This document shows positions 1-64,000 of a stretch of DNA of 64,000 nt, piece after piece. The stretch comes from Saccharomonospora cyanea NA-134 (GTDB taxonomy: Bacteria; Actinomycetota; Actinomycetes; Mycobacteriales; Pseudonocardiaceae). The stretch is from positions 1,663,538-1,727,537 of the forward strand of contig NZ_CM001440.1 of assembly GCF_000244975.1 (NCBI RefSeq), in the 5' to 3' direction. The translations under genes and the position numbers were made by a program. The stretch's first letter is position 1, and the number at the start of each line of letters is the position of its first letter. The notes under the pieces were generated by a model. The model saw only the letters and a list, made by a program, of their open reading frames with translations. It had not been told where the DNA came from and did no database searches.

Positions 1-14
1 TCTAGATGGTCGAA

Positions 15-38
15 TGTCCATGGTTTCGTCCATGGACA
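15..38. repeat. Perfect 9-bp inverted repeat, 6-nt spacer
   Basis: TGTCCATGG at 15-23 and CCATGGACA at 30-38 are exact reverse complements separated by TTTCGT. No T-run follows, so it looks more like an operator or an element-end hairpin than a terminator. It lies just upstream of the integrase-like remnant. The function is unknown. Confidence 0.5.
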
Positions 39-88
39 GCGCGCTCATGTGTCCGCTGAGCCGGCTGGATGCCGCCGCCATGGCTTGA

Positions 89-296
89 TCAGCTGGGGAC
101 ACCGCCCGCCGCACATCGGAAAGCGGGAAACTCGCTGCAGGCGCGGTCTACTCGGGTGTCGACCCGGTGACCGGCAGGGAGCTTTACCTAACCGAGACGA
201 TCAACGGCACGGATACCTCACGCGCCGCTGCGTACTGTGCGCACGAGTCGAGTACCGCGCCCACGGGCGCCGATCTGGCCCTGTACGAGGAGACCC
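89..296 (+). pseudogene. Integrase N-terminal domain remnant
   Basis: Between an in-frame TGA at 86-88 and the start of the next gene, this frame encodes a segment with the core GVDPVTGRELYLTETI followed by NGT and alanine-rich helix residues. This resembles the arm-type DNA-binding N-terminal domain of actinobacterial tyrosine integrases (pattern G-x-DPVTG-(R/K)-x-x-Y-x-S/T-x-T-V/I-x-G-T). No catalytic domain follows: past about 300 the frame turns into low-complexity shadow sequence. I infer a truncated relic of a site-specific integrase. The match is from memory of the family motif only, so confidence is modest. Confidence 0.35.
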
Positions 297-1823
297 GTGA
301 TCTACCGACCTGTACTGCCCACCCTGTCCCTGGACCTACCTCGCGGCCATCTCGCGTTCCCGTCCGTGGCGCAGCTCGACGACGGGCGCCTGTTTCTCGT
401 ATGGCGCCGCGGCAGCGACCACTTCTTGGCCCGCGATGGGGTGATCGAGGCCGCTGTCAGCAGCGACCTCGGCGCGACCTGGACCCAGATCGGCGGACTC
501 GCCGACCCCGCAGACCTGCGTGACCCGTGCATCGCGAACATCGGCGGCGCACTGTGGTTGACGTACTTCAAGGGCAGGCGCGACTCCCGCGCCGACGGGG
601 CGTTCGTGCGCCGCAGCGACGACCAGGGAACCACGTGGGGTCCTGAGTACCGGATCGACCCGGACATGCACCAGGCCGCGATCTGCGCGCCCCTCCTCGA
701 ACTTCCCGACGGGCGGCTGCTGGCCGTCTACTACGGTCGCCACTCCGGCGAGACGTTCGACAGCGTGTGGGCGGCCACCAGCGTCGACGGGCAGACGTGG
801 ACGTCACAGCGGCTCGTCGCCGGTGTCGCGCGCGCCTACCAAGAGCCGTGGGCGGTACGGCGCGAGGGCGAGATCACCGTCACCTTCCGGTGGGGCGGCT
901 CGGACGGCGTGGGCGGCATCCAGTCGGTCGATGGCGGCACGACGTGGGGCACACCCACCCGCCTGTTCACGGGCACCGGCCGGCCCTCGGCCTGCTGGGA
1001 CGGCGACCGGCTGGTCATCGTCTACCGCGGCGAGCGCGGGCACACGACGATGCGCTACCTGCACGGCGACGTGGTCTCCGCACCGCGGGTGATCCACCGG
1101 GCCGCACCGGGCGGCATGATGACCTACGCCCACCCGCTCGTGGTCGACGGTGGACTGTTCTGCCCACTGTGTACAGAGGACTCCAAGGGTGTGGAGTCCG
1201 AGCTGCGGCTGACCTACCTGTCCACGGGCGGGCAGACCCCGCTCGGCTGGGTTCCCAGCGGCACCCTCGCCGTGCTCACCGACTACGACACCACTCTGGC
1301 CGCTGAGGTGTTCGACCGCCCCGACGGCCCGCCACCGGGATGGCGGAACCTGCGCGGCTCCGCGATCGTGCGCGATGGCCTGCTGGCCTCCACCACTGCC
1401 GACGGCAACCCCGACGTGGCCGTACTGCCCACCGGTTCGGCCGATGTCACCGTGAGCGCGGATCTGCGCTGGACGGGCATGTCCGGCACCGGCGTGGCCA
1501 TCCGCGCCATCGACGCCCAGAACTATCTGTGGTTCACCGCTGAGTCGAGCGGTACCGTGCTGCGCCTGTACAAGCGACACGGCGGCACCGTCACCAAACT
1601 CGCCGGCGTCTACGGCGACACCGCCGCGAACGTCTGGCACCGCTACCGGGTGGAAGCGCGCGGCCCGCTGGTGCGCTGCTACCTCGACGACGAACTGGTC
1701 ATCGACCACACCCTCACCAGTGGCGACCAAGCGCTGGTCGGGCGGGCGCACCTGCACGGCGTGGTCCTCAACTCTCCGAACGGCGGAACGCACACCTGCC
1801 GCCGCATCACCATCCACGCATGA
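297..1823 (+). CDS. BNR-repeat sialidase-like protein
   Basis: A protein of about 508 residues. The N-terminal 330 residues carry a run of Asp-box (BNR) repeats of the S-x-D-x-G-x-T-W type: SSDLGATW, SDDQGTTW, TSVDGQTW and SVDGGTTW, as in six-bladed sialidase propellers. Residues about 350-508 look like a beta-sandwich lectin-type module (segment GVAIRAIDAQNYLWF), often found in secreted glycosidases and phage tail fibres. I chose GTG at 297 because AGGAG lies at 288-292; an in-frame GTG at 237 has no such site. No signal peptide is visible, which is odd for a sialidase and leaves a phage or mobile-element structural protein as an alternative, especially beside an integrase-like relic. Enzymatic activity is not proven. 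Confidence 0.7.
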   Translation: MIYRPVLPTLSLDLPRGHLAFPSVAQLDDGRLFLVWRRGSDHFLARDGVIEAAVSSDLGATWTQIGGLADPADLRDPCIANIGGALWLTYFKGRRDSRADGAFVRRSDDQGTTWGPEYRIDPDMHQAAICAPLLELPDGRLLAVYYGRHSGETFDSVWAATSVDGQTWTSQRLVAGVARAYQEPWAVRREGEITVTFRWGGSDGVGGIQSVDGGTTWGTPTRLFTGTGRPSACWDGDRLVIVYRGERGHTTMRYLHGDVVSAPRVIHRAAPGGMMTYAHPLVVDGGLFCPLCTEDSKGVESELRLTYLSTGGQTPLGWVPSGTLAVLTDYDTTLAAEVFDRPDGPPPGWRNLRGSAIVRDGLLASTTADGNPDVAVLPTGSADVTVSADLRWTGMSGTGVAIRAIDAQNYLWFTAESSGTVLRLYKRHGGTVTKLAGVYGDTAANVWHRYRVEARGPLVRCYLDDELVIDHTLTSGDQALVGRAHLHGVVLNSPNGGTHTCRRITIHA

Positions 1824-2555
1824 GAGGAAGCCCGGCCCGAGGGTCGTGAGTGACGTGCCCGCCCCCCTCGTGGCGATCTCGACGCTGGTCGGGTGGTTGG
1901 CTAGCGCGGTCGTCATGGTGTGGACCCCGGTCAGTTTCCAGTCTCGCCCTGAACCGGACATTTTCGCTGTTCAGCGGTACCGGCCAGATTTGGCCGCCTT
2001 GTGACCTTCTCGGTGCGCCCCGGAATCCATACCGTCACCGCCGTACCACATCGAGGCCTGTGGAGTCGCGGTTCCCAGTCGAAGGGGGCAACTCATGACA
2101 TTGGCAACCAGCCGAGGGCGCCTTACCGGGATCACGGGCGGCACCGCGTTGACCGTCACGACGATGATCACGCCTGTGGTGGCGCAGGGAGGTGAGAGCG
2201 GATCGGCGAGCTGGGCCTCGTCGACCCGCTTCGGAACGAAGCCGGTGGCCTCTCTCGTTGGGCGCTGTCGCGTGGTCATCAGCACGCCGAGGCGACCGCC
2301 TTGGTCCGTTACGCCGACGTTCGAGATGACCAGGATTTTCGTTGGCTGGCCAGCCGGCCGATCGACCGTGGTACCGGCGGCGCGGTGGTTGACACGGTCC
2401 GGCGGCCGCGTGCGGGTCAGGTCGACGGCCGGACGGTGTAGCCCTCGGTGAGGACGGTCGCTTCGGCCGTGGAGCGAACCACCGAACGCGGTGCCGCGGC
2501 CTGGCCGCCCATGACACACTCCGCCACGTCACCAGCCGAGCCCACGCTCGGCTGT
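1824..2555. other. Gene-poor 730-bp stretch with an unidentified remnant
   Basis: No intact gene can be supported here. On the plus strand, 2196-2441 reads as coding-like sequence (containing ATALVRYADVRDDQDFRWL and ending in TAG) but has no plausible start. It directly follows an in-frame TGA at 2193-2195. This looks like the 3' end of a decayed gene of about 80 codons that I cannot assign to a family. The rest holds nothing recognisable. The two divergent open frames crossing this area have implausible composition. Confidence 0.4.
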
Positions 2556-5500
2556 TCAGCCCGCCGGTTCGAGCGCCGCCGGTGGCCGCGCGCAGGCCAG
2601 CCAGGCGCCGGCCCAGTCCGCGTGGTCCTGGCCCACACCGTTGCCGCCGTCCTCGACCACGAGCCGGAGCTGGTCGACGCCGGTGACGTCCACCTCGACG
2701 TACTGTCGCCGGGAGGCCGGGGTCACCGCATCGCTGGTCCACAGCACCCGGCCGTCGCCGACGACCTCGAACACGACCCGGGCGGCGCCACCGATCTCGT
2801 CGTCTATGCCGTAGTCCGTGATCAGCCGCGAGCAACCTCCGTCGAGGTCGACGGTGAGTCCGGAGACCGCGTGCGCCCCGACGCCCTTGGAGTAGGTCCG
2901 TCCTGCGATGCTCATGGTCGCGCCGTCACCCGCCTCGTCCTCGCCGTTGGAACGGTCCCGCTCGATCGGGCCCCAGCCGTTCACCTCGTCCGACCAGGCC
3001 AGGTCGGAGACATGGACACCGCCGGAGACGAGGTCGAACGTCGTGGGCCCGGACAGCTGCTCGCCTTCGAAGGACAGGCTCGCGGTCACCGTGCTCCAGC
3101 CGGTCCGTCCGTCGGGGTGGAGCGGCACGGTCACCTTCGTCGTCGAGCGCGGGGCGAGCTCCACCTCGAGGTCGGCGGGCTCCACGCGCCAGAAGTCCAG
3201 GCCGGTGAGGTCCAGCCGCACCGTCGCCGGGGTCGCCGAGGCGTTGCGGACGGGCACGGAGACGGTCACCGGCGCCGTGGCGTCGGGCGAGCCGGCACGG
3301 TCGACGGTGATCGGGCCGTCGGCCGCCACCGGCGCGCCCACGGTCGGTACCCAGGTGAACGAGCCCACCCGATCGCCGTCGGCGAGGACGTCTCCGGCGA
3401 CGACCGCCAGGTTGCGTGCCTCCGACGGCACATCGACACGAACCCGCCAGGTTCTCGACTCACCCGCCGCCACGTCGGTCGACTCCGGGACGGTGATCTC
3501 GACCGACTCGGACGGCCAGGCCGGGAGCGTCAGCTCCACGTCGTCCAGCGCCTCGCCGGTCGCGGTCACCGTCACCTCGAACTCGGCCGCCGACCCGTAG
3601 GCCACGGAGCCGTCCGGCGCGTCGACCGCGATGCGCGCGCCGTGGCTGCCCAGGGCGTCCGTCACGTTGGCTCGCTGCTGGAGCATCCGAGCCCAGGTGG
3701 CCGGCCCGTCCTGCGCGTCGGCGTCCACACCGTCGAGTGCCGCCCGCAGCACCGCGGAGTCCTCACCCAGCTCGGTGCGGGCCAGGTCGAGCACCTCGGC
3801 GTCGTCCTGCCCGTCGCGGAACACCTCCCAGCGGACCGACGACACCGGGCCGTCGTCACCGGGATAGACGAGGTACTCGTCGCCCTGCCCGTAGCGGAAA
3901 CTCGGATCGCGGTAGACGTCCTTCGGCCAGGAGTTGTAGGTCCACCGCAGGTAGCCGTCGAGGTCGCGCTGCTCGACCACCCAGCCGAGCGCGCGGGTGG
4001 AGACGGGAGGCGACGCGGTCACCGTGTTGGGCCGCCGCGGCTCGTAGTAGGTGTAGTAGAGGGTGGGTTTGCCGTCGGCGCGTCGCCGCTGGATCAGCTC
4101 GTCGGGCACGTCGTCGAGGAACGAGTAGTTGAAGCTGACGAACTCCGAGAGGTCGGCCTCGGCGAGGGAGTTGGCCGCCAGCGCGATCCTGTCCGACCAC
4201 GCCGGGTCGGCTTCGGCGATCACGTCGAAGGCCACCTCCATCGTCGCCGCTGGGCGCTCGTCGAAGGCGAGGCGGGTCCGGTCGAACCAGCCCTTCTCCT
4301 CCAGATGGGCTCGGAAGTCGCGCAGGAACGCCGTCCACGCCTCGCGGTAGCGGGCACCACCGAGGCTCACCTCCTCCCGGACGCGCTCACCGGTGCGGGT
4401 GTCGGTGTAGTTGAGCAGTTCCGGACCACGGAACTGCAGCATCGCGAAGGCGTGGATCGACCCGTCGATGCCCGCCTTCCGTGACTCCTCGACATACCGG
4501 TCGAAGGCGGTGTAGTCGAAGCTGAACGTCGAGCCGTCCCAGCGCCACTCGACCGCGGAGCGATAGCTCGACTGAGTCTGCGCACGCCACTCACCCTCGT
4601 GCTGGACCATCCACGGATCTTCGGTGATCGCGACGTCCACGACGCGCTGCCCGTGGTCGGCGAGGTCCTCCAGGTAGGGGCGCAGGCCCCGCCAGTGGGC
4701 CTCACTCCATGGCTCGGCACCCAGGTGGTCGGCCACCGCGTCCGGGTGCGCCCAGAGATCCAGCACGAAGGGCCGATCCGCCATGTCGCGCAGGGCGAAG
4801 TCGGGCACGTCGACGCGCAGCGGCCAACGACCGAGCTCACCGTCCGCGTCGCGGACGACGACGCTGCCCGTGTAGGCGCCGGGAGCGGTGCCTGCGGGAA
4901 TCTCGACCGTGATCCAGGCCGCCTGGTTCCGTCCCTCGGCGACGTCCACGGTGTCGGCCTCGCGCAGCGGGTCGGCCACCACGCCGCCGTGCACCTCATC
5001 CGGGACGTACTGCGGATAGCGCACCGTGACGGCGTTCGGCGGCAGGGGGCGGCCGGGCCCCCGCAGTCTCGACACGAAGACCTGGAGATTCTCGGCGCCG
5101 TGCGGGGCGGTGACCGCCAGCTGCGCCGACGCGCGGCCCGCCACCGGCACCTGCAGGCGGAGCGTGCGGTCGGCCGCCAGCGGCTGACCCTGACCGCCGA
5201 CGCGGGGCACACGGACGAACGAGGACGCCTCGAAGGCGCCGGAGGGAACCCAGACCGATGTGGCCGCCTCCGGAGGCGCAGGCTCGGACAGGTCGACCGG
5301 CTCCATGGCGACCGTGCGGTCGGCGACGGCACCGCCGGGGCCGTCGGCGCGAGCGCGGAACTCGGGAGCCCACTCCCCGGCGGCCAGGTCGGCTTCGGTG
5401 ACCGTGTGCCGGACCGACTTGCAGACGTAGGAGTCGCCGGGCGCGAGCGGGCCGGCGTGGTCGCAGCTCGCCGAGTTGTCGGGACCGGTCACCCGGACGG

Positions 5501-7160
5501 AGGTCAGCGGCACGTTCCCGGTGTTGGTCACCCGGATCCACGGCGCGATCTCGTCGCCCAGCAGCCCGTCGGCGCCCATCGTGTGGACCGCGTCGAGCAC
5601 CGGCAGTACGTCGAGGTCGGCCCGCGCCGGGGGCGACGGGTTGTCGACGGACACGGTCGCTCGCGCCGACGAACTCGCGCCCGTGACGGCGTACCGGACG
5701 GACAGTTCGTGCCGCCCGGCCGCCACCTCGTCGGCCGGGGTCACGGAGAGGGTGACCGTGCGGGACTGTCCGGGACCCAACGCGGGCACGGTGACGGGGC
5801 GCGCCGACCAGCCGTCCTTCGCGTCGAGGGTGACCTTCCCGGCGGGTAGGGTGCGCTCGGACTGGTTGCTGACCGTCACGGACAGCTCCGACGACGTGCC
5901 GGCGGGCAGCGCGCCTTCGGTCTCGACGGTCACCGGCGCGCAGGCCCCTTCGAGCCAGTCGAGGTCGAAGCGGGTGAAGGAGAGGTGCCGGTAACCCTCG
6001 CGCTCGAAGAACAGGCCGTACTCCCCGCCGAGAGCGTCGTCGGAGGAGCCGTCGCCGAGCGGGGTGAGCGTGGAGTAGGCGGCGGCGCCGTGCTCCACCA
6101 CCTTGCGCACGGGCCAGGTCTCGCCGTCGTCGCACGACAGCTTCACCGTGAGGTTGCGCCGGATGCCGGAGTCCTCGGTGTTGCTGAACAGCAGCCACTC
6201 GGCCCTCGGGTCGCCCGGCTCGGCGTCCGGGAAGGCTCGGATGACCGAACCGTTGTTGGCCGGGTCGACGAGTTCGGTGTCCTGCTCGAACGGTGTGTAG
6301 GTCTCACCGCCGTCCTCGGACACCGCGGTCCGGCGGTACGGCGCCGCCCGGCTGTTGAGCAGCACCCGGCCGTCGGAGAGTTCGACGGTCTTGTTCTCGT
6401 CGGCTCCGGGGCCGACCAGCTCGCCGGCCTGCCAGGTCTCGCCGTGGTCGTCACTGTAGGCGCTGACCGCGTAGTTCTTCCCGTTGAAACGGACCGTGTA
6501 CTGCTGGATCAACCGGCCCGCGTGGGCACCCCGGCGCAACTGGATGCCTTCGCCGGACGCCGCGAACATGCCGCCCCATGCGGGGTTCTTCAGCATGGCG
6601 GTGATCCGGCGGTGCTGCCAGGTCCGGCCGTTGTCGTCGCTGTAGCTGTAGTCGGGATGCAGGATGTCGGGATTCGACGGGTCGTTGCCGGTCTCGGAGT
6701 CACCGAAGCCCCGGTTGATCGAGGCGGCGTGGAACACGAAGACCCGGCCGGTCTCGCGGTCCACGAGCAGACTCGGGTCGCCGTAGCCGTTGGGTGCGGG
6801 GTCCTGGCGAATCACCCGCTGTGGGCCCCACGTCCTGCCGCCGTCCGTGCTCCGTCGCATGAGGAGTGCGATGTTGGAGGGCAGGTCGGCCATCGTGGGC
6901 CGACCGTCGTACACCGCCAGCAGGTCCCCGTTCGGCAGCGTCGTGAGCGCGGGAATGCGATAGCGGGGGTGGCTTCCCCCGTAGCGTGACGCGAGGTCGG
7001 TCACCGGGAGCCCGCCGGACGTGGTGGTCCCGGTCGACGTCGCCGCGGGTGCCGTGGACCGTTCCGGGAGGGTGGGCTCCGCCGGGTCGGCCGCTGCGGG
7101 TGTCAGTAGTCCCAGTGCCAGAGATGCCACGGCGGTCAGCGCGAGGATTGACCGTTTCAT
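2556..7160 (-). CDS. Secreted multidomain sialidase-like glycosidase with NPCBM domain
   Basis: A protein of 1,534 residues, exported by a Sec signal peptide (MKRSILALTAVASLALGLL, then AAADP). Residues about 50-400 form a GH33-type sialidase propeller with the YRIP motif and Asp boxes STDGGRTW, SDDNGRTW, SDDHGETW and SEDGGETY. About 407-505 is a NEW3-type beta-sandwich (alpha-galactosidase-associated), followed by a second Ig-like segment. About 790-1150 resembles the DUF4091 glycoside-hydrolase-like region (FVLDLWAHPD, YYTYYEPRRPN, WTYNSWPKD). About 1380-1525 is an NPCBM/NEW2 carbohydrate-binding domain (YSKGVGAHA). The start at 7160 is preferred over 7211 because it begins the signal peptide and has GGGGG just upstream. 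It probably releases sialic acid or a related sugar from glycoconjugates outside the cell; the true substrate is unknown. Confidence 0.85.
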   Translation of the reverse strand: MKRSILALTAVASLALGLLTPAAADPAEPTLPERSTAPAATSTGTTTSGGLPVTDLASRYGGSHPRYRIPALTTLPNGDLLAVYDGRPTMADLPSNIALLMRRSTDGGRTWGPQRVIRQDPAPNGYGDPSLLVDRETGRVFVFHAASINRGFGDSETGNDPSNPDILHPDYSYSDDNGRTWQHRRITAMLKNPAWGGMFAASGEGIQLRRGAHAGRLIQQYTVRFNGKNYAVSAYSDDHGETWQAGELVGPGADENKTVELSDGRVLLNSRAAPYRRTAVSEDGGETYTPFEQDTELVDPANNGSVIRAFPDAEPGDPRAEWLLFSNTEDSGIRRNLTVKLSCDDGETWPVRKVVEHGAAAYSTLTPLGDGSSDDALGGEYGLFFEREGYRHLSFTRFDLDWLEGACAPVTVETEGALPAGTSSELSVTVSNQSERTLPAGKVTLDAKDGWSARPVTVPALGPGQSRTVTLSVTPADEVAAGRHELSVRYAVTGASSSARATVSVDNPSPPARADLDVLPVLDAVHTMGADGLLGDEIAPWIRVTNTGNVPLTSVRVTGPDNSASCDHAGPLAPGDSYVCKSVRHTVTEADLAAGEWAPEFRARADGPGGAVADRTVAMEPVDLSEPAPPEAATSVWVPSGAFEASSFVRVPRVGGQGQPLAADRTLRLQVPVAGRASAQLAVTAPHGAENLQVFVSRLRGPGRPLPPNAVTVRYPQYVPDEVHGGVVADPLREADTVDVAEGRNQAAWITVEIPAGTAPGAYTGSVVVRDADGELGRWPLRVDVPDFALRDMADRPFVLDLWAHPDAVADHLGAEPWSEAHWRGLRPYLEDLADHGQRVVDVAITEDPWMVQHEGEWRAQTQSSYRSAVEWRWDGSTFSFDYTAFDRYVEESRKAGIDGSIHAFAMLQFRGPELLNYTDTRTGERVREEVSLGGARYREAWTAFLRDFRAHLEEKGWFDRTRLAFDERPAATMEVAFDVIAEADPAWSDRIALAANSLAEADLSEFVSFNYSFLDDVPDELIQRRRADGKPTLYYTYYEPRRPNTVTASPPVSTRALGWVVEQRDLDGYLRWTYNSWPKDVYRDPSFRYGQGDEYLVYPGDDGPVSSVRWEVFRDGQDDAEVLDLARTELGEDSAVLRAALDGVDADAQDGPATWARMLQQRANVTDALGSHGARIAVDAPDGSVAYGSAAEFEVTVTATGEALDDVELTLPAWPSESVEITVPESTDVAAGESRTWRVRVDVPSEARNLAVVAGDVLADGDRVGSFTWVPTVGAPVAADGPITVDRAGSPDATAPVTVSVPVRNASATPATVRLDLTGLDFWRVEPADLEVELAPRSTTKVTVPLHPDGRTGWSTVTASLSFEGEQLSGPTTFDLVSGGVHVSDLAWSDEVNGWGPIERDRSNGEDEAGDGATMSIAGRTYSKGVGAHAVSGLTVDLDGGCSRLITDYGIDDEIGGAARVVFEVVGDGRVLWTSDAVTPASRRQYVEVDVTGVDQLRLVVEDGGNGVGQDHADWAGAWLACARPPAALEPAG

Positions 7161-7487
7161 CGGACCCCCGATGCTCGAATGTGATCGGTTCCACCTTGGA
7201 ACGATCAGCATTCACCGTGATCCGCTGTCCGATGAATGTCAAGGAGTGGTCTGTACCAGCTATCGGGTGGGTGCCGGAGGTGACACCGCGCGACTCCGGC
7301 GAGCCACCGGGCGGCAGGGCGCTGAACCGCTTGAGCCGGCCGCTCGCGGAGTCGGCGGCGTCGTTGTCGTCGATCGGCTCGTCCGCCTTCGGCGAGAGCT
7401 CGCGCTGCCGCACGACTCCCACCGCCGGCTGACGCCCCTGCAGGTAGCACGGCGGGTGAGCACGGTAGTCCCGTGTAGTGGCCGGCG
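7161..7487. other. Divergent intergenic region with an inverted repeat
   Basis: Divergent spacer of 327 bp between the secreted glycosidase (minus) and the next plus-strand gene. It should hold both promoters. GATCGGTTCC (7183-7192) and GGAACGATC (7198-7206) form an inverted repeat with one bulged base and a 5-nt centre, about 22 bp upstream of the glycosidase ATG. This is a candidate operator. No clear -35/-10 pair and no gene were recognised. Confidence 0.45.
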
Positions 7488-8135
7488 ATGCCGGGTACTC
7501 CGCCGTGGATGTGGGCTTCCGCCGTCGGTTCGGTGCTGGGCGACGTCTTCGGGACACTCGCCAGGATCAGGCACGGCAAGCCGTTGCACCCGCGCGGCAC
7601 CGTGTACGACGCCGTGTTGCGCCGTACTGGATCGCCCGAGCCGTGGGGCGCGGAGTGGCTGGACGATCCGGGCGAGGACCACGGTCTGGTCCGCCTCTCC
7701 CGCTCGATGGGGCTGCCGAGGCCGTTGCCCGACGTGCTCGGTCTCGCGTTCACCTTCAGCGGTCCGGCCGGTGACCGCCACGACCTGCTGCTCGCGACCA
7801 CCGGCCTGCGGCCGGGAGCCCGGTTCGTGTTGCTGCCCCGCTGGCAGGACCCGTGCGCCGTGCCGTACGGCTCGCTGCTGCCGTACCGGACACCGCGCGG
7901 GTTGGTGCTGCTCGCCGCGATGCCGTCGACCCGGGCGGAGTTCCGGCTGCTCGCCGCCGCCCCGGCCGGACGCTGGCGGCAGTTCGCGACGCTCGAACTG
8001 ACCGGACGCACCGGCCCGGAACCGGACCAGCCGATCCGCTTCGACCCGGTACTCCACCTCCTGCCCGGCCTGTCCTGGCCACCGGCGCTGGCGCGCATCC
8101 GGGAACCCGCGTACGCGGCCGCGCGCCAGGTGTGA
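7488..8135 (+). CDS. Conserved actinobacterial protein, function unknown
   Basis: A protein of 215 residues. It contains an opening KPLHPRGTVYDAV segment, a central block RLSRSMGLPRPLPDVLG, then DLLLATTG and a beta-rich C-terminal half. Proteins with this pattern are common in high-GC actinomycetes and are sometimes labelled phosphodiesterase, but I see no metal-binding or catalytic motif that justifies the name. No signal peptide is visible. A second in-frame ATG at 7509 (MWASAVGSV) is a possible alternative start. It converges on the Nei gene with only 3 bp between the stop codons. Confidence 0.6.
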   Translation: MPGTPPWMWASAVGSVLGDVFGTLARIRHGKPLHPRGTVYDAVLRRTGSPEPWGAEWLDDPGEDHGLVRLSRSMGLPRPLPDVLGLAFTFSGPAGDRHDLLLATTGLRPGARFVLLPRWQDPCAVPYGSLLPYRTPRGLVLLAAMPSTRAEFRLLAAAPAGRWRQFATLELTGRTGPEPDQPIRFDPVLHLLPGLSWPPALARIREPAYAAARQV

Positions 8136-8138
8136 GCC

Positions 8139-8918
8139 TCACCCCGGCTGCTCGCGCGGGCAGTGGTACGCCGTGCGTCCACCCACCGTGCTGGTCACCA
8201 CCGGAGTGCCGCAGTCGCGGCAGCGTTGCTGCTTGTAGACCTTCCGGGCCTCGGCCTCGGGAACCGCCGCACGGTCGGTGGCGTCCACGGTGACGATGCG
8301 TCCGTCCTCGACGGCCTGTGCCATCATCCGTCGCAGCTCTGCCCACAGCGCCCGGGCCTCGGAGGTACTCAACTCCCGGCACGGCCGCTTCGGGGCGATG
8401 CCGACGGCATGCAGCGCCTCGTTGCGGAAGACGTTGCCCACGCCGGAGACGACGGACTGGTCGAGCAGCGCCGCGCCGATGGCTCCGGGTGCCGCCCGCA
8501 GCGCCGCGACAGCGGCCTCGGCGTCCGTGTCCGAGCGCAGCGGGTCCGGGCCCAATCCCCGCACGAGGTCCTCCACCGCTGCCTCCGTCAGGAGCTCACA
8601 TCGGGCCGGCGCGATCAGATCCCAGGCCACGGCCTCGGTCGCGAGGCGCAGCCGCACCTGGGGGAGTGCCGGTCTCGCCGGGTCCGCGACACGGAGCCAC
8701 TTCCCCTGCATGCCGAGGTGGACGTGGATCTCGTCGTCGGAGGAGAGCCCGACGAAGAGGTGCTTGCCGTACGCCTCGGTGTGTCGCAGCACCGTGCCGT
8801 CCACCCGGGCGGCCTCCGCGGTGAACCGGCCCTGGGGCGAACTCACCGTCAGCCGCCGACCGCCGAGGTCCGCAGCCAGGTCACGAGCCAGCCGGTGAAC
8901 GACGTGTCCCTCGGGCAC
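8139..8918 (-). CDS. nei: Nei/Fpg-family DNA glycosylase (endonuclease VIII-like)
   Basis: A base-excision-repair glycosylase/AP lyase of 259 residues. The N-terminus MPEGHVVHRLARDL gives the Pro2 nucleophile and Glu3 of the Nei branch; HVHLGMQGKW is the family core beta-strand motif. LLDQSVVSGVGNVFRNEAL is the helix-two-turn-helix that inserts into DNA. The C-terminus has the start of the zinc finger (CRDCG), but the second cysteine pair reads HCPRE, so the fourth zinc ligand appears to be Glu instead of Cys. It removes oxidised pyrimidines or related lesions. The SnoaL-like gene lies 15 bp upstream on the same strand, so the two are probably co-transcribed. Confidence 0.88.
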   Translation of the reverse strand: MPEGHVVHRLARDLAADLGGRRLTVSSPQGRFTAEAARVDGTVLRHTEAYGKHLFVGLSSDDEIHVHLGMQGKWLRVADPARPALPQVRLRLATEAVAWDLIAPARCELLTEAAVEDLVRGLGPDPLRSDTDAEAAVAALRAAPGAIGAALLDQSVVSGVGNVFRNEALHAVGIAPKRPCRELSTSEARALWAELRRMMAQAVEDGRIVTVDATDRAAVPEAEARKVYKQQRCRDCGTPVVTSTVGGRTAYHCPREQPG

Positions 8919-8933
8919 CGCGAGACTTTCTGA

Positions 8934-9332
8934 TCACTTGCTCGGAGCCTCCGACCGCAGGAAGGCCGCCGTGTCGAAGTACGTGGCGAACCGGCGTATC
9001 CGGTTTTGGTCGTCGAAGTCCAGCAGTGAGATCCCTCGGTATTCGATCGGGTGGCCGGTGGTGAGGGTGCCGCGCGAGACCCATTCGAGCACACCCAGAT
9101 CGCCGGACTCCACCACCCGGACGAACTCGGTGGACAGCTGGGAGAACTGTGAGCGGTACTCCTCCCAGAACCGGGTCACGTCGGAGGTCCCCTCGTCGCT
9201 GGTGGCCACCTGCGGCCTCACCAGCTCCGGGTCGGGCCCGAACAGCTCCCGCAGCCGGGAGCTGTCGCCGGTGTCCTCGAAACTCCGCAGCGCGGCGGCG
9301 AAACCGTCGGCCCGTGCGTGCGCACTCGTCAT
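8934..9332 (-). CDS. SnoaL-like/NTF2-fold protein
   Basis: A protein of 132 residues with the cone-shaped alpha+beta pattern of the SnoaL/NTF2 superfamily. An N-terminal helix (ADGFAAALRSFEDTGD) is followed by FGPDPELVRP, RFWEEYRSQFS, then strands ending in GISLLDFDDQNRIRRFATYFD. Family members include isomerases, hydrolases and non-catalytic proteins, so no reaction can be assigned. I used ATG at 9332 rather than an upstream in-frame start at 9398, because the conserved fold begins there. It sits directly upstream of nei on the same strand. Confidence 0.7.
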   Translation of the reverse strand: MTSAHARADGFAAALRSFEDTGDSSRLRELFGPDPELVRPQVATSDEGTSDVTRFWEEYRSQFSQLSTEFVRVVESGDLGVLEWVSRGTLTTGHPIEYRGISLLDFDDQNRIRRFATYFDTAAFLRSEAPSK

Positions 9333-9686
9333 CCGGCGGACATACCCGGGACGAACCGGGGCAAACCGGCCGGCGTGGCGTCCGGTGAGCTGGTACACGC
9401 GGGGGAACGTGCGGCGGGCGTCTCGGGGTTGGTCACGAGGATCAGCTCAGGCATCCGGCAGCGGTCGTGCGCGAGGCGGTGGTCATGTGGATCCTTTCCA
9501 CGTGGGGGTTGCACGGCAGCCGATCAGAGTGCACAGAGCGGGCCGGGTGCGGTGCCGGTTCACCCGGCCCGACCGCTGTGCCGGGTTTCGAGGCAGAGAT
9601 CGACACCGTTGTGCCTTCAGTCCACAGCGGTCTAGGGTCCGAGGCGCGGACTTCACAAGCGGTGAGGCGGCTGGGAAAGGCTTCTC
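9333..9686. other. 354-bp divergent intergenic region
   Basis: Spacer between the SnoaL-like gene (minus) and the phosphotriesterase-family gene (plus). On the minus strand a 14-codon frame starts at 9486 behind a GGAAAGGATCC-like ribosome site, and a second short frame begins MPELILVTNPETP near 9454. Both end or degrade quickly, so they look like a decayed gene or leader sequence rather than intact proteins. No operator or terminator was recognised. Confidence 0.35.
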
Positions 9687-10652
9687 ATGACGACAGTGCA
9701 GACAGTTCGTGGACCCATCGCCGTCGAGGTGCTCGGTACGGTCCTGATGCACGAGCACGTGTTCGTGCTGAACGAGGAAGTCCGCCGCAACTACCCGCAC
9801 CTGTGGGACGAGGAGGCCCAGGTCGAGTCGGCCGTGACGAGGTTACGCGCCTTGGCCGAGCGCGGGGTGGACACCATCGTCGATCCCACGGTGATCGGGC
9901 TCGGCCGCGACATCGAGCGCGTGGCCCGAATCAACGCGCAGGTCGACCTCAACATCGTTCCGGCCACCGGTCTCTACACCTACGGCGACGTGCCTTTCTG
10001 CTTCTCCATGCACGGCCCCGGAACACCCCTGGGCGGAGAGGAACCGCTGGTCGAGTTGTTCGTCCGGGACATCACCGAAGGCATCGCGGGAACCGACATC
10101 AAGGCCGCGTTCCTCAAGTGCGCCATCGAGGACGCGCTCACCCCCGGCGTCGAGCGGGTGCTGGCCGCCGTCGCCGAGACCCACCACCGCACCGGCGTGC
10201 CCATCACCGTGCACACGAACCCGAAGAGCGAAACGGGTCTGGTGGCGCAGAAGGTGTTGCGGGACCGCGGCGTGGATCTCAGCCAGGTGGTGATCGGACA
10301 CAGCGGTGACACCACGGACCTGGACTACCTGCGCAGGCTCGCCGACGCGGGTTCCTACCTCGGTATGGACCGCTTCGGCCTGGACTTCCTGCTGCCGGGC
10401 GACGAGCGACTCGCGACGGTCGCCGCACTCGCCGCCGAGGGGCTGGCCGAGCGGATGGTGCTCGCTCACGACGCGTCGTGCCACATCGACTGGCTCCAGC
10501 CCGGAGTGCGGGAGCAGGTGCTGCCGAACTGGCACTACACCCACCTGCACGACGACGTCCTCCCCGCCCTCCGCGAGGCGGGGGTCACCGAACAGCAGCT
10601 GACGACCATGCTGGTGGACAACCCGCGCCGCTACTTCACGCCGACGTCGTGA
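9687..10652 (+). CDS. Phosphotriesterase-family (amidohydrolase) metal-dependent hydrolase
   Basis: A protein of 321 residues with the binuclear-metal amidohydrolase barrel of the phosphotriesterase family. His22-Glu-His24 (MHEHVF) supply the first metal site. Lys144 in AAFLKCA is in the position of the carboxylated lysine. His in TVHTNP and in IGHSGD follow, and Asp262 in LAHDASCH is the final ligand. The family includes lactonases and esterases as well as organophosphate hydrolases. Because the next genes degrade D-galactonate, an aldonolactonase role is plausible, but this is inference from context. The operon promoter at about 10905 lies downstream, so it is probably a separate transcript. 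Confidence 0.85.
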   Translation: MTTVQTVRGPIAVEVLGTVLMHEHVFVLNEEVRRNYPHLWDEEAQVESAVTRLRALAERGVDTIVDPTVIGLGRDIERVARINAQVDLNIVPATGLYTYGDVPFCFSMHGPGTPLGGEEPLVELFVRDITEGIAGTDIKAAFLKCAIEDALTPGVERVLAAVAETHHRTGVPITVHTNPKSETGLVAQKVLRDRGVDLSQVVIGHSGDTTDLDYLRRLADAGSYLGMDRFGLDFLLPGDERLATVAALAAEGLAERMVLAHDASCHIDWLQPGVREQVLPNWHYTHLHDDVLPALREAGVTEQQLTTMLVDNPRRYFTPTS

Positions 10653-10904
10653 TCAACTCGTGTGAACGGGTGGGGGAGGTCCGGTACCGTGCTTCGTGAG
10701 GGGGCCCACCCGGTCGACCGCAAAGGTCGCGACGGCGCGCTCGGCAGTTGCTCAACGGTTCCGCCGCGGGTGACGACAATCCGCGGCGGTCCCTCCGTGT
10801 CCGACGGGATGGTGCCGTCATTCGCGAGGGCACCGACTCATGACTGGTCGGTTCGGCGGCATTCGACCTCATGCCTCAAGTATGTCATTAATTAATATTT
10901 AATC
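10653..10904. promoter_or_regulatory. AT-rich operator-like region upstream of the galactonate operon
   Basis: The 376-bp spacer 10653-11028 contains no gene. Inside it, 10881-10904 is a striking AT-rich island in 70% GC DNA, with the perfect 10-bp palindrome ATTAATTAAT at 10887-10896. This is the sort of site a FadR-type GntR repressor could bind next to its own promoter. Binding by the adjacent regulator is inferred, not shown. Confidence 0.4.
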
Positions 10905-10934
10905 TTGACGGCAAGGTCCTCGGGGACCCAGACT
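10905..10934 (+). promoter_or_regulatory. Candidate sigma70-type promoter of the dgo operon
   Basis: TTGACG (10905-10910) and CAGACT (10929-10934) are spaced by 18 bp, fitting a vegetative actinobacterial promoter about 95 bp upstream of the GntR gene. It lies immediately next to the palindrome at 10887-10896, which would suit repression by the first gene product. Confidence 0.4.
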
Positions 10935-11028
10935 GTGCGCGGGGCCGCCGCGCTGACTGTGGACTGTGGCTGGGGCGTGGACAGGACCTCGTCGTGGCGA
11001 GGGACCGCACCAACGGGAGGAAGGCTCG

Positions 11029-11760
11029 ATGAGCGGCTACAGCGGCCGTGGTGTGCACGGGCAGTTGGTGGCCGAGCTCGGCGCCCGCATCGTGTCGGGA
11101 GAACTGGGCAGGAGCGACGTCATCGACCTCGCCGCGCTCGGTCGTGATCTGGACGTCAGCATGACCGCGCTGCGCGAGGCGATGAAGGTGCTCGCCGCGA
11201 AGGGACTCGTGGAGGCGCGGCAGAAACGCGGCACCTACGTGCGCGACCGTGAGCACTGGAACCTGCTCGACAGTGATGTGATCCGCTGGCGCAGTCAGGC
11301 GGGCGACACCGTCGCGGTGCTGCGCGACCTGGCCGAGGTGCGCGCGGTGGTCGAACCGGCCGCCGCGTCGATGGCCGCGCTGCGCCGTGACGACCGGGAC
11401 CTCGCCGAGCTGGACGCCGCGCTCGCCGGGATGGCCGACGCCGTGGGCGCGGGCGCGGCGGCCGAGGTCGCGGCCGACCTGCGCTGGCACCGCGCCATGC
11501 TGCGGGCCACGCACAACGAGATGCTCGCCAGGATGGACGTGCTCATCGAGCCCGCACTGAGCCTGCGCGACGCGCTCGTGCACGAGACCGCCGCCGACGA
11601 CCCCGTGCCGAGCCACGCCGCCGTCGTGGAAGCCGTGCGCGGACAGGACCCCGAGGCGGCCGCGGCCGCGATGACCTCGTTGTTGGACAAGGCCGCCCAG
11701 GACGCCGCGAGCGTGCTCGGCGGCAGGCACACCGAAGAGGAAGAGGCAGTCACCGAGTGA
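11029..11760 (+). CDS. FadR-type GntR regulator (DgoR-like)
   Basis: A transcriptional repressor of 243 residues. Residues about 8-72 form the winged helix (LAALGRDLDVSMTALREAMK, then a G-T-Y-V wing), and about 90-225 form the all-helical FCD effector domain with metal-type residues in DLRWHRAMLRATHN. The start at 11029 is set by GGGAGGAAGG eight bases upstream; an in-frame start at 10966 lacks one. Its stop overlaps the start of dgoD (GTGA), so it is the first gene of the operon. By analogy with Escherichia coli DgoR it probably senses D-galactonate or an intermediate and controls its own operon. Confidence 0.85.
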   Translation: MSGYSGRGVHGQLVAELGARIVSGELGRSDVIDLAALGRDLDVSMTALREAMKVLAAKGLVEARQKRGTYVRDREHWNLLDSDVIRWRSQAGDTVAVLRDLAEVRAVVEPAAASMAALRRDDRDLAELDAALAGMADAVGAGAAAEVAADLRWHRAMLRATHNEMLARMDVLIEPALSLRDALVHETAADDPVPSHAAVVEAVRGQDPEAAAAAMTSLLDKAAQDAASVLGGRHTEEEEAVTE

Positions 11761-12902
11761 AGATCACTTCTGTGGAGACGTTCCTGGTACCGCCGAGGTG
11801 GCTGTTCTGCCGGGTGTCCACCGACGAGGGCATCGTCGGCTGGGGCGAACCCGTGGTGGAGGGCAGGGCCGAGACCGTGCGCGCCGCCGTCGACGAGCTC
11901 TCCGACCTGCTCGTGGGACAGGACCCGCGCCGCGTCGAGGACCTGTGGCAGCTCATGACCAAGGCCGCCTTCTACCGTGGCGGCCCGGTGCTCTCCAGCG
12001 CTGTGGCCGGGCTCGACCAGGCGTTGTGGGACATCCTCGGCAAGTCGCTCGGCGTGCCCGTGCACCAGCTGCTCGGCGGCGCCGTGCGCGACGAGGTCCG
12101 GGTCTACGGCTGGATCGGCGGCGACGAACCCTCGGCCGTCGCCGAAGCCGCCGCCAGGCAGGTGGAGAGCGGCCTCACCGCGGTGAAGATGAACGGATCC
12201 GGCCGCATCGGGCGCATGCCGACCCGCGAGGAAGTGGACGGCGTCGTCACGCGGCTGGCCGCCGTGCGCGAGGTCCTCGGCGACTCCCGCGACGTGGCCG
12301 TGGACTTCCACGGCCGGTTCACCGTCGCCGCCGCGCGCAGGGTGATCGGTGAACTCGCACCGCTGCACCCGCTGTTCGTGGAGGAGCCGGTGCTGCCCGA
12401 GTACGCGCACCGCCTCGGCGACGTGGTCGCCACCAGCGGCGTGCCCATCGCCTGCGGCGAGCGCCTGTACTCCCGCACCGACTTCCTGCCCGTGCTGCAG
12501 GCGGGCATCGCCGTGGCGCAGCCGGACCTGTCGCACGCGGGCGGGATCTCGGAGGTCCGCCGCATCGCCGCGCTCGCCGAGACCTTCGACGCACTGCTCG
12601 CCCCGCACTGTCCACTCGGGCCGATCGCGCTCGCGGCGAGCCTGCAGGTGGCGTTCGCGACCCCGAACTTCCTGATCCAGGAACAGAGCATCGGCATCCA
12701 CTACAACGTCGACGCGGAACTGCTCGACTACGTGCTCGACCGCGCGCCGTTCGCCTTCCCCGAAGGTGTCATCCGCCGCTGGGAGGCGCCCGGTCTCGGT
12801 GTGGACATCGACGAGGACGCCGTGCGGGCCGCCGATGCGCGCGGGCACCGGTGGCGGCCTCCGGTGCGGCGGCACGAGGACGGATCGTTCGCCGAGTGGT
12901 GA
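11757..12902 (+). CDS. dgoD: D-galactonate dehydratase (enolase superfamily)
   Basis: A protein of 381 residues, collinear with E. coli DgoD over its whole length. Shared blocks include PPRWLF at the start, VGWGEPVVEGRA, AFYRGGP, VDFHGR, LFVEEPVLPE, QPDLSHAGGI, APHCPLGPIALAA, QEQSIGIHYN and a closing RHEDGSFAEW. It converts D-galactonate to 2-dehydro-3-deoxy-D-galactonate. Acid ligands for Mg2+ are visible in VDFHGR (Asp), VEEP (Glu) and CGER (Glu), and the APHCPLG segment supplies the catalytic His. The gene begins with GTG overlapping the stop of the GntR regulator and is followed 16 bp later by the aldolase gene. Confidence 0.94.
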   Translation: MKITSVETFLVPPRWLFCRVSTDEGIVGWGEPVVEGRAETVRAAVDELSDLLVGQDPRRVEDLWQLMTKAAFYRGGPVLSSAVAGLDQALWDILGKSLGVPVHQLLGGAVRDEVRVYGWIGGDEPSAVAEAAARQVESGLTAVKMNGSGRIGRMPTREEVDGVVTRLAAVREVLGDSRDVAVDFHGRFTVAAARRVIGELAPLHPLFVEEPVLPEYAHRLGDVVATSGVPIACGERLYSRTDFLPVLQAGIAVAQPDLSHAGGISEVRRIAALAETFDALLAPHCPLGPIALAASLQVAFATPNFLIQEQSIGIHYNVDAELLDYVLDRAPFAFPEGVIRRWEAPGLGVDIDEDAVRAADARGHRWRPPVRRHEDGSFAEW

Positions 12903-12918
12903 GGCGAGAGGGGAAACC

Positions 12919-13539
12919 ATGGACCTGAAGGAACTTCTGGCCAGGCACCGGTTGCTGGCGATCATCCGAGGCACCGACCCGGCGGCGTGCGAGCACACCG
13001 CCGAGGTGCTGGTGGACTCCGGAGTGCGGTTGCTGGAGGTCTCGCTCACCTCGGCCGACGCCGTCGGGGTGCTGACCCGGATCTGCGCGAAGCTGGGCTC
13101 GGCGGCCCACGTCGGCGCCGGCACGGTACTGACCGCCGAGGACGCGAAGCACACCCGGGACGCGGGCGCGACCTTCGCCGTCACGCCCGCGATCGGTGAG
13201 GGCGTGGACGCCGCACTGGAACTGGGCCTGCCGGTCCTGGCAGGCGCGATGACGCCCACCGAGGTGCTCGCCGCGCACCGCGCCGGTGCCACGGCGGTGA
13301 AGCTGTTCCCCGCGAGCAGCCTCGGACCCGGCTACGTCAAGGCGCTCGGCGACCCGTTCCCCGGCATCGGCCTGGTGCCGGTCGGCGGTGTCGGGCTGAC
13401 CGACGTGCCCGGGTACCTGAGCGCGGGCGCCCTCGCGGTCGGCGTCGGCAGTCCGCTGAGCGGCGACGCGCCCCACGGCGGGAACCTGGAGGCGCTGCGC
13501 GAACGCGCCACCCGGTTCGTGGAGGTCGCCGGTGCCTGA
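12919..13539 (+). CDS. dgoA: 2-dehydro-3-deoxy-6-phosphogalactonate aldolase
   Basis: A class I KDPG/KDPGal aldolase of 206 residues. LLAIIRG at the start, the catalytic-base region LLEVSLTS, GAGTVLTAEDA, and the Schiff-base lysine in TAVKLFPAS are all present, followed by the phosphate-binding VPVGGVGL and SPLSG loops. It splits 2-dehydro-3-deoxy-6-phosphogalactonate into pyruvate and glyceraldehyde 3-phosphate. ATG at 12919 follows GAGAGGGGAAACC. The last codons overlap the next gene by 8 bp. The KDPGal assignment rather than KDPG rests on the dgoD and kinase neighbours. Confidence 0.9.
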   Translation: MDLKELLARHRLLAIIRGTDPAACEHTAEVLVDSGVRLLEVSLTSADAVGVLTRICAKLGSAAHVGAGTVLTAEDAKHTRDAGATFAVTPAIGEGVDAALELGLPVLAGAMTPTEVLAAHRAGATAVKLFPASSLGPGYVKALGDPFPGIGLVPVGGVGLTDVPGYLSAGALAVGVGSPLSGDAPHGGNLEALRERATRFVEVAGA

Positions 13540-14446
13540 GGTCGTGACCCTCGGCGAGACGATGGTGTCGTTGCGAGCCGACGGACTGGTGCGGCTGGGC
13601 ACGTCGTTCCGCTCGTCGATCGCCGGTGCGGAGTCCAACGTCGCGATCGGGCTGAGCAGGCTCGGACACCACGTGCGCTGGCTCGGCCGCGTCGGTGACG
13701 ACGAGCCGGGCGATCTGGTGCTGCGCACCCTGCGTGCCGAGGGCGTCGACGTGTCCACAGTGGAGCATGAAGAGGCCGCACCCACCGGGCTGATCCTGTT
13801 CGAGCAGCGGCTGCCCGGCGTCACGCGTGTGCGGTACTACCGCGCGGGCTCGGCCGGTTCCCGGTTGCGCGCCGACGACGTCGCGCTGGGCGACGACGTG
13901 CGCCTGGTGCACCTCACTGGTATCACTCCGGCATTGGGCGACGGCCCGCGCGAGGCCGTCGAAGCGGCGCTGGCACAGGCCCGCGAGCGTGGCGCCACCG
14001 TGTCGTTCGACGTCAACCACCGCGCGAAGCTGTGGGCGGAGGAGCAGGCCTCCTCGGTGCTCACGCCGCTCGCCCACGCTGTCGACGTGGTGATCGGCTC
14101 GACCGACGAGCTCGACCTCGTCGGTGGAACCCAGGCGCTGCTGGACGCGGGCGTGCGCGAGGTGGTCACCAAGCTCGGCGCCGACGGTGCCTCCGTCACC
14201 ACCGCCGACGGCGAGTTGCACGCGCCCGGACACCGCGTCCCGGTGGTGGACTCGGTCGGCGCGGGCGACGCCTTCACCGCGGGATACCTCTCCGCACTGC
14301 GGGACGGCCTCGACCCGGCCGCGCGGCTGGACCGAGGCAACCGGGCCGGCGCGTTCGCCGTCGCCACCTCGGGCGACTGGGAGGGCCTGCCGACGAGGAG
14401 CGAACTGGGACTACTGGCACTGGAGGAGGGAGCGGCACTGCGATGA
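13532..14446 (+). CDS. PfkB-family 2-dehydro-3-deoxygalactonate kinase
   Basis: A ribokinase-like sugar kinase of 304 residues. VTLGETMVSL opens the fold, the glycine-rich GAESNVAIGLSRLG loop binds sugar, and DSVGAGDAFTAGY near residue 240 carries the catalytic Asp and anion hole of PfkB signature 2. It is of the KdgK (PfkB) type rather than the E. coli DgoK type, and in this operon it should phosphorylate 2-dehydro-3-deoxygalactonate at C6. GTG at 13532 overlaps the end of dgoA. Its stop codon overlaps the start of the truncated lactonase-like remnant. Confidence 0.86.
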   Translation: MPEVVTLGETMVSLRADGLVRLGTSFRSSIAGAESNVAIGLSRLGHHVRWLGRVGDDEPGDLVLRTLRAEGVDVSTVEHEEAAPTGLILFEQRLPGVTRVRYYRAGSAGSRLRADDVALGDDVRLVHLTGITPALGDGPREAVEAALAQARERGATVSFDVNHRAKLWAEEQASSVLTPLAHAVDVVIGSTDELDLVGGTQALLDAGVREVVTKLGADGASVTTADGELHAPGHRVPVVDSVGAGDAFTAGYLSALRDGLDPAARLDRGNRAGAFAVATSGDWEGLPTRSELGLLALEEGAALR

Positions 14447-14580
14447 CCGGGGACTGGACGACGTGGTCCGGCGAACGGTTCTCGCTGGGTGGGGACTGCG
14501 CCTGGTCGGGGAGCGGCTCGTGGCTACAGCGTCGACCGTGGCCCTGCCGAGTCAGGACAGCGGGCACGGTCGACGCGCTG
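14443..14580 (+). pseudogene. Truncated SMP-30/gluconolactonase-like remnant
   Basis: An ATG overlaps the kinase stop codon (ATGA), exactly as an operon member would. It encodes a start (DWTTWSGERFSLGG) like the opening of SMP-30/regucalcin lactonases. After about 18 codons the frame is lost, and the continuation LRLVGERLVATASTVALP is read in a different frame. The rest is missing and the convergent LysR gene follows within 140 bp. SMP-30 lactonases commonly accompany dgo genes, so I infer a decayed lactonase; the similarity stretch is short. Confidence 0.35.
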
Positions 14581-14582
14581 CC

Positions 14583-15506
14583 TCACACCCAGCGCGCACC
14601 GGCGGGTAACCCCAGTCGCTGGGAGCGGGCGTTCGCGAGTAGCTCCATGAGGGCCAGCGCGGTGCGGGACAGTGGCCTGGCGGGGTCGTGGACGAGGCAG
14701 ATGTCGCGTTCCACGACTGGTTCGACCAGGGGGCGGGAGTCGATCTCGGCGAACTTCATCATGGGCAGGACGAGCCCGGGGACGGCGGAGACGCCGAGGC
14801 CCGACGCGGTGAGTCCGGCGACGGCGCCGACGTTGCGTGCCTGGGTCACCGGGCCGAGTCGCACGCCGCACCGGGACAGCGTCCGGTCGACGTAGGCGCG
14901 GATGCTGCTGGTCGGGTCGAACGCGACGAAGTCCTCGCCGGTGAGGTCGGACCAGGTGAGCTCGTCGTGTCCGGCGAACCGGTGCCCCGGCGGGAACACG
15001 CAGACGAACCGGTCGACGGCGACGTGCCGGGCGTGCAACGTGGGAGGCACGGTCGCGGCGACCGTGACCGCCATGTCGGCGCTGCCCCGCGCGACGTGGT
15101 CGAGGACGTCCTGGGAGAGTCCGTCGCGGACGGTCACGGCCACGTCGGGCCGTGTCGCCCGGAACGCCGCGAGCGCGTGCGGCAGCATCGTGGCGGCGAG
15201 CGAGGGCAGTGCCGCGATCGACACCGATCCCCGCGTCCCGGCCAGGTAACCCTCGAAGTGGTTCATGGCGGTGTCGAACTCGGCCAGCAGTCTGCGGGCG
15301 ATGGTCAGGAACTGTTCGCCGTCCGCCGTGGGGCGCACCCTGCGGGTCGTGCGTTCGAAGAGGCTCACCCCGAGCCGGCGCTCGACTTCGAGCACCGTGC
15401 GACTCATCGACGACTGGGCGACGTGGAGCTCCCGGGCCGCACCGGTGTAGCCGCCCGCGTCGGCGACAGCGACCACGGCACGCAGGTGGCGTATGCCGAT
15501 TTCCAT
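14583..15506 (-). CDS. LysR-family regulator, divergent from the transporter operon
   Basis: A protein of 307 residues. The N-terminal winged helix covers about residues 3-62 (ARELHVAQSSMSRTVLEVER is the recognition region), and a periplasmic-binding-like effector domain covers about 90-295. ATG at 15506 is preferred; a GTG two codons upstream is possible. The gene is transcribed away from the CitMHS-AtuA operon across a 138-bp spacer, the classic arrangement of a LysR activator and its target. The inducer is presumably the transported organic acid or its breakdown product. Confidence 0.85.
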   Translation of the reverse strand: MEIGIRHLRAVVAVADAGGYTGAARELHVAQSSMSRTVLEVERRLGVSLFERTTRRVRPTADGEQFLTIARRLLAEFDTAMNHFEGYLAGTRGSVSIAALPSLAATMLPHALAAFRATRPDVAVTVRDGLSQDVLDHVARGSADMAVTVAATVPPTLHARHVAVDRFVCVFPPGHRFAGHDELTWSDLTGEDFVAFDPTSSIRAYVDRTLSRCGVRLGPVTQARNVGAVAGLTASGLGVSAVPGLVLPMMKFAEIDSRPLVEPVVERDICLVHDPARPLSRTALALMELLANARSQRLGLPAGARWV

Positions 15507-15644
15507 GCCCACAGCGCATCAATGTATCCGAAATCGATGGTGGACTTGAATAGTGCTCGGCCTCACACTCGTGAGCCGAGGCGCGCTGCCGGAGCACTCC
15601 GGTGAACGCCGCACTCCGAGTCGCCGAGTGAGAGGTCCGGGTCG

Positions 15645-17027
15645 ATGTTGTCCCTGATGGGTTTTCTGACCATCGGCGTGATCCTCGCTGTGCTGCTGAC
15701 CAACCGGGTGGCCGCGGTGGTCGCGCTGGCGGGAGTCCCGATCCTGGGTGGGTTGGTCGCAGGCTTCTCCCCCGGGGAGATCGGCGGGTTCGTCTCCGAG
15801 GGACTCGGCGGCGTCGTCGGCGTCACCACCATGTTCGTGTTCGCGATCATCTACTTCGGACTCATGCGCGACGCGGGCATGTTCGACCCGATCGTCGACC
15901 GCATCGTGTCGCTCGCGGGGAACGCGCCCGCGACGGTGTGCGTGGCGACCACGCTGCTGGCGTGTGCGGCGCATCTGGACGGCGCCGGAGCCACGACCTT
16001 CCTGATCACCATCCCGGCGATGGCGCCGCTGTTCGACCGGCTCGGAATGAGCAGGCTCGTTCTCACCACGTGCGTCGGTCTCGGTGCCGGCGTGATGAAC
16101 CTCCTGCCGTGGGGTGGGCCGACCGCACGGGCGGCGGCCGTGACCGGCGTCCCCGTCAACGACCTGTGGGTTCCGCTCATCCCGGCGCAGGTCACCGGGG
16201 TGGTGGCGGTTCTGGCCGTCGCGTGGTTGCTCGGACGTCGGGAGCAGCGCAGGCTCGCCGGGATTCCCGAGCACACGCAACAGGCGCAGGGCGCCGTCAC
16301 GGGCGGGGGCTCCCGGACAGTCGGTGGTGCCACGGGCCCCGCGTCCGTCAGCACCGGCGGGGAAGGACCAGCCGGTGGGGAAGCGGAGGAGCTGCGCCGC
16401 CCGCGGCTGTTCTGGTTCAACGTCGCCCTGACGGTCGCGGTCATCGCCTGCCTCGTGGCCGCGGTGGCGCCGCCGGAGCTGTTGTTCCTGGTCGCGGCAC
16501 TGGTCGCGTTACTGGTGAACTACCCGGGGCTGAAGCGGCAGACCGCCCGCATCGAGGCGCACTCCAAGGGCGCCATGCTCATGGCCACCACCCTGCTCGC
16601 CGCAGGCGTGTTCCTCGGCATCCTCGAAGGAAGCGGCATGATCGACGCGATGGCGTCGACGGCCGCGGGGTTGATCCCGGACGGAGCCGCTCCCGCGTTG
16701 CCACTGATCGTCGGTGTCCTCGGGGTGCCGCTGAGTCTTCTGTTCGGACCGGATGCGTACTACTTCGGAGTCATGCCGGTACTGATCGGGGTGGGCGAGC
16801 AGTTCGCGGTGGCAGGCGTCGACATCGCTTCGGCGTCGCTGCTCGGCGAGGAGACCGTCGGCTTCCCGATCAGTCCGCTGACCGGTTCGTTCTATCTGCT
16901 GGTAGGCCTCGGAGGGGTGGAGATCGGGCGACATATCCGGCATCTTCTCGGCTGGGCCTGGCTGGTCAGCATCGTGATGCTGCTCGTCGCCGTCGCGACC
17001 GGGGCGGTTCCCCTGTGGGCGGCATGA
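15645..17027 (+). CDS. CitMHS-family (metal-citrate type) transporter
   Basis: An inner-membrane carrier of 460 residues with about 11-12 hydrophobic segments, similar to the CitM/CitH metal-citrate:H+ symporters. Conserved parts include the opening FLTIGVILAVLLTNRVAA, the loop LDGAGATTFLITIPAM, NLLPWGGPTARAA and the late GPDAYYFGVMPVL. A hydrophilic Gly/Ser-rich loop near residues 205-245 divides the two halves. It probably imports a di- or tricarboxylate, possibly as a metal complex. Its stop overlaps the AtuA gene (ATGA), so transporter and enzyme are made together. Confidence 0.85.
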   Translation: MLSLMGFLTIGVILAVLLTNRVAAVVALAGVPILGGLVAGFSPGEIGGFVSEGLGGVVGVTTMFVFAIIYFGLMRDAGMFDPIVDRIVSLAGNAPATVCVATTLLACAAHLDGAGATTFLITIPAMAPLFDRLGMSRLVLTTCVGLGAGVMNLLPWGGPTARAAAVTGVPVNDLWVPLIPAQVTGVVAVLAVAWLLGRREQRRLAGIPEHTQQAQGAVTGGGSRTVGGATGPASVSTGGEGPAGGEAEELRRPRLFWFNVALTVAVIACLVAAVAPPELLFLVAALVALLVNYPGLKRQTARIEAHSKGAMLMATTLLAAGVFLGILEGSGMIDAMASTAAGLIPDGAAPALPLIVGVLGVPLSLLFGPDAYYFGVMPVLIGVGEQFAVAGVDIASASLLGEETVGFPISPLTGSFYLLVGLGGVEIGRHIRHLLGWAWLVSIVMLLVAVATGAVPLWAA

Positions 17028-18364
17028 GCAGCGGGACGGTGCGCCTGGGCGCCGGAGCCGGATTCGCAGGGGACAGGATCGACCCGGCCGTGGACCTGGC
17101 CCGCCGGGGCGAGCTGGACTTCCTGGTCTTCGAGTGCCTCGGCGAGCGGACCGTCGCCGCCGCACACGCTCGCAGGCTGGGCGATCCGAGCACGGGCTAC
17201 GACCCGTTGCTGGGAGCGCGGCTACGTGCGGTCCTGCCCCACACCGCTCGCGGCGGCACCAGGGTGGTCACCAACTCCGGGGCCGCGAACCCGGAGGCGG
17301 CGGGCGAGCTCGCCGCTCGCGTCGCCACCGAACTCGGCGTGCCAGCCCGGATCGCGGTCGTCGGCGGTGACGACGTGCTCGACACCGTGCGCCGGGTCGA
17401 CCCCGTGGTGTGGGAGACCGCCGCGCCGTTGTCCGCCTGCCCCGAGGAACTGATCTCGGCCAACGCCTACCTGGGCGCGGCACCCGTCGTGGAGGCCCTC
17501 GACCAGGGTGCCGACGTGGTCGTGACCGGGCGGCTGGCCGACCCGGCTCTGTTCCTGGGGCCCCTGCTGCACACGCATGGCTGGGACACCGACGACTGGG
17601 AACTGCTCGGTGCGGGCACCGCGGTGGGACACCTGCTGGAGTGCGCGGGACAACTCACCGGCGGCTACTTCGCCGACCCCGTCACGAAACCGGTCCCGGA
17701 CCTGGCCCGCCTCGGCTTCCCGTTCGCCGACGTCGCCGCGGACGGCACCGCCGAACTCCGCAAGCTGGCGGGCACCGGTGGCCGGTTGGACACCCGGACC
17801 TGCGCCGAGCAACTGCTGTACGAAGTGGACGATCCCACCGCGTACCTCACTCCCGACGTGGTCGCGGACTTCTCCGGGGTGACCTTCACCGACATCGGCG
17901 AGCACCGGGTGCGGGTGGCGGGCGCCACCGGGCGGCCCCGGCCGGACCAGCTCAAGGTCACCCTCGGATTCCGGGGAGGCTGGCTGGGGGAAGGACAGAT
18001 CAGCTACGCGGGCCCCCGCGCTCTGGACCGTGCCCGCCTGGCCGCCGACATCGTGCGCGAGCGGCTCGTCCGGGTGCACGGAGTCGACGAAAGCGCGATC
18101 CGGGTCGAGTACATCGGCGCGGGCGCGGCGTTCCGCGGGCTCGCGGCCGACACCCGGCCGTTCGAGGTGCGCCTCCGGGTGTCCGCCCGGGTCCCCGACC
18201 CCGACCACGCCGAGGTGATCGGCTGGGAGGTGGAGTCGCTCTACACCAACGGCCCCGCGGCGGGTGGCGGCGCCACCAGGTCCAAGCGCGAGACCGTCGT
18301 CGTCCGCTCATGCCTGTTGCCGCGCCGTCTCGTGACCCCCTCCGCTCACCTGCTGGAGACGTGA
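17024..18364 (+). CDS. AtuA-family (DUF1446) protein, large part
   Basis: A protein of 446 residues matching the acyclic-terpene-utilization AtuA core: LGAGAGFAGDRIDPAVDLA at the start, then DFLVFECLGERT, NSGAANPEAA, ISANAYLGA, VVTGRLADPALFLGPL and GQLTGGYF. The biochemical reaction of this family is not established; members are needed for growth on terpenoids and other acids. Full-length AtuA proteins carry an extra C-terminal ferredoxin-like domain; here it is a separate gene starting at 18364 with a TGATG overlap. Pairing with a CitMHS transporter suggests a carboxylated substrate. Confidence 0.82.
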   Translation: MSSGTVRLGAGAGFAGDRIDPAVDLARRGELDFLVFECLGERTVAAAHARRLGDPSTGYDPLLGARLRAVLPHTARGGTRVVTNSGAANPEAAGELAARVATELGVPARIAVVGGDDVLDTVRRVDPVVWETAAPLSACPEELISANAYLGAAPVVEALDQGADVVVTGRLADPALFLGPLLHTHGWDTDDWELLGAGTAVGHLLECAGQLTGGYFADPVTKPVPDLARLGFPFADVAADGTAELRKLAGTGGRLDTRTCAEQLLYEVDDPTAYLTPDVVADFSGVTFTDIGEHRVRVAGATGRPRPDQLKVTLGFRGGWLGEGQISYAGPRALDRARLAADIVRERLVRVHGVDESAIRVEYIGAGAAFRGLAADTRPFEVRLRVSARVPDPDHAEVIGWEVESLYTNGPAAGGGATRSKRETVVVRSCLLPRRLVTPSAHLLET

Positions 18365-18678
18365 TGTCCACCGTGTTGCTCGACGACCTCGCCGACGTCC
18401 GCGCAGGAGACAAGGGTGACGCGCTGATGCTGTCGGTGTTCCCGCGTCGCCCGGCCGACGTCGACCTGCTGGTCACCCACCTCACGGAGGATGTCGTGGC
18501 GCGGCATTTCGGCACCGCCGTCACCGGTCCGGTGACCCGCACCGTGCTGCCGCGGCTTCCCGCTCTGGTGTTCGCGATCCCCGGTGTCCTCGCGGGCGGT
18601 GTCACCGGCTCCACCGTCCTCGACGGACACGGCAAGACGCTCAGCTACCACCTGCTCACGTTGGAACTGACGATCTGA
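18364..18678 (+). CDS. AtuA-associated small domain protein
   Basis: A protein of 104 residues corresponding to the C-terminal ferredoxin-fold domain of AtuA proteins: LLDDLADVRAGDKGDALM, then HLTEDVVARHFGT, and a tail ending in DGHGKTLSYHLLTLEL. The start codon overlaps the stop of the large AtuA subunit, so the two parts are probably made in a 1:1 ratio and assemble into one enzyme. No catalytic motif can be named. Confidence 0.8.
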   Translation: MSTVLLDDLADVRAGDKGDALMLSVFPRRPADVDLLVTHLTEDVVARHFGTAVTGPVTRTVLPRLPALVFAIPGVLAGGVTGSTVLDGHGKTLSYHLLTLELTI

Positions 18679-18702
18679 CCCACCACCGAAGGAGAGGCCG
18701 GA

Positions 18703-20337
18703 ATGAGCTCAGCTCACCGAGGACGTGCTCACCCCCTGCCCCGACCGCGTCGCGCTCTCGCCCGCGTCGCGAGCATCCTCACGGCACTGACGGTGACGGT
18801 GTCCGTGGTGGCCCCGATGGCCCCGGTGGCCAGGGCCGCACCGCAGCCTGCCGCCCCTTCCCCCGCCGCACTCCCGGACGACCCCTTCTTCTCCTACGAC
18901 CGCCCACCGGAGTACCAGGTGGTGCGCGAGGACGTGGACGTGCCGCTGCGCGACGGCAGCCACGTGGTGTGCCGGCTGTACCGGCCGGGGGACACGACGA
19001 CACGACCGGCGGCAGGGCGGTTCCCCGGCATCGTCTACGAGTACACCGCCTACGCCGACAACGCGGAAACCTTCGGCGAGGGTGCGGCCTACTTCGTCCG
19101 CCGGGGCTACAACGCACTCGTGTGCCAGGCCCGTGGCTCGGGCGAATCACCGGGCTCGCTGGACCCGTTCGGCCCCCAGGAACAGCGGGACAACTACGAC
19201 GTCGTCGAGTGGCTCGCCGCGCACCCCGCGTCGACCGGACGCATCGGCCAGATGGGTGTCAGCTACGGAGGTCACAGCGCGCTGCTGGTCGCGGTGAACC
19301 AGCCGCCGCACCTTGAGGCGATCATCCCGATGAACGGCATTCACGACTGGTACGCAGACACCATCTACCACGGTGGGATCTACTCCGCCCGCATCCGCGA
19401 CTGGCAGCGGCAGGTGGCACCCGACACCCTCCGAACCTACGCGGAGCACCCGCTCTACGACGACTTCTGGCGCGACCGCAGTGTCATGTCCCGCTGGAAC
19501 CGGCTCACCATCCCCACGCTCGAGATCAACGGCTGGTACGACCGCTACCGGGACGGCATGGTGAAGAACTACCGGGCCCGGCCCGACAACGTGTGGCTGA
19601 TCTCGGGCCCGTGGGAGCACGGCTACCCGGAGGGCCAGCACGCCGACATCGGTAGGGGCGCCTACCTCGCCTGGTGGGACCACTGGCTGGCGCAGGACCC
19701 CGACGCCCCACTGCCGGCCACGCACGTCACCTCGTACGAGGTACCGGGACCCGGCGCGGGCCACGGCTGGCAGCAGTTCGAGCAGTGGCCCCCACGCGAC
19801 GCCCGCGAGCTGACCCTGCGGCTCGGAACGGACGGGGCTCTGAGCCGGGCGGTGGGACGTCCCGGCACGGCCACCTTCGACGTCAACACCGAGCCGGAGC
19901 CCCCGCAAGGCGATGAACGACTGGTGTTCGGCACCTCACCGCTGCGCCGGGACCTGGTACTCGCCGGGGACGCGAGCGCACGCATCAGGGTGTCCTTCGG
20001 GGCCGAGGACGGGCACCTCGCGGCGGTGCTCTACGACCAGGCACCCGACGGCACCAGCACCAGGATCACCGAAGGCTGGCTCAAAGCCAGCCACCGCGAC
20101 ACGCACACCGGCCTCTCCCCGGTGGAACCGGGGCGGGTCTACGACCTGGACGTGCACATCCGGCCGACGCACTACCGGCTGCCCGCGGGACACCGCCTGG
20201 TGCTGCGGGTCTCCAGCGACGACTACCCGGCGATCGACTCCAGCGCGCCGCCCGGCCGGGTGGAGGTGCGGACGGGTGCCGCCGGATCGACGTTGCACCT
20301 CACCGTCCACAACGCACCCGCGGGAGGCACACCCTGA
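18703..20337 (+). CDS. Secreted CocE/NonD-family hydrolase (X-Pro dipeptidyl-peptidase type)
   Basis: A protein of 544 residues with an N-terminal export signal (twin-Arg-rich start, then ILTALTVTVSVVAPMAPVA and ARA cleavage). Residues about 70-340 are an alpha/beta hydrolase with the nucleophile elbow GVSYGGH. The acid is probably in NGWYDRY and the base in GPWEHG. Residues about 370-540 are the jelly-roll C-terminal domain of the PepX/CocE group. Substrates in the family range from acyl esters to proline peptides. It starts 24 bp after the AtuA small gene, behind GAAGGAGAGG, so it may belong to the same operon and release the acid the operon consumes; this link is inferred. Confidence 0.85.
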   Translation: MSSAHRGRAHPLPRPRRALARVASILTALTVTVSVVAPMAPVARAAPQPAAPSPAALPDDPFFSYDRPPEYQVVREDVDVPLRDGSHVVCRLYRPGDTTTRPAAGRFPGIVYEYTAYADNAETFGEGAAYFVRRGYNALVCQARGSGESPGSLDPFGPQEQRDNYDVVEWLAAHPASTGRIGQMGVSYGGHSALLVAVNQPPHLEAIIPMNGIHDWYADTIYHGGIYSARIRDWQRQVAPDTLRTYAEHPLYDDFWRDRSVMSRWNRLTIPTLEINGWYDRYRDGMVKNYRARPDNVWLISGPWEHGYPEGQHADIGRGAYLAWWDHWLAQDPDAPLPATHVTSYEVPGPGAGHGWQQFEQWPPRDARELTLRLGTDGALSRAVGRPGTATFDVNTEPEPPQGDERLVFGTSPLRRDLVLAGDASARIRVSFGAEDGHLAAVLYDQAPDGTSTRITEGWLKASHRDTHTGLSPVEPGRVYDLDVHIRPTHYRLPAGHRLVLRVSSDDYPAIDSSAPPGRVEVRTGAAGSTLHLTVHNAPAGGTP

Positions 20338-20412
20338 GGGGTGCCCGGTTCGCGGTGTCCCGCCGTCCGCCGGGGCGACGGAACCCGCGCGGGGTGCGAG
20401 TCGGCTCGACGG

Positions 20413-20447
20413 GTCTCCCGGTGACGACGATCGCGTCGCCGGGAGAC
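20413..20447. terminator. Bidirectional terminator hairpin
   Basis: A 14-bp stem with one G-T wobble (20413-20426 against 20434-20447) and a 7-nt loop sits in the 124-bp gap between the convergent CocE gene and the minus-strand membrane gene. There is no U-tract, as is usual in actinomycetes. Position and stem quality support a shared terminator. Confidence 0.65.
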
Positions 20448-20461
20448 GGCGGGCGCGGACC

Positions 20462-21385
20462 CTAGTTCGCCTCCGCCTCGGCCGCGATCCTGGCCAGTGC
20501 CCGGCCCCGGTCGCTCAGCGCCTCGACCCTGTCGGCGAGTTCGGCCGCCCGGTCCTCGTCGGCGGTCGTGATCTCGGTCAACAGCTCGGTGTAGTCGGCC
20601 ACCAGCCTGCGGTACTTGTTCAGGAACTGCCGCTGCTCGCTGGTGGCCACTCCGGCCTTCCGGCCGCGGCTCAGCCGCGCGTACCGGCCGTCGAGATCGA
20701 TGATCTGCTGGGCCAACACCGCCGCGCCGGCGCTCAGCACACTGCGCGCGTCGCCCGCCGCGTCCAGCCTCTCCCGGCGCGCCGCCTCCAGCTTGCCCGC
20801 CCTGCGTGCTCCGAAGTAGAGCAACGCGGACCCGGCCACCACGGCACCGATCGCGGCCGCGGCCACCAGGTAGCGGGGCAGGGACGGGCTGATCGTGCGC
20901 GCACCGTCGGGGACCAGCCCCGCCTTGACGAGCTGGTCGTAGTTCACCGCCATGACCTTCAGCGCCTCGATCGGCTTGTCGAGGAACTGGTCGATGCCGT
21001 TGACGATCGTCGTCTCGATGACCACGCCGGTGCCGATGTCGTCGGTCGTCCGGGTGCACGGGTAGCGGTCGTAGTCGTCCTCCGCCGCGCTGAGCGGCAC
21101 CACCACGGTGCCGTTCGCGGCGTGGCCGATGTCGTCGCAGACCTCCCGCAGGTCGGCCCCCGGTTCCAGGAAGGCCACGGCGAGCCTGCGGTTACCGACG
21201 ACCCGTTCCGCGGCGGCCTCGTCGAGTTCGACACCGGGCGCGACGTACACGGAGGATCCGCGCAACTCCTTCGCGACCGCCCCCTCGAACAACCCGCCCG
21301 TCCACAGCGCCCACCCCGCGAGCACGGTGCAACCGAGCACGGCCATCCCGAACAACGTGCTGAAGAATCGGCCGAGCCGTTTCAT
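20462..21385 (-). CDS. Membrane protein, unknown; third gene of a membrane cassette
   Basis: A protein of 307 residues. There is one N-terminal transmembrane segment (residues about 8-28), an extracytoplasmic region of about 135 residues with two Cys in the pattern REVCDD and YPCTRT, a second transmembrane segment (YLVAAAAIGAVVAGSALLYF) and a cytoplasmic helical, probably coiled-coil tail rich in Ala, Arg and Glu. The outer region (VYVAPGVELDE then LAVAFLEPGADL) is faintly reminiscent of TPM-type repair/phosphatase domains, but I would not assign it. Its start overlaps the stop of the upstream gene (ATGA). Confidence 0.65.
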   Translation of the reverse strand: MKRLGRFFSTLFGMAVLGCTVLAGWALWTGGLFEGAVAKELRGSSVYVAPGVELDEAAAERVVGNRRLAVAFLEPGADLREVCDDIGHAANGTVVVPLSAAEDDYDRYPCTRTTDDIGTGVVIETTIVNGIDQFLDKPIEALKVMAVNYDQLVKAGLVPDGARTISPSLPRYLVAAAAIGAVVAGSALLYFGARRAGKLEAARRERLDAAGDARSVLSAGAAVLAQQIIDLDGRYARLSRGRKAGVATSEQRQFLNKYRRLVADYTELLTEITTADEDRAAELADRVEALSDRGRALARIAAEAEAN

Positions 21386-22740
21386 CCGAGCCTGCCCTCG
21401 AGGTAGTTGAACGGACGGTAGTCGGTGCGGCCGAGCAGCCGGGCGGTCTCGTCGAGTTCGCTCTCGGCGTCGTCGAGCAGGGCGCGCACCTGCTCCCCGG
21501 GCAGGTCGGAGTCCAGTGCCTCGGTGGCCGCCCGCAGCTTGCCGATGCCGCGTGTCAGCGAAGGGTCACTCTGCTCGGTGGTCAACCCCGACACCTCGAT
21601 GGCCAGCGCGGTGAGCCCCGCGAGGCGGGCGTGGTGCCCCGGTTCGGGCGCCGACCTGGCGCGCCTCAGCGGCCGCACCGACAGGGCGAGGAAACCCACC
21701 ACACAGGCCGCGAACAGCCACGGCAGCGCGGGCATCGTCACCTTCAGCGGATCGAACGGCAGGTAGGGGAGCGGCCGGTCGAACAGACCCGCGTAGCGGA
21801 CGTCGGTGACGCGGTTCAGCCACGCGTTCAGGATGTTGTCCTGGGGGTAGTCGTAGGTGCTGAGCCGATCACCGAGCTGGGAGTAGAAGATGGCGTGCAC
21901 CAGCTCGACGAAGTCCGTCGCGTTCGGACCGTCGTACTCGATCCACGAGCCGTACATCACCACGACGGGCCTGTCGGGGAAGAGCCGGGTCAGCGCCGGG
22001 CCGTACCGGGGAACCGGTTCACCGAACGGCTGCTGCGGCAACGCCACGTAGAGCGCGCCCGCGTCCGGGAAGGCCGTCGCCGACGACTTCTCCGGCACGT
22101 TCTCCAGCGTCGCGCCCTCCGCGACGTGCACCCCGTCGGCGCGCAGATCGGTGGCGACGGCGTCGAGCTCGGCCTCGGTCGGCTCCCGCCAGCGGAACGC
22201 GTCGGTCACCTCCGGCGACTCCCGCTCCTGGAGGTGGCTGATCATCGTCACCAGCAAGGACGTGACGTCACCGGAAGCGAACTGGGCACGCCACTCGGGA
22301 ACCGTGTCGGCGGCGGCCTGGAGTATCCCACCACCGACCGTGGTGCCGACGACGGTGATCGTCGCGTTCTCGACCTCGCGTATCCGGCGCCGCTCGTCCT
22401 CGTCCAGTCCCGGCGGCGCCACGAGGATGCGCACGTCGGCGTCGCCGATCGCCTCGCGCACGACCTCCTCGTCCCACCACGCGACCGAGCCCGGCAATCG
22501 GACGACCGGTTCGGCCGCGACCATCTCGGTCATCTCCTCGACCGAGGGCACGGTGGCCTCGTTCAGCTCACCGGCTTCGCCCTCCACGACCTTGTCGGCC
22601 GACGACGGCGACCTCCCGTAGCTGACATCGACGATCTCCTGCCGTTGTGACTCCAGGAACACGACGAGCAGCACCACGGCCACACCGAGCAGCGTCCAGC
22701 GCACCCATTCCCTCGTCCGGCGTGCCGTGCGCTCAGCCAT
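21382..22740 (-). CDS. Membrane protein, unknown; second gene of a membrane cassette
   Basis: A protein of 452 residues. An N-terminal transmembrane helix (WTLLGVAVVLLVVFLES) leads into an outside region of about 300 residues, then a second helix (PWLFAACVVGFLALSV) and a short cytoplasmic helical tail. The outer region has two similar alpha/beta halves (DVRILVAPPGLDEDE and ALYVALPQQP). ATG at 22740 is chosen because it starts the membrane helix. It overlaps its neighbours on both sides, so the three genes form one transcription unit. I do not recognise the family. Confidence 0.65.
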   Translation of the reverse strand: MAERTARRTREWVRWTLLGVAVVLLVVFLESQRQEIVDVSYGRSPSSADKVVEGEAGELNEATVPSVEEMTEMVAAEPVVRLPGSVAWWDEEVVREAIGDADVRILVAPPGLDEDERRRIREVENATITVVGTTVGGGILQAAADTVPEWRAQFASGDVTSLLVTMISHLQERESPEVTDAFRWREPTEAELDAVATDLRADGVHVAEGATLENVPEKSSATAFPDAGALYVALPQQPFGEPVPRYGPALTRLFPDRPVVVMYGSWIEYDGPNATDFVELVHAIFYSQLGDRLSTYDYPQDNILNAWLNRVTDVRYAGLFDRPLPYLPFDPLKVTMPALPWLFAACVVGFLALSVRPLRRARSAPEPGHHARLAGLTALAIEVSGLTTEQSDPSLTRGIGKLRAATEALDSDLPGEQVRALLDDAESELDETARLLGRTDYRPFNYLEGRLG

Positions 22741-23044
22741 GGCGGACCTCCCGCCAGAGCCGGTCGGCCCGCTCGGCGCACCTGGTCGCCTCCTCGGCCG
22801 CGGCGACACCACCCCGCTCGGCGGCGATCGTCTCCGCGCGGGCGAGCAGCTGTTCGGCCTCGGCGACCGGAGCCGGGCACGCGTCCCGGCTGACGGCGGC
22901 GCTGTCGATCGCCGCCCGGGCGGTGGACCACGCCGTACGACGTCGCACGTCGCGAGCGCGCAGCCGAGGCACCAGGGTGCTCGCGACACCCGCGGCGACG
23001 AGTAGGAGGCCGCCGACGAGCCAGATCAACCAGGACGAGGACAC
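22733..23044 (-). CDS. Small membrane protein, unknown; first gene of a membrane cassette
   Basis: A protein of 103 residues with one N-terminal membrane helix (LIWLVGGLLLVAAGVAS) and a cytoplasmic, Ala/Arg/Glu-rich helical region with two cysteines. It resembles the helical tails of the two downstream proteins in composition, which suggests a complex. Its last 8 bp overlap the next gene. No family recognised. Confidence 0.6.
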   Translation of the reverse strand: MSSSWLIWLVGGLLLVAAGVASTLVPRLRARDVRRRTAWSTARAAIDSAAVSRDACPAPVAEAEQLLARAETIAAERGGVAAAEEATRCAERADRLWREVRHG

Positions 23045-23262
23045 GTGTCTCCGCTTCCAAGCGTCGCAGCGCTCGGGGCGAGCGCTGCGGTGACTGTAGA
23101 TTCTGCCCGATCACGGGGCGCGGAGATCACCTTTCCACGAGTTCCGCCCTCGCCTCCGAGGCTGGTCACAGCATGTGCCGGACCTGTCGCGCTCCGTGGC
23201 GCGGTCGCCAGGTCTGTGGTGAGACTCCGAACGGACACCGACCCGCGTGCCCGCTCGGGGAA

Positions 23263-23628
23263 TCACTCGCCCTTCCCATGTAGCCGGTCGTACTTCTCGG
23301 CGCTGCCTCTGGCCAGCTCGACGGGGTACTTGGCCTCGTTGAGCCGGATCTTCTCCGCCGACGCCGCCAGCAGGTCGACGTCGAGCACGTCCGCGAGGCG
23401 CAGGAGGTAGGCGAGTACGTCCGCCAGTTCGTGCCGCACGTGCTCGGCGGTCCGCGCGTCACGCATGACGTCCCGCGACTGCTCGGGCGTCAGCCACTGG
23501 AAGATCTCCACCAGCTCCCCGGCCTCACCGGCGAGAGCCATCGCCAGGTTCTTCGGCGTGTGGAACCGGTTCCAGTCACGCTCGTCCGCGAAGTCCCGAA
23601 GGCGGCGTTGCAGATCGGCTAGTTCCAT
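23263..23628 (-). CDS. MazG-like nucleotide pyrophosphohydrolase
   Basis: A protein of 121 residues with the all-alpha NTP-PPase fold. The Mg2+-binding acidic motifs are AGEAGELVEIFQW (E-x-x-E type) and HELADVLAYLLRLADVL (E-x-x-D), and the tail is KIRLNEAKYP. It corresponds to the short RS21-C6/dCTPase-like branch that hydrolyses non-canonical dNTPs. ATG at 23628 starts the fold; an upstream in-frame start at 23676 would add a basic leader without homology. Transcribed in the same direction as the membrane cassette but 219 bp upstream of it. Confidence 0.8.
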   Translation of the reverse strand: MELADLQRRLRDFADERDWNRFHTPKNLAMALAGEAGELVEIFQWLTPEQSRDVMRDARTAEHVRHELADVLAYLLRLADVLDVDLLAASAEKIRLNEAKYPVELARGSAEKYDRLHGKGE

Positions 23629-23988
23629 GCGGGTCACACTACGGTCGTGGACGGGCGGCCGTCGCAGGGTGCGCACTCGTTTCCCTCGGGCTGCGACCGA
23701 GGGAAACGGGCTTTCCGTTCGTTCGTACGTCGAAGGCCGTGAGGTGTGGTTTCGTGATGAAAGAGGCCGCCGGACAGCCGATCTTCGACGTGCTTTTCTG
23801 CTAGAATGGTGCGGTAGGCAGGCAGTTCAGCACCGCATGGGTACCGTTCAATTCGACGACATCGACGTTACTCGGCCGACTGGGGATTCGTCAAACCGCT
23901 ACCGTGCTCTCGATGGGTGTGGTGCGGTTTTTCCTCGGTCTCGGGTTCGGCACCTGCGGTGCTCCGTACGGCGAACGGAGCTGGTTTG
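23629..23988. promoter_or_regulatory. 360-bp divergent intergenic region with a TAGAAT -10 element
   Basis: Spacer between the MazG-like gene (minus) and an unknown plus-strand gene. TAGAAT at 23802-23807, in a locally T-rich stretch, is a good -10 box for the plus-strand gene. No convincing -35 lies 17-18 bp upstream, so it may be activator-dependent. The leader would be about 175 nt long. Nothing else was identified. Confidence 0.35.
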
Positions 23989-24630
23989 GTGAATACCGCT
24001 GCCCGTACCGTTTTCATCGGTGGACTCCAGTGGTTGGACTACGTCCACGCCGGTCCACGTAAGGCCATGTCGATGGTGGTGGAACAGAAACGCCGCTACC
24101 TCGATCCCGGCCGATACGCCTGGTCCGCCTACGGGCCGCTGTTGGCGGCTTTTCGGCGGGCACTGAACTCTCCCGACCGGGAACGCGAATTCGAACGCGT
24201 CATCGCTCAAGCCGGGGAAAAGGACGACTGGCGGGAATCCGCGTATCGGGACGCCGCCGACGGGTTTTTGGAAACGATACCGAAGCGGGCCACCGGAATT
24301 CACGTCGGTGAAGCCACCTGGGCCGAGGGAAACCTGCGTGTCGTTTTTCGCCACATGCTCGGCGTGCGCCTGCACGACAGGAACGACACGCGGTGGCTCG
24401 TCCTTCCGTACTGCAAGTCCGCGGCGCTCAACCAGGGCAGTGCGGACATCGTGTTGCAGATGATGGAGTCGTTCGCCGACCTCGTCCTGCCGGGTGCCAC
24501 ACCGGTCGTGCTCGACAGCCGGCACGGCAAGCTCTACAAGCTCCGCGCGAACACCAACCGCGGCAACATCGACGCCTGCGTGCGGGGGTTGGCCGTCGCA
24601 TACGAGTGGCAGTGGTCGCTCGCGGCGTGA
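23989..24630 (+). CDS. Conserved hypothetical protein, alpha/beta
   Basis: A protein of 213 residues. I start it at GTG 23989 behind CGGAG; ORF-like sequence further upstream has a poor composition. Notable parts are VFIGGLQWLDYVHAGPRKA, DAADGFLETIPKRATGI, RVVFRHMLGVRLHDRNDTRWLV in pieces, and a Tyr/Lys-bearing VLPYCKSAALNQGSADI. Near the end, VVLDSRHGKLYKLRANTNRGN is strongly basic. No signal, membrane segment or known catalytic motif was recognised. Single gene with its own terminator. Confidence 0.55.
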   Translation: MNTAARTVFIGGLQWLDYVHAGPRKAMSMVVEQKRRYLDPGRYAWSAYGPLLAAFRRALNSPDREREFERVIAQAGEKDDWRESAYRDAADGFLETIPKRATGIHVGEATWAEGNLRVVFRHMLGVRLHDRNDTRWLVLPYCKSAALNQGSADIVLQMMESFADLVLPGATPVVLDSRHGKLYKLRANTNRGNIDACVRGLAVAYEWQWSLAA

Positions 24631-24640
24631 GACGTCCGAA

Positions 24641-24683
24641 GGCCGGTCGGGCACGGCGAGTGCGGCGCTGTGCTCGACCGGCC
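24641..24683. terminator. Terminator-like hairpin
   Basis: GGCCGGTCGGGCAC (24641-24654) pairs with GTGCTCGACCGGCC (24670-24683) over 14 bp with one G-T wobble and a 15-nt loop, starting 10 bp after the stop of the unknown gene and before the convergent phosphatase gene. It is a likely shared terminator. Confidence 0.6.
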
Positions 24684-24859
24684 CGGCCTGCCTTCGACGG
24701 GGTGGAGCTGGGCACCGGTGATCCGCCGGTTCTCCTACGTGCCGTCGACCGGGTCGGGCTCGTCGAACCTGACGCGGGGTGACGGAGCAGCTCGCTGACC
24801 CTCGGTGACCCGGCGAGTGCGGAGGTCGGCTCGTGGTGGCCCGGTGCGCTGCCACCCGG

Positions 24860-26107
24860 CTACCGCCGCGCAGCCGTGCGCTCGTGGTGCGGGGTCTCCT
24901 GCGGGCCTGTTCCGGGTGGTGGGCGCCAGTCGACCATCATCAGCGTCGCGTCGTCCTGGATCCGGCCCCGCTGGTACTCCAGAACACCGTGCATCACCCT
25001 GCGCAGCGTCTCGGGTGCGGAGAGAGCGGCGGCCGAGTCGCGCTCGATGAGCCCGACCAGACGCTCGATGCCGAACAAGCGGTCCTCCTCGTCGCGCGCC
25101 TCGGGAATGCCGTCGGTGTAGAGGAGGAGCCGATCACCCGGTTCGAGTTGTTCGCGTCCTGCCGTCGCCGCGGCGGGACTTTCGGACACCCCGAGCGGGA
25201 TCCGAGGAGCGGTCTCCAGACACTTCACAGCCGTGTTCGCCCGCAGGAGCAGTGGTGGTGGGTGCCCCGCCAACACGTATGTCAGCTCGCCCGTGGCGAT
25301 GTCGAGCCAGCTGAGGACCGCGGTCACGTACCGGGCGCCGGGCGGCCGGTTCTCGATGATCAGCTTGTCCGCGATCCGGGCCAGTTCGCCGAGGTCGTGT
25401 TCGCCGCCGCGGCGCGCGTTGCGGATCGCGGCCAGCGCGACCGCCGTGGTCAGCCCCGACTGCATGTCGTGCCCGACGCTGTCGAACAGCGCGCAGAACG
25501 CGGCTTCCTCGTTGACCGCGTAGTCGAACGCGTCACCGCCGACCCGCTGGTGTGGTTCGAGAACCACACTGATCACGAGGTCCTTGGACGCGAAGGTCAG
25601 TGGCGGCAGCAGTTGCCACAGCAGCTCCGCGTCCGACGTGAAGGGCCTCGCCCGGCGCGCTACGTGCAGGGCGTCACCATAGGCGAACTTCGTGGCGACG
25701 ATGTGTCCGAGCAGGCCCGCGAGCACGGTGCACCGAGCGCGGAGGTCCGCGTCCTCCGGACTGAGCTCGTCGGACAGCCCGAAGCACAGCACCCCGAGAC
25801 GTTCCGTGCCGTCGACCATCGGTACCCACAGCTCCGCGGCCCGCTCGCGGGCGGGCCGCCAGACGGGTTCCTCCAGCTGGAACGCGCGACCCGCGAGGGT
25901 GCCCTCGATCGTCACCGGGGCACGGTCGCCGGAAGCGATCGGCGTGAGGATCCGTTGGCCACGGTCGACGAGATAGAGCTCCGCGGTCATCCCCAGCCGA
26001 CGTACCGCGCGATCGGCCACGCGGCCCACGTCCGGCCCGGAAGCGCTGTGCGTCTGCTCGACGATGTCGGCCACCACGTCCCACCACGCGTTCGATTCAG
26101 CCGCCAC
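24860..26107 (-). CDS. GAF-domain PP2C/SpoIIE-type protein phosphatase
   Basis: A protein of 415 residues. Residues about 20-165 form a GAF-like sensor (LYLVDRGQRILTPIASGD, GVLCFGLSDELSPEDADL). Residues about 185-395 form a SpoIIE/RsbU-type PP2C phosphatase with the metal-binding Asp in VGGDAFDY and in ALFDSVGHDM, then AGHPPPLLL, LLLYTDGIPEAR and QDDATLMMV. Such enzymes dephosphorylate anti-sigma-factor antagonists and link a sensed signal to stress sigma factors. No antagonist or anti-sigma gene lies next to it. It may be transcribed alone. Confidence 0.87.
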   Translation of the reverse strand: MAAESNAWWDVVADIVEQTHSASGPDVGRVADRAVRRLGMTAELYLVDRGQRILTPIASGDRAPVTIEGTLAGRAFQLEEPVWRPARERAAELWVPMVDGTERLGVLCFGLSDELSPEDADLRARCTVLAGLLGHIVATKFAYGDALHVARRARPFTSDAELLWQLLPPLTFASKDLVISVVLEPHQRVGGDAFDYAVNEEAAFCALFDSVGHDMQSGLTTAVALAAIRNARRGGEHDLGELARIADKLIIENRPPGARYVTAVLSWLDIATGELTYVLAGHPPPLLLRANTAVKCLETAPRIPLGVSESPAAATAGREQLEPGDRLLLYTDGIPEARDEEDRLFGIERLVGLIERDSAAALSAPETLRRVMHGVLEYQRGRIQDDATLMMVDWRPPPGTGPQETPHHERTAARR

Positions 26108-26478
26108 CTGACCCGCTTACCCACCGCGAACTCGGGGAAACTAGCCGTTCCCGCAAACGGCCTGCACCTCGGCGGTAGGACATCGCACCGGGCGAGCCGT
26201 CACACGGTGGTCGGTCGGACGCCGAGGGGATCGCCACCGGGTGGTGCTCCCACCACGACCCGGCCCGAGCCAGTCGAACCGAACACCGCCATGCCGGCCT
26301 CCCGACGGACGAGGCGGGAGTCGTGACCGGGTGAAGCGCTCGGCGCACGGTGCGTCGACGACTGGTGCCGCGATTGGTGCCATGGCGATGCCCGACGCGC
26401 ACCGACCCGGCACGGGACCCGTAGGGTGGGCAGTCGTTCTTCGAAGGAGCGCTCGACTCGACAGGAGGAGCCGAGGAC
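26108..26478. other. 371-bp divergent intergenic region
   Basis: Spacer between the phosphatase gene (minus) and the ArsC-family gene (plus). It presumably holds both promoters, but no -35/-10 pair, operator, hairpin or small gene could be supported. The frames that cross it have high Arg/Pro/Gly content typical of shadow sequence. Confidence 0.4.
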
Positions 26479-26793
26479 ATGGAGGTCTGGATCAACCCGG
26501 CCTGCTCGAAGTGCCGTGGCGCGCTGTCGCTGTTGGACGCCGAAGGGGCCCGGTACACGCTCCGGTACTACCTGGAGGAACCGCCCACCGTGGAGGAGCT
26601 CGACGAGGTCCTGACCAGGCTCGGGTTGGAGCCCTGGGACATCGCTCGTCTCGGCGAGCCCGCGGCCGACGCCGTGGGCCTGGCCTCGTGGGCCCGTGAC
26701 GATGCCCATCGGGTTCGGTGGCTGGAAGCCCTGGCCGCCCTCCCACCCTCATCCAGCGCCCCATCATCACCGCGGACGACGGGACCGCGGTGA
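26479..26793 (+). CDS. ArsC/Spx-family reductase-like protein with frameshifted C-terminus
   Basis: A product of 104 residues with the ArsC-family thioredoxin-like start (EVWINPACSKCRGALSLLD, with the redox Cys pair CSKC) and RYYLEEPPTVEELDEVLTRL. After about residue 88 the frame changes: the present product ends in a Ser/Pro-rich tail. The correct family tail (LIQRPIITADDGTAVIARSP, ending at a TAG at 26832-26834) is read in another frame beginning near 26745. A single missing base around 26738-26748 explains this. The protein may be non-functional, or this may be a sequencing error. Confidence 0.7.
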   Translation: MEVWINPACSKCRGALSLLDAEGARYTLRYYLEEPPTVEELDEVLTRLGLEPWDIARLGEPAADAVGLASWARDDAHRVRWLEALAALPPSSSAPSSPRTTGPR

Positions 26794-26907
26794 TCGCTCG
26801 CTCGCCGGAAGCGGTCCGCTCCGTCCTGCCGTAGCGGCACACCGCACGGCCGGCCCCGGACATCACCGCCACCACACGGCCCTCGGCAGCGACCTCGACG
26901 GACGGCC

Positions 26908-28197
26908 TCAGGCGCCGGTCCCCGCCGATCGCCGTGTCCTGACGAAGTCGGCTCGCTCCAGCAGGGCGGACACCGCGACACCGGCGACGAGTCCCCAGAA
27001 GGCGGAGCTGATGTTGAGGGGCGTCACGTCGGACAAGGTCACCAGGAACGCGACGAGCGCGCCCAGCGTGAAGTGCGTACGGAACGCGGTGACGAACGCG
27101 TTCTGCAGTGCCCGCAGCATCGCCAGACCGCCGAGTACGGCGACGAAGGCCTCGGGGGTCGCGAGCATGAGGCGTACGAAGGCCGGGGCGAGCAGGCCGG
27201 TCACGGCGGCGAGCAGGCCACACACGATCCCGGCGGTGTACTGCCTGCGGCGTTCCCCGGAGGCGGTGAGCAACGCGTTGGTGGGTCCGGTCAGGCAGGT
27301 GGACACGGCGCCGACCAGTGCCGCGACAGCGGACCAGATTCCACAAGCGACGGTGGCGACGTTGACGGGCGGCGCGTGGCCGGCTTGCCTGAGCACCGCC
27401 ACGCCCTGACCGTTCTGCACGACCAGCACCGTCACCGCCAGCGGGACCACGAGCTCGACGACGGCCTGCCAGGACCACTGGGGAAGCTGGAGCACCGGCT
27501 GCGCGAACCATCCCGTGCCGGAGGCGACCGGCGCGAACCGGTCGGCGGCGACGACGGTGACCGCGCCGACGACCAGCGCTCCGAGGATCGGCGGTACCCG
27601 GCGACCGAGTGAGGGAAGACCGCTGAGCAACAGGAAGGCGGCCACCATCGGGACCGCGACCAGGGGGTCCGCGCCGAGCGAAGCGATCAGGTCGAGACCG
27701 AAGCGCAGGAAGACCGCCGCGACCATCGCCATGACGATCGGCATGGGCAGCGCGGCCATCGCCGTGCGGACCCATCCGGTGAGCCCGACGACGAGCACCA
27801 GCGCCGCCGTGACCACGAACGCGCCGACGACCTCCGGCCACGCGAGGTGGTCGAGGGACCCGCCGACGACCACGGTGCCCGGGATGGTCCAGAAGAACGC
27901 CAGGGGCTGCCGGTAGAGCCAGGAGGCCAGCACGGTGAGGATGCCGTTGAGGAAGAACACGCCGAAGATCCAGGAGGCGAGTTGTGTGGGGCTCAGCCCG
28001 CCCTGGACACCGACCGTGAGGATGACGGCGATCGGGCCGGTGGCGGAGAACACCAGCCCGATCACGCCGTTCGTGACCGTTGAGCCGTCGGCGTCCCGCA
28101 CCACACGACGGGGATCGGGCAGCGGCCGGAGCGGTCGCTCGAACCGCGGTGCCGACTCGGGTGTCGCGTGCCGGCTGTCGGTGTCGGTCGTGGTCAC
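26908..28197 (-). CDS. benE: Benzoate/H+ symporter, BenE family
   Basis: An inner-membrane carrier of 429 residues with about 12 hydrophobic segments: GVIGLVFSATGPIAVILTVG, WTIPGTVVVGGSL, MPMPIVMAMVAAVFL in part, NGQGVAVLRQAGHAPPVN and a late NISSAFWGLVAGV. The NGQG block with the following P-P-V-N is characteristic of BenE. It imports benzoate for the pathway encoded around it. GTG at 28197 has GGAGG five bases before; a GTG at 28251 overlapping the catC stop would add 18 hydrophilic residues and is an alternative. It is the last gene of the LysR-cat operon. Confidence 0.9.
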   Translation of the reverse strand: MTTTDTDSRHATPESAPRFERPLRPLPDPRRVVRDADGSTVTNGVIGLVFSATGPIAVILTVGVQGGLSPTQLASWIFGVFFLNGILTVLASWLYRQPLAFFWTIPGTVVVGGSLDHLAWPEVVGAFVVTAALVLVVGLTGWVRTAMAALPMPIVMAMVAAVFLRFGLDLIASLGADPLVAVPMVAAFLLLSGLPSLGRRVPPILGALVVGAVTVVAADRFAPVASGTGWFAQPVLQLPQWSWQAVVELVVPLAVTVLVVQNGQGVAVLRQAGHAPPVNVATVACGIWSAVAALVGAVSTCLTGPTNALLTASGERRRQYTAGIVCGLLAAVTGLLAPAFVRLMLATPEAFVAVLGGLAMLRALQNAFVTAFRTHFTLGALVAFLVTLSDVTPLNISSAFWGLVAGVAVSALLERADFVRTRRSAGTGA

Positions 28198-28247
28198 GAA
28201 GTCCTCCTCGGCGGCCCGCACCCGGTCGTCTCCGTCGCCCGGTGCCG

Positions 28248-28523
28248 TCACACCTTCGACGGGTGCGTCGCCAACGGCGTGACCTTGATGGTCATGTACG
28301 GGAAGAGGGGCAGACTCGACAACAGCTCGTGCAACTCGTCGGTCGACTCGACGTCGAAGACCGAGATGTTGGAGTACTCACCCACGATGCGCCACAGGTG
28401 GGGCCACTTGCCGGACCGTTGCAGCCGCTGGCTGTAGTCCTTCTCCCGGGCCACGGTCTCCGCGCGGACGTCGGGGTCCATGTCGTGGGGCAGGTGTACG
28501 TCCATCCGAACGTGGAACAACAT
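28248..28523 (-). CDS. catC: Muconolactone delta-isomerase
   Basis: A protein of 91 residues, the usual size of CatC. LFHVRMDVHLPHDMD opens the ferredoxin-like fold, followed by LQRSGKWPHLWRIVGEYSNI, and LPLFPYMTIKVTPLATHPS is the strongly conserved end. It forms a homodecamer that converts muconolactone to 3-oxoadipate enol-lactone. GGAGG sits 7 bp before the ATG. It lies 29 bp after catA and overlaps the longer possible start of benE. Confidence 0.95.
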   Translation of the reverse strand: MLFHVRMDVHLPHDMDPDVRAETVAREKDYSQRLQRSGKWPHLWRIVGEYSNISVFDVESTDELHELLSSLPLFPYMTIKVTPLATHPSKV

Positions 28524-28552
28524 GGGCGAGCCTCCTGAAAGCGCAGGCGGGT

Positions 28553-29416
28553 TCAGGCCGGGACGGGGTCGAGGACGAAGTCGTAGACCACGGTCTCGCC
28601 GTGGCCGTCGGCGGCGGGCTTCGGATCGAGGATGAGCTCCGGTTTCACCGCCGAGGCGATGTCGTCGTCGTTGTGCTCGTCGCCGGGGAAGTACAGCTGC
28701 GCGGTGAGCAGCTCGTGCCCCGGTGCGGAGACCTTGACGTGCAGGTGGGCCGGGCGCCAGGCGTGCCAGCCCGCGGCGGCGATCAGCTTGCCGCAGGCGC
28801 CGTCCGTGGGAATCCGGTACGGGGCGGGCCGCACGGTGCGGATCTCGAACTCACCGCCCGCGTCGACGGAGAACGTGCCCCGCAGGTTCCACTCGGGGAT
28901 GCCGGGTGCGAACTGCGAGTAGAGACCCTCGTCGTCGGCGTGCCAGAGCTCGACCTTCGCCTGGTCGAGGACGCTGCCGTCGGTGGAGGTGACCCGGCCG
29001 GTCCACACCAGGGGCGTTCCCGGCTCGTTCTCCCGCATCGGCACCGAGCCGTGCGAGCCGCGTTCGGGAGCGCCGGGCACGTAGTACGGGCCCTCGATGG
29101 TGCCCTTGTTGCCCTCCCGGTGCTCGGTCGCGACCTCCTCGACGACGTGTTCCACCCACACGTCGAGGAACAACGGCCACTCGCCGTCCTCACCCACGCT
29201 GATCAGCCAGGCCTTCAGCGCGTTGTACTCCTCGTAGGTCACCTTGTGCCTGCGGATCGTGTCGTGAACGGCACCGAGCACCTCGCGTGCCAGCAGGTCG
29301 ACGCGCTCCTTCGGCGTGTTCGCGACGCCGCCGAGCTTGTCGGCCTTGAAGCGTTCCGTGGCGTTGGCGCCGGAGTCGGCCGCGGTCGGGGCGGGGCCGT
29401 CGTGCAGAGCCGTCAT
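28553..29416 (-). CDS. catA: Catechol 1,2-dioxygenase
   Basis: An intradiol dioxygenase of 287 residues. The N-terminal helical dimerisation domain (about 20-110) is followed by the beta-sandwich catalytic domain. The Fe(III) ligands are visible as Tyr in EGPYYVPGAP, Tyr in the RPAPYRIP segment, and the two His of RPAHLHVKV. It opens catechol to cis,cis-muconate. GGAGG precedes the ATG by five bases. Located between catB and catC in one operon, 29 bp from each. Confidence 0.95.
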   Translation of the reverse strand: MTALHDGPAPTAADSGANATERFKADKLGGVANTPKERVDLLAREVLGAVHDTIRRHKVTYEEYNALKAWLISVGEDGEWPLFLDVWVEHVVEEVATEHREGNKGTIEGPYYVPGAPERGSHGSVPMRENEPGTPLVWTGRVTSTDGSVLDQAKVELWHADDEGLYSQFAPGIPEWNLRGTFSVDAGGEFEIRTVRPAPYRIPTDGACGKLIAAAGWHAWRPAHLHVKVSAPGHELLTAQLYFPGDEHNDDDIASAVKPELILDPKPAADGHGETVVYDFVLDPVPA

Positions 29417-29445
29417 GAAATCCTCCTTGATTTCGCTGTTCCTTC

Positions 29446-30549
29446 TCAGGTGTCCTGGCGGTAGTGGGCGAGCTTGTCGGCGTCCACCTCGACGCCGATA
29501 CCGGAGCCGGGGCGGACGACCAGCTCGCCGTCCCGGATTTCCAGTGGTTCGGTGAGCAGGTCGTCGGCCATGTCGAGGAAGTTGGACAGCTCACCCGCGC
29601 GCCGGGAGGTGAGCCGGTAGGCGGATCCGAACGCGACGGTGCACATCGAACCGAGCTGACCGTCGATCTGGTTGCCCATCACGACTTCGAGACCGAGGCC
29701 CTCTGCCAGGTGGTGCACGCGCTGCGAGTGTGTGAACCCGGTGCGGGCGACCTTGATGCTGATCGCGGTCGCCGATCCGCCCAGCACCTCGCGGGTCACG
29801 TCGGCCGGTACGACCGCGGACTCGTCGGCGATGAACGGCACGTCGAGGTGGGAGACCAGCCATCGGCGGCCCAGCACGTCGTCGGCCGGGCACAGCTCCT
29901 CGGCGAAGAGCAGGTCGAGGTCGGCCATCTCCTTCATCGCACGGGCGGCCTCCGAGGCGGTCCAGCCCCGGTTGCCGTCGACGTAGAGTTCGACGTCCGC
30001 GCCGAGCGCTTCGCGGAGCGCCCGCACCACGGCGGTGTCGAGTTCGACCGGGCGGCGGCCCACCTTCACCTTGAACGTCGTGATGCCGTACGTCTCGCGC
30101 ATCCGCTCCGCCTCGGCCACCATGGCGGCGGGTTCGTCGAAACCGAGCATGTGCGACACGCGCATCCGGTCGGTGTAGCCGCCCAGCAACTCGGTGACCG
30201 GGAGGCCGAGCGTGCGTCCCAGCGCGTCCCACGCCGCCATGTCGATCGCGGCCTTGGCGACGGGGTTGCCGACGGTGCGACCCAGCAGGGCCACCATGGT
30301 CTCCCGTTCGAGCAGGCTCGACCCGACGAGCTGCGGCGCGAAGAGTTTCTCGATCACGGCGATGATCCCGGCCTGCGTCTCGCCGTAGGTGAACGGCCGC
30401 GGTGGCGCCTCGGCGATGCCGGTGACCCCCTCGTCGGTGTGCACGCGGACGAGGACGTGTTCGGCGACGTGGACCTCGCCGGAGGCGAACTTGAGCGGTT
30501 TGCGGTACGGGATGGCGAACGGGATCGCCTCGATCCGAGTGATTTTCAC
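29446..30549 (-). CDS. catB: Muconate cycloisomerase
   Basis: An enolase-superfamily enzyme of 367 residues. The catalytic lysine motif is FKVKVG. Metal ligands lie in ELYVDGNRGW (Asp), LLFAEELCP (Glu) and FIADESAV (Asp), and the base lysine in AISIKVARTG; VVMGNQIDGQLG follows. It turns cis,cis-muconate into muconolactone. The gene begins with GTG overlapping the stop of the LysR gene (GTGA), so the regulator and catabolic genes are co-transcribed. Confidence 0.94.
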   Translation of the reverse strand: MKITRIEAIPFAIPYRKPLKFASGEVHVAEHVLVRVHTDEGVTGIAEAPPRPFTYGETQAGIIAVIEKLFAPQLVGSSLLERETMVALLGRTVGNPVAKAAIDMAAWDALGRTLGLPVTELLGGYTDRMRVSHMLGFDEPAAMVAEAERMRETYGITTFKVKVGRRPVELDTAVVRALREALGADVELYVDGNRGWTASEAARAMKEMADLDLLFAEELCPADDVLGRRWLVSHLDVPFIADESAVVPADVTREVLGGSATAISIKVARTGFTHSQRVHHLAEGLGLEVVMGNQIDGQLGSMCTVAFGSAYRLTSRRAGELSNFLDMADDLLTEPLEIRDGELVVRPGSGIGVEVDADKLAHYRQDT

Positions 30550-31454
30550 GTGCTGGCTCTCCAGGGGCGGGATGGGGTGGGAAGGGCGGTCGCGAGAGTG
30601 TCGACCACCGACCGGACGAGGGGCGAGTCGTCGCCGTGCCGCCAGGCGAGCGCGAGCTCCACGGAACCGGCGTCGGTGAGGTCCCGGAACACCACGTCGG
30701 CGAGCGGCAGCGCACGGGCCGAGGCCGGAACCACTCCGATTCCGAGCCCGCCCGCGACCAGCGCGAGCAGCACACCCGTACCGGCCGCCTCGAGTTCCGC
30801 GCGCGGACTGAAGCCGGCGGCGTGGCAGGACCGCAGCACGGCGTCGTTCACCGTGGAGTCCTTGCTCGCGTAGACGACGAAGTCCTCGGCGCGGAGGTCT
30901 CCCATCGAGACGACGGGCTCGACCGCGAGGCGGTGATCGGCGGGGACCGCGAGGACCAACGGTTCGACCTCGACGGTGCGCAGCTCGATCCCTTCCCCCT
31001 GAGCCGGGGGACGCAGGATCCCGATGTCGAACTGCCCCTCACGCAACCCGTCACACTGCGCCGGAGTGAGCAGGTCGGAGTGGATCTCCAGGGCCACTCC
31101 GGGTAGCGCGCGTTTCACGGTGCGCGCGATGCCTGGTAGGTGGGAGAAGGCCGCGGTCCCGGTCAACGCGACCCGGACGACGCCGAGAGACCCGCCTGCG
31201 ATGCGCCGCACCCCGCGCACGCCGTCCTCCAGGCCTCCCAGGACACGCTGAGCCTCGACGAGGAAGAACTCCCCTGCGGGAGTGAGCCGGACCTGCCGGG
31301 TGGTGCGGGTGAACAGCGTGGCCCCGAGCTCCGCCTCCAGCTGCCTGATGGCCTGCGAGAGCGCGGGCTGTGCGATGTGCAGCTGCTCGGCGGCCCTACC
31401 GAAGTGGCAGGTCTGTGCCACCGCGACGAAGTAGCGCAGGTGACGAAGCTCCAT
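30546..31454 (-). CDS. LysR-family regulator of catechol/benzoate genes (CatR/BenM type)
   Basis: A protein of 302 residues. ELRHLRYFVAVAQTCHFGRA begins the winged helix, with LHIAQPALSQAIRQLEAEL as the recognition helix region. The effector domain spans about 90-295. The start at 31454 is chosen for this strongly conserved opening. It is first in the catBAC-benE operon and divergent from benABCD, with a LysR box at 31554-31576 between them. By analogy with CatR and BenM it should respond to cis,cis-muconate and perhaps benzoate. Confidence 0.9.
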   Translation of the reverse strand: MELRHLRYFVAVAQTCHFGRAAEQLHIAQPALSQAIRQLEAELGATLFTRTTRQVRLTPAGEFFLVEAQRVLGGLEDGVRGVRRIAGGSLGVVRVALTGTAAFSHLPGIARTVKRALPGVALEIHSDLLTPAQCDGLREGQFDIGILRPPAQGEGIELRTVEVEPLVLAVPADHRLAVEPVVSMGDLRAEDFVVYASKDSTVNDAVLRSCHAAGFSPRAELEAAGTGVLLALVAGGLGIGVVPASARALPLADVVFRDLTDAGSVELALAWRHGDDSPLVRSVVDTLATALPTPSRPWRAST

Positions 31455-31553
31455 CGCCGAACCTCCTTTCCGGCCCACACCGGCATCCCGGGCGGTCCGT
31501 GGGAACACGGTAGGTACTGACATTGAGTGAACACAAAGAGAACTTTGCGGGGG

Positions 31554-31576
31554 ATTGATAAGTGACACCGATCAAT
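31554..31576. promoter_or_regulatory. LysR-type operator (T-N11-A) between cat and ben operons
   Basis: ATTGAT (31554-31559) and ATCAAT (31571-31576) form a perfect 6-bp inverted repeat with exactly 11 bp between, the canonical LysR box; partly matched G and C runs extend it. It lies 100 bp upstream of the LysR start and 192 bp upstream of benA, in the 313-bp divergent spacer 31455-31767, which contains no gene. Its binding to the adjacent LysR protein is inferred. Confidence 0.7.
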
Positions 31577-31767
31577 CACCCCCTGGGTCAGGACTGGGTA
31601 TTTGCCTGGTGTAACGGGCGGGGTGGGTTTGCCATGGTCGTCGGAACGCCACAGCGATCTTCGGTCGCCAGGCCGATCAGAGTCGATCAAGGCCATCGCG
31701 AGGCTCACCAGGCGAGACTGCGGAGCGCAGCCCGTCCGGCCGAGCGTGGCCGGGCATGGAGGATGTC

Positions 31768-33165
31768 GTGACCCAGGATTTGGACCACGTTTCCGCCGTC
31801 CTCGCGGACGCCGTCGTGGAGGACCGCGACGCCGGTGTCTACCGGGCGAACCGTCGGATCTTCACCGACGAGGAGATCTTCGAACTCGAGATGAAGCACA
31901 TCTTCGAGGGCAACTGGGTCTATCTGGCTCACGAGAGCCAGCTACCGAATCCCGGGGACTACTTCACGACCTACATCGGCAGGCAGCCGGTCGTCATCAC
32001 CCGGGACAAATCCGGACGGCTGCACTGCCTGGTCAACGCGTGCGCGCACCGCGGTGCGATGCTCTGCCGCCGCAAGACCGACAACCGGCTGACGCTGACC
32101 TGTCCCTTCCACGGCTGGACCTTCCGCAACGACGGCAAGCTGCTGAAGGTGAAGGACCCCGACGGTGCGGGCTACCCGGCGTCGTTCGACACGGACGGCT
32201 CCCACGACCTCACGAAGGTGGCGCGGTTCGACAGCTACCGAGGGTTCCTGTTCGGCAGCCTCAACCCCGACGTGCCGAGCCTCGCCGAGCATCTCGGCGA
32301 CACCACGAAGGTCATCGACATGCTCGTGGACCAGTCGCCGGAAGGGCTGGAGGTGCTGCGGGGCGCCTCGACCTACACCTACGACGGCAACTGGAAGGTG
32401 CAGGCCGAGAACGGCGCCGACGGCTATCACGTCACGGCGACCCACTGGAACTACGCGGCCACGACCGCGCGCCGCAGCACGGGCGAGTCGGCGAACGACA
32501 CGAAGGCCCTCGACGCGGGCGGTTGGGGCAAGTCGGGCGGCGGCTACTGGTCGTTCCCGCACGGGCACCTGTGCCTCTGGACGTGGGCCGCCAACCCGCA
32601 GGACCGTCCTTTGTGGAATCGCATGGAGGAACTGAAGCAGGAGTTCGGCGATGCCAAGGGCGAGTTCATGGTTCGCGGATCCCGCAACCTGTGCCTGTAC
32701 CCCAACGTCTACCTGATGGACCAGTTCAGCACCCAGATCCGGCACTTCCGGCCCATCGCGCCCGACAAGACCGAGGTGACGATCTACTGCATCGCCCCGA
32801 AGGGCGAGAGCGCCGAGGCGCGGGCACACCGCATCCGGCAGTACGAGGACTTCTTCAACGCGTCCGGGATGGCGACCCCAGACGATCTCGAGGAGTTCCG
32901 GTCCTGCCAGTTGACCTTCCGCGCCACCGCCGCTCCCTGGAACGACATGAGCCGAGGCGCGGAGCACTGGCTGACCGGGCCGGACGAGGTCGCGAAGTCC
33001 CTGGGAATGGACGGCGTCATCTCCGCGGGTCAGAAGAACGAGGACGAGGGGCTCTACCCGGTGCAGCACGGCTACTGGCTGCGGACCATGCGGGAAGCGG
33101 TCGCGCGGGAACGGGCCCAGCAGACCGAAACGGCAGCGCCGCAGCCGGCCACGACCGACGCCTGA
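31768..33165 (+). CDS. benA: Benzoate 1,2-dioxygenase, large (alpha) subunit
   Basis: A ring-hydroxylating oxygenase of 465 residues. [20 protein letters not shown] is the conserved start. The Rieske [2Fe-2S] ligands are CAHRG and CPFHGW, and the mononuclear iron His pair lies in [10 protein letters not shown]. It dihydroxylates benzoate to the cis-1,2-diol with electrons from BenC. I chose GTG 31768 because GGAGG at 31758-31762 precedes it; ATG 31756 adds four residues and has no good site. First gene of the operon, with benB 10 bp downstream. Confidence 0.95.
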
Positions 33166-33175
33166 GGAGACCGCG

Positions 33176-33709
33176 ATGACAGTCACCACCGACCACGCCA
33201 CCGCCGGCACGGCCACGAAGACCATCACCCAGAACGACATCGAGCAGTTCCTCTACCGCGAGGCGCGCTACCTCGACGACCGCGAGTTCGAGAAGTGGCT
33301 CGACTGCTACGCCGACGACGTCGTCTTCTGGATGCCGTCCTGGGGTGACGACGACCTGCTGACCGAGGACCCGCACACCGAGATCTCCCTGATCTACTAC
33401 CCCAACAAGGGCGGGCTGGCCGACCGGGTCTTCCGCATCCGGACGGAGCGTTCCAGCGCCACCTCGATCCCCGAGCCCCGCACGAGCCACAACATCAGCA
33501 ACGTCGAGCTCATCGAGCGGCGCGGCGACCTCGTGGACGTGCGGTTCAACTGGCACACCATGTACTTCCGGTACAAGACCGTCGATCCGTACTACGGGAC
33601 CTCGTTCTACACGATCGACTTCTCCGGAGAGGCGCCGCTGATCCGGCGGAAGACGGTGGTGCTGAAGAACGACTACATCCACCACGTCGTCGACATCTAC
33701 CACATCTGA
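33176..33709 (+). CDS. benB: Benzoate 1,2-dioxygenase, small (beta) subunit
   Basis: A protein of 177 residues with the SnoaL/NTF2-like fold of dioxygenase beta subunits. IEQFLYREARYLDDREFEKW, WLDCYADDVVFWMPSW, SLIYYPNKGGLADRVFRI and the closing KTVVLKNDYIHHVVDIYHI are all typical. It has no metal and stabilises the alpha3beta3 complex. It follows benA after 10 bp with GAGGAGACC before the ATG. Confidence 0.94.
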   Translation: MTVTTDHATAGTATKTITQNDIEQFLYREARYLDDREFEKWLDCYADDVVFWMPSWGDDDLLTEDPHTEISLIYYPNKGGLADRVFRIRTERSSATSIPEPRTSHNISNVELIERRGDLVDVRFNWHTMYFRYKTVDPYYGTSFYTIDFSGEAPLIRRKTVVLKNDYIHHVVDIYHI

Positions 33710-33729
33710 GCCGTCCGGAGTCTTCGACG

Positions 33730-36054
33730 ATGAGCTACCAGGTTGCCTTGTCCTTCGAGGACGGTGTCACCCGTTTCATCACCTGCGGCGACGACCAGAC
33801 CGTGGCGGACGCGTCCTACCGCCAGCGCATCAACATCCCGCTGGACTGCCGGGACGGGGCGTGTGGCACGTGCAAGGCGTTCTGCGAGTCGGGCACCTAC
33901 GACGGCGGCGACTACATCGCGGACGCGCTGTCGCCCGACGAGGCGGCGGCCGGATACGTGCTGCCGTGCAGCATGAAGCCGAGGTCCGACCTCGTCCTGC
34001 GCATCGCCAGTACCTCGGCCGTCGCCAAGACGCGGGCGGCGACGTTCACCGGAACACTGACGGAGCTCGACCGGCTCTCGCCGACGACCGTCGCGGTGAC
34101 CGTGGAGACGCCCCAGCGCGATCAGCTGGCCTTCCTGCCCGGTCAGTACGTCAACGTCACCGTCCCCGGCACCGGGCAGAGCCGTTCCTACTCGTTCAGC
34201 AACGCGCCGGACGACGAGCGGTTGACGTTCCTGGTGAAGCTGACGCCCGGCGGCGTGATGTCCGACTACCTGACCGACCGTGCCGCGGTGGGTGACGAGC
34301 TCACGTTCACGGGACCGAACGGGAGTTTCTTCCTGCGCGACACCGACCAGCCGTTGCTGTTGCTGGCCGGCGGCACCGGATTGGCGCCGATCCTGTCGAT
34401 CCTGCGCGCGCTCCGGGCGTCGGGGTCGACCCGGCCCGCGCACCTGCTCTACGGCGCCACCACCGACGACGACGTCGTCGAGCTGGACACGCTGCGTGAA
34501 CTGGCCCGGCAGTTGCCCCGGCTGACGTGGGACTACTGCGTCGCCGATCCGGGGAGTTCGGCGCCGAACAAGGGGTTCGTGACGAGCCTGATCGGTGACG
34601 AGCACCTGCACGGCGGCGACGTCGAGGTGTACCTGTGCGGGCCTCCGCCCATGGTGGAGGCCGTGCGCAAGCACTTCGCGGACCTGGGTGTGCAACCGGC
34701 CGGTTTCCACTACGAGAAGTTCGCCTCCTCCAGCGCCTCCTCCAGCGCCTCCTCCAACGCCTCGGCCGCCTCGGACCCGGCCGGAGTCACAACGGCCGAG
34801 GCCGCTGCGGCGGAGGTCGTGGAGGCGGAGGTGGAGCCCGCCGAGCCGGAAACCCGACCCGCCGCGCAGGCCGTGACCAGCCCGGGCGACCGGGTCGAGC
34901 CGGAGCCGGTTCCGGATCCCGAGCCGGCCACCCCGGCACTCGCCGTGGGCGAGGGACGCGACCTCGCGGGCCGACCGGTCTTCCCCACCGCGGACATCCG
35001 GCCACCTCGTGGTGGGTCGCGGACCGACCCCGCTGCGGAGAGCGCGGCCCTGCGCGCGGTCGCGGGCCAGGTGATCTGGTCCGGCGACGGAAAAGGCGAC
35101 GGTACCGGCGGCCGTGGCCTGGATCCCGGTGACACACCGCATGCCACCGGCACGGCTCGGGCGATCGCCGGGCAGGAGATGTTGCCTCCCCTCGACGGTC
35201 TCGCTCCGCTCACGGCGCCACCGGCGGCCCCGCCCACGACCGACAGCGCCACGAGACGGCCCCGCTTCGTCAGTCCCGGCCGCTTCGACGGCAAGGTCGT
35301 CGTGGTGACCGGCGCGGCCCAGGGCATCGGGGAGCACACCGCTCGGCGCATCGCCGCCGAGGGCGGCACCCTGGTCCTCGCCGATCGGTCCGACCTCGTC
35401 ACCGAACTCACCGACGAGCTGACCCGGGAGGGCACGGAGACCACGGCTGTCACCGCCGACCTCGAAACCTGGGACGGCGCCCGGAAGGTGGTCGAGGCGG
35501 CGCTGACCCGGTTCGGCCGGATCGACGTGCTGATCAACAACGTCGGCGGCGCGATCTGGTTCAAGCCGTTCACGGAGTTCACGCAAGCCGAGATCCAGGC
35601 GGAGATCAACCGCTCGCTGATGACGACGCTGTGGTGCTGCCGCGCGGCGCTGCCGTCGATGGTGGAGCGGGGCGGCGGCGTGGTGGTGAACGTGTCGTCC
35701 GCGGCCACGCGCGGGGTGCACCGCATCCCGTACTCCGCGGCCAAGGGCGGCATCAACGCGATCACCGCGTCGCTGGCGTTCGAGTACGCAGACGCGGGCA
35801 TCAGGGTGGTCGCGACGGCACCGGGCGGCACCGAGGCCCCGCCGAGGCGCGTCTCCCGGGGCGGCTCCGCGCTGGAGACCGAGCAGGAACGGGCCTGGTT
35901 CCAGGCGCACATCGACCAGACGATCGGCTCCTCGCTGCTCAAGCGGTACGGCACCCTCGACGAGCAGGCCGCGGCGATCACGTTCCTCGCCTCGGACGAG
36001 GCCTCCTACATCACCGGCACCGTGTTGCCCGTCGCGGGCGGTGACCTGGGTTGA
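33730..36054 (+). CDS. Fused BenC reductase and BenD cis-diol dehydrogenase
   Basis: A protein of 774 residues in one uninterrupted frame. Residues 1-95 form a plant-type [2Fe-2S] ferredoxin (CRDGACGTC, with the fourth Cys in VLPCSM). About 100-330 form the FAD/NAD reductase (RSYSFSN, GGTGLAP, CGPPPM). About 331-515 is a low-complexity Ala/Pro/Glu/Ser linker. About 516-774 is an SDR dehydrogenase with TGAAQGIG, INNVGG and YSAAK, matching BenD. BenC feeds electrons to BenAB and BenD oxidises the diol to catechol, so the fusion joins NADH use and NADH production in one chain. In most known operons these are two genes. The SDR part has no separate start with a good ribosome site. Confidence 0.92.
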   Translation: MSYQVALSFEDGVTRFITCGDDQTVADASYRQRINIPLDCRDGACGTCKAFCESGTYDGGDYIADALSPDEAAAGYVLPCSMKPRSDLVLRIASTSAVAKTRAATFTGTLTELDRLSPTTVAVTVETPQRDQLAFLPGQYVNVTVPGTGQSRSYSFSNAPDDERLTFLVKLTPGGVMSDYLTDRAAVGDELTFTGPNGSFFLRDTDQPLLLLAGGTGLAPILSILRALRASGSTRPAHLLYGATTDDDVVELDTLRELARQLPRLTWDYCVADPGSSAPNKGFVTSLIGDEHLHGGDVEVYLCGPPPMVEAVRKHFADLGVQPAGFHYEKFASSSASSSASSNASAASDPAGVTTAEAAAAEVVEAEVEPAEPETRPAAQAVTSPGDRVEPEPVPDPEPATPALAVGEGRDLAGRPVFPTADIRPPRGGSRTDPAAESAALRAVAGQVIWSGDGKGDGTGGRGLDPGDTPHATGTARAIAGQEMLPPLDGLAPLTAPPAAPPTTDSATRRPRFVSPGRFDGKVVVVTGAAQGIGEHTARRIAAEGGTLVLADRSDLVTELTDELTREGTETTAVTADLETWDGARKVVEAALTRFGRIDVLINNVGGAIWFKPFTEFTQAEIQAEINRSLMTTLWCCRAALPSMVERGGGVVVNVSSAATRGVHRIPYSAAKGGINAITASLAFEYADAGIRVVATAPGGTEAPPRRVSRGGSALETEQERAWFQAHIDQTIGSSLLKRYGTLDEQAAAITFLASDEASYITGTVLPVAGGDLG
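34723..34758 (+). repeat. Three tandem 12-bp repeats in the BenC-BenD linker
   Basis: GCCTCCTCCAGC occurs twice in tandem (34723-34746), followed by a third copy with one mismatch (34747-34758), encoding repeated Ala-Ser-Ser-Ser. It marks the start of the flexible linker. Such repeats can expand or shrink by slippage without a frameshift. Confidence 0.85.
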
Positions 36055-36200
36055 CGTCGCTGTGGGCGGGGCCCGGTGACGCCGTCACCGCCGAGGTCGG
36101 CGGTGCCGTTCCCCGCCCCGCCCGGCGACCGGACCGGACTCGGCGACGGAACGCGGCAGCGGCGGCGCGGTCGGGGAGCGGCGGCGTTTACTGTGGGCGG

Positions 36201-38921
36201 ATGACGGAAGCCGCCACCCCGCTGATCGGTCGCGACGGCGACCTGGCGGAGCTGGAACGACGGCTGTCGCAGGCCGGTGAGGGCCGCGCACACGTCGTCG
36301 TGGTCAGCGGACCGGCGGGTGTCGGCAGGACCGCGCTGGTCGAACGGTTGGCCGACCGGCACGGCGGGCCGGTGCTGCGGGCCACGGGGATGCCGTGGGA
36401 GGCGCGGAACGACTACGGGGTGCTGGCCCAGCTGATGCCGGCTCTGGACGTGGCGGGTGATCCGGTCGAGGTGGCGGCCCGCTTCACGGCGGGACTCGCC
36501 ACGAGTGAGGACACCACGCTCGCCGTCGTCGACGACGCCCACCTCGCCGATCGGCGATCACTGCAGGTCCTCGCGTCGGCGGTGCGGCATCATCCGCAGG
36601 CCCGGTTGCTCGTCATGGCGACGGCCGTGACGGACGACCCGACCCTGCCCGCGGACGTACTCGACCTGCTGCCGCGCATCGCCACCGCCGAGATCACGCT
36701 GGCACCGCTGAGCGCCCCCGAGGTGAGCCGGTTGGCGGCGGCGCGGGGGGTGTTCCTGCATCCGTCGATGGCGGAATCGCTGTGGCGGCACACGCACGGC
36801 AGGCCACGCCCCGTCGTGCAACTGCTCGCCGAGGTGCCCCACTCGACGTGGGCACGGTTCGACCCGACCCTCCCCGCCCCCGCGGCCGTCGCCGCCCGCG
36901 TGCGTGAGCGGTTGAGCCGGTGCTCACCCGCAGCCCGAGCGCTCGCCGAGGCGGCGGCCGTGCTGGGGCCGGGCACCGCGGCGCGGGACGTCGCTCGCCT
37001 CGCCGGGATCGAGGGCGATCTGCTGTCCGTGCTCGACGAGGCGTACACCACCGGGCTCGTCGAGTTCGCGCCGCGAGGGCTCACCGAGGTGGCTCCTCGC
37101 GATTCGATGGTGCGGGCCGCGGTCCTGGCCGCGATGGGGCCCGCGGCGGCCGCCGCGGCGCACCGGCGCGCCGCGGACCTGATGGACGATCCGGCGCGGA
37201 GACTCCGGTTGCTCGTCGCCGCGTCGCCGGTGCCCGATCCCGCGGTCGCCGACCAGCTCGACACGTTGGCCGCCGAGCACGCGGCCGTCGGGGCGTGGGG
37301 GACCGCGGCGTCGTTGCTCCACGACTCGAGCCGGCTCACCGACGACCGGTTGCAGCGTGAGAGCCGCCTGACGCGGGCCGTCGACGCCTCCATCGGGGCG
37401 GGCGACGTCTTCGCCGCGGCGGCCCTCGTTCCCGAGGTGGAGAGCCTGCGCGAGACACCACTGCGCAACGCGGTCCTGGGATACCTGGCGATCGTGCGCG
37501 GACGGGCGGTGGAGGCCGAGTCCCGGCTGGGCCGGGCCTGGGCTCTGGTGAACGCCGAACGCGACCCGGACGTCGCGGCCCAGATCTGCCAGCGGTACGT
37601 GCTCCACGCACTCATGCGGGGGCGAGGGGAGGAGCTGGTCACCTGGGCGGACCGCGCCGTCGCCCTGGCGGGCCCGGAGGCGCCGGCGGCCGTCGAAGCC
37701 GCGGCCATCCGAGGTCTGGGGCTCGCGGGGACGGGACGCGCGCGGCAGGCGATGGCCGACTACGCGGATCTCGGTGAGCGGGTCCGGCGCGGTGCCCAGG
37801 CGCAACGGGTCGTGATGGCGCGCGGCTGGCTCAACCTGACGGTCGACGCGATCGACGACGCGCGAGCCGACCTCGCGAGCGCGGTGCCCACCACGTTCCT
37901 CGGTGGCTCCACCCGGATCTCCCTGTGGGCGCGGGCGTGGCTGGCGCGGGCCCAGTTCCTCGCCGGGGAGTGGGACGAGGCCGTGCGCACCGTCCGCGAG
38001 GCGAATCCGCTGCTCGAACGCAGCGGGATCGTGCTCGCGGCTCCGCTGCTGCACTGGACCGCGGTGGCCGTGCACGCCCTGCGCGGTGAATGGGAGGCGG
38101 CCGACGAGGCTCTGCGCCGGTGCGACGCGGGCCCGCAGGACTACGAGTTGATGCGCGTCGCCTCCTACCTGGCGCACGCGCACCTGGCCGAGGCGCGAGC
38201 GGACTCCTCGGGCGTGCTGCGCGCACTGCACCCGCTCACCCAACCGTGGGCGGGCGGCAGCATCGACGAACCGGGCCACTGGCCCTGGCACGACATGTAC
38301 GCGCACGCGCTCGTGGTCGAGGGCCGGTACGCCGAGGCCGGCACCTTCCTGCGACGGCACGAGCGGCTCGCCGCCGACCGCGGGTGCGCGTCGGCCGTCG
38401 CGCGCCTGGCAGCCGCCCGGGGGCGCCTCCTCGGAGCCCAGGGCGATCTGGCGGGCTCGACCACCGCCTTCGAACAGGCACTCGAGACGCTCGAAACCCT
38501 GCCGCTGCGCTACGACCGGGCCCGCGTCAATTTCGCGTACGGGCAGACACTGCGCCGGGCGGGCAAGCGCCGCAGGGCGGACACCGTGATCTCGACAGCG
38601 CGGGAGATCTTCGCCAGTCTGGGGGCCACGACGTACGTGGCGCGCTGTGATCGTGAACTCAAGGCAGGTGGGATGCACGCTGCCCGGTCGGGCCGTGAGG
38701 CGGGCGAACTGACGCCCCAGGAGGAGGCCGTCGCCGAGCTGGTGGCCCGTGGCCTCTCCAATCGTGAGGTCGCCGCCGAACTGTTCCTGGCCACCAAGAC
38801 CGTCCAGTACCACCTGACCCGCGTCTACGCGAAGCTCGGCGTCCGTTCCCGCGCGGAGCTCGCCGCCCGCCGCTCGTCGAGCGGCAGTCCCGCCCCCTCG
38901 ACTCGACAGGAGATCGGATGA
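36201..38921 (+). CDS. Large ATP-binding LuxR-family (LAL) regulator
   Basis: A protein of 906 residues. An N-terminal STAND/AAA-type NTPase (LIGRDGDLAELE, P-loop GPAGVGRTAL near residue 36, Walker B-like LAVVDDAHLAD) is followed by a long helical TPR-like middle region. A C-terminal LuxR helix-turn-helix (ELTPQEEAVAELVARGLSN, then VQYHLTRVYAKLGVRSRAEL) ends the protein. The P-loop lysine is replaced by Arg. ATG at 36201 is chosen because the upstream extension to 36051 is Arg/Ala-rich and overlaps the benCD stop. It sits between benCD and pcaD and overlaps pcaD, so it likely regulates the benzoate genes. Confidence 0.85.
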   Translation: MTEAATPLIGRDGDLAELERRLSQAGEGRAHVVVVSGPAGVGRTALVERLADRHGGPVLRATGMPWEARNDYGVLAQLMPALDVAGDPVEVAARFTAGLATSEDTTLAVVDDAHLADRRSLQVLASAVRHHPQARLLVMATAVTDDPTLPADVLDLLPRIATAEITLAPLSAPEVSRLAAARGVFLHPSMAESLWRHTHGRPRPVVQLLAEVPHSTWARFDPTLPAPAAVAARVRERLSRCSPAARALAEAAAVLGPGTAARDVARLAGIEGDLLSVLDEAYTTGLVEFAPRGLTEVAPRDSMVRAAVLAAMGPAAAAAAHRRAADLMDDPARRLRLLVAASPVPDPAVADQLDTLAAEHAAVGAWGTAASLLHDSSRLTDDRLQRESRLTRAVDASIGAGDVFAAAALVPEVESLRETPLRNAVLGYLAIVRGRAVEAESRLGRAWALVNAERDPDVAAQICQRYVLHALMRGRGEELVTWADRAVALAGPEAPAAVEAAAIRGLGLAGTGRARQAMADYADLGERVRRGAQAQRVVMARGWLNLTVDAIDDARADLASAVPTTFLGGSTRISLWARAWLARAQFLAGEWDEAVRTVREANPLLERSGIVLAAPLLHWTAVAVHALRGEWEAADEALRRCDAGPQDYELMRVASYLAHAHLAEARADSSGVLRALHPLTQPWAGGSIDEPGHWPWHDMYAHALVVEGRYAEAGTFLRRHERLAADRGCASAVARLAAARGRLLGAQGDLAGSTTAFEQALETLETLPLRYDRARVNFAYGQTLRRAGKRRRADTVISTAREIFASLGATTYVARCDRELKAGGMHAARSGREAGELTPQEEAVAELVARGLSNREVAAELFLATKTVQYHLTRVYAKLGVRSRAELAARRSSSGSPAPSTRQEIG

Positions 38922-39682
38922 AGCTCCATCACCAGATCACCGGCCCGGACACCGGCGAGGTCGTCGTGCTCGCCGGGTCGATCGGCAGCAACCTCAGCAT
39001 GTGGGACCCACAGGTGCCGCGGCTCGTGGACGCGGGTTTCCGGGTGGTCCGGTTCGACAACCGCGGGCACGGCCGCACTCCCGTGCCCGACGGACCCAGC
39101 TCGCTGGCCGACCTCGGCGGTGACGTCGTGGAGCTGCTCGACACCCTGGAGGTCGAGCGCGCGCACCTCGTGGGGCTCTCCCTGGGCGGGATGATCGGGA
39201 TGTGGCTCGGCGCCCACCGGCCGTCGAGGATCGACCGGCTGGTGCTGTGCTGCACGTCGGCCAAGCTCGGCACCCCGCAGACGTGGCGGGAGCGGGCGAC
39301 GCAGGCGACGACCAAGGGGATGGTCAGCATCGCCGACGGCAGCATCACCCGGTGGTTCACGCCCGGCTGGATCCAGGCGAATCCGGGCCTGGCCAAGGAG
39401 TTCCACCACATGACGGCCACCGTGCCCGCCCGGGGCTACGCGTCGTGCTGCGCCGCCATCGGCGGGATGGACCTGCGGGACGCGCTGCCCTCGATCACGG
39501 CACCCACCCTCGTCGTCGCCGGTGCCGACGACCCCGCCACGCCACCCGAGCACGCCCGGTTGATCGCCGAGCGGATCCCGGACGCGCGCCTGGAGATCGT
39601 CGACGACGCCGCACACCTGGGCAACGTCGAACAGCCGGAGACCTTCGGCGACCTCATCACCAAGCACCTCACGGCGAGGTGA
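38918..39682 (+). CDS. pcaD: 3-oxoadipate enol-lactonase
   Basis: An alpha/beta hydrolase of 254 residues. VVVLAGSIGSNLSMWDPQVP, FDNRGHGRTP, the nucleophile elbow LVGLSLGGMIGMWLG, and the acid/base regions VVAGADDPATPP and DDAAHLGNVEQPE follow the PcaD pattern. It hydrolyses 3-oxoadipate enol-lactone, the product of CatC, to 3-oxoadipate. Its ATG overlaps the stop of the LuxR gene. The last steps (pcaIJ, pcaF) are not in this window. Confidence 0.93.
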   Translation: MKLHHQITGPDTGEVVVLAGSIGSNLSMWDPQVPRLVDAGFRVVRFDNRGHGRTPVPDGPSSLADLGGDVVELLDTLEVERAHLVGLSLGGMIGMWLGAHRPSRIDRLVLCCTSAKLGTPQTWRERATQATTKGMVSIADGSITRWFTPGWIQANPGLAKEFHHMTATVPARGYASCCAAIGGMDLRDALPSITAPTLVVAGADDPATPPEHARLIAERIPDARLEIVDDAAHLGNVEQPETFGDLITKHLTAR

Positions 39683-39782
39683 GAGGGCCCGCGAAGCCTC
39701 GTTCGAGGCGGGTGAGCGCCGTGACCGTCCGGCGGAGCACCGCTGCCGGTTGACCCGGCGACACGGCGGGCACTCGATCCGC

Positions 39783-40076
39783 ATGCCGAGACGACAGGAA
39801 CCGAAGGTGGCGGCGTCGAGCGACTGGGTCGACGAGGACGGCATCCGCCAACCCCGCGGCGACACGCACGCCTGGATCCCCGGAACCAACCAGACCCTGT
39901 GCGGACTGCCGCTGCATCGGACGCGACTCGCGCGTTTCCACCACGTCCTGTGGGTGGACGCGCTGTGGCTGGCCGACACCAGCGACCAGCGGATCGCCGT
40001 CTGCTCCCGCTGCGTGGGCGCGGCGGGCGGCCGCCGAGACCGGCCCCGCTGGACCCGCGTCAACCCCCGGCCCTGA
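39783..40076 (+). CDS. Small conserved hypothetical protein with CxxC
   Basis: A protein of 97 residues with WVDEDGIRQPRGDTHAWIPG, then LCGLPLHRT and a late VCSRCVGAAGGR, giving a Cys-x(n)-Cys-x-x-Cys arrangement that could bind zinc. Similar small proteins are common in Pseudonocardiales, without known function. The exact start is uncertain: ATG 39783, or an in-frame ATG at 39750. Confidence 0.5.
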   Translation: MPRRQEPKVAASSDWVDEDGIRQPRGDTHAWIPGTNQTLCGLPLHRTRLARFHHVLWVDALWLADTSDQRIAVCSRCVGAAGGRRDRPRWTRVNPRP

Positions 40077-40164
40077 CCGCCGGGGTGCCCGGCCGGTGAA
40101 CAGGTCGCCCGCCACCGGCAGCGGGTCTGCGCGGTGTCGACTCCGTACGCTGGGACAGGTGCGT

Positions 40165-41049
40165 ATGCGACCGACCGTGAGCTGGACGCCCTCCGGCGTG
40201 GGCGTGGCCCGCACGACGGAGCTGACCGAGGTCGTGCGGGTGGTCGGCGAGGGCGGTGTCGTCGTGCTGAGCGGGGCGGGATTGTCGACCGAGTCCGGCA
40301 TCCCGGACTACCGTGGCGCCGACGGGACGCTTCGGCGGCATGTGCCGATGACCCACCAGGAGTTCGTCGGCAGCGAGGCGGGCAGGCGCCGGTACTGGGC
40401 TCGCAGTCACCTCGGCTGGGCCGCCTTCTCGCGAGCCCGGCCGAACGCGGGCCATGACGCGGTGGCGGCGCTGCAACACGGGGGTCTCCTCTCCGGGATG
40501 ATCACGCAGAACGTCGACGGGCTGCACCAGGCGGCGGGCGCCAGGGGAGTGGTCGAGCTGCACGGCAACCTCGGCCGCGTGGTGTGCCTGGACTGCGGAC
40601 ACGCCACTTCCCGGTGGGTGCTCGAACAGCGACTGCGGGCGGCGAACCCCACCTTCCGCGCCGAGGCCATCCGCCTCAACCCCGACGGCGACGTGGACCT
40701 GCCCGAGCATGTCGTGCGTGACTTCCGCGTGGTGTCGTGTTCGGCCTGCGGGGACGGGGTGCTGAAGCCGGACGTGGTGTTCTTCGGCGACAACGTGCCG
40801 CGTGGCCGGGTCGAGGAGTGCAGGCGGCTGGTCGACGACGCGAGCGCCGTGCTCGTGCTCGGCTCCTCCCTGGCCGTCATGTCCGGGTTGCGGTTCGTCC
40901 GCCACGCCGCCAGGGCGGGCAAGCCGGTGCTGATCATCAACCAGGGCGAGACCCGAGGCGACGTCCACGCCCTGGTCCGGGTTGACCGCCCGCTGGGTTC
41001 CGCGCTGACCGAACTGGCCGACCGGCTCGGTCAGCGCGTCGCGCGGTGA
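40165..41049 (+). CDS. Sir2-family NAD-dependent protein deacylase
   Basis: A sirtuin of 294 residues. The NAD-binding GAGLSTESGIPDYRG, the catalytic TQNVDGLH with His in VVELHGNL, and the Rossmann motif LVLGSSLAVMSG are intact. The zinc module has CLDC and CSAC pairs. The wide spacing between the pairs and the RHVPMTHQEF region place it near the class II/SIRT4-like bacterial sirtuins. It removes acyl groups from lysines. ATG 40165 is used; a GTG at 40159 is nearly equivalent, and a longer start at 40096 has no support. Confidence 0.88.
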   Translation: MRPTVSWTPSGVGVARTTELTEVVRVVGEGGVVVLSGAGLSTESGIPDYRGADGTLRRHVPMTHQEFVGSEAGRRRYWARSHLGWAAFSRARPNAGHDAVAALQHGGLLSGMITQNVDGLHQAAGARGVVELHGNLGRVVCLDCGHATSRWVLEQRLRAANPTFRAEAIRLNPDGDVDLPEHVVRDFRVVSCSACGDGVLKPDVVFFGDNVPRGRVEECRRLVDDASAVLVLGSSLAVMSGLRFVRHAARAGKPVLIINQGETRGDVHALVRVDRPLGSALTELADRLGQRVAR

Positions 41050-41082
41050 CCGCTGCCGGTGACGTGCTGCGTTCCGTGGAGC

Positions 41083-41508
41083 TCAGGAGCGCGGGTGCCG
41101 CTCGCAGTGGGTTTTCAGCGAGCGCGCCTCGGTGTCGACGAAGTCCCGGATGACTCCCGCGACGGGGCGGATCAACAGCGCCAACGCTCCCCTGACGGCG
41201 AAGTCGAGCGTCACGACGGTGCCGTCGCCGTCCGGGCGGAGCCGGTGGCCTGCGGTGAGACGCAGGCCGGGCGTGCCGCTCGTCCAGTCGAAGAACTCCC
41301 CGGGCGCCAGCTCCGTCACCGTCCACACGCGAGAAGGCTGTCTCGGCTGGCGCAGCTCGGTCCGGCTGCCGACCCGCAACGGCCCCTCGTCCAGCCTGCG
41401 TGCCGCGGTGACGGTGGGCGTCCAGGCGGGCCACGACTCCACGGCGCTGAGAACGTCCCACACCCGCTGAGGGGCCGCGTCGATCGACACCGTCGCCGTG
41501 TATCGCAT
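41083..41508 (-). CDS. SRPBCC/START-fold polyketide-cyclase-like protein
   Basis: A protein of 141 residues with the helix-grip pattern of the SRPBCC superfamily: MRYTATVSIDAAPQRVWDVL, AVESWPAWTPTV, VGSRTELRQP, and a long C-terminal helix with VAGVIRDFVDTEARSLKTHC. Members bind hydrophobic ligands or transfer lipids. No catalytic residue can be named. ATG at 41508 begins the fold; longer frames upstream are Arg-rich and unlikely. Confidence 0.75.
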   Translation of the reverse strand: MRYTATVSIDAAPQRVWDVLSAVESWPAWTPTVTAARRLDEGPLRVGSRTELRQPRQPSRVWTVTELAPGEFFDWTSGTPGLRLTAGHRLRPDGDGTVVTLDFAVRGALALLIRPVAGVIRDFVDTEARSLKTHCERHPRS

Positions 41509-41764
41509 GATCGCCCCCGACCGGAAGTCGTCTCCACCGGGCATCGTGGCACGCATCCCGGCGGAAGGCCAAGCACCGCGATGCCGGCGCCGGGACTGGA
41601 CGTGCTCGCCGCCGGTGTGGGTTCGTCTGCTTCGTCCGGCGAATCGGGCTGGATTCGAACGCACCTGGTGCGGCTCTCCCCGACGAGCCACGACGACCAG
41701 CGCAGGCAACGATGACCGGCTACGTGGGCCTCGGCGAACTGGTCGTCACCTTGCTCGTCGCGCG

Positions 41765-42211
41765 TCAGAAGTCGTCGAGTTCACGCAGTGTCTCGTCCAG
41801 GATGTGCTGGTACTGCTCCATCGCGTCGTAGCCGGTGCCGAGCAGGTACAGCGCGGCGAGAAGTGACAGCACGGCGAAGACGATCGTGACGGCGTGCCGG
41901 GCGCGAACGGAGACGGCCAGCGCGGTGATCGAGGCCGCTGTCGCCAGGAAGGCGAGGACGATGACGGACTGGTAGTCGGCGATGCGCGCGATGCCGGTGT
42001 AGACCTCGGTGAGCGCGGTCAGACCCACCGCGGGCCACGTGACGTAGTGGTGCCACGGGGTGCGTTTCGCCGGTTGTGGCGGCACCGGGTAGGCGGGTGG
42101 ATAGGCATAGTGCTGTGGTGGGGGCGGATAGTGGTGTCCGTGGAGCGGCGGTGCCTGTGGGTACTGGATCGGCTGTGGCGGCATCGGCTGGCCTGGGGGT
42201 GGGGTGGTCAT
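41765..42211 (-). CDS. Proline-rich membrane protein, unknown
   Basis: A protein of 148 residues. The first 50 are Pro/Tyr/His-rich with P-P-P repeats, typical of actinobacterial cytoplasmic leaders. Then come two to three hydrophobic segments (SVIVLAFLATAASITALAVS, VTIVFAVLSLLAALYLL) and an acidic C-terminal helix. This is a common small DUF4190/DUF4352-like architecture, but the exact family is unclear. The start at 42211 is set by GGAAGTGG upstream. Divergent from the defence operon. Confidence 0.6.
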   Translation of the reverse strand: MTTPPPGQPMPPQPIQYPQAPPLHGHHYPPPPQHYAYPPAYPVPPQPAKRTPWHHYVTWPAVGLTALTEVYTGIARIADYQSVIVLAFLATAASITALAVSVRARHAVTIVFAVLSLLAALYLLGTGYDAMEQYQHILDETLRELDDF

Positions 42212-42301
42212 GCCACTTCCTTCCGGCGGGGTCGGTTCCGGACGTCCCTCGTGGGTCTGTGTTACGGAGCCGGGTGTTACATCGACCTGCAGGGGGCACC
42301 G

Positions 42302-42333
42302 AGCACCGCGGGTGCTTGTTGACCATGTCAACA
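42302..42333. promoter_or_regulatory. Two abutting inverted repeats upstream of the defence operon
   Basis: AGCACC-GCG-GGTGCT (42302-42316) is directly followed by TGTTGAC-CAT-GTCAACA (42317-42333); both are perfect. The second contains TTGACC, which could act as a -35 box for the operon start at 42437. Two adjacent palindromes of different sequence suggest sites for two regulators, or an operator next to a promoter. No matching -10 box is convincing. Confidence 0.5.
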
Positions 42334-42436
42334 CCTAATGCAACGATCGGGTTGCCGAGTGGTTCGCACTGTTGCGGACGTTCGGTTGCGCCCGATGTAG
42401 CCGGGGAGTGCCCGGATGACGTCGTAGGAGGGCTTG

Positions 42437-45400
42437 TTGTCAACGCGACCGGAGATCGTGGCGGATCGCTTCCGCCTGCTTGGCCCTATCGGCAAGGGCA
42501 ACATGGGCGAGGTGCATCGCGCCGAGGACCAAGCTGCTGGGGACGCCGACGATCGCGTGGTCGCTGTGAAGCTCGTCCTCCGTACTCGTTCCGGCTCGCA
42601 CATCGACTCGCTCGCGGGGACGAAGGCCGGCGAGCGCTTCCAGCGGGAAGTGCGGATCATGCGCAGGCTCGACCACCCGAACCTGCCTCGCCTCGTCGAC
42701 GGTGGTGTGGACGCCGAGGGCTTGCCCTACCTGGCGATGGAGTTCCTAGACGGGCGTACCCTGCGTGATCTGGTCTCCGAACGCGCGCAGTCGCCCGTCT
42801 CCTGGGTCGTGGCTCTGGGTGCGCAGATCGCCGATGGACTGGCGGCGGCACACGCCGAGAACGTCGTGCACCGTGACCTCAAGCCCTCGAACGTGATGGT
42901 GGTGCGCGGTGGCGTGGTCAAGGTCCTCGACTTCGGCATGGGGCGTATGGCCGACGACACCGACGCGGCACGGCTCACCAGCACCGGCGTCACGGTGGGA
43001 ACAGCCCGCTACATGGCGCCCGAGCAGTTCCGCGCCTCGGCGGTCGGCCCGGCGGCCGACCTGTACGCGCTGGGGTGCGTGCTGTTCGAGTTGCTCACCG
43101 GCGTCCCGCCGTTCCACAGCGAGTCGGCGCACGAACTCGGACACAAGCACCTGACCGAAGCGCCGCCACCGCTGCTTCCCCTGCGGCCTGACGTGCCGGT
43201 GGAAGTGGCCAGGCTGATCGACAGCCTGCTGGCGAAGGACCCGGCGGACCGGCCGGTGGACGCGGGCGCCGTCCGTGACGCCCTCGTGGCGCGGAGCGCG
43301 GACGCGGACGAAGAAACCGTGCCGGGGTGGGAGGCGTTCAACCCGGTGACCCGGCTCACCGAGCTGCGCTCGGCCGGTACTCCGGTGACGAACCCGGCGG
43401 CGGAGGCGAAGCCCGCCCCAGGGGCGGGGATGGACGTCTTCGGAGTGCATCGTAGGTTGATCGACGACTACCGGGCCTTCACCGAGGGCGGCACGGTGAT
43501 CCGTGATCAGCGGATCGCCGCGTTCGTCCGTGACGATCTCGATGCCAAGTCGCAGTGGCCCGACCCGTGGCTGTCGCTGAACCCGTTCTTCGCCTCGGGC
43601 GGCACGGTGCTGGAACTCGCCAGGGACGGCGTGCTCCACGACGAGTGCACGCGGATCTTCCAGACCGGCAAGACCGAGGGCGGCACGGTGTGTAACGGAC
43701 GGCCTCTCGCGTTCCACCTGCACCAGCGCGAGGCGATCGACGTGGCACGCACCGGCGAGTCCTACGTCCTCACCACGGGAACCGGCTCGGGCAAGTCGCT
43801 GTCCTACCTCGTGCCCATCGTCGACACCGTGCTCCGGGCCCGCGAGCAAGAGGGACCGAGTGCGCCGAAGCGGGTTCGCGCGATCATCGTCTACCCGATG
43901 AACGCGCTGGCCAACAGCCAGCTCAAGGAGTTGGACAAGTTCCTGCTCGACGGCTACGGCCCCGGCAGGCAGCCGGTCACCTACGCCCGCTACACCGGTC
44001 AGGAGGGCGAGGAACGGCGCAGGGAGATCCAGAACAACCCGCCGGACATCCTGCTCACCAACTACGTGATGCTGGAGCTGATGCTCACCCGGCCCGACGA
44101 CCGGCGTTCGCTGATCAGGATGGCCACCGGCCTGGAGTTCCTCGTCTTCGACGAGCTGCACACCTACCGCGGCCGCCAGGGCGCGGACGTGGCGTTGCTG
44201 ATCCGCCGGGTCCGGGAGGCCTGCCGGGCCGAGAGCCTGCAGTGCGTGGGCACGTCGGCCACCATGTCCAGCGAGGGCACCGAGGAAGATCGCCGCGCGG
44301 TGGTCGCCCGAGTGGCCTCCACCCTGTTCGGCACGACGGTACGCCCCGAGCATGTCATCGGGGAAACTCTGGTGCGCGCGACCGGCGAGGCACCCGCGAC
44401 CGTGCCCGCCGAGCGACTCCGCGCGCTCGACTCGCCCCGCGCCTACGCGGAGCTGGTGACCGACCCACTGGCGCGCTGGATTGAGACCCGTTTCGGGCTG
44501 GCCACAGAGGAGGGCACCGGCAGGCTGGTCCGGCAGCGGCCCGCGAAGATCGAGGACGCGGCGGCCGAGTTGGCGGCCGACAGCGGGGTTCCCGAGGACG
44601 TCTGCGCCGAGGCCATCCGCCGGACGCTCGAAGCGGGTTCGCAGGCGAGGCACCCGGTGACCGACCGCCCGCTGTTCGCGTTCCGGCTGCACCAGTTCCT
44701 GTCCAAGGGCGACACCGTCTACGTCACCTTGGAGGACAAGGAGACTCGCTACCTGACCCGCGACTACCAGCGGGTCCAGCCGGGCTCGGACGGCAAGATC
44801 CTGTTGCCTCTGGCTTTCTGCCGCGAGTGCGGGCAGGAGTACCTCACGGTGTGGCGCAGGAGCGGCCCCGAGGGCACCGTCTACGAGCCGCGCCGGGACA
44901 CCACCGCGACCGGTGGTCGGGAGGGTGACGGCTACCTCTACATCGATCCCGACCGTCCGTGGCCGACCACGACCGAGGAGGCGATTGCCGATCGGCGTCT
45001 GCCTGAGTCGTGGTTGGACATCGACGACCATGGCTACGAGACGGTGCGTGACTCCTACCGCAAACGGCTGCCGCAGGCCGTCACCGTGGACGCCTACGGG
45101 AATGAGGGCAAAGGGGACCTGTCTGCCGCTTTCATCCCGGCGCCGTTCGGGTTCTGCCTGCACTGCGCGGTGAGTTACGAGCAGGTGCGCGGCAAGGACT
45201 TCGCCAAGCTGGCGACGCTCGACCAGGAGGGGCGCTCGTCGGCGACCTCGCTGGTGTCCGCGTCCATCGTGCGTTCGCTCAAGCAGGCCCCCGAGGGTGC
45301 GCTCGACGAAAAGGCCCGCAAGCTGCTGACGTTCGTGGACAATCGGCAGGACGCCTCGCTGCAGGCCGGTCACTTCAACGACTTCGTGCAGATCACGCAG

Positions 45401-48400
45401 CTTCGGGCGGCGCTGTACCAGGCGGTGGTCGACGCGGGCGAGGACGGCATCCGGCACGAGGAACTGGCCTCCCGTGTCACCGACGCTCTCGGGCTGAAGC
45501 CCACTGACTACGCGGGTGCCTCCGACCTGCCGCCGTCGCTGGCTCGCAACGCGGCCAAGACGTTGCGCGACGTGATCGCGTTCCGGCTGTATCTCGACCT
45601 GCAACGCGGTTGGCGGGTCACCATGCCCAACCTGGAGCAGACCGGCCTGCTGCGGATCGACTACGAGGACCTGGACTGGCTGGCCGCGCACGAGGACCGC
45701 TGGACGAAGACGCAGCCGGAGTTGCGGGACGCCGAGCCCGGTCTGCGGATCGACATGATGCGGGTGCTGCTGGACGAGATGCGCCGAGCACTCGCCGTGG
45801 ACGTGCAGTACTTCCGTGACGAGTTCGACAGCCTCCAGCGCGCGAGCGAGGAAAGGCTTGTCGAGCCGTGGGTGCTGTCCACGAACGATAAGCCGAACGT
45901 CGGCACGGCTTATCCACGCGGCTCCAAGCCGGGGATGGACCGCTCGGGGCTGTTCCTGTCCGGGCGCGGCAAGTTCGGCAAGTACCTGCGCAGGGTCCAC
46001 TTCTCGAAGCTGTCGGCCGACGACGCCCAGCAGGTGATCGCCGATCTGCTTGAGGTGCTGGCCGAAGCGCAACTGGTGCACCGGGTCGAGACGACGCCGC
46101 AGCGCGGAGGCCGATTCCGGCGGTCGGCGGGGCCGCCCATGACGGGCTACCGCATTGCGGCCCGGGCTCTGATCTGGCGGGCGGGCACGGGTGAGCGGGG
46201 CACCCACGACCCGCTGACCCGCACCTACGCCAGTGGGGAGGGGCCTCGGGTCAACCGGTTCTTCCGGGAGCTCTACCGCAACGCGGCCGGAGTGCTCGGT
46301 GGGCTGGGGGCCAAGGAACACACCGCCCAGGTGGATCCGGCGGAGCGGGAGCGGCGCGAGGAGTTGTTCCGCAACGGCGCGCTGAGCCTGCTCTACTGCT
46401 CGCCGACGATGGAGCTGGGTGTCGACATCTCCGAGCTCAACGCCGTGATGATGCGCAACGTGCCGCCCACGCCCGCGAACTACGCCCAGCGCAGCGGCCG
46501 GGCGGGCCGGTCGGGGCAGCCCGCGCTCGTCACCACGTACTGCGCGACGGGCAACAGCCACGACCAGTACTACTTCCGCCGTTCCGACCGCATGGTCGCG
46601 GGCGCGGTGGCCCCGCCCCGGCTCGACCTCGCCAACGAGGACCTGGTGCGCTCGCACGTCCACGCGATCTGGCTGGCCGAGTCGGGCCTCAAGCTCGGAC
46701 GCTCGATTCCCGACATCATCGACATCGGCCACGCCGAGGAGGCCCGGGAGGCGAAGCCGAAACTGCCCCTGCACGACCACGTCCGTACATCACTGCACGA
46801 CGCCGCCGCGCGCCGCCGTGCCGTTGCCGCCGCGCGCGAGGTGCTCGCCGGGATGGTGGACGAGCTGGCCGACAGCGCGTGGTGGCACGAGTCGTGGATC
46901 GACGACACGGTGCGGGCCGCTGGGGAGCAGTTCGACCGCGCGCTGGACCGTTGGCGGGATCTGTTCCGCGCCGCGCTGGTGGATCAGGCGGAGCAGAACC
47001 GCAGGGTGCTCGACCACACGTTGTCCGAGAACGACCGCAAGGCGGCCGTGCGGCGCCGCAGGGAGGCGGAGACCCAGCTCAACCTGCTGAAGAACGAGAC
47101 CGCGGACGCGAAGTCGGTGCTGTCGGACTTCTACCCGTACCGCTATCTGGCGAGTGAGGGTTTCCTGCCGGGTTACTCGTTCCCCCGGCTGCCGCTGGCC
47201 GCCTACATCCCCACGAGCGGTCGCCGGTTCGACGACGGCGACTACCTGCAGCGGCCCCGTTTCCTCGCGATTCGCGAGTTCGGCCCCGGCGCGCTCATCT
47301 ACCACGAAGGCGCGCGCTACCAGGTGACGCGTATCCAGTTGCCGCCGGACGCCACCGGTGACGTGGTCACCACCACCGCCAAACGGTGTTCTTCCTGCGG
47401 CTACCACCACGAGGAGAGGGACAACGCCGACAGGTGCGAGATGTGTGACGCGCCGCTGCGGGAGACGACCTCGGGGTTGCTGCACCTACACACCGTCTAC
47501 ACCCTGCGCCGGCAGCGGATCTCCTCCGACGAGGAGGAACGCAGGCGGGCCGGGTTCCGGCTGGTCACCTCCTACCGCTTCCACGACCACGGGGCGCGGC
47601 CCGGCCGCCGGGACGCCACCGTGTCCGACGACCGTGGAACGCTCGCCACCCTCACCTACGGCGACTCCGCCACCGTGCGCATCACGAACGTCGGCCGCCT
47701 GCGGGCCGCCGAGAACGAACCGCCGGGGTTCTGGCTCGATCCGGCCGACGGCCGGTGGATGAACGAGCGCGACGCCGCCGAGGCCTCCGGTGACTCCAGC
47801 GAGCTGCCCGTGGTGGACGCCGACGGCAACGAGAAGCGCCGCAAGAAGCGGGTGATCCCATATGTGGAGGACCGCCGCAACATCCTGGTGGTCAAGCTCG
47901 CCGAGGCGCTGCCGGAGGCGACGGCGTTGTCGCTGATGTACGCGCTGGAACGCGGTATCGAGGCGGCGTTCGAGCTGGAGGACGCCGAGCTGACCAGCGA
48001 GCTGCTGCCCCCGGACGAGGGCGACCGCGACCGGATGCTGTTCACCGAGGCCGCCGAGGGCGGTGCCGGGGTGCTGCGGCTGCTGCAGGCGGACCCGACG
48101 GCGCTGCGGCAGGCGGTCAGGGAAGCGCTCGCTATCTGTCACTTCACCGAGGACGGCACCGACCTGGGCGGCCCGCACCCCGACCGGCCGTGCGCCCGTG
48201 GCTGCTACGAGTGCCTGCTCACCTACGGCAACCAGCCCGACCACGGGGCCATCGACCGGCACTCGGTGCGCGACCTGCTCGTCCGGTTCGCCGGGGTCAG
48301 GGTGCTCACCGCCGGGCGGGGCGAGTCGCGCACGGAGCAGTTGGCACGGCTGACCGCGCAGTCGGACACGGGACTGGAGGCCAGGCTCATCACGTTCCTG

Positions 48401-48676
48401 AAGGAACGAGGTCTGCGCCTGCCCGACGAGGCTCAGACCTTCGTCTCCGAAGCACTGGCCCGCCCCGACTACGTCTACCGCCTCCGCGGGGTGAACGTGG
48501 CGGTGTTCGTCGACGGCCCCGTGCACGAGTATCCCGTGGTCGCCGAACGTGACCGCGAGGCGGAGGACCGTCTGCTCGACAAGGGCTGGGACGTGGTCCG
48601 GTTCCCGCACGACGGGGACTGGGAGGCCATCGCTGGCCAGTTCCAGCGCTACTTCGGCCCCGGCGTGGGCGCCTGA
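42437..48676 (+). CDS. Ser/Thr kinase-DEAD helicase-DUF1998-nuclease-like fusion protein
   Basis: A protein of 2,079 residues. Residues about 10-280 are a complete eukaryotic-type kinase (GKGNMGEVHRA, VAVK, VHRDLKPSN, LDFGMG, MAPEQ). From about 335 comes a DEAD/MrfA-type helicase: TTGTGSGKS near 449, FDELHTYRGR near 572, GTSATMSS, and GRAGRSGQ near 1354. Cys pairs CREC, CLHC, then CSSC and CEMC mark zinc clusters. CARGCYECLLTYGN near 1920 is the DUF1998 module. About 1980-2075 resembles Vsr/DUF559 nucleases (PDYVYR, FVDGPVHEY, GWDVVRF). TTG 42437 has AGGAGG five bases before it; TTG 42434 is too close. It is the first gene of the operon and is followed by the SNF2 and methyltransferase genes. 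I infer an antiphage role. Confidence 0.88.
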   Translation: MSTRPEIVADRFRLLGPIGKGNMGEVHRAEDQAAGDADDRVVAVKLVLRTRSGSHIDSLAGTKAGERFQREVRIMRRLDHPNLPRLVDGGVDAEGLPYLAMEFLDGRTLRDLVSERAQSPVSWVVALGAQIADGLAAAHAENVVHRDLKPSNVMVVRGGVVKVLDFGMGRMADDTDAARLTSTGVTVGTARYMAPEQFRASAVGPAADLYALGCVLFELLTGVPPFHSESAHELGHKHLTEAPPPLLPLRPDVPVEVARLIDSLLAKDPADRPVDAGAVRDALVARSADADEETVPGWEAFNPVTRLTELRSAGTPVTNPAAEAKPAPGAGMDVFGVHRRLIDDYRAFTEGGTVIRDQRIAAFVRDDLDAKSQWPDPWLSLNPFFASGGTVLELARDGVLHDECTRIFQTGKTEGGTVCNGRPLAFHLHQREAIDVARTGESYVLTTGTGSGKSLSYLVPIVDTVLRAREQEGPSAPKRVRAIIVYPMNALANSQLKELDKFLLDGYGPGRQPVTYARYTGQEGEERRREIQNNPPDILLTNYVMLELMLTRPDDRRSLIRMATGLEFLVFDELHTYRGRQGADVALLIRRVREACRAESLQCVGTSATMSSEGTEEDRRAVVARVASTLFGTTVRPEHVIGETLVRATGEAPATVPAERLRALDSPRAYAELVTDPLARWIETRFGLATEEGTGRLVRQRPAKIEDAAAELAADSGVPEDVCAEAIRRTLEAGSQARHPVTDRPLFAFRLHQFLSKGDTVYVTLEDKETRYLTRDYQRVQPGSDGKILLPLAFCRECGQEYLTVWRRSGPEGTVYEPRRDTTATGGREGDGYLYIDPDRPWPTTTEEAIADRRLPESWLDIDDHGYETVRDSYRKRLPQAVTVDAYGNEGKGDLSAAFIPAPFGFCLHCAVSYEQVRGKDFAKLATLDQEGRSSATSLVSASIVRSLKQAPEGALDEKARKLLTFVDNRQDASLQAGHFNDFVQITQLRAALYQAVVDAGEDGIRHEELASRVTDALGLKPTDYAGASDLPPSLARNAAKTLRDVIAFRLYLDLQRGWRVTMPNLEQTGLLRIDYEDLDWLAAHEDRWTKTQPELRDAEPGLRIDMMRVLLDEMRRALAVDVQYFRDEFDSLQRASEERLVEPWVLSTNDKPNVGTAYPRGSKPGMDRSGLFLSGRGKFGKYLRRVHFSKLSADDAQQVIADLLEVLAEAQLVHRVETTPQRGGRFRRSAGPPMTGYRIAARALIWRAGTGERGTHDPLTRTYASGEGPRVNRFFRELYRNAAGVLGGLGAKEHTAQVDPAERERREELFRNGALSLLYCSPTMELGVDISELNAVMMRNVPPTPANYAQRSGRAGRSGQPALVTTYCATGNSHDQYYFRRSDRMVAGAVAPPRLDLANEDLVRSHVHAIWLAESGLKLGRSIPDIIDIGHAEEAREAKPKLPLHDHVRTSLHDAAARRRAVAAAREVLAGMVDELADSAWWHESWIDDTVRAAGEQFDRALDRWRDLFRAALVDQAEQNRRVLDHTLSENDRKAAVRRRREAETQLNLLKNETADAKSVLSDFYPYRYLASEGFLPGYSFPRLPLAAYIPTSGRRFDDGDYLQRPRFLAIREFGPGALIYHEGARYQVTRIQLPPDATGDVVTTTAKRCSSCGYHHEERDNADRCEMCDAPLRETTSGLLHLHTVYTLRRQRISSDEEERRRAGFRLVTSYRFHDHGARPGRRDATVSDDRGTLATLTYGDSATVRITNVGRLRAAENEPPGFWLDPADGRWMNERDAAEASGDSSELPVVDADGNEKRRKKRVIPYVEDRRNILVVKLAEALPEATALSLMYALERGIEAAFELEDAELTSELLPPDEGDRDRMLFTEAAEGGAGVLRLLQADPTALRQAVREALAICHFTEDGTDLGGPHPDRPCARGCYECLLTYGNQPDHGAIDRHSVRDLLVRFAGVRVLTAGRGESRTEQLARLTAQSDTGLEARLITFLKERGLRLPDEAQTFVSEALARPDYVYRLRGVNVAVFVDGPVHEYPVVAERDREAEDRLLDKGWDVVRFPHDGDWEAIAGQFQRYFGPGVGA

Positions 48677-48697
48677 CGAGGGAGAGAAACACAGCAC

Positions 48698-51598
48698 ATG
48701 AGCACCACCTTCACCGCAGGATCCTTGGTGTCCGCACGCGGGCGCGAGTGGGTCGTCCTGCCGGACAGCGCCGACGACATGCTGGTCCTGCGCCCGCTGG
48801 GCGGTGGCGACGACGACGTCGCGGCCGTGTTCCCCGCGTTCGAGGAGGTCCGCCACGCCGAGTTCACCCCGCCGTCGCCGGACGATCTCGGTGACGCACT
48901 CGCGGCGGGCTTGTTGCGTTCGGCGTTGCGGATCGGGTTCCGCTCCGGGGCGGGGCCGTTCCGGTCGCTGGCGGGTATCGCCGTGGAGCCCCGCGCCTAC
49001 CAGCTCGTGCCGCTGCTGATGGCGTTGCGGCAGCGGGTGGTGCGCATGCTGATCTCCGACGACGTCGGTATCGGCAAGACCGTCGAGGCGGGCCTGATCG
49101 CCAGTGAGCTGCTGGCGCAGGGCAGCGCGCGCGGGCTGGCGGTGCTGTGCTCGCCCGCGCTGGCCGAGCAGTGGCAGGACGAGCTGCGCACGAAGTTCGG
49201 CATCGACGCCGAACTGGTACTGGCCTCCACAGTGTCCAAACTGGAGCGCAATCTCGAACTGGGGCAGTCGCTGTTCGACCGCCATCCGCACGTGGTGGTG
49301 TCCACGGACTTCATCAAGTCCACGCGGCACCGTGACGACTTCGTCAAGCACTGCCCGGACCTGGTGATCGTCGACGAGGCTCACACCTGTGTCGCCGCGG
49401 ACGAGAGGGCTTCCACGGCCAGTCAGCTCCGGCACGAGCTGTTGGAGAAGATCGCCGCCGACGCCGAGCGGCACTTGCTGCTGGTCACCGCCACGCCCCA
49501 CAGCGGCAAGGAGAGCGCCTTCCGCGCGTTGCTGGGCCTGGTGCGGCCCGAACTGGCCACAGTGGACCTGGACACCGAGGCGGGCCGCCGGATGCTCGCC
49601 GCGCACTTCGTGCACCGCAGGCGGGCCGACGTGCGGCAGTTCCTCACCAGGGAGAAGGACGGGCTGGCCGACGACAGCCTGCGCGAGGACACCGCGTTCC
49701 CTTCCGACCGCCACTTCAAGGACGAGACCTACAAGCTCACCCCCGCCTACCGCGCCCTGCTGGACGACGCCATCGCCTATGCGAGCGAGCGCGTGACCGC
49801 GGCGGGCGAGGAGGGCAAGCGGGAGGCACGCATCGCCTGGTGGTCGGCGATCGCGCTGCTGCGCTCGCTGGTGTCGTCACCGAGGGCGGCCGCGCAGACC
49901 CTGCGCACCCGCTCGGCGGCGGCGCTGGCCGCCACGGCCGAGGAGGCCGACCGGCTCGCCGCCCCGCTGACCAGGGACTCGGCTGACAGTGACGCTCTGG
50001 AGGGGTTGGACGTCGTCCCCGGCGCGGAGACCGAGCAGGCGGGCGCACGGCTGGCGGAGCTGGCTGACCGGGCGGCCGGGTTGGAGGGCCCCGAGCAGGA
50101 CCGCAAGCTCGCCGCCCTGGTCAAGCACGTCAAGGCGCTGCTTGCCGACGGCTATCACCCGATCGTCTTCTGCCGCTACATCCCCACGGCCGAATACGTC
50201 GCCGAGCACCTGGACGACAAGCTCGGCAAGCGCACCCTGGTGCGCGCGGTCACCGGCACCCTGTCGCCGCAGCAGCGGCTGCAACGCATCGAGGAACTGG
50301 CCGCCGAGGCGGGGGAGGATCCCGCCGCCCGGAGGGTGCTCGTCGCCACGGACTGCCTGTCGGAGGGCGTGAACCTCCAGCACCACTTCGACGCCGTCGT
50401 GCACTACGACCTGGCCTGGAACCCCACGCGACACGACCAGCGGGAGGGCCGCGTCGACCGTTACGGCCAGAAGCGGGACACCGTCAGGGTGATCACGCTT
50501 TACGGCAGCGACAACGGTATCGACGGCAAGGTGCTCGAAGTCCTGATCAAGAAGCACCGGCAGATCCAGAAGGACCTGGGCATCTCCGTGTCGGTCCCGG
50601 ACGCCGCCTCCGCGGGGGTGACCGACGCGATCGTGGAGTGGCTGTTGATGCGCAAGCAACAGCCGGAGCAGGCGGGCTTGTTCGAGGCGGAGGCGTTGCA
50701 GAGCAAGGCGGCGGAGTTGGAGGCCGACTGGAAGTCGGCCGCCGAGCGCGAGAAGACGTCGCGTTCGCGGTTCGCCCAGCGCGCCATCCACCCGGAGGAG
50801 GTGGCCCGCGAGGTCGCCGCGGTGCGCGACGTGCTGGGCCGCGCGGCCGAGGTGCGTGGTTTCGTCCGGCACGCGCTGTCGGCGCTGGAGGCCGTGCTGC
50901 GCGACGACGGTGCGGGCGGGTTCACCGCGGACCTCAGCGGCACGCCGGCCGGGTTGCGCGACGCGCTCGCCCCGCTGCTGGGCGGTGACGTGGTGGAGAC
51001 GGGCAAACCGGTGCCGTTCCGGGACACGGCGGCGGTGGCGCGGGGTGAGGCCGCCCTGGTGCGCACCGATCCCGTGGTCGGCGCCGTCGCGGGATACGTG
51101 CTCAACGCCGCGCTCGACGAGAAGGCGAGCGGCCCCCGCCCCGCCCGCCGCTGCGGCGTGATCCGCACGAGGGCCGTGGACACCCGCACGACGCTGCTGC
51201 TGGTGCGTTACCGCTTCCATCTCACGTTGCCGTCGCGGACGGGCGAGCGGCAGCTCGTGGCCGAGGACGCCCGCCTGCTCGCCTTCCAGGGTTCGCCGTC
51301 GAACGCGACGTGGCTGGCGGGCGACGACGCCGTGGCGCTGCTGGAGGCCTCCGCCGACGAGAACACCGATCCGGCTTTCGCGGAGCGCACCATGCAACGT
51401 GTGCTCGACGACCTGGACGCCACCACCGCGCACCTTTCCGGCTACGGCGACGAGCTGGCCGCGGAGCTGCTGGCCTCGCATCGCCGCGTGCGCAGTGCCT
51501 CCGGCGAGATCGTGCGTGGCGTGAGCGTCACCGCCCAGAAACCCGCCGATGTCCTCGGCGCCTACGTCTACCTGCCCGCTTCGGGAGTGAACGCCTGA
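48698..51598 (+). CDS. RapA/HepA-type SNF2 helicase (DrmD-like)
   Basis: A protein of 966 residues. Residues about 100-290 form helicase lobe 1 with DDVGIGKTVEAGLIASELL (Walker A), VIVDEAHTC (DEAH) and TATPHSG. Lobe 2 follows at about 470-610 with VLVATDCLSEGVNLQ and EGRVDRYGQKR. The C-terminal 350 residues are helical and unassigned. Class 1 DISARM uses such a protein (DrmD) with an adenine methylase. It begins 21 bp after the kinase-helicase gene, behind GAGGGAGAG, and its TGA overlaps the methyltransferase ATG (TGATG). Probably moves along DNA or unwinds it during defence. Confidence 0.88.
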   Translation: MSTTFTAGSLVSARGREWVVLPDSADDMLVLRPLGGGDDDVAAVFPAFEEVRHAEFTPPSPDDLGDALAAGLLRSALRIGFRSGAGPFRSLAGIAVEPRAYQLVPLLMALRQRVVRMLISDDVGIGKTVEAGLIASELLAQGSARGLAVLCSPALAEQWQDELRTKFGIDAELVLASTVSKLERNLELGQSLFDRHPHVVVSTDFIKSTRHRDDFVKHCPDLVIVDEAHTCVAADERASTASQLRHELLEKIAADAERHLLLVTATPHSGKESAFRALLGLVRPELATVDLDTEAGRRMLAAHFVHRRRADVRQFLTREKDGLADDSLREDTAFPSDRHFKDETYKLTPAYRALLDDAIAYASERVTAAGEEGKREARIAWWSAIALLRSLVSSPRAAAQTLRTRSAAALAATAEEADRLAAPLTRDSADSDALEGLDVVPGAETEQAGARLAELADRAAGLEGPEQDRKLAALVKHVKALLADGYHPIVFCRYIPTAEYVAEHLDDKLGKRTLVRAVTGTLSPQQRLQRIEELAAEAGEDPAARRVLVATDCLSEGVNLQHHFDAVVHYDLAWNPTRHDQREGRVDRYGQKRDTVRVITLYGSDNGIDGKVLEVLIKKHRQIQKDLGISVSVPDAASAGVTDAIVEWLLMRKQQPEQAGLFEAEALQSKAAELEADWKSAAEREKTSRSRFAQRAIHPEEVAREVAAVRDVLGRAAEVRGFVRHALSALEAVLRDDGAGGFTADLSGTPAGLRDALAPLLGGDVVETGKPVPFRDTAAVARGEAALVRTDPVVGAVAGYVLNAALDEKASGPRPARRCGVIRTRAVDTRTTLLLVRYRFHLTLPSRTGERQLVAEDARLLAFQGSPSNATWLAGDDAVALLEASADENTDPAFAERTMQRVLDDLDATTAHLSGYGDELAAELLASHRRVRSASGEIVRGVSVTAQKPADVLGAYVYLPASGVNA

Positions 51599-54500
51599 TG
51601 TCCGCTGTCACCCGTAACCAGGTTTTCTCCGCCGTCCACACTGTGGGCGGCCTGCTGCCCGCCGACATGCTGGCGCGCATCTCCGAGGGCAAGGACGTCA
51701 GCGGCAGCCTGCCGTCGGACTACCGCGTGGTGGGTTCGCGCTCGGTGAGCGACGAGGCGGAACGTCACTGGGACTACCTGCGCTCGGTGTGGGTGGAGCT
51801 GCGGCGGAAGCTGCCGCGCGCCCCGGAGTCGGAGACCCCGCAGGACGTCACCGGCCTGGCCGGCTCGCAGTGGCTGGCGCCGCTGTTCTCCGAACTCGGC
51901 TTCGGGGAACTCACCTCGCTCGGATCGTCCGGCATCCCCGCCGACGACCACGCCACCACGGGCAAGACCTTCCCCGTCAGCCACCGCTGGAACCACGTGC
52001 CCGTGCACCTGGCGGCGTGGCACCACTCGCTGGACCGCAGACCCGGCGGCGCGGGCACGGTGCCGCCGCAGTCGCTGGTGCAGGAATGCCTCAACCGCAC
52101 GGAGAACCATTTGTGGGGTGTGGTCACCAACGGCCGCCAGTTGCGGTTGTTGCGCGACTCCAGCGCCCTGGCCACCGCCTCCTACGTCGAGTTCGACCTG
52201 GAAGCCATCTTCGACGGCGAGCTGTTCAGCGAGTTCGTGCTGCTGTATCGGCTGCTGCACGTCTCCCGCTTCGCCGTCGCCGACGGCGCGTCCCCGGCGA
52301 CGTGCTGGCTGGAACGCTGGCGACTCGACGCCATCACCTCGGGCACGCGGGCGCTGGACCAGCTCCGGGAGAGCGTGCGGCAGGCCATCACCACGCTCGG
52401 CACGGGGTTCCTGCGGCACCCGGACAACACCCGGCTGCGCGAGAACGTCGACGTGCAGGCGCTGCACGCCGCCCTGCTGCGACTGGTGTATCGGCTGCTG
52501 TTCGTGTTCGTCGCCGAGGACCGCAAAGCCCTGCACCCGCAGGACGCGGACGAGATGGCCAAGCAGCGCTACGCGAAGTACTTCTCGACGGCGCGGCTGC
52601 GCGCGCACGCGCGACGCCGCCGGGGCACCGCGCACGACGACCTGTATCGGGCGCTGCGGATCGTGCTGGACGCGCTCGGCGACGAGCACGGCCGCCCCGA
52701 ACTCGCTCTGCCCGGCCTCGGTGGCATCTTCGACGACACCGACGCCGACGCCCCGCTGCGGAGTCTGTCGTTGTCGAACGAGTACCTACTGGCGGCCGTG
52801 CGGCACCTGGCGCAGATCCGCGATGTCGGCTCCCGCCGGGTGCGCCCGGTGGACTACCAGCACCTCGGCGCCGAGGAGCTGGGTTCCATCTACGAGTCGC
52901 TGCTGGAACTCGTGCCGAAGCACAGCGCCATCGACCGCGAGTTCACGCTGGAGGAGCTGGCGGGCAACGACCGCAAGACCACCGGCTCCTACTACACCCC
53001 GGCCCCGCTCATCGAGTGCCTGCTGAACTCCACATTGGACCCGGTGATCGACGACGCGGTGAAGCGCGGCGAGCAGGCGGCCTCGACCGCGGGCCAGGCG
53101 GACGCCACGGAGGCGATCACCCGTGAGCTGCTGTCGCTGACGGTGTGCGACCCGGCTTGCGGCTCCGGGCATTTCCTCGTGGCGGCGGCTCGGCGTATCG
53201 CCAAGCGGGTGGCGGCGGTGCGGGAGCGCAACCCGGAGCCGACGGTGGACGCCGTGCGCCATGCGCTGCACGAGGTGATCGCCCGCTGCATCTACGGCGT
53301 GGACCTCAACCCGATGGCCGTGGAGCTGACGAAGGTGTCGCTGTGGCTGGAGGCGCTGGAACCGGGTAAGCCGCTGAGCTTCCTCGACGCGCACGTCAAG
53401 TGCGGTAACGCCCTGCTCGGCGCGACCCCGAAGCTGCTGCGGAAAGGCATCCCGGACGAGGCGTTCAAGTCGATCGAGGGCGACGACAAGAAGTTCGCCA
53501 GGGCGCTGGAGAAGCAGAACAAGGCTGAACGCGTGGGCCAGCACAGCCTGTTCGATCTGGCGAGCGAGGCGAAGGTGGCGAACACGGCGTTCGCCACGGG
53601 CGTGCGCCGCATCACCGAGGCGCGCGCGGACGTGCTGGCGGACGTGCGCCGCCAGGAGTCGGCCTACCGCGAGTTCGCCGAGTCACCGGAGTACCGGCAG
53701 GCGCTGCACGTGGCCGACGCGTGGTGTGCGGCGTTCCTGTGGCGCAAGACGCCCGACGCGCCGCTCGCGGTCACCGAGGAGGTCTTCCGCAACCTCCAGG
53801 ACCCGGACGCCGACGCGGCCCCGCAGAGCACCCACGACGAGATCACGCACCTGCGCGAGGCGTACAAGTTCTTCCACTGGCACCTGGAGTTCCCGGACGT
53901 GTTCACCGTGCCGGACAACGGCGCGGACGTGGCCGAGGACAGCGGCTGGTCGGGCGGCTTCTCGTGTGTGCTGGGGAACCCGCCGTGGGAGCGCATCAAG
54001 CTTCAGGAACAGGAGTTCTTCGCCCAGCGCGACGAGGAGATCGCCAAAGCGAGAAACGCCGCCGCTCGCAAGAAACTCATCGCCGCGTTGAAGGACGATC
54101 CCGACCGCAGTGCGCTGTATGCGGAGTTCGAGGCGGCCAAGCGCAAGGCCGAGGGCGAAAGTCACTTCCTGCGCCTCGGCGGTCGCTACCCGCTCACGGG
54201 CCGGGGTGACATCAACACCTACGCGGTCTTCGCGGAGGCCGACCGTATGCTGACCGGCCCACGAGGTCGGATGGGCGTGATCGTGCCGACCGGTATCGCC
54301 ACCGACGCCACGACGCAGTACTTCTTCAAGGATCTGGTCGAGCACGGTTCGCTGGCGGCGCTCTACGACTTCGAGAACCGTAGCGGTCTCTTCCCCGCCG
54401 TGGACTCGCGCATGAAGTTCTGCATCCTGTCGCTCGCGGGCCGTGCGGTGCGTGAACCCGCCGCACGTTTCGCGTTCTTCCTGCACGACCCGACAGAGCT

Positions 54501-55707
54501 GGACGAGGCCGACAAGGCGTTCGCGCTGACACCGGAGGAGATCACCCTCCTCAACCCCAACACCGGCACCTGCCCGGTATTCCGCTCCCGCCGCGACGCA
54601 GAGATCACCCTCGGCATCTACCGCCGCGTTCCGGTCCTGGTCAAGGAACCGGACGAGCGCGGCCAGGGCGGCAGCAACCCGTGGGGCGTGTCGTTCATGA
54701 CGATGTTCCACATGTCCAACGACTCCCACCTCTTCCGCACCCGCGAGGACCTGGAAGCCGACGGCTGGACACTGTCCGGCAACGTCTTCACCAAGGGGGC
54801 CCAACGCATGCTGCCGCTGTACGAGGCGAAGATGCTGCACCACTACGACCACCGCTGGGCCACCTACGACGAAAAGGGCGACGTCCACGACCTCACCCTG
54901 GAGGAGAAGCAAGACCCGAGCGCGGTCGTCCTCCCCCGCTACTGGGTTTCCGAAGCCGACGTACCCACCGACCGTTTCGACAAGAACGGCAACCGCATCT
55001 ACGAAGCTGGTGTAGCCACCCGGCTCGCGAACAAGCACTGGGAGCACGATTGGCTCCTTGGGTTCCGCAACGTGTGTAGAAGTACGGATGAGCGCACGAT
55101 CATTGCCGGATGTTTTCGCCGATCTGCCGTAGGGCACAGCATGCCGCTGTTAATAAGTGACGAATCGCCGTTACTTCAGGCAGCTCTGACTTCGGTAGCG
55201 TGTGACTACGTTCTTCGGCAGAAGCTAGGGGGCACCAATCTTACCTTCAACTATTTCCAGCAAATTCCAGTTCCGGCCACTGATGCGCTCGCGATTTTCA
55301 AAACATTTATCGCCCTGCGAATTCTCGAACTGACCTACACCGCCTACGACATGGAGCCGTTCGCGCGGGACCTCGGCGACATGGGCGCCCCGTTCCGGTG
55401 GGACGAGGAGCGCCGGGCTGTCATCCGTGCGGAGTTGGACGCGCTGTTCTTCCACCTCTACGGCATCTCCCGCGAGGACGCTGACTACATCCTCGACACA
55501 TTCCCGATCGTCAAGCGTAAAGACGAGGCCAAGTACGGCACCTACCGCACCAAGGACCTGATCCTCGCCGAGTACGACCGTATGGCCGAAGCCGGAGTGA
55601 GCCTCGACAACCCGCTTGTCGACGGGGAGAACTACACCTCCACCCTCACCCCACCTCCCGGCCACGGCCCCCGCCACGCCCCCGCACCGAATGCTGGAAA
55701 CGCCTGA
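51598..55707 (+). CDS. Eco57I/PglX-like adenine-specific DNA methyltransferase
   Basis: A protein of 1,369 residues. The SAM-binding motif I CDPACGSGHFLVAAARRI lies near 517 and the catalytic motif IV LGNPPWERIK near 795, so it is an N6-adenine methylase. The N-terminal 500 residues are helical with FTLEELAGNDRKTTGSYYTP just before the catalytic core. The C-terminal part contains the target-recognition region. No PD-(D/E)xK nuclease motif is evident at the N-terminus, unlike type IIL enzymes. ATG 51598 overlaps the SNF2 stop. A stretch at 55081-55320 has about 52% GC and two TTA codons, unlike the rest. It probably marks host DNA as self for this system. Confidence 0.9.
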   Translation: MSAVTRNQVFSAVHTVGGLLPADMLARISEGKDVSGSLPSDYRVVGSRSVSDEAERHWDYLRSVWVELRRKLPRAPESETPQDVTGLAGSQWLAPLFSELGFGELTSLGSSGIPADDHATTGKTFPVSHRWNHVPVHLAAWHHSLDRRPGGAGTVPPQSLVQECLNRTENHLWGVVTNGRQLRLLRDSSALATASYVEFDLEAIFDGELFSEFVLLYRLLHVSRFAVADGASPATCWLERWRLDAITSGTRALDQLRESVRQAITTLGTGFLRHPDNTRLRENVDVQALHAALLRLVYRLLFVFVAEDRKALHPQDADEMAKQRYAKYFSTARLRAHARRRRGTAHDDLYRALRIVLDALGDEHGRPELALPGLGGIFDDTDADAPLRSLSLSNEYLLAAVRHLAQIRDVGSRRVRPVDYQHLGAEELGSIYESLLELVPKHSAIDREFTLEELAGNDRKTTGSYYTPAPLIECLLNSTLDPVIDDAVKRGEQAASTAGQADATEAITRELLSLTVCDPACGSGHFLVAAARRIAKRVAAVRERNPEPTVDAVRHALHEVIARCIYGVDLNPMAVELTKVSLWLEALEPGKPLSFLDAHVKCGNALLGATPKLLRKGIPDEAFKSIEGDDKKFARALEKQNKAERVGQHSLFDLASEAKVANTAFATGVRRITEARADVLADVRRQESAYREFAESPEYRQALHVADAWCAAFLWRKTPDAPLAVTEEVFRNLQDPDADAAPQSTHDEITHLREAYKFFHWHLEFPDVFTVPDNGADVAEDSGWSGGFSCVLGNPPWERIKLQEQEFFAQRDEEIAKARNAAARKKLIAALKDDPDRSALYAEFEAAKRKAEGESHFLRLGGRYPLTGRGDINTYAVFAEADRMLTGPRGRMGVIVPTGIATDATTQYFFKDLVEHGSLAALYDFENRSGLFPAVDSRMKFCILSLAGRAVREPAARFAFFLHDPTELDEADKAFALTPEEITLLNPNTGTCPVFRSRRDAEITLGIYRRVPVLVKEPDERGQGGSNPWGVSFMTMFHMSNDSHLFRTREDLEADGWTLSGNVFTKGAQRMLPLYEAKMLHHYDHRWATYDEKGDVHDLTLEEKQDPSAVVLPRYWVSEADVPTDRFDKNGNRIYEAGVATRLANKHWEHDWLLGFRNVCRSTDERTIIAGCFRRSAVGHSMPLLISDESPLLQAALTSVACDYVLRQKLGGTNLTFNYFQQIPVPATDALAIFKTFIALRILELTYTAYDMEPFARDLGDMGAPFRWDEERRAVIRAELDALFFHLYGISREDADYILDTFPIVKRKDEAKYGTYRTKDLILAEYDRMAEAGVSLDNPLVDGENYTSTLTPPPGHGPRHAPAPNAGNA

Positions 55708-55874
55708 TGCCCGGCGGGCGCTTGCCGTTCTGGTGGCACTTGCCCGGCAGCAGGCATCTCGCCTACGGCCGGGCTTCGGGGCGAGTGGGGCTTTGGCTCA
55801 TCGCCGCCGTGGGGGCACGTCGTGACGTTGCAAGCCCAGTTCTGGGTCCACGAGCAGGGGCAACCGCCACGTGA
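55707..55874 (+). CDS. Possible small protein at the operon end
   Basis: A frame of 55 codons whose ATG overlaps the methyltransferase stop as TGATG, exactly as the methyltransferase overlaps the SNF2 gene. It starts MPGGRLPFWWHLPGSRHLAY, then a hydrophobic GLWLIAAVGA. It runs 53 bp into the Imm1 gene in another frame, which argues against it. It could be a real membrane-associated small member of the system or a chance frame. Confidence 0.25.
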   Translation: MPGGRLPFWWHLPGSRHLAYGRASGRVGLWLIAAVGARRDVASPVLGPRAGATAT

Positions 55875-56292
55875 ACAGACCGTGGAACTCGCTGACGCCG
55901 ATGATGTACGCGCGTTCATCAAGACGTTGGCTGATGAGCAGGTCGGCGACGCCCTCCTCACTCACACCCGGCGGCCCCGTGTCGAGACGCTGATCCCCGA
56001 CGAGGACAGCCCCGGCCAGTTCCTCACCACGCCGGATCACTCGGTGATCGTGGGCGTTCACGGTCGGAGAGGCGCGATCAGTTACCGGGGAGCGGACGGT
56101 CATCATGCCGAGCCCGTGCACCTGTACAGCCATGGTGAGGAACCCGATCACCCCGTCGTATACGAGACCGACGAGTTCCCGCCCCGCTGTGAACTCCCTG
56201 TCGAGTCGGTGACCCAGGCGCTGATCGAGTTCCTGGAGACGGCGGCACGACCATTGTCGATCACGTGGCAGCCGGGTGTGGACCCGACGTAG
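55822..56292 (+). CDS. Imm1-family immunity-like protein
   Basis: A protein of 156 residues with the Imm1 pattern: an N-terminal strand region (LQAQFWVHEQG), a central SVIVGVHGRRGAISYRG and the typical ending DEFPPRCELPVESVTQALIEF then LETAARPLSITWQ. Imm1 proteins normally neutralise a polymorphic toxin encoded just upstream; no such toxin is here. It may be an orphan immunity gene or may have been recruited to the neighbouring defence operon. Starts at GTG 55822. Confidence 0.75.
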   Translation: MTLQAQFWVHEQGQPPREQTVELADADDVRAFIKTLADEQVGDALLTHTRRPRVETLIPDEDSPGQFLTTPDHSVIVGVHGRRGAISYRGADGHHAEPVHLYSHGEEPDHPVVYETDEFPPRCELPVESVTQALIEFLETAARPLSITWQPGVDPT

Positions 56293-56351
56293 CGACGTTC
56301 GGCTATGAGCTCTCGGGACGTCGTCACTACGCGGAACGGGGCTCGGCGGGG

Positions 56352-56855
56352 TCAGGTGTCGCGCGCAGGTGCCCGCTCGCTCCAGCCCAGCACCGAGAAC
56401 GAAACTCCCTGGCGGTAGGCGTCGATACCGGCGGCCGGGTACTCGATGAGGTTATCCGGCAGGTGGTGCAGGTCGAACCAGCCGAGGCCGGAGCACTTTC
56501 CCTGCTCGCGGTTCGACGGCTCACCGGCCCATCTGGTCGCGGCGAAGAACAGGCCGAGGCGAGGTTCGGGACCGGAACCGTTGACGTGAATGGTGTGGAC
56601 GTGGGTGAGGTCGTCAGGGTCGATCAGCACGCCGACCTCTTCTTCGGCCTCACGTGCGGCGGCGGTGAGCACGTCCTCGCCCGCGTCGAGCTTGCCGGAG
56701 GGCAGGTGCCACCTGCCGTCGAAAGCTCCGCCCCGGCGTCTGGTGAGCAGCAGTTTGGTGTGGCGGGTCAGGAGAACGTGAACGTCAACGATGTGGCGGT
56801 CCACGTGAGAGACGGTCATCGACGAGTCACCGTTGCATCTCTTGCCGCTGGTCAT
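56352..56855 (-). CDS. Nudix hydrolase
   Basis: A protein of 167 residues with an intact Nudix box (GKLDAGEDVLTAAAREAEEE followed by VGV). VDVHVLLTRHTKLLLTRRRG is the first strand pair and FDGRWHLPSGKL the approach to the box. It hydrolyses a nucleoside diphosphate linked to another moiety; the substrate cannot be told. ATG 56855 has GGAGG five bases before; ATG 56819 also starts the fold. The gene points towards the Imm1 gene. Confidence 0.85.
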   Translation of the reverse strand: MTSGKRCNGDSSMTVSHVDRHIVDVHVLLTRHTKLLLTRRRGGAFDGRWHLPSGKLDAGEDVLTAAAREAEEEVGVLIDPDDLTHVHTIHVNGSGPEPRLGLFFAATRWAGEPSNREQGKCSGLGWFDLHHLPDNLIEYPAAGIDAYRQGVSFSVLGWSERAPARDT

Positions 56856-56943
56856 GCGCGCCTCCGCCTGCTCTCCGAGACCACGACATTGGTGCCGTAC
56901 CAACATCGTCGCATTCTTCCTTGACAGTGGCGTCCACCACTGG

Positions 56944-57107
56944 CTAGGGGAGTCGGCATAGTCCGTCGAGGACCTTCTGGAGAAGGTCGAGCGTTACCTT
57001 CGCCCAGTCATTGGCGACTTATGCCGGGGTGCCGGCTCTGGTTGAGACGCTGATCGCCGGGTGGCTGCGGGCGAGGAGGGGCCAAGGACGGTTGGTGGGC
57101 AGGTGTG
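56944..57107 (-). pseudogene. Decayed copy 1 of a small protein gene
   Basis: The minus strand encodes RPWPLLARSHPAISVST, then an in-frame stop, then WAKVTLDLLQKVLDGLCRLP and a final stop at 56944. This matches the gene at 58306-58552 (PPWPVMTATRLSHPAISVST and LTLDLLREVLDGLRRLR). The copy lacks its N-terminus and carries a nonsense codon, so it is a pseudogene fragment. The 330-bp gene-free interval 56856-57185 contains nothing else recognised. Confidence 0.6.
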
Positions 57108-57185
57108 TCGCCGGAAGTCGCTGACCCGCTGTGGAGCGTTGGTTACGCTCGTGGTGATCTGGGGACGCAGTACGGGAGGGTGACG

Positions 57186-57644
57186 ATGGCTGAGGACTGG
57201 TACGAGGCTCTTTCCGATGAGATGGCCAACGGCGTCAGTGCCACCGATGCGGTCGGCGCGGTGCTGGGTGGCCCTGCCGGTATGGCGAAGTTGGGTATGT
57301 CGACGGCAGCGCGCATGATCGGAGAGGGAAACGGCGGATCGTGGTCTTTCGACAGAGAAGAGATCGACGCCGTCATCGCGGACTGGAAGGCGTTGGCTGA
57401 AGAACTCGAAGAAGATCGAAAAATTTTCTCCTCGGCGCAGCGAGTATCCGATGCTCCCTCTGGTGACCAGCCGTCTATCGGGTTTATGAATTCGTTACAT
57501 GAAGAAATGTCGGCGCTCGAAGAATTTAACAATTCAATGCGTGACTATGTTGCAGATTTTGTGAGTAAGTTGGAAGCTGCCAAAAAGTCGATCACTGAGT
57601 CGGATGATGTTCATGCTGAGTCGTTCGGGAAGAAGCAAGTCTGA
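57186..57644 (+). CDS. ESX/WXG-like secreted-factor candidate, unknown
   Basis: A protein of 152 residues, mostly helical, with Gly/Ala-rich centre GAVLGGPAGMAKLGM and long helices IDAVIADWKALAEELEEDRK and SALEEFNNSMRDYVADFVS. The helical hairpin organisation and the downstream DUF3558-type lipoprotein recall ESX-associated protein pairs in Pseudonocardiales. No signal peptide is visible, as expected for type VII substrates. ATG 57186 follows GGGAGGGTGACG. GC falls to about half in the last 200 bp. Its stop overlaps the lipoprotein start (TGATG). Confidence 0.55.
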   Translation: MAEDWYEALSDEMANGVSATDAVGAVLGGPAGMAKLGMSTAARMIGEGNGGSWSFDREEIDAVIADWKALAEELEEDRKIFSSAQRVSDAPSGDQPSIGFMNSLHEEMSALEEFNNSMRDYVADFVSKLEAAKKSITESDDVHAESFGKKQV

Positions 57645-58279
57645 TGCGTAATCATCCTTTCTGGTTTCGAATCGTCCCCGTGCTTGCCGTGGCTGCTGTT
57701 GGTGTTTCCTGCTCGGCGGACACGGATGGTGTGGCTCAGCCCGCGACAGGCGAGTTGAGTGCGTCGAAGCCGAGTGCGGCTCCGGAACGTCGGGTCAGTG
57801 ATCCGTTGGACGTCGCCCCGTATCTGTCTCGGCCTTGCGATCTTGTTTCCCCGGAGATGCTCGAAAGATTGGGGACTTCGCCGAGTGAGGCGACTCCGCG
57901 CCTGCCTGAGGACGACAAGATCACCGCCCAGACCGGTCCGGGTTGTAGCTGGACGGGGGAGAATGAGGGAAGCGTCGGTATCGGCATTGATTCGGGAAAC
58001 AAAGAACGCGGAGTAGGGGGACTGCGAGGGCTTGAGATCGCTCGTGATCAAGGTCGATACAAGTTGTGGGAGGAAACTTCGATCGCGGGCTACCCCGCTG
58101 TTTACATGGGGGTTAGGGATGCTCGCCATGAGGGAGACTGTGATCTCGCGGTGGGAATCGCCGACGACATGACCTTCGGGGTCTCGGCGGTCTCTTTCCG
58201 GGAGAACCCGCAGAAGGCCTGTGAGGTGGCCGTCGAAGTCGCTGCTGACGTGATCGAGAATCTGAAGGCGGGGAACTGA
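57644..58279 (+). CDS. DUF3558-type lipoprotein
   Basis: A protein of 211 residues with a lipoprotein signal: FRIVPVLAVAAVGVSCSADTD, with a lipobox-like VGVSC. The mature part has paired cysteines in RPCDLVSPEMLERLG, GPGCSWTG and EGDCDLAV, and ends in a helix with ACEVAVEVAADVIENL, which is the DUF3558 pattern. It is anchored on the outer face of the membrane. Function unknown. It is coupled to the upstream helical protein through a TGATG overlap. Confidence 0.8.
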   Translation: MRNHPFWFRIVPVLAVAAVGVSCSADTDGVAQPATGELSASKPSAAPERRVSDPLDVAPYLSRPCDLVSPEMLERLGTSPSEATPRLPEDDKITAQTGPGCSWTGENEGSVGIGIDSGNKERGVGGLRGLEIARDQGRYKLWEETSIAGYPAVYMGVRDARHEGDCDLAVGIADDMTFGVSAVSFRENPQKACEVAVEVAADVIENLKAGN

Positions 58280-58305
58280 ACTCGGCGAAGCGTGCCGATC
58301 GGCGA

Positions 58306-58552
58306 CTATCGGAGGCGGCGTAGCCCGTCGAGGACTTCGCGCAGGAGGTCGAGCGTGAGACAGGTGCCCAGCGATCGGGGACAGGTGCCGGAACGCCGGT
58401 TCTGGTGTCGAGACGCTGATCGCCGGGTGCGACAGGCGGGTCGCGGTCATGACGGGCCAGGGCGGTAGGTCGGTGAGGTCGATGGCGGTGAGCTGGGTGG
58501 TGGGGTGCTCGTCGGTGAGGGGATCGAGGAGGGCGGCGGGCGAGTCATACAT
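58306..58552 (-). pseudogene. Frameshifted copy 2 of a small protein gene
   Basis: Starts with ATG at 58552 (MYDSPAALLDPLTDEHPTTQ), continues through TDLPPWPVMTATRLSHPAIS, then the reading frame is lost after about residue 57. The conserved end LTLDLLREVLDGLRRLR and its stop at 58306 lie in another frame. The start overlaps the upstream gene by 8 bp, so it was the last member of a three-gene cassette. Function unknown; same family as the fragment at 56944-57107. Confidence 0.6.
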
Positions 58553-58760
58553 CGGTCACCTCGGCGGGAACGGCGTCGAGTTCGTCGGCGCGGGCGATCA
58601 TGTCGTCGGCGAGGGTGCGGAGCGCCTGCCCGGCTTCGCGTAGCGGCCCGGCGGGGAGTTCACCGCAGCTTTGGCGGCACATGACCTCGACGAGAATGTG
58701 GCCGAGGTTGCGGTTCACCTGGCCGGCGCGGGTGAGCAGTATCCGGTCCTTCTCGATCAC
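58545..58760 (-). CDS. Small helical protein of a conserved three-gene cassette
   Basis: A protein of 71 residues starting with GTG that overlaps the upstream stop (GTGA). It has RILLTRAGQVNRNLGHILVE, a Cys pair in MCRQSC, and a helix LREAGQALRTLADDMIARAD. It always appears to travel with the zinc-finger-like protein upstream in this type of cassette. No function is known. Overlaps the broken third gene by 8 bp. Confidence 0.55.
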   Translation of the reverse strand: MIEKDRILLTRAGQVNRNLGHILVEVMCRQSCGELPAGPLREAGQALRTLADDMIARADELDAVPAEVTDV

Positions 58761-59014
58761 GCCGTTGATCCCTCCTGGCTGATGCGGAGTCGGTGGAGCT
58801 CGCTACGACTCCAACCCACGCGGGCAGCGAGCTGGAATTCACAGGCATGGCAGGTGGGGGCGAGCCACAGCCCGGCGATCATGTCCTCGGGTGCGGGGGC
58901 GACGGTCTGCCCGCACAAGGCGGTGAACGACTCTCCCGCCCTCGGTGACGGGTTCCGGGCTGTGTCATACGCGTGTCGCCGCCCCTCGGCCTGCTGCCAT
59001 AGATATCGCTGCAT
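58757..59014 (-). CDS. Zinc-finger-like small protein
   Basis: A protein of 85 residues of a small actinobacterial family: RYLWQQAEGRRHAYDTARN, then a Cys in TALCGQTV and a Cys-x-x-Cys in PTCHACEFQLA. The His and three Cys could bind one zinc. These genes are common near DNA-binding regulators in Pseudonocardiales. First gene of the three-gene cassette on this strand. Confidence 0.6.
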   Translation of the reverse strand: MQRYLWQQAEGRRHAYDTARNPSPRAGESFTALCGQTVAPAPEDMIAGLWLAPTCHACEFQLAARVGWSRSELHRLRISQEGSTA

Positions 59015-59118
59015 CGTTGTCTCCGTGACGCTTGGTCGGGTCAGCCCTTGGCGCCGGAGCCAGCGAGTTCTCCAGCGATGGCCCGGCGGTGATGTGCAGT
59101 AGTTCCACTGACGCGGAA

Positions 59119-59140
59119 CCTTACTGCAATATTAATAAGG
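59119..59140. promoter_or_regulatory. AT-rich inverted repeat upstream of UTRA genes
   Basis: CCTTA (59119-59123) and TAAGG (59136-59140) flank a 12-bp AT-rich centre with AATATTAAT. It lies in the 218-bp divergent spacer between the zinc-finger cassette and the UTRA gene. A second short CTTA-TAAG pair lies just downstream near 59173. It is a candidate operator for the GntR regulator encoded 0.65 kb downstream. Confidence 0.35.
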
Positions 59141-59232
59141 CATCAAGGAGATGAGATTTGGGTGGCCTTGCTGTCTTACGGTTAAGGTCACGAGGGCGTA
59201 CTCATCTGCCGCGAGACACGAGGAGGCCAGCG

Positions 59233-59766
59233 ATGACCAGCGCCAGCCCGTGGACAAGCGTGTCGATGCCGTATGTGAGTGGTCACCGCGCTGACGCCTG
59301 GAGCGCTGAGGCGGCAGCGCACGGCGGCACCGGAACCCAGCGGATGCTGGGTGTGGACGAGGTGGCCGCTTCCGCGGCGGTCGCCGACGCGCTCGGCCTG
59401 GCCTCCGGTGAACCCGTGGTGGTGAGGCGTCGCCTCATGCTGTTCGACGACCGTCCGGTCGAACTCGTCGACTCGTACTATCCGGCGGGGATCGCTCGGA
59501 ACACCAGGTTGGCCGATCCTCGGAAGATCCCCGGTGGTGCCGTCGCTTTCCTGGCGGACCTTGGCTATCCGCCTCGTCGCGTTCGTGAAGACGTCAGCGC
59601 GCGTCTGGCCGCCCCGTACGAACGGACAGTGCTACAGCTCAGCGACCCGTCCTGCGTGTTGCTGCTCTCGCGCACCCTCAGCACCGACAACGATCTGCCT
59701 GTCGAAGCCAGCGTGATGACGATGGTGTCCGACAATCGACGGCTGCGCTACGAGCTGACACTGTGA
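59233..59766 (+). CDS. Stand-alone UTRA-domain protein lacking a DNA-binding domain
   Basis: A protein of 177 residues. From about residue 55 it has a full UTRA ligand-binding fold: VVVRRRLMLFDDRPVELVDS, YYPAGIARNT, FLADLGYPPRRV and the end LPVEASVMTM. No winged helix precedes it; the first 50 residues have no HTH character. ATG 59233 has AGGAGG before it. It resembles the UTRA half of the GntR protein encoded 30 bp downstream, so it may form mixed dimers with it or act as a ligand-sensing modulator. Confidence 0.75.
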   Translation: MTSASPWTSVSMPYVSGHRADAWSAEAAAHGGTGTQRMLGVDEVAASAAVADALGLASGEPVVVRRRLMLFDDRPVELVDSYYPAGIARNTRLADPRKIPGGAVAFLADLGYPPRRVREDVSARLAAPYERTVLQLSDPSCVLLLSRTLSTDNDLPVEASVMTMVSDNRRLRYELTL

Positions 59767-59796
59767 TCACCCTGACGACGTCCCCAGGAGCCGATT

Positions 59797-60519
59797 TTGC
59801 CCCGCGCACGTGACACCCGGCCCCGGCATCAGCAGATAGCCGCAGAACTGCGCGATCTCATCATGCGGGGCGAACTGAGCGCAGGTACGCAACTGCCGTC
59901 CACCGCAGAACTCGTAGCGCGGTACGGCGCGGCGAACGCCACGATCCAGCAAGCTCTGAAGGCGTTGAAGGACGAAGGCTTCCTCGACAGCCGCGTCGGC
60001 AAAGGCGTCTATGTTCGCGACCGGCAGCCGTTCGTCATCGACGCCGCCGCCTACATCACGCCCACGCCAGGCCGGTTCCGTTACCAGCTACTCAGCGTCG
60101 ACACCGTCACCCCGCCCGCGGACATCGCCGACGGACTACAACTGGAACCAGGCTCGACCGCGATCGTCCGCACCAGGATCCTCTTCCACGACGAACAGCC
60201 GGTGGAACTGTCCGCGTCCTACTATCCCGCCGGGATCGCCGCAGGCAGCAGCCTGGCGAAAGCAGCGAAAATCACCGGCGGAGCACCCCGAGTGCTCGCC
60301 GACCTCGGATTTCCGCAACGGAATTTCGTCGACCGGATTTCGGTACGTGCCCCGACCGTGGACGAACTCGAAACGCTGGAGCTTCCTGCCGGAACGCCGG
60401 TGATCCGACAGTTGCGTGTCGTCTACAGCGACAACGAACGCCCCGTCGAAGCCTCTGTTCTCATCAAAGGCGGGCACCTCTACGAACTGCTGTATCGCCA
60501 AACAGTCGAGGATGAGTAG
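59797..60519 (+). CDS. GntR-family (HutC/UTRA) regulator, KorSA-like
   Basis: A protein of 240 residues. Residues about 8-72 form the winged helix (RHQQIAAELRDLIMRGELSA, LPSTAELVARYGAANATIQQ). About 85-235 form a UTRA domain (IVRTRILFHDEQPVELSAS, YYPAGIAAGS). The order and spacing recall KorSA-type repressors of actinomycete integrative elements. It starts at TTG 59797, with CAGGAG eight bases before. It probably represses its own promoter and that of the UTRA gene. Confidence 0.85.
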   Translation: MPRARDTRPRHQQIAAELRDLIMRGELSAGTQLPSTAELVARYGAANATIQQALKALKDEGFLDSRVGKGVYVRDRQPFVIDAAAYITPTPGRFRYQLLSVDTVTPPADIADGLQLEPGSTAIVRTRILFHDEQPVELSASYYPAGIAAGSSLAKAAKITGGAPRVLADLGFPQRNFVDRISVRAPTVDELETLELPAGTPVIRQLRVVYSDNERPVEASVLIKGGHLYELLYRQTVEDE

Positions 60520-60727
60520 AGCTTGGACCACAGAAGCGCCGATCTCAGTGTCGAGGAGAGCCTGCGACGCTCATCGCCAACGTCGTCGATGACGGGGGAG
60601 ACGGCACAGTGGTCCGAACCAGGCTACGGCAGCCTGAAACACTCGCCGAGCTGCGAGCGACCATGTGAGTGGAAGATCATGGCGAACGGGTGGTTCCAGT
60701 CAGCCACGCAGATAGCGAGGGAGTTCG

Positions 60728-62557
60728 ATGTCCAGCGCATATCCTGAGTTCCGGCTCCGCTTGCCCTATGGCGGTCCCATGGCGCGTGGACATCTGCTGG
60801 AGGAGAAGGGGACCAACGGCAGTCAGCAGTTCATGGTATGTGCTGGGTCCCCGGTTCGGCCCGAGATCGTGCCGTCGTTTCCCGACCGGATGCGCTCCTC
60901 CTACGCGCTTCGCGAGCAGTTGATCAGCGAGGGTCGGATCGTCCAGTCGTCGACCTACCCCGGGTACCTGGAGACGACCGAGGACATCACCTGCAATTCG
61001 CCCTCGGCCGCCGCGGAGATCTTGGTTGGGCGCAGTTCCAACGGGTGGCAGGAGTGGAAGAGCTCGGAGGGGCACCCACTGTCCGATTACCTCCCAGCGT
61101 CCTGGCACGGCCCGAACCGCACGTGGTTGGTGCGTGGTTCCAACGTTTCCGGCCTCGATCTCGTGCAGCGATTGTGGCTTCCCGCAGGGCAGGTGAGCGT
61201 CGCGGCCGGTCATCTCCGCGACGGCATTCAGCAAGGCATCAGTAAAGACGAGCTGCGCACGGCCGTGGAGGAGGACTACGCGTCCATTCTCACGTACAGC
61301 CAGCGAAGCCAGTTGATCGAGGACCTGCACATTTTCCTGTCCAGGATGAAGCCTGGAGACACTGTCTGCTCGATCTCCAACAGCCGGCTCTACGTCGGAG
61401 AGATCACCGGTGACGCGGAGCAGTCGACCTCGGAGGGAGGCCGCTCGAATCTGCGCCGTCCGGTCGAGTGGCAGGCCATCGCCTACGACTACCACGAGCT
61501 TCCCGAAGAACTGCAACAGAAGTTGTCCGTCCAACACGACGTGGTAGACCTCACCGCCGTTGCGAGCCTGGTCGCCGGGTTGGGGCGCAGCGATGAGGAA
61601 CTGGCCGACGAGGTGCACGAGTCGGAAGGAGACTCCAGCGCCGAGCTGGCCGCACTCGCCCGCCGCGAGCTGGAGCTGCCCGAACCGACGGAGCAACTCG
61701 CCGTCGAGCTGCTCGTCCACGACGTCGCGTGGTTGCGGGAAGTGCGCGACCTGCTCTGGGACGAGCGCCAGCTCGTCTTCTACGGCCCGCCCGGCACCGG
61801 CAAGACCTACCTGGCGCTCAAACTCGCCGAGTACTTCGGTGGTGGGCCGGAGCAGGTCAAGCTCGTGCAGTTCCACCCCTCCTACTCCTACGAGGACTTC
61901 TTCGAGGGCTTCCGGCCGCAGGAGGACCCGGTCACCCGCGAGGTCGCGTTCCGGATCACCGACGGCCCGCTGCGGGAACTCGCCGACACCGCGGCCAAGG
62001 AGGGCAACAGGCACATCCCGCACTTCCTCGTGATCGACGAGATCAACCGCGCCAATCTCGCGAAGGTGTTCGGTGAGCTGTACTTCCTGCTGGAATACCG
62101 CAACCGCTCGGTGCGGCTGACCTACTCCGGCGACGACTTCGCGCTGCCACCGAACCTGTTCGTCATCGGCACCATGAACACCGCCGACCGGTCCATCGCG
62201 CTCGTGGACGCGGCCATGCGGAGGCGCTTCTCGTTCGTCGAACTCTCCCCGCGCACCGAACCCACCGCCGGGCTGCTGCGCCGCTGGCTGGCCCGCGAAG
62301 GCCGCGATCCCGAACCCGCCGACCTGCTCGACGCACTCAACGCACGGATCGACGACCCGGACTTCCAGGTCGGCCCCTCCTACCTCATGCGCAAGGGCGT
62401 CTACCGGGACGGTGGGTTGGAGCGCACCTGGCGCACGAAGATCCTCCCGCTGCTGGAGGAGCACCACTACGGCGAGGGACTCGACGTCGAACAACACTAC
62501 GGGCTGCGGGCACTGCGCGCCGCCGTCGCCGCGTCACAGCAGTCGACACCGCGATGA
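60728..62557 (+). CDS. McrB-like AAA+ GTPase of a modified-DNA restriction system
   Basis: A protein of 609 residues. The N-terminal 270 residues contain a DUF4357-like/RAMA-type segment (LVGRSSNGWQEWKSSEGHPL) and an EVE/reader-like block (MKPGDTVCSISNSRLYVGEI) that should choose the DNA target. The C-terminal AAA+ domain has GPPGTGKTYLALKLAEYF, the McrB signature FHPSYSYEDFFEGFRP, VIDEINRANLAKVFGELYFL and GTMNTADRSIALVDAAMRRR. It works with McrC, whose ATG overlaps its stop. Its different N-terminus suggests a specificity other than that of E. coli McrBC. Confidence 0.9.
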   Translation: MSSAYPEFRLRLPYGGPMARGHLLEEKGTNGSQQFMVCAGSPVRPEIVPSFPDRMRSSYALREQLISEGRIVQSSTYPGYLETTEDITCNSPSAAAEILVGRSSNGWQEWKSSEGHPLSDYLPASWHGPNRTWLVRGSNVSGLDLVQRLWLPAGQVSVAAGHLRDGIQQGISKDELRTAVEEDYASILTYSQRSQLIEDLHIFLSRMKPGDTVCSISNSRLYVGEITGDAEQSTSEGGRSNLRRPVEWQAIAYDYHELPEELQQKLSVQHDVVDLTAVASLVAGLGRSDEELADEVHESEGDSSAELAALARRELELPEPTEQLAVELLVHDVAWLREVRDLLWDERQLVFYGPPGTGKTYLALKLAEYFGGGPEQVKLVQFHPSYSYEDFFEGFRPQEDPVTREVAFRITDGPLRELADTAAKEGNRHIPHFLVIDEINRANLAKVFGELYFLLEYRNRSVRLTYSGDDFALPPNLFVIGTMNTADRSIALVDAAMRRRFSFVELSPRTEPTAGLLRRWLAREGRDPEPADLLDALNARIDDPDFQVGPSYLMRKGVYRDGGLERTWRTKILPLLEEHHYGEGLDVEQHYGLRALRAAVAASQQSTPR

Positions 62558-63762
62558 CGGCCGTCGAACTCACCGAACACGGCCCGGCGCTGCCGGTGCC
62601 ACTGGACGACGCCGCCGGGCGGGCGCTGGCGCACTCCGGCGTCGTGGACGCGGCCCCGGACGCGGACGTGCCGGGGACGTGGCGGCTGCGGGCGAAGAAC
62701 CTGGTCGGCGCCGTGGCGGTCCGCTTCGGCGGTGGCCAAGTGATCACCGTGCGGATAGCGCCCAAGCTTCCGATCGCCCGGCTGCTGTTCCTCGCCGGCT
62801 ACGGGCAGGGCCGGTGGCACACCGAGAACGTGCGCGTGGACGAGGACGAACACCTGCTGCCCGCGTTCGCCCGGCTGTTCACGCGGCAGGCCGAGCGAGC
62901 GTTGCGCCAGGGACTGCTCAAGGGCTACCGCGAGACCGAGGACACCGCACTCGTCGTGCGCGGCCGTATCCGGCACGCCGAGCAGGTCCGCCGACACCAC
63001 GGCAGACTCGTTCCGCTGGAGCTCGCCCACGACGAGTACACCACCGACATCGCGGAGAACCGGTTACTGCGCACCGCCTGCGAAGCCTTGCTCCGGTTGC
63101 CCGGCATCCCCGTCGACGTGCGCGGGCGGCTGCTGCGGCTGCGCGTGAGACTCGGCGAGGTCACCCTGGTTCGACACGGCGATCGCCTGCCCGCGTGGCG
63201 GCCCAGCCGGCTCAACGTCCGCTACCACGACGCGCTCCGGCTGGCCGATCTCGTGTTGCGCGGGGCGTCGATCGAACACCGGCCCGGCGAGGTGACCGTG
63301 CACGGTTTCCTGTTCGACCTGGCGAAGGTGTTCGAGGACTTCGTCACCCTCGCGTTGCGCGACGCACTCGCCGGGACCGACGACTTCGGGGGCCATTGCG
63401 TCCGGCAGGCCACGCACCACCTGGACGAGCGCGAGACGATCCGCATGGTCCCCGACCTCGTCGCCTACACCGACGGCGGCACGCCGGTGGCCGTGGCCGA
63501 CGCCAAGTACAAGGCCGAGAAACCGGCGGGTTTCCCCGACGCCGACCTGTATCAGATGCTGGCCTACTGCACGGCGCTGAACCTGTCCGAAGGGCATCTC
63601 GTCTACGCGAAAGGGAATGCACCACACGGGTCCCACCGCGTGAAACACGCGGGCATCACCCTCCACCAACACGCTCTCGACCTCGACCAGCCGCCCGCGG
63701 GGTTACTCGCCGATGTACGGGCGGTGGCACGGCGGTTGGTGGAACGACTGACCGTGACATAG
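62554..63762 (+). CDS. McrC-family endonuclease subunit
   Basis: A protein of 402 residues. The N-terminal part shows the McrC pattern (RLRAKNLVGAVAVRFGGGQV, IAPKLPIARLLFLAGY, LVVRGRIRHAEQ, DEYTTDIAENRLLRTACEAL). The C-terminal PD-(D/E)xK nuclease has MVPDLVAYTDGG and VAVADAKYK, and FEDFVTLALRDAL before it. It cuts DNA when stimulated by the McrB GTPase. Coupled to McrB through an ATGA overlap. Confidence 0.9.
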   Translation: MTAVELTEHGPALPVPLDDAAGRALAHSGVVDAAPDADVPGTWRLRAKNLVGAVAVRFGGGQVITVRIAPKLPIARLLFLAGYGQGRWHTENVRVDEDEHLLPAFARLFTRQAERALRQGLLKGYRETEDTALVVRGRIRHAEQVRRHHGRLVPLELAHDEYTTDIAENRLLRTACEALLRLPGIPVDVRGRLLRLRVRLGEVTLVRHGDRLPAWRPSRLNVRYHDALRLADLVLRGASIEHRPGEVTVHGFLFDLAKVFEDFVTLALRDALAGTDDFGGHCVRQATHHLDERETIRMVPDLVAYTDGGTPVAVADAKYKAEKPAGFPDADLYQMLAYCTALNLSEGHLVYAKGNAPHGSHRVKHAGITLHQHALDLDQPPAGLLADVRAVARRLVERLTVT

Positions 63763-64000
63763 GAATTGCTGTAACCGGGGCATGTGAACGAATAGTCGCA
63801 CGATGGATATGTTTTCCGATGCCTCTGAAGAATCTCTCGGAGAGATCAGTTCGGTGCACTGTGACTGCTGTGCGGATAGACGATGACGGTTGCCGCCTTG
63901 TAGGCGCGTGAGCTGGTTCGACCAACGAGTGGGACCTCGTGGCGCTGTGCTGTTAGCGCCGCAGGCTGTCGCGGCACCTCGCTGACCGGCACTGTGGATG
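63763..64000. other. Gene-free end of the window with a palindrome
   Basis: No gene is supported here. A perfect palindrome of 15 bp, ATCTCTC-G-GAGAGAT, lies at 63832-63846 in a locally AT-richer stretch. The single-base centre makes it more like an operator than a terminator. No tRNA was found despite a TTCGA-like segment near 63916. Confidence 0.4.

Follow-up and report, generated by a model that had tools for sequence, protein, structure and literature searches.

An FCD-less benC-benD Fusion Gene in Saccharomonospora cyanea and Its Relatives Among the Actinomycetes

Introduction

The fusion of benC with benD has been described for Gordonia alkanivorans YC-RL2. In the accessible part of that 2019 report, the two genes are fused and include an FCD domain (PMC6362181). 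An FCD-containing benC with a separate benD is given for Rhodococcus sp. TG-1 in the excerpt of its report available here (PMC11858498). For R. ruber Chol-4, the portion of the paper at hand labels benC as reductase and dehydrogenase and also lists benD (PMC6498646). Another literature match, "benCD," proved to be an intergenic region of Pseudomonas stutzeri and was discarded.

The FCD domain is the metal- and ligand-binding effector domain of FadR-type GntR regulators. According to the available sections of the respective reports, a divalent metal is held at an FCD-type site in CitO (PMC4746285) and in DgoR, where Arg 102 is needed for ligand binding (PMC7674646).

The DNA analyzed here, referred to as the window, is a stretch of 64,000 nucleotides from Saccharomonospora cyanea NA-134. 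The initial annotation of this window held that known ben operons encode two proteins. This is wrong for actinomycetes, in which the fusion is widespread and, for Gordonia, already in print. The window copy is an FCD-less form of it.

Organization of the Locus

The fusion gene comes directly after benA and benB and is followed directly by a regulator gene. The genes and the parts of the fusion are as follows.

28553 to 29416, reverse strand: catA, catechol 1,2-dioxygenase (TIGR02438, 487.8 bits, cut-off 404.4)
29446 to 30549, reverse strand: muconate cycloisomerase-like gene (best match TIGR02534 at 201.9 bits, under the cut-off of 334.95)
30546 to 31568, reverse strand: LysR-type regulator, divergent
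31756 to 33165, forward strand: benA, benzoate dioxygenase large subunit (TIGR03229, 807.2 bits, cut-off 780.95)
33176 to 33709, forward strand: benB, small subunit (TIGR03232, 271.1 bits, cut-off 225.55)
33730 to 36054, forward strand: benC-benD fusion gene, an open reading frame of 774 codons plus stop
33730 to 34731, forward strand: BenC part, residues 1-334, with 2Fe-2S ferredoxin, FAD, and NAD domains
34732 to 35277, forward strand: linker, residues 335-516, Ala/Pro-rich, no Pfam match
35278 to 36051, forward strand: BenD part, residues 517-774, short-chain dehydrogenase
36201 to 38921, forward strand: AAA_16 plus LuxR-type regulator gene

The fusion frame opens with ATG and has no internal stops. 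The first reading of this DNA, that a single 774-residue frame joins a BenC reductase to a BenD dehydrogenase, was confirmed with two NCBIfam equivalog profiles, and both parts score above the curated cut-offs. Residues 3-334 match NF040810 at 485.8 bits (cut-off 430; profile positions 1-333 of 333) and residues 518-774 match NF040811 at 428.3 bits (cut-off 380; profile positions 1-256 of 256). When 50 relatives were aligned, Cys 40, 45, 48, and 80 of the BenC part fell in invariant columns, as did T527, G528, A530-G534, D552, S656, Y668, and K672 of the BenD part. The column of N604 is nearly invariant. S656, Y668, and K672 are taken to be the catalytic Ser, Tyr, and Lys, and the residues of the SDR cofactor motif were likewise assigned from general knowledge of the family.

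From these family memberships we infer the two activities. BenC presumably passes electrons from NADH through FAD and the 2Fe-2S cluster to the BenAB oxygenase, and BenD presumably converts the cis-diol carboxylate to catechol and CO2 and returns NADH. Elsewhere in the genome, the runner-up matches have only 31% (BenC-like) and 38% (BenD-like) identity, so apart from the domains of the fusion there is no good candidate for either step.

The GC content at third positions is 0.925 for BenC, falls to 0.834 for the linker, and is 0.957 for BenD. The linker shows a weaker coding bias, and in some of its 26-codon pieces the GC of position 1 is as high as, or higher than, that of position 3. An antisense open frame of 737 codons (33697 to 35910, minus strand) lies opposite the fusion gene and is probably a by-product of high GC. 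The AlphaFold model of the window protein is weak, with a mean pLDDT of 69.6 and a pTM of 0.43.

The Linker and Its AGQ Motifs

The 182 residues of the linker include Ala 36, Pro 27, Gly 19, Thr 15, Ser 14, and Glu 13. Ala, Pro, Glu, and Ser, in which it had been called rich, make up 49%. The description holds for Ala and Pro, but Glu and Ser do not outnumber Gly and Thr. The following features were located in and next to it.

34722 to 34763, forward strand: 12-bp tandem repeat, 3.5 copies, 96% matches, coding Ser/Ala
34957 to 34983, forward strand: AGQ copy 1, degenerate, RDLAGRPVF, residues 410-418 (alignment)
35053 to 35079, forward strand: AGQ copy 2, RAVAGQVIW, residues 442-450 (alignment)
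35158 to 35187, forward strand: AGQ copy 3, RAIAGQEMLP, residues 477-486 (alignment)

The 12-bp repeat is where it had been reported, at the start of the linker. Inspection by eye of the linker of L009, a locus of the same genus, did not show it. The AGQ motif has the consensus R-x-h-A-G-Q-x-h-h-P (h, hydrophobic) and occurs in three copies about 30 residues apart. The two similar blocks noticed at first in the linker are the second and third copies of this conserved motif, and the degenerate first copy had gone unnoticed. With two clear copies and one degenerate copy, the window is counted among the three-copy linkers, and the strict pattern fits two of its copies only.

In 75 aligned fused proteins, the first slot keeps G in 72 and Q in 70, and the third slot keeps G in 70 and Q in 72. 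The second slot is present in 66 of the 75, with G in 63 and Q in 62 of these. In most linker columns outside the motifs, no residue is common to half of the 75 rows. A loose form of the pattern occurs 220 times in 79 linkers versus 26.5 +/- 4.9 times in shuffles, an excess that is inflated by sequence kinship and by some matches at the start of BenD.

At least one strict copy was found in the linkers of 72/74 scan and 28/33 survey BenC-FCD-BenD fusions (both samples are described below), and three strict copies in 38/74 and 16/33, respectively. The other seven linkers show weaker forms by eye, although L118 has hardly any. All eight BenC-BenD rows (five distinct proteins) have at least one strict copy. 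L164, at first included among the carriers of the motif, has the sequence AETGQ, which fails the stricter pattern. The strict pattern is absent from all 43 BenC-FCD survey loci and present in one of 26 BenC-alone survey loci, L130. Since it occurs in fused rows with or without FCD and in none of the 43 unfused BenC-FCD loci, the motif tracks the fusion to BenD rather than the FCD. As a guess, it might serve to dock the protein to the oxygenase or to BenD.

A second family bearing the motif was sought with a profile of the array over 41 genomes. Among the best candidates (at most 135 per genome), strong matches were found only in ben fusions, in four genomes, with E-values of 1.9e-24 to 1.7e-16. 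The best match outside the fusions (E 0.0015) was rejected as a 465-codon frame that is by eye a glycosyltransferase. Ten further matches had E-values of 0.02-0.08 or were second matches in the same fusions. Both AlphaFold models draw the motifs as short hairpins, in blocks with a pLDDT of about 41-62. The known ferredoxin part of BenC is also low, and thus neither hairpin nor disorder is claimed.

The FCD Domain

The usual layout of the fused proteins is BenC-linker-FCD-BenD. The FCD-bearing relatives have 229-399 residues between BenC and BenD. The domain scored above the Pfam cut-off in all five long fused relatives and all four unfused BenC-FCD proteins that were scanned, and a home-made profile found it in 74 of 78 fused scan loci. 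In the window protein and locus, FCD was not found by Pfam (PF07729) or by the home-made profile. Its place in the relatives corresponds to the following stretch.

35200 to 35260, forward strand: approximate place of the FCD of relatives (about 155 residues), none in the window (alignment)

A move of the domain to another place in the same genome was looked for, and only four FCD matches were found. They were rejected because their frames, of 231-285 codons, are the size of ordinary GntR regulators. The same-genus locus L009 also has no FCD match.

The domain of the relatives appears to be intact. All 151 of 151 rows retain three His and one Arg, and 148 of the 151 an Asn. These rows come from overlapping sets and include some near copies. 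The FCD profile matches the structures of NanR, McbR, and PdhR (E 0.00019, 0.00035, and 0.0013), and the His and Arg residues line up with those of PdhR in the profile alignment. With a single sequence in phmmer, the best GntR match was only E 0.86. A Foldseek search with the model of L016 listed BenC-like reductases and short-chain dehydrogenases among its top 50 and was uninformative on FCD. By analogy, the Arg may be the counterpart of the ligand Arg of DgoR, and a metal would be bound at this site.

Distribution of the Fusion

The same fusion in other actinomycetes was searched for, as the initial annotation had proposed. A scan of one genome per species gave 196 confirmed loci, of which the best 80 were read. 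A one-frame BenC-BenD fusion is present in 78 of these 80, with 77 distinct BenC sequences, a proportion that is not a frequency since the scan ranks fusions first. The other two loci are L043, with a frame-broken benC, and L058, at a contig end. In L043 (Saccharomonospora sp. CUA-673), a frame change, either real or an assembly error, breaks benC, the linker and BenD are open, and no FCD match was seen.

A less biased view comes from surveys with the BenC profile. In the window's family, 29 of 150 genomes have a match, in its order 20 of 249, and in its class 14 of 394, in sets that overlap. In two other families, the counts are 100 of 301 and 40 of 197 genomes. For these last two, rows were fetched best scores first (the best 30 of 100 and the best 30 of 45). 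Among the 105 fetched loci, BenC-FCD-BenD accounts for 33, BenC-BenD for 3 (one of them the window), and BenC-FCD, where benD is outside the frame, for 43. The remaining 26 have BenC alone and include L134, which is below the BenC cut-off. The 29 loci of the window's own family are 20 BenC-FCD-BenD, 3 BenC-BenD, no BenC-FCD, and 6 BenC alone. In the first of the other families, 51 of the 70 rows without a new locus have open frames of at least 850 codons, which suggests fusion there as well.

Descent of the Fusion

In a FastTree of BenC with 164 rows, all 96 fused rows and L130 form one clade with support of 100, and the BenC of the window branches inside it. This clade nests in a 127-row group with unfused rows of family f8 (support 88). 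The tree left out L002 (never classified), L039, L043, L058, L075, L134, and identical sequences. It has many open forks, and no single branch separates the outgroup from the remaining rows. Towards the root, BenC-alone rows are intermingled with BenC-FCD rows, and the tree gives no single point for the first gain of FCD.

The stop codon overlaps a downstream start as ATGA or GTGA in 40 of the 43 BenC-FCD loci, and similarity to BenD begins 14-65 bases on. The same overlap is present in 22 of the 26 BenC-alone loci. Where the genes overlap in this way, a small insertion or deletion could have fused them. On the basis of the BenC tree, the actinomycete fusion looks like a single event.

A quick BenC plus BenD tree of 75 fused rows, without the fused scan loci L039, L064, L075, and L089, has the FCD-less rows scattered and needs a minimum of 5 changes. 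L011 and L012 fall within well supported FCD-bearing groups, and the positions of the window, L010, and L013 are less firm. A fair range from these trees is that FCD was lost 3 to 5 times among the fused rows, with the window as one of the cases. L011 retains a remnant of the domain, YEIGEEHPS joined to SERSKATMRRAM, and its nearest row, L024, has a whole FCD.

Several loci have taken other courses. In the same-genus locus L009 (positions 1498-2829, genome G010), hardly anything of benC is left, and a single open frame of 444 codons covers the AGQ linker and BenD. It adjoins a muconate cycloisomerase-like gene, and benA and benB were not seen in the stretch read. L130 (genome G332) is a member of the fused clade in which the genes are split again. 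Its BenC ends soon after one AGQ motif, benC overlaps the GTGA start of benD, and there is no FCD match. L163 (genome G772) has a BenC without FCD among unfused BenC-FCD relatives, and apparently its lineage lost the domain too.

Plasmid Relatives

A search of plasmid proteins with FCD gave six records, one Tsukamurella fusion and five Paraburkholderia plasmids. The Tsukamurella locus (L212:5001-7583, NZ_LR134459.1) holds a whole BenC-BenD fusion that is annotated as BenC, with BenD hidden. As this one annotated fusion is named for BenC alone, genomes of actinomycetes can seem to lack the BenD step. In Paraburkholderia sp. FT54 (L211:2984-5770, NZ_CP134198.1), a 929-residue protein annotated benC has BenC (503.3 bits), then FCD (61.9 bits), and then cytochrome P450. 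This BenC-FCD-P450 layout is full-length in all five Paraburkholderia records, at 90-100% identity, and the cytochrome P450 match was also seen in L218. A literature search on a cytochrome P450-FCD-reductase fusion found no paper. FCD follows BenC into two unrelated fusions, and therefore it seems tied to the reductase rather than to BenD. Its presence in five Paraburkholderia plasmids makes BenC-FCD look like a movable module.

Discussion

The window gene is very probably a bifunctional benzoate-pathway enzyme that descends from the actinomycete fusion, has since lost its FCD, and uses the linker as a tether. From the relatives, we infer the following order of events. The starting point would have been BenC-FCD with a stop codon overlapping the downstream start. 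A one-frame BenC-[three AGQ motifs]-FCD-BenD would have come next, and FCD would then have been lost in the lineage of the window and a few others. The present linker would thus be a tether in which two AGQ motifs are in good shape and the third has decayed. Its benefit may be that two consecutive steps are held on one chain and their ratio is fixed.

It is unlikely that BenD is also made as a separate protein, by cutting of the linker or from an internal start, with BenC and BenD acting apart. In favor of this reading, the linker is long, has an Ala/Pro-rich composition, and is modeled with low confidence. No ATG, GTG, or TTG is in frame within the 30 codons upstream of PGRF (residue 516), the core motif of BenD. 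Just beyond this range, ATG 484 and TTG 485 are in frame after an AGGAG that touches the ATG and lies 3 bases before the TTG, an unusually short spacing. An internal start for BenD in the window is judged unlikely. Among the relatives, 111 of 115 fused rows have an in-frame start within 30 codons of BenD, and 13 have a Shine-Dalgarno-like stretch. Against separate proteins, the three-copy motif is conserved in the linker, which is more than a discarded spacer needs, and there is one clear re-split (L130) among 97 rows of the fused clade.

Direct transfer of NADH from BenD to BenC within the fusion, the cofactor channel suggested in the initial annotation, is unsupported and slightly less probable still. 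From what is presumed of the families, NADH is consumed by BenC and NAD+ by BenD, with both on one chain. However, between the two parts lie 182 residues that match no Pfam family, most fused relatives have another domain between them, and NADH is abundant and diffuses freely. A tether of this length suggests co-localization at most.

That a sequencing or assembly error joined two genes, the possibility raised at the outset as fatal to the fusion, can be dismissed: one indel would fuse the frames at the stop-start overlaps of the unfused relatives, but one-frame fusions recur in 78 of the 80 loci read (the best of 196), in records of other species that form one clade, and L009 of the same genus has linker and BenD in one frame.

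A bifunctional, tethered enzyme thus remains the preferred reading of the window gene. A broader and tentative proposal, possible but well short of probable, is that BenC-FCD is a reusable module for ligand-gated delivery of electrons, joined to BenD in actinomycetes and to P450 in Paraburkholderia, with the AGQ motifs docking the chain. The FCD, whose presumed site for metal and carboxylate is unchanged, would sense an aromatic or hydroxy-carboxylate and would gate the electron flow of the reductase, sparing NADH when substrate is absent. The cis-diol of benzoate belongs to the alpha-hydroxy acids, as do known ligands of FCD domains, citrate among them. If this proposal were true, the lineage of the window would be an experiment of nature, with the sensor gone and the docking motifs for the most part retained.

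The family offers an ordered series in a well studied pathway, from overlapping genes to fusion to domain loss. It also raises the question of what an apparently intact ligand domain of the regulator type does inside an electron-transfer enzyme. Natural pairs with and without FCD, such as L024 and L011, are ready comparisons.

Comparison with Known Systems

Gordonia alkanivorans YC-RL2 is like the window in having benC and benD in one frame and LysR and LuxR regulators beside its operons. It differs in that its fusion carries FCD, and in the accessible part of its report the fusion is not followed across species (PMC6362181). Rhodococcus sp. TG-1, from the excerpt available (PMC11858498), and the 43 BenC-FCD survey loci have the same reductase family with FCD appended to BenC. 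Those survey loci have a separate benD gene and lack the AGQ motif, whereas the window is fused and has it.

Compared with the GntR/FadR regulators TM0439, CitO, and DgoR, as covered in the sections available (PMC4746285, PMC7674646), the FCD of the relatives keeps three His and one Arg. Unlike those regulators, it sits in an enzyme, with a DNA-binding domain absent among the Pfam matches, and the window has no FCD. The Paraburkholderia protein resembles the actinomycete fusion in having BenC, then FCD, then a second catalytic domain. Its partner is P450, the gap between BenC and FCD is only about 19 residues, and the AGQ array is absent. Also, unlike the operon of the window, benA and benB are not among the annotated genes of that stretch.

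Proteobacterial plasmids carry benC and benD of the same two families, with 55-62% identity in the 39 listed matches excluding Tsukamurella. Their two aligned pieces lie close together and are two genes where annotated, whereas the window has one frame. The BenC structure 1KRH belongs to the same enzyme family as the BenC part of the window.
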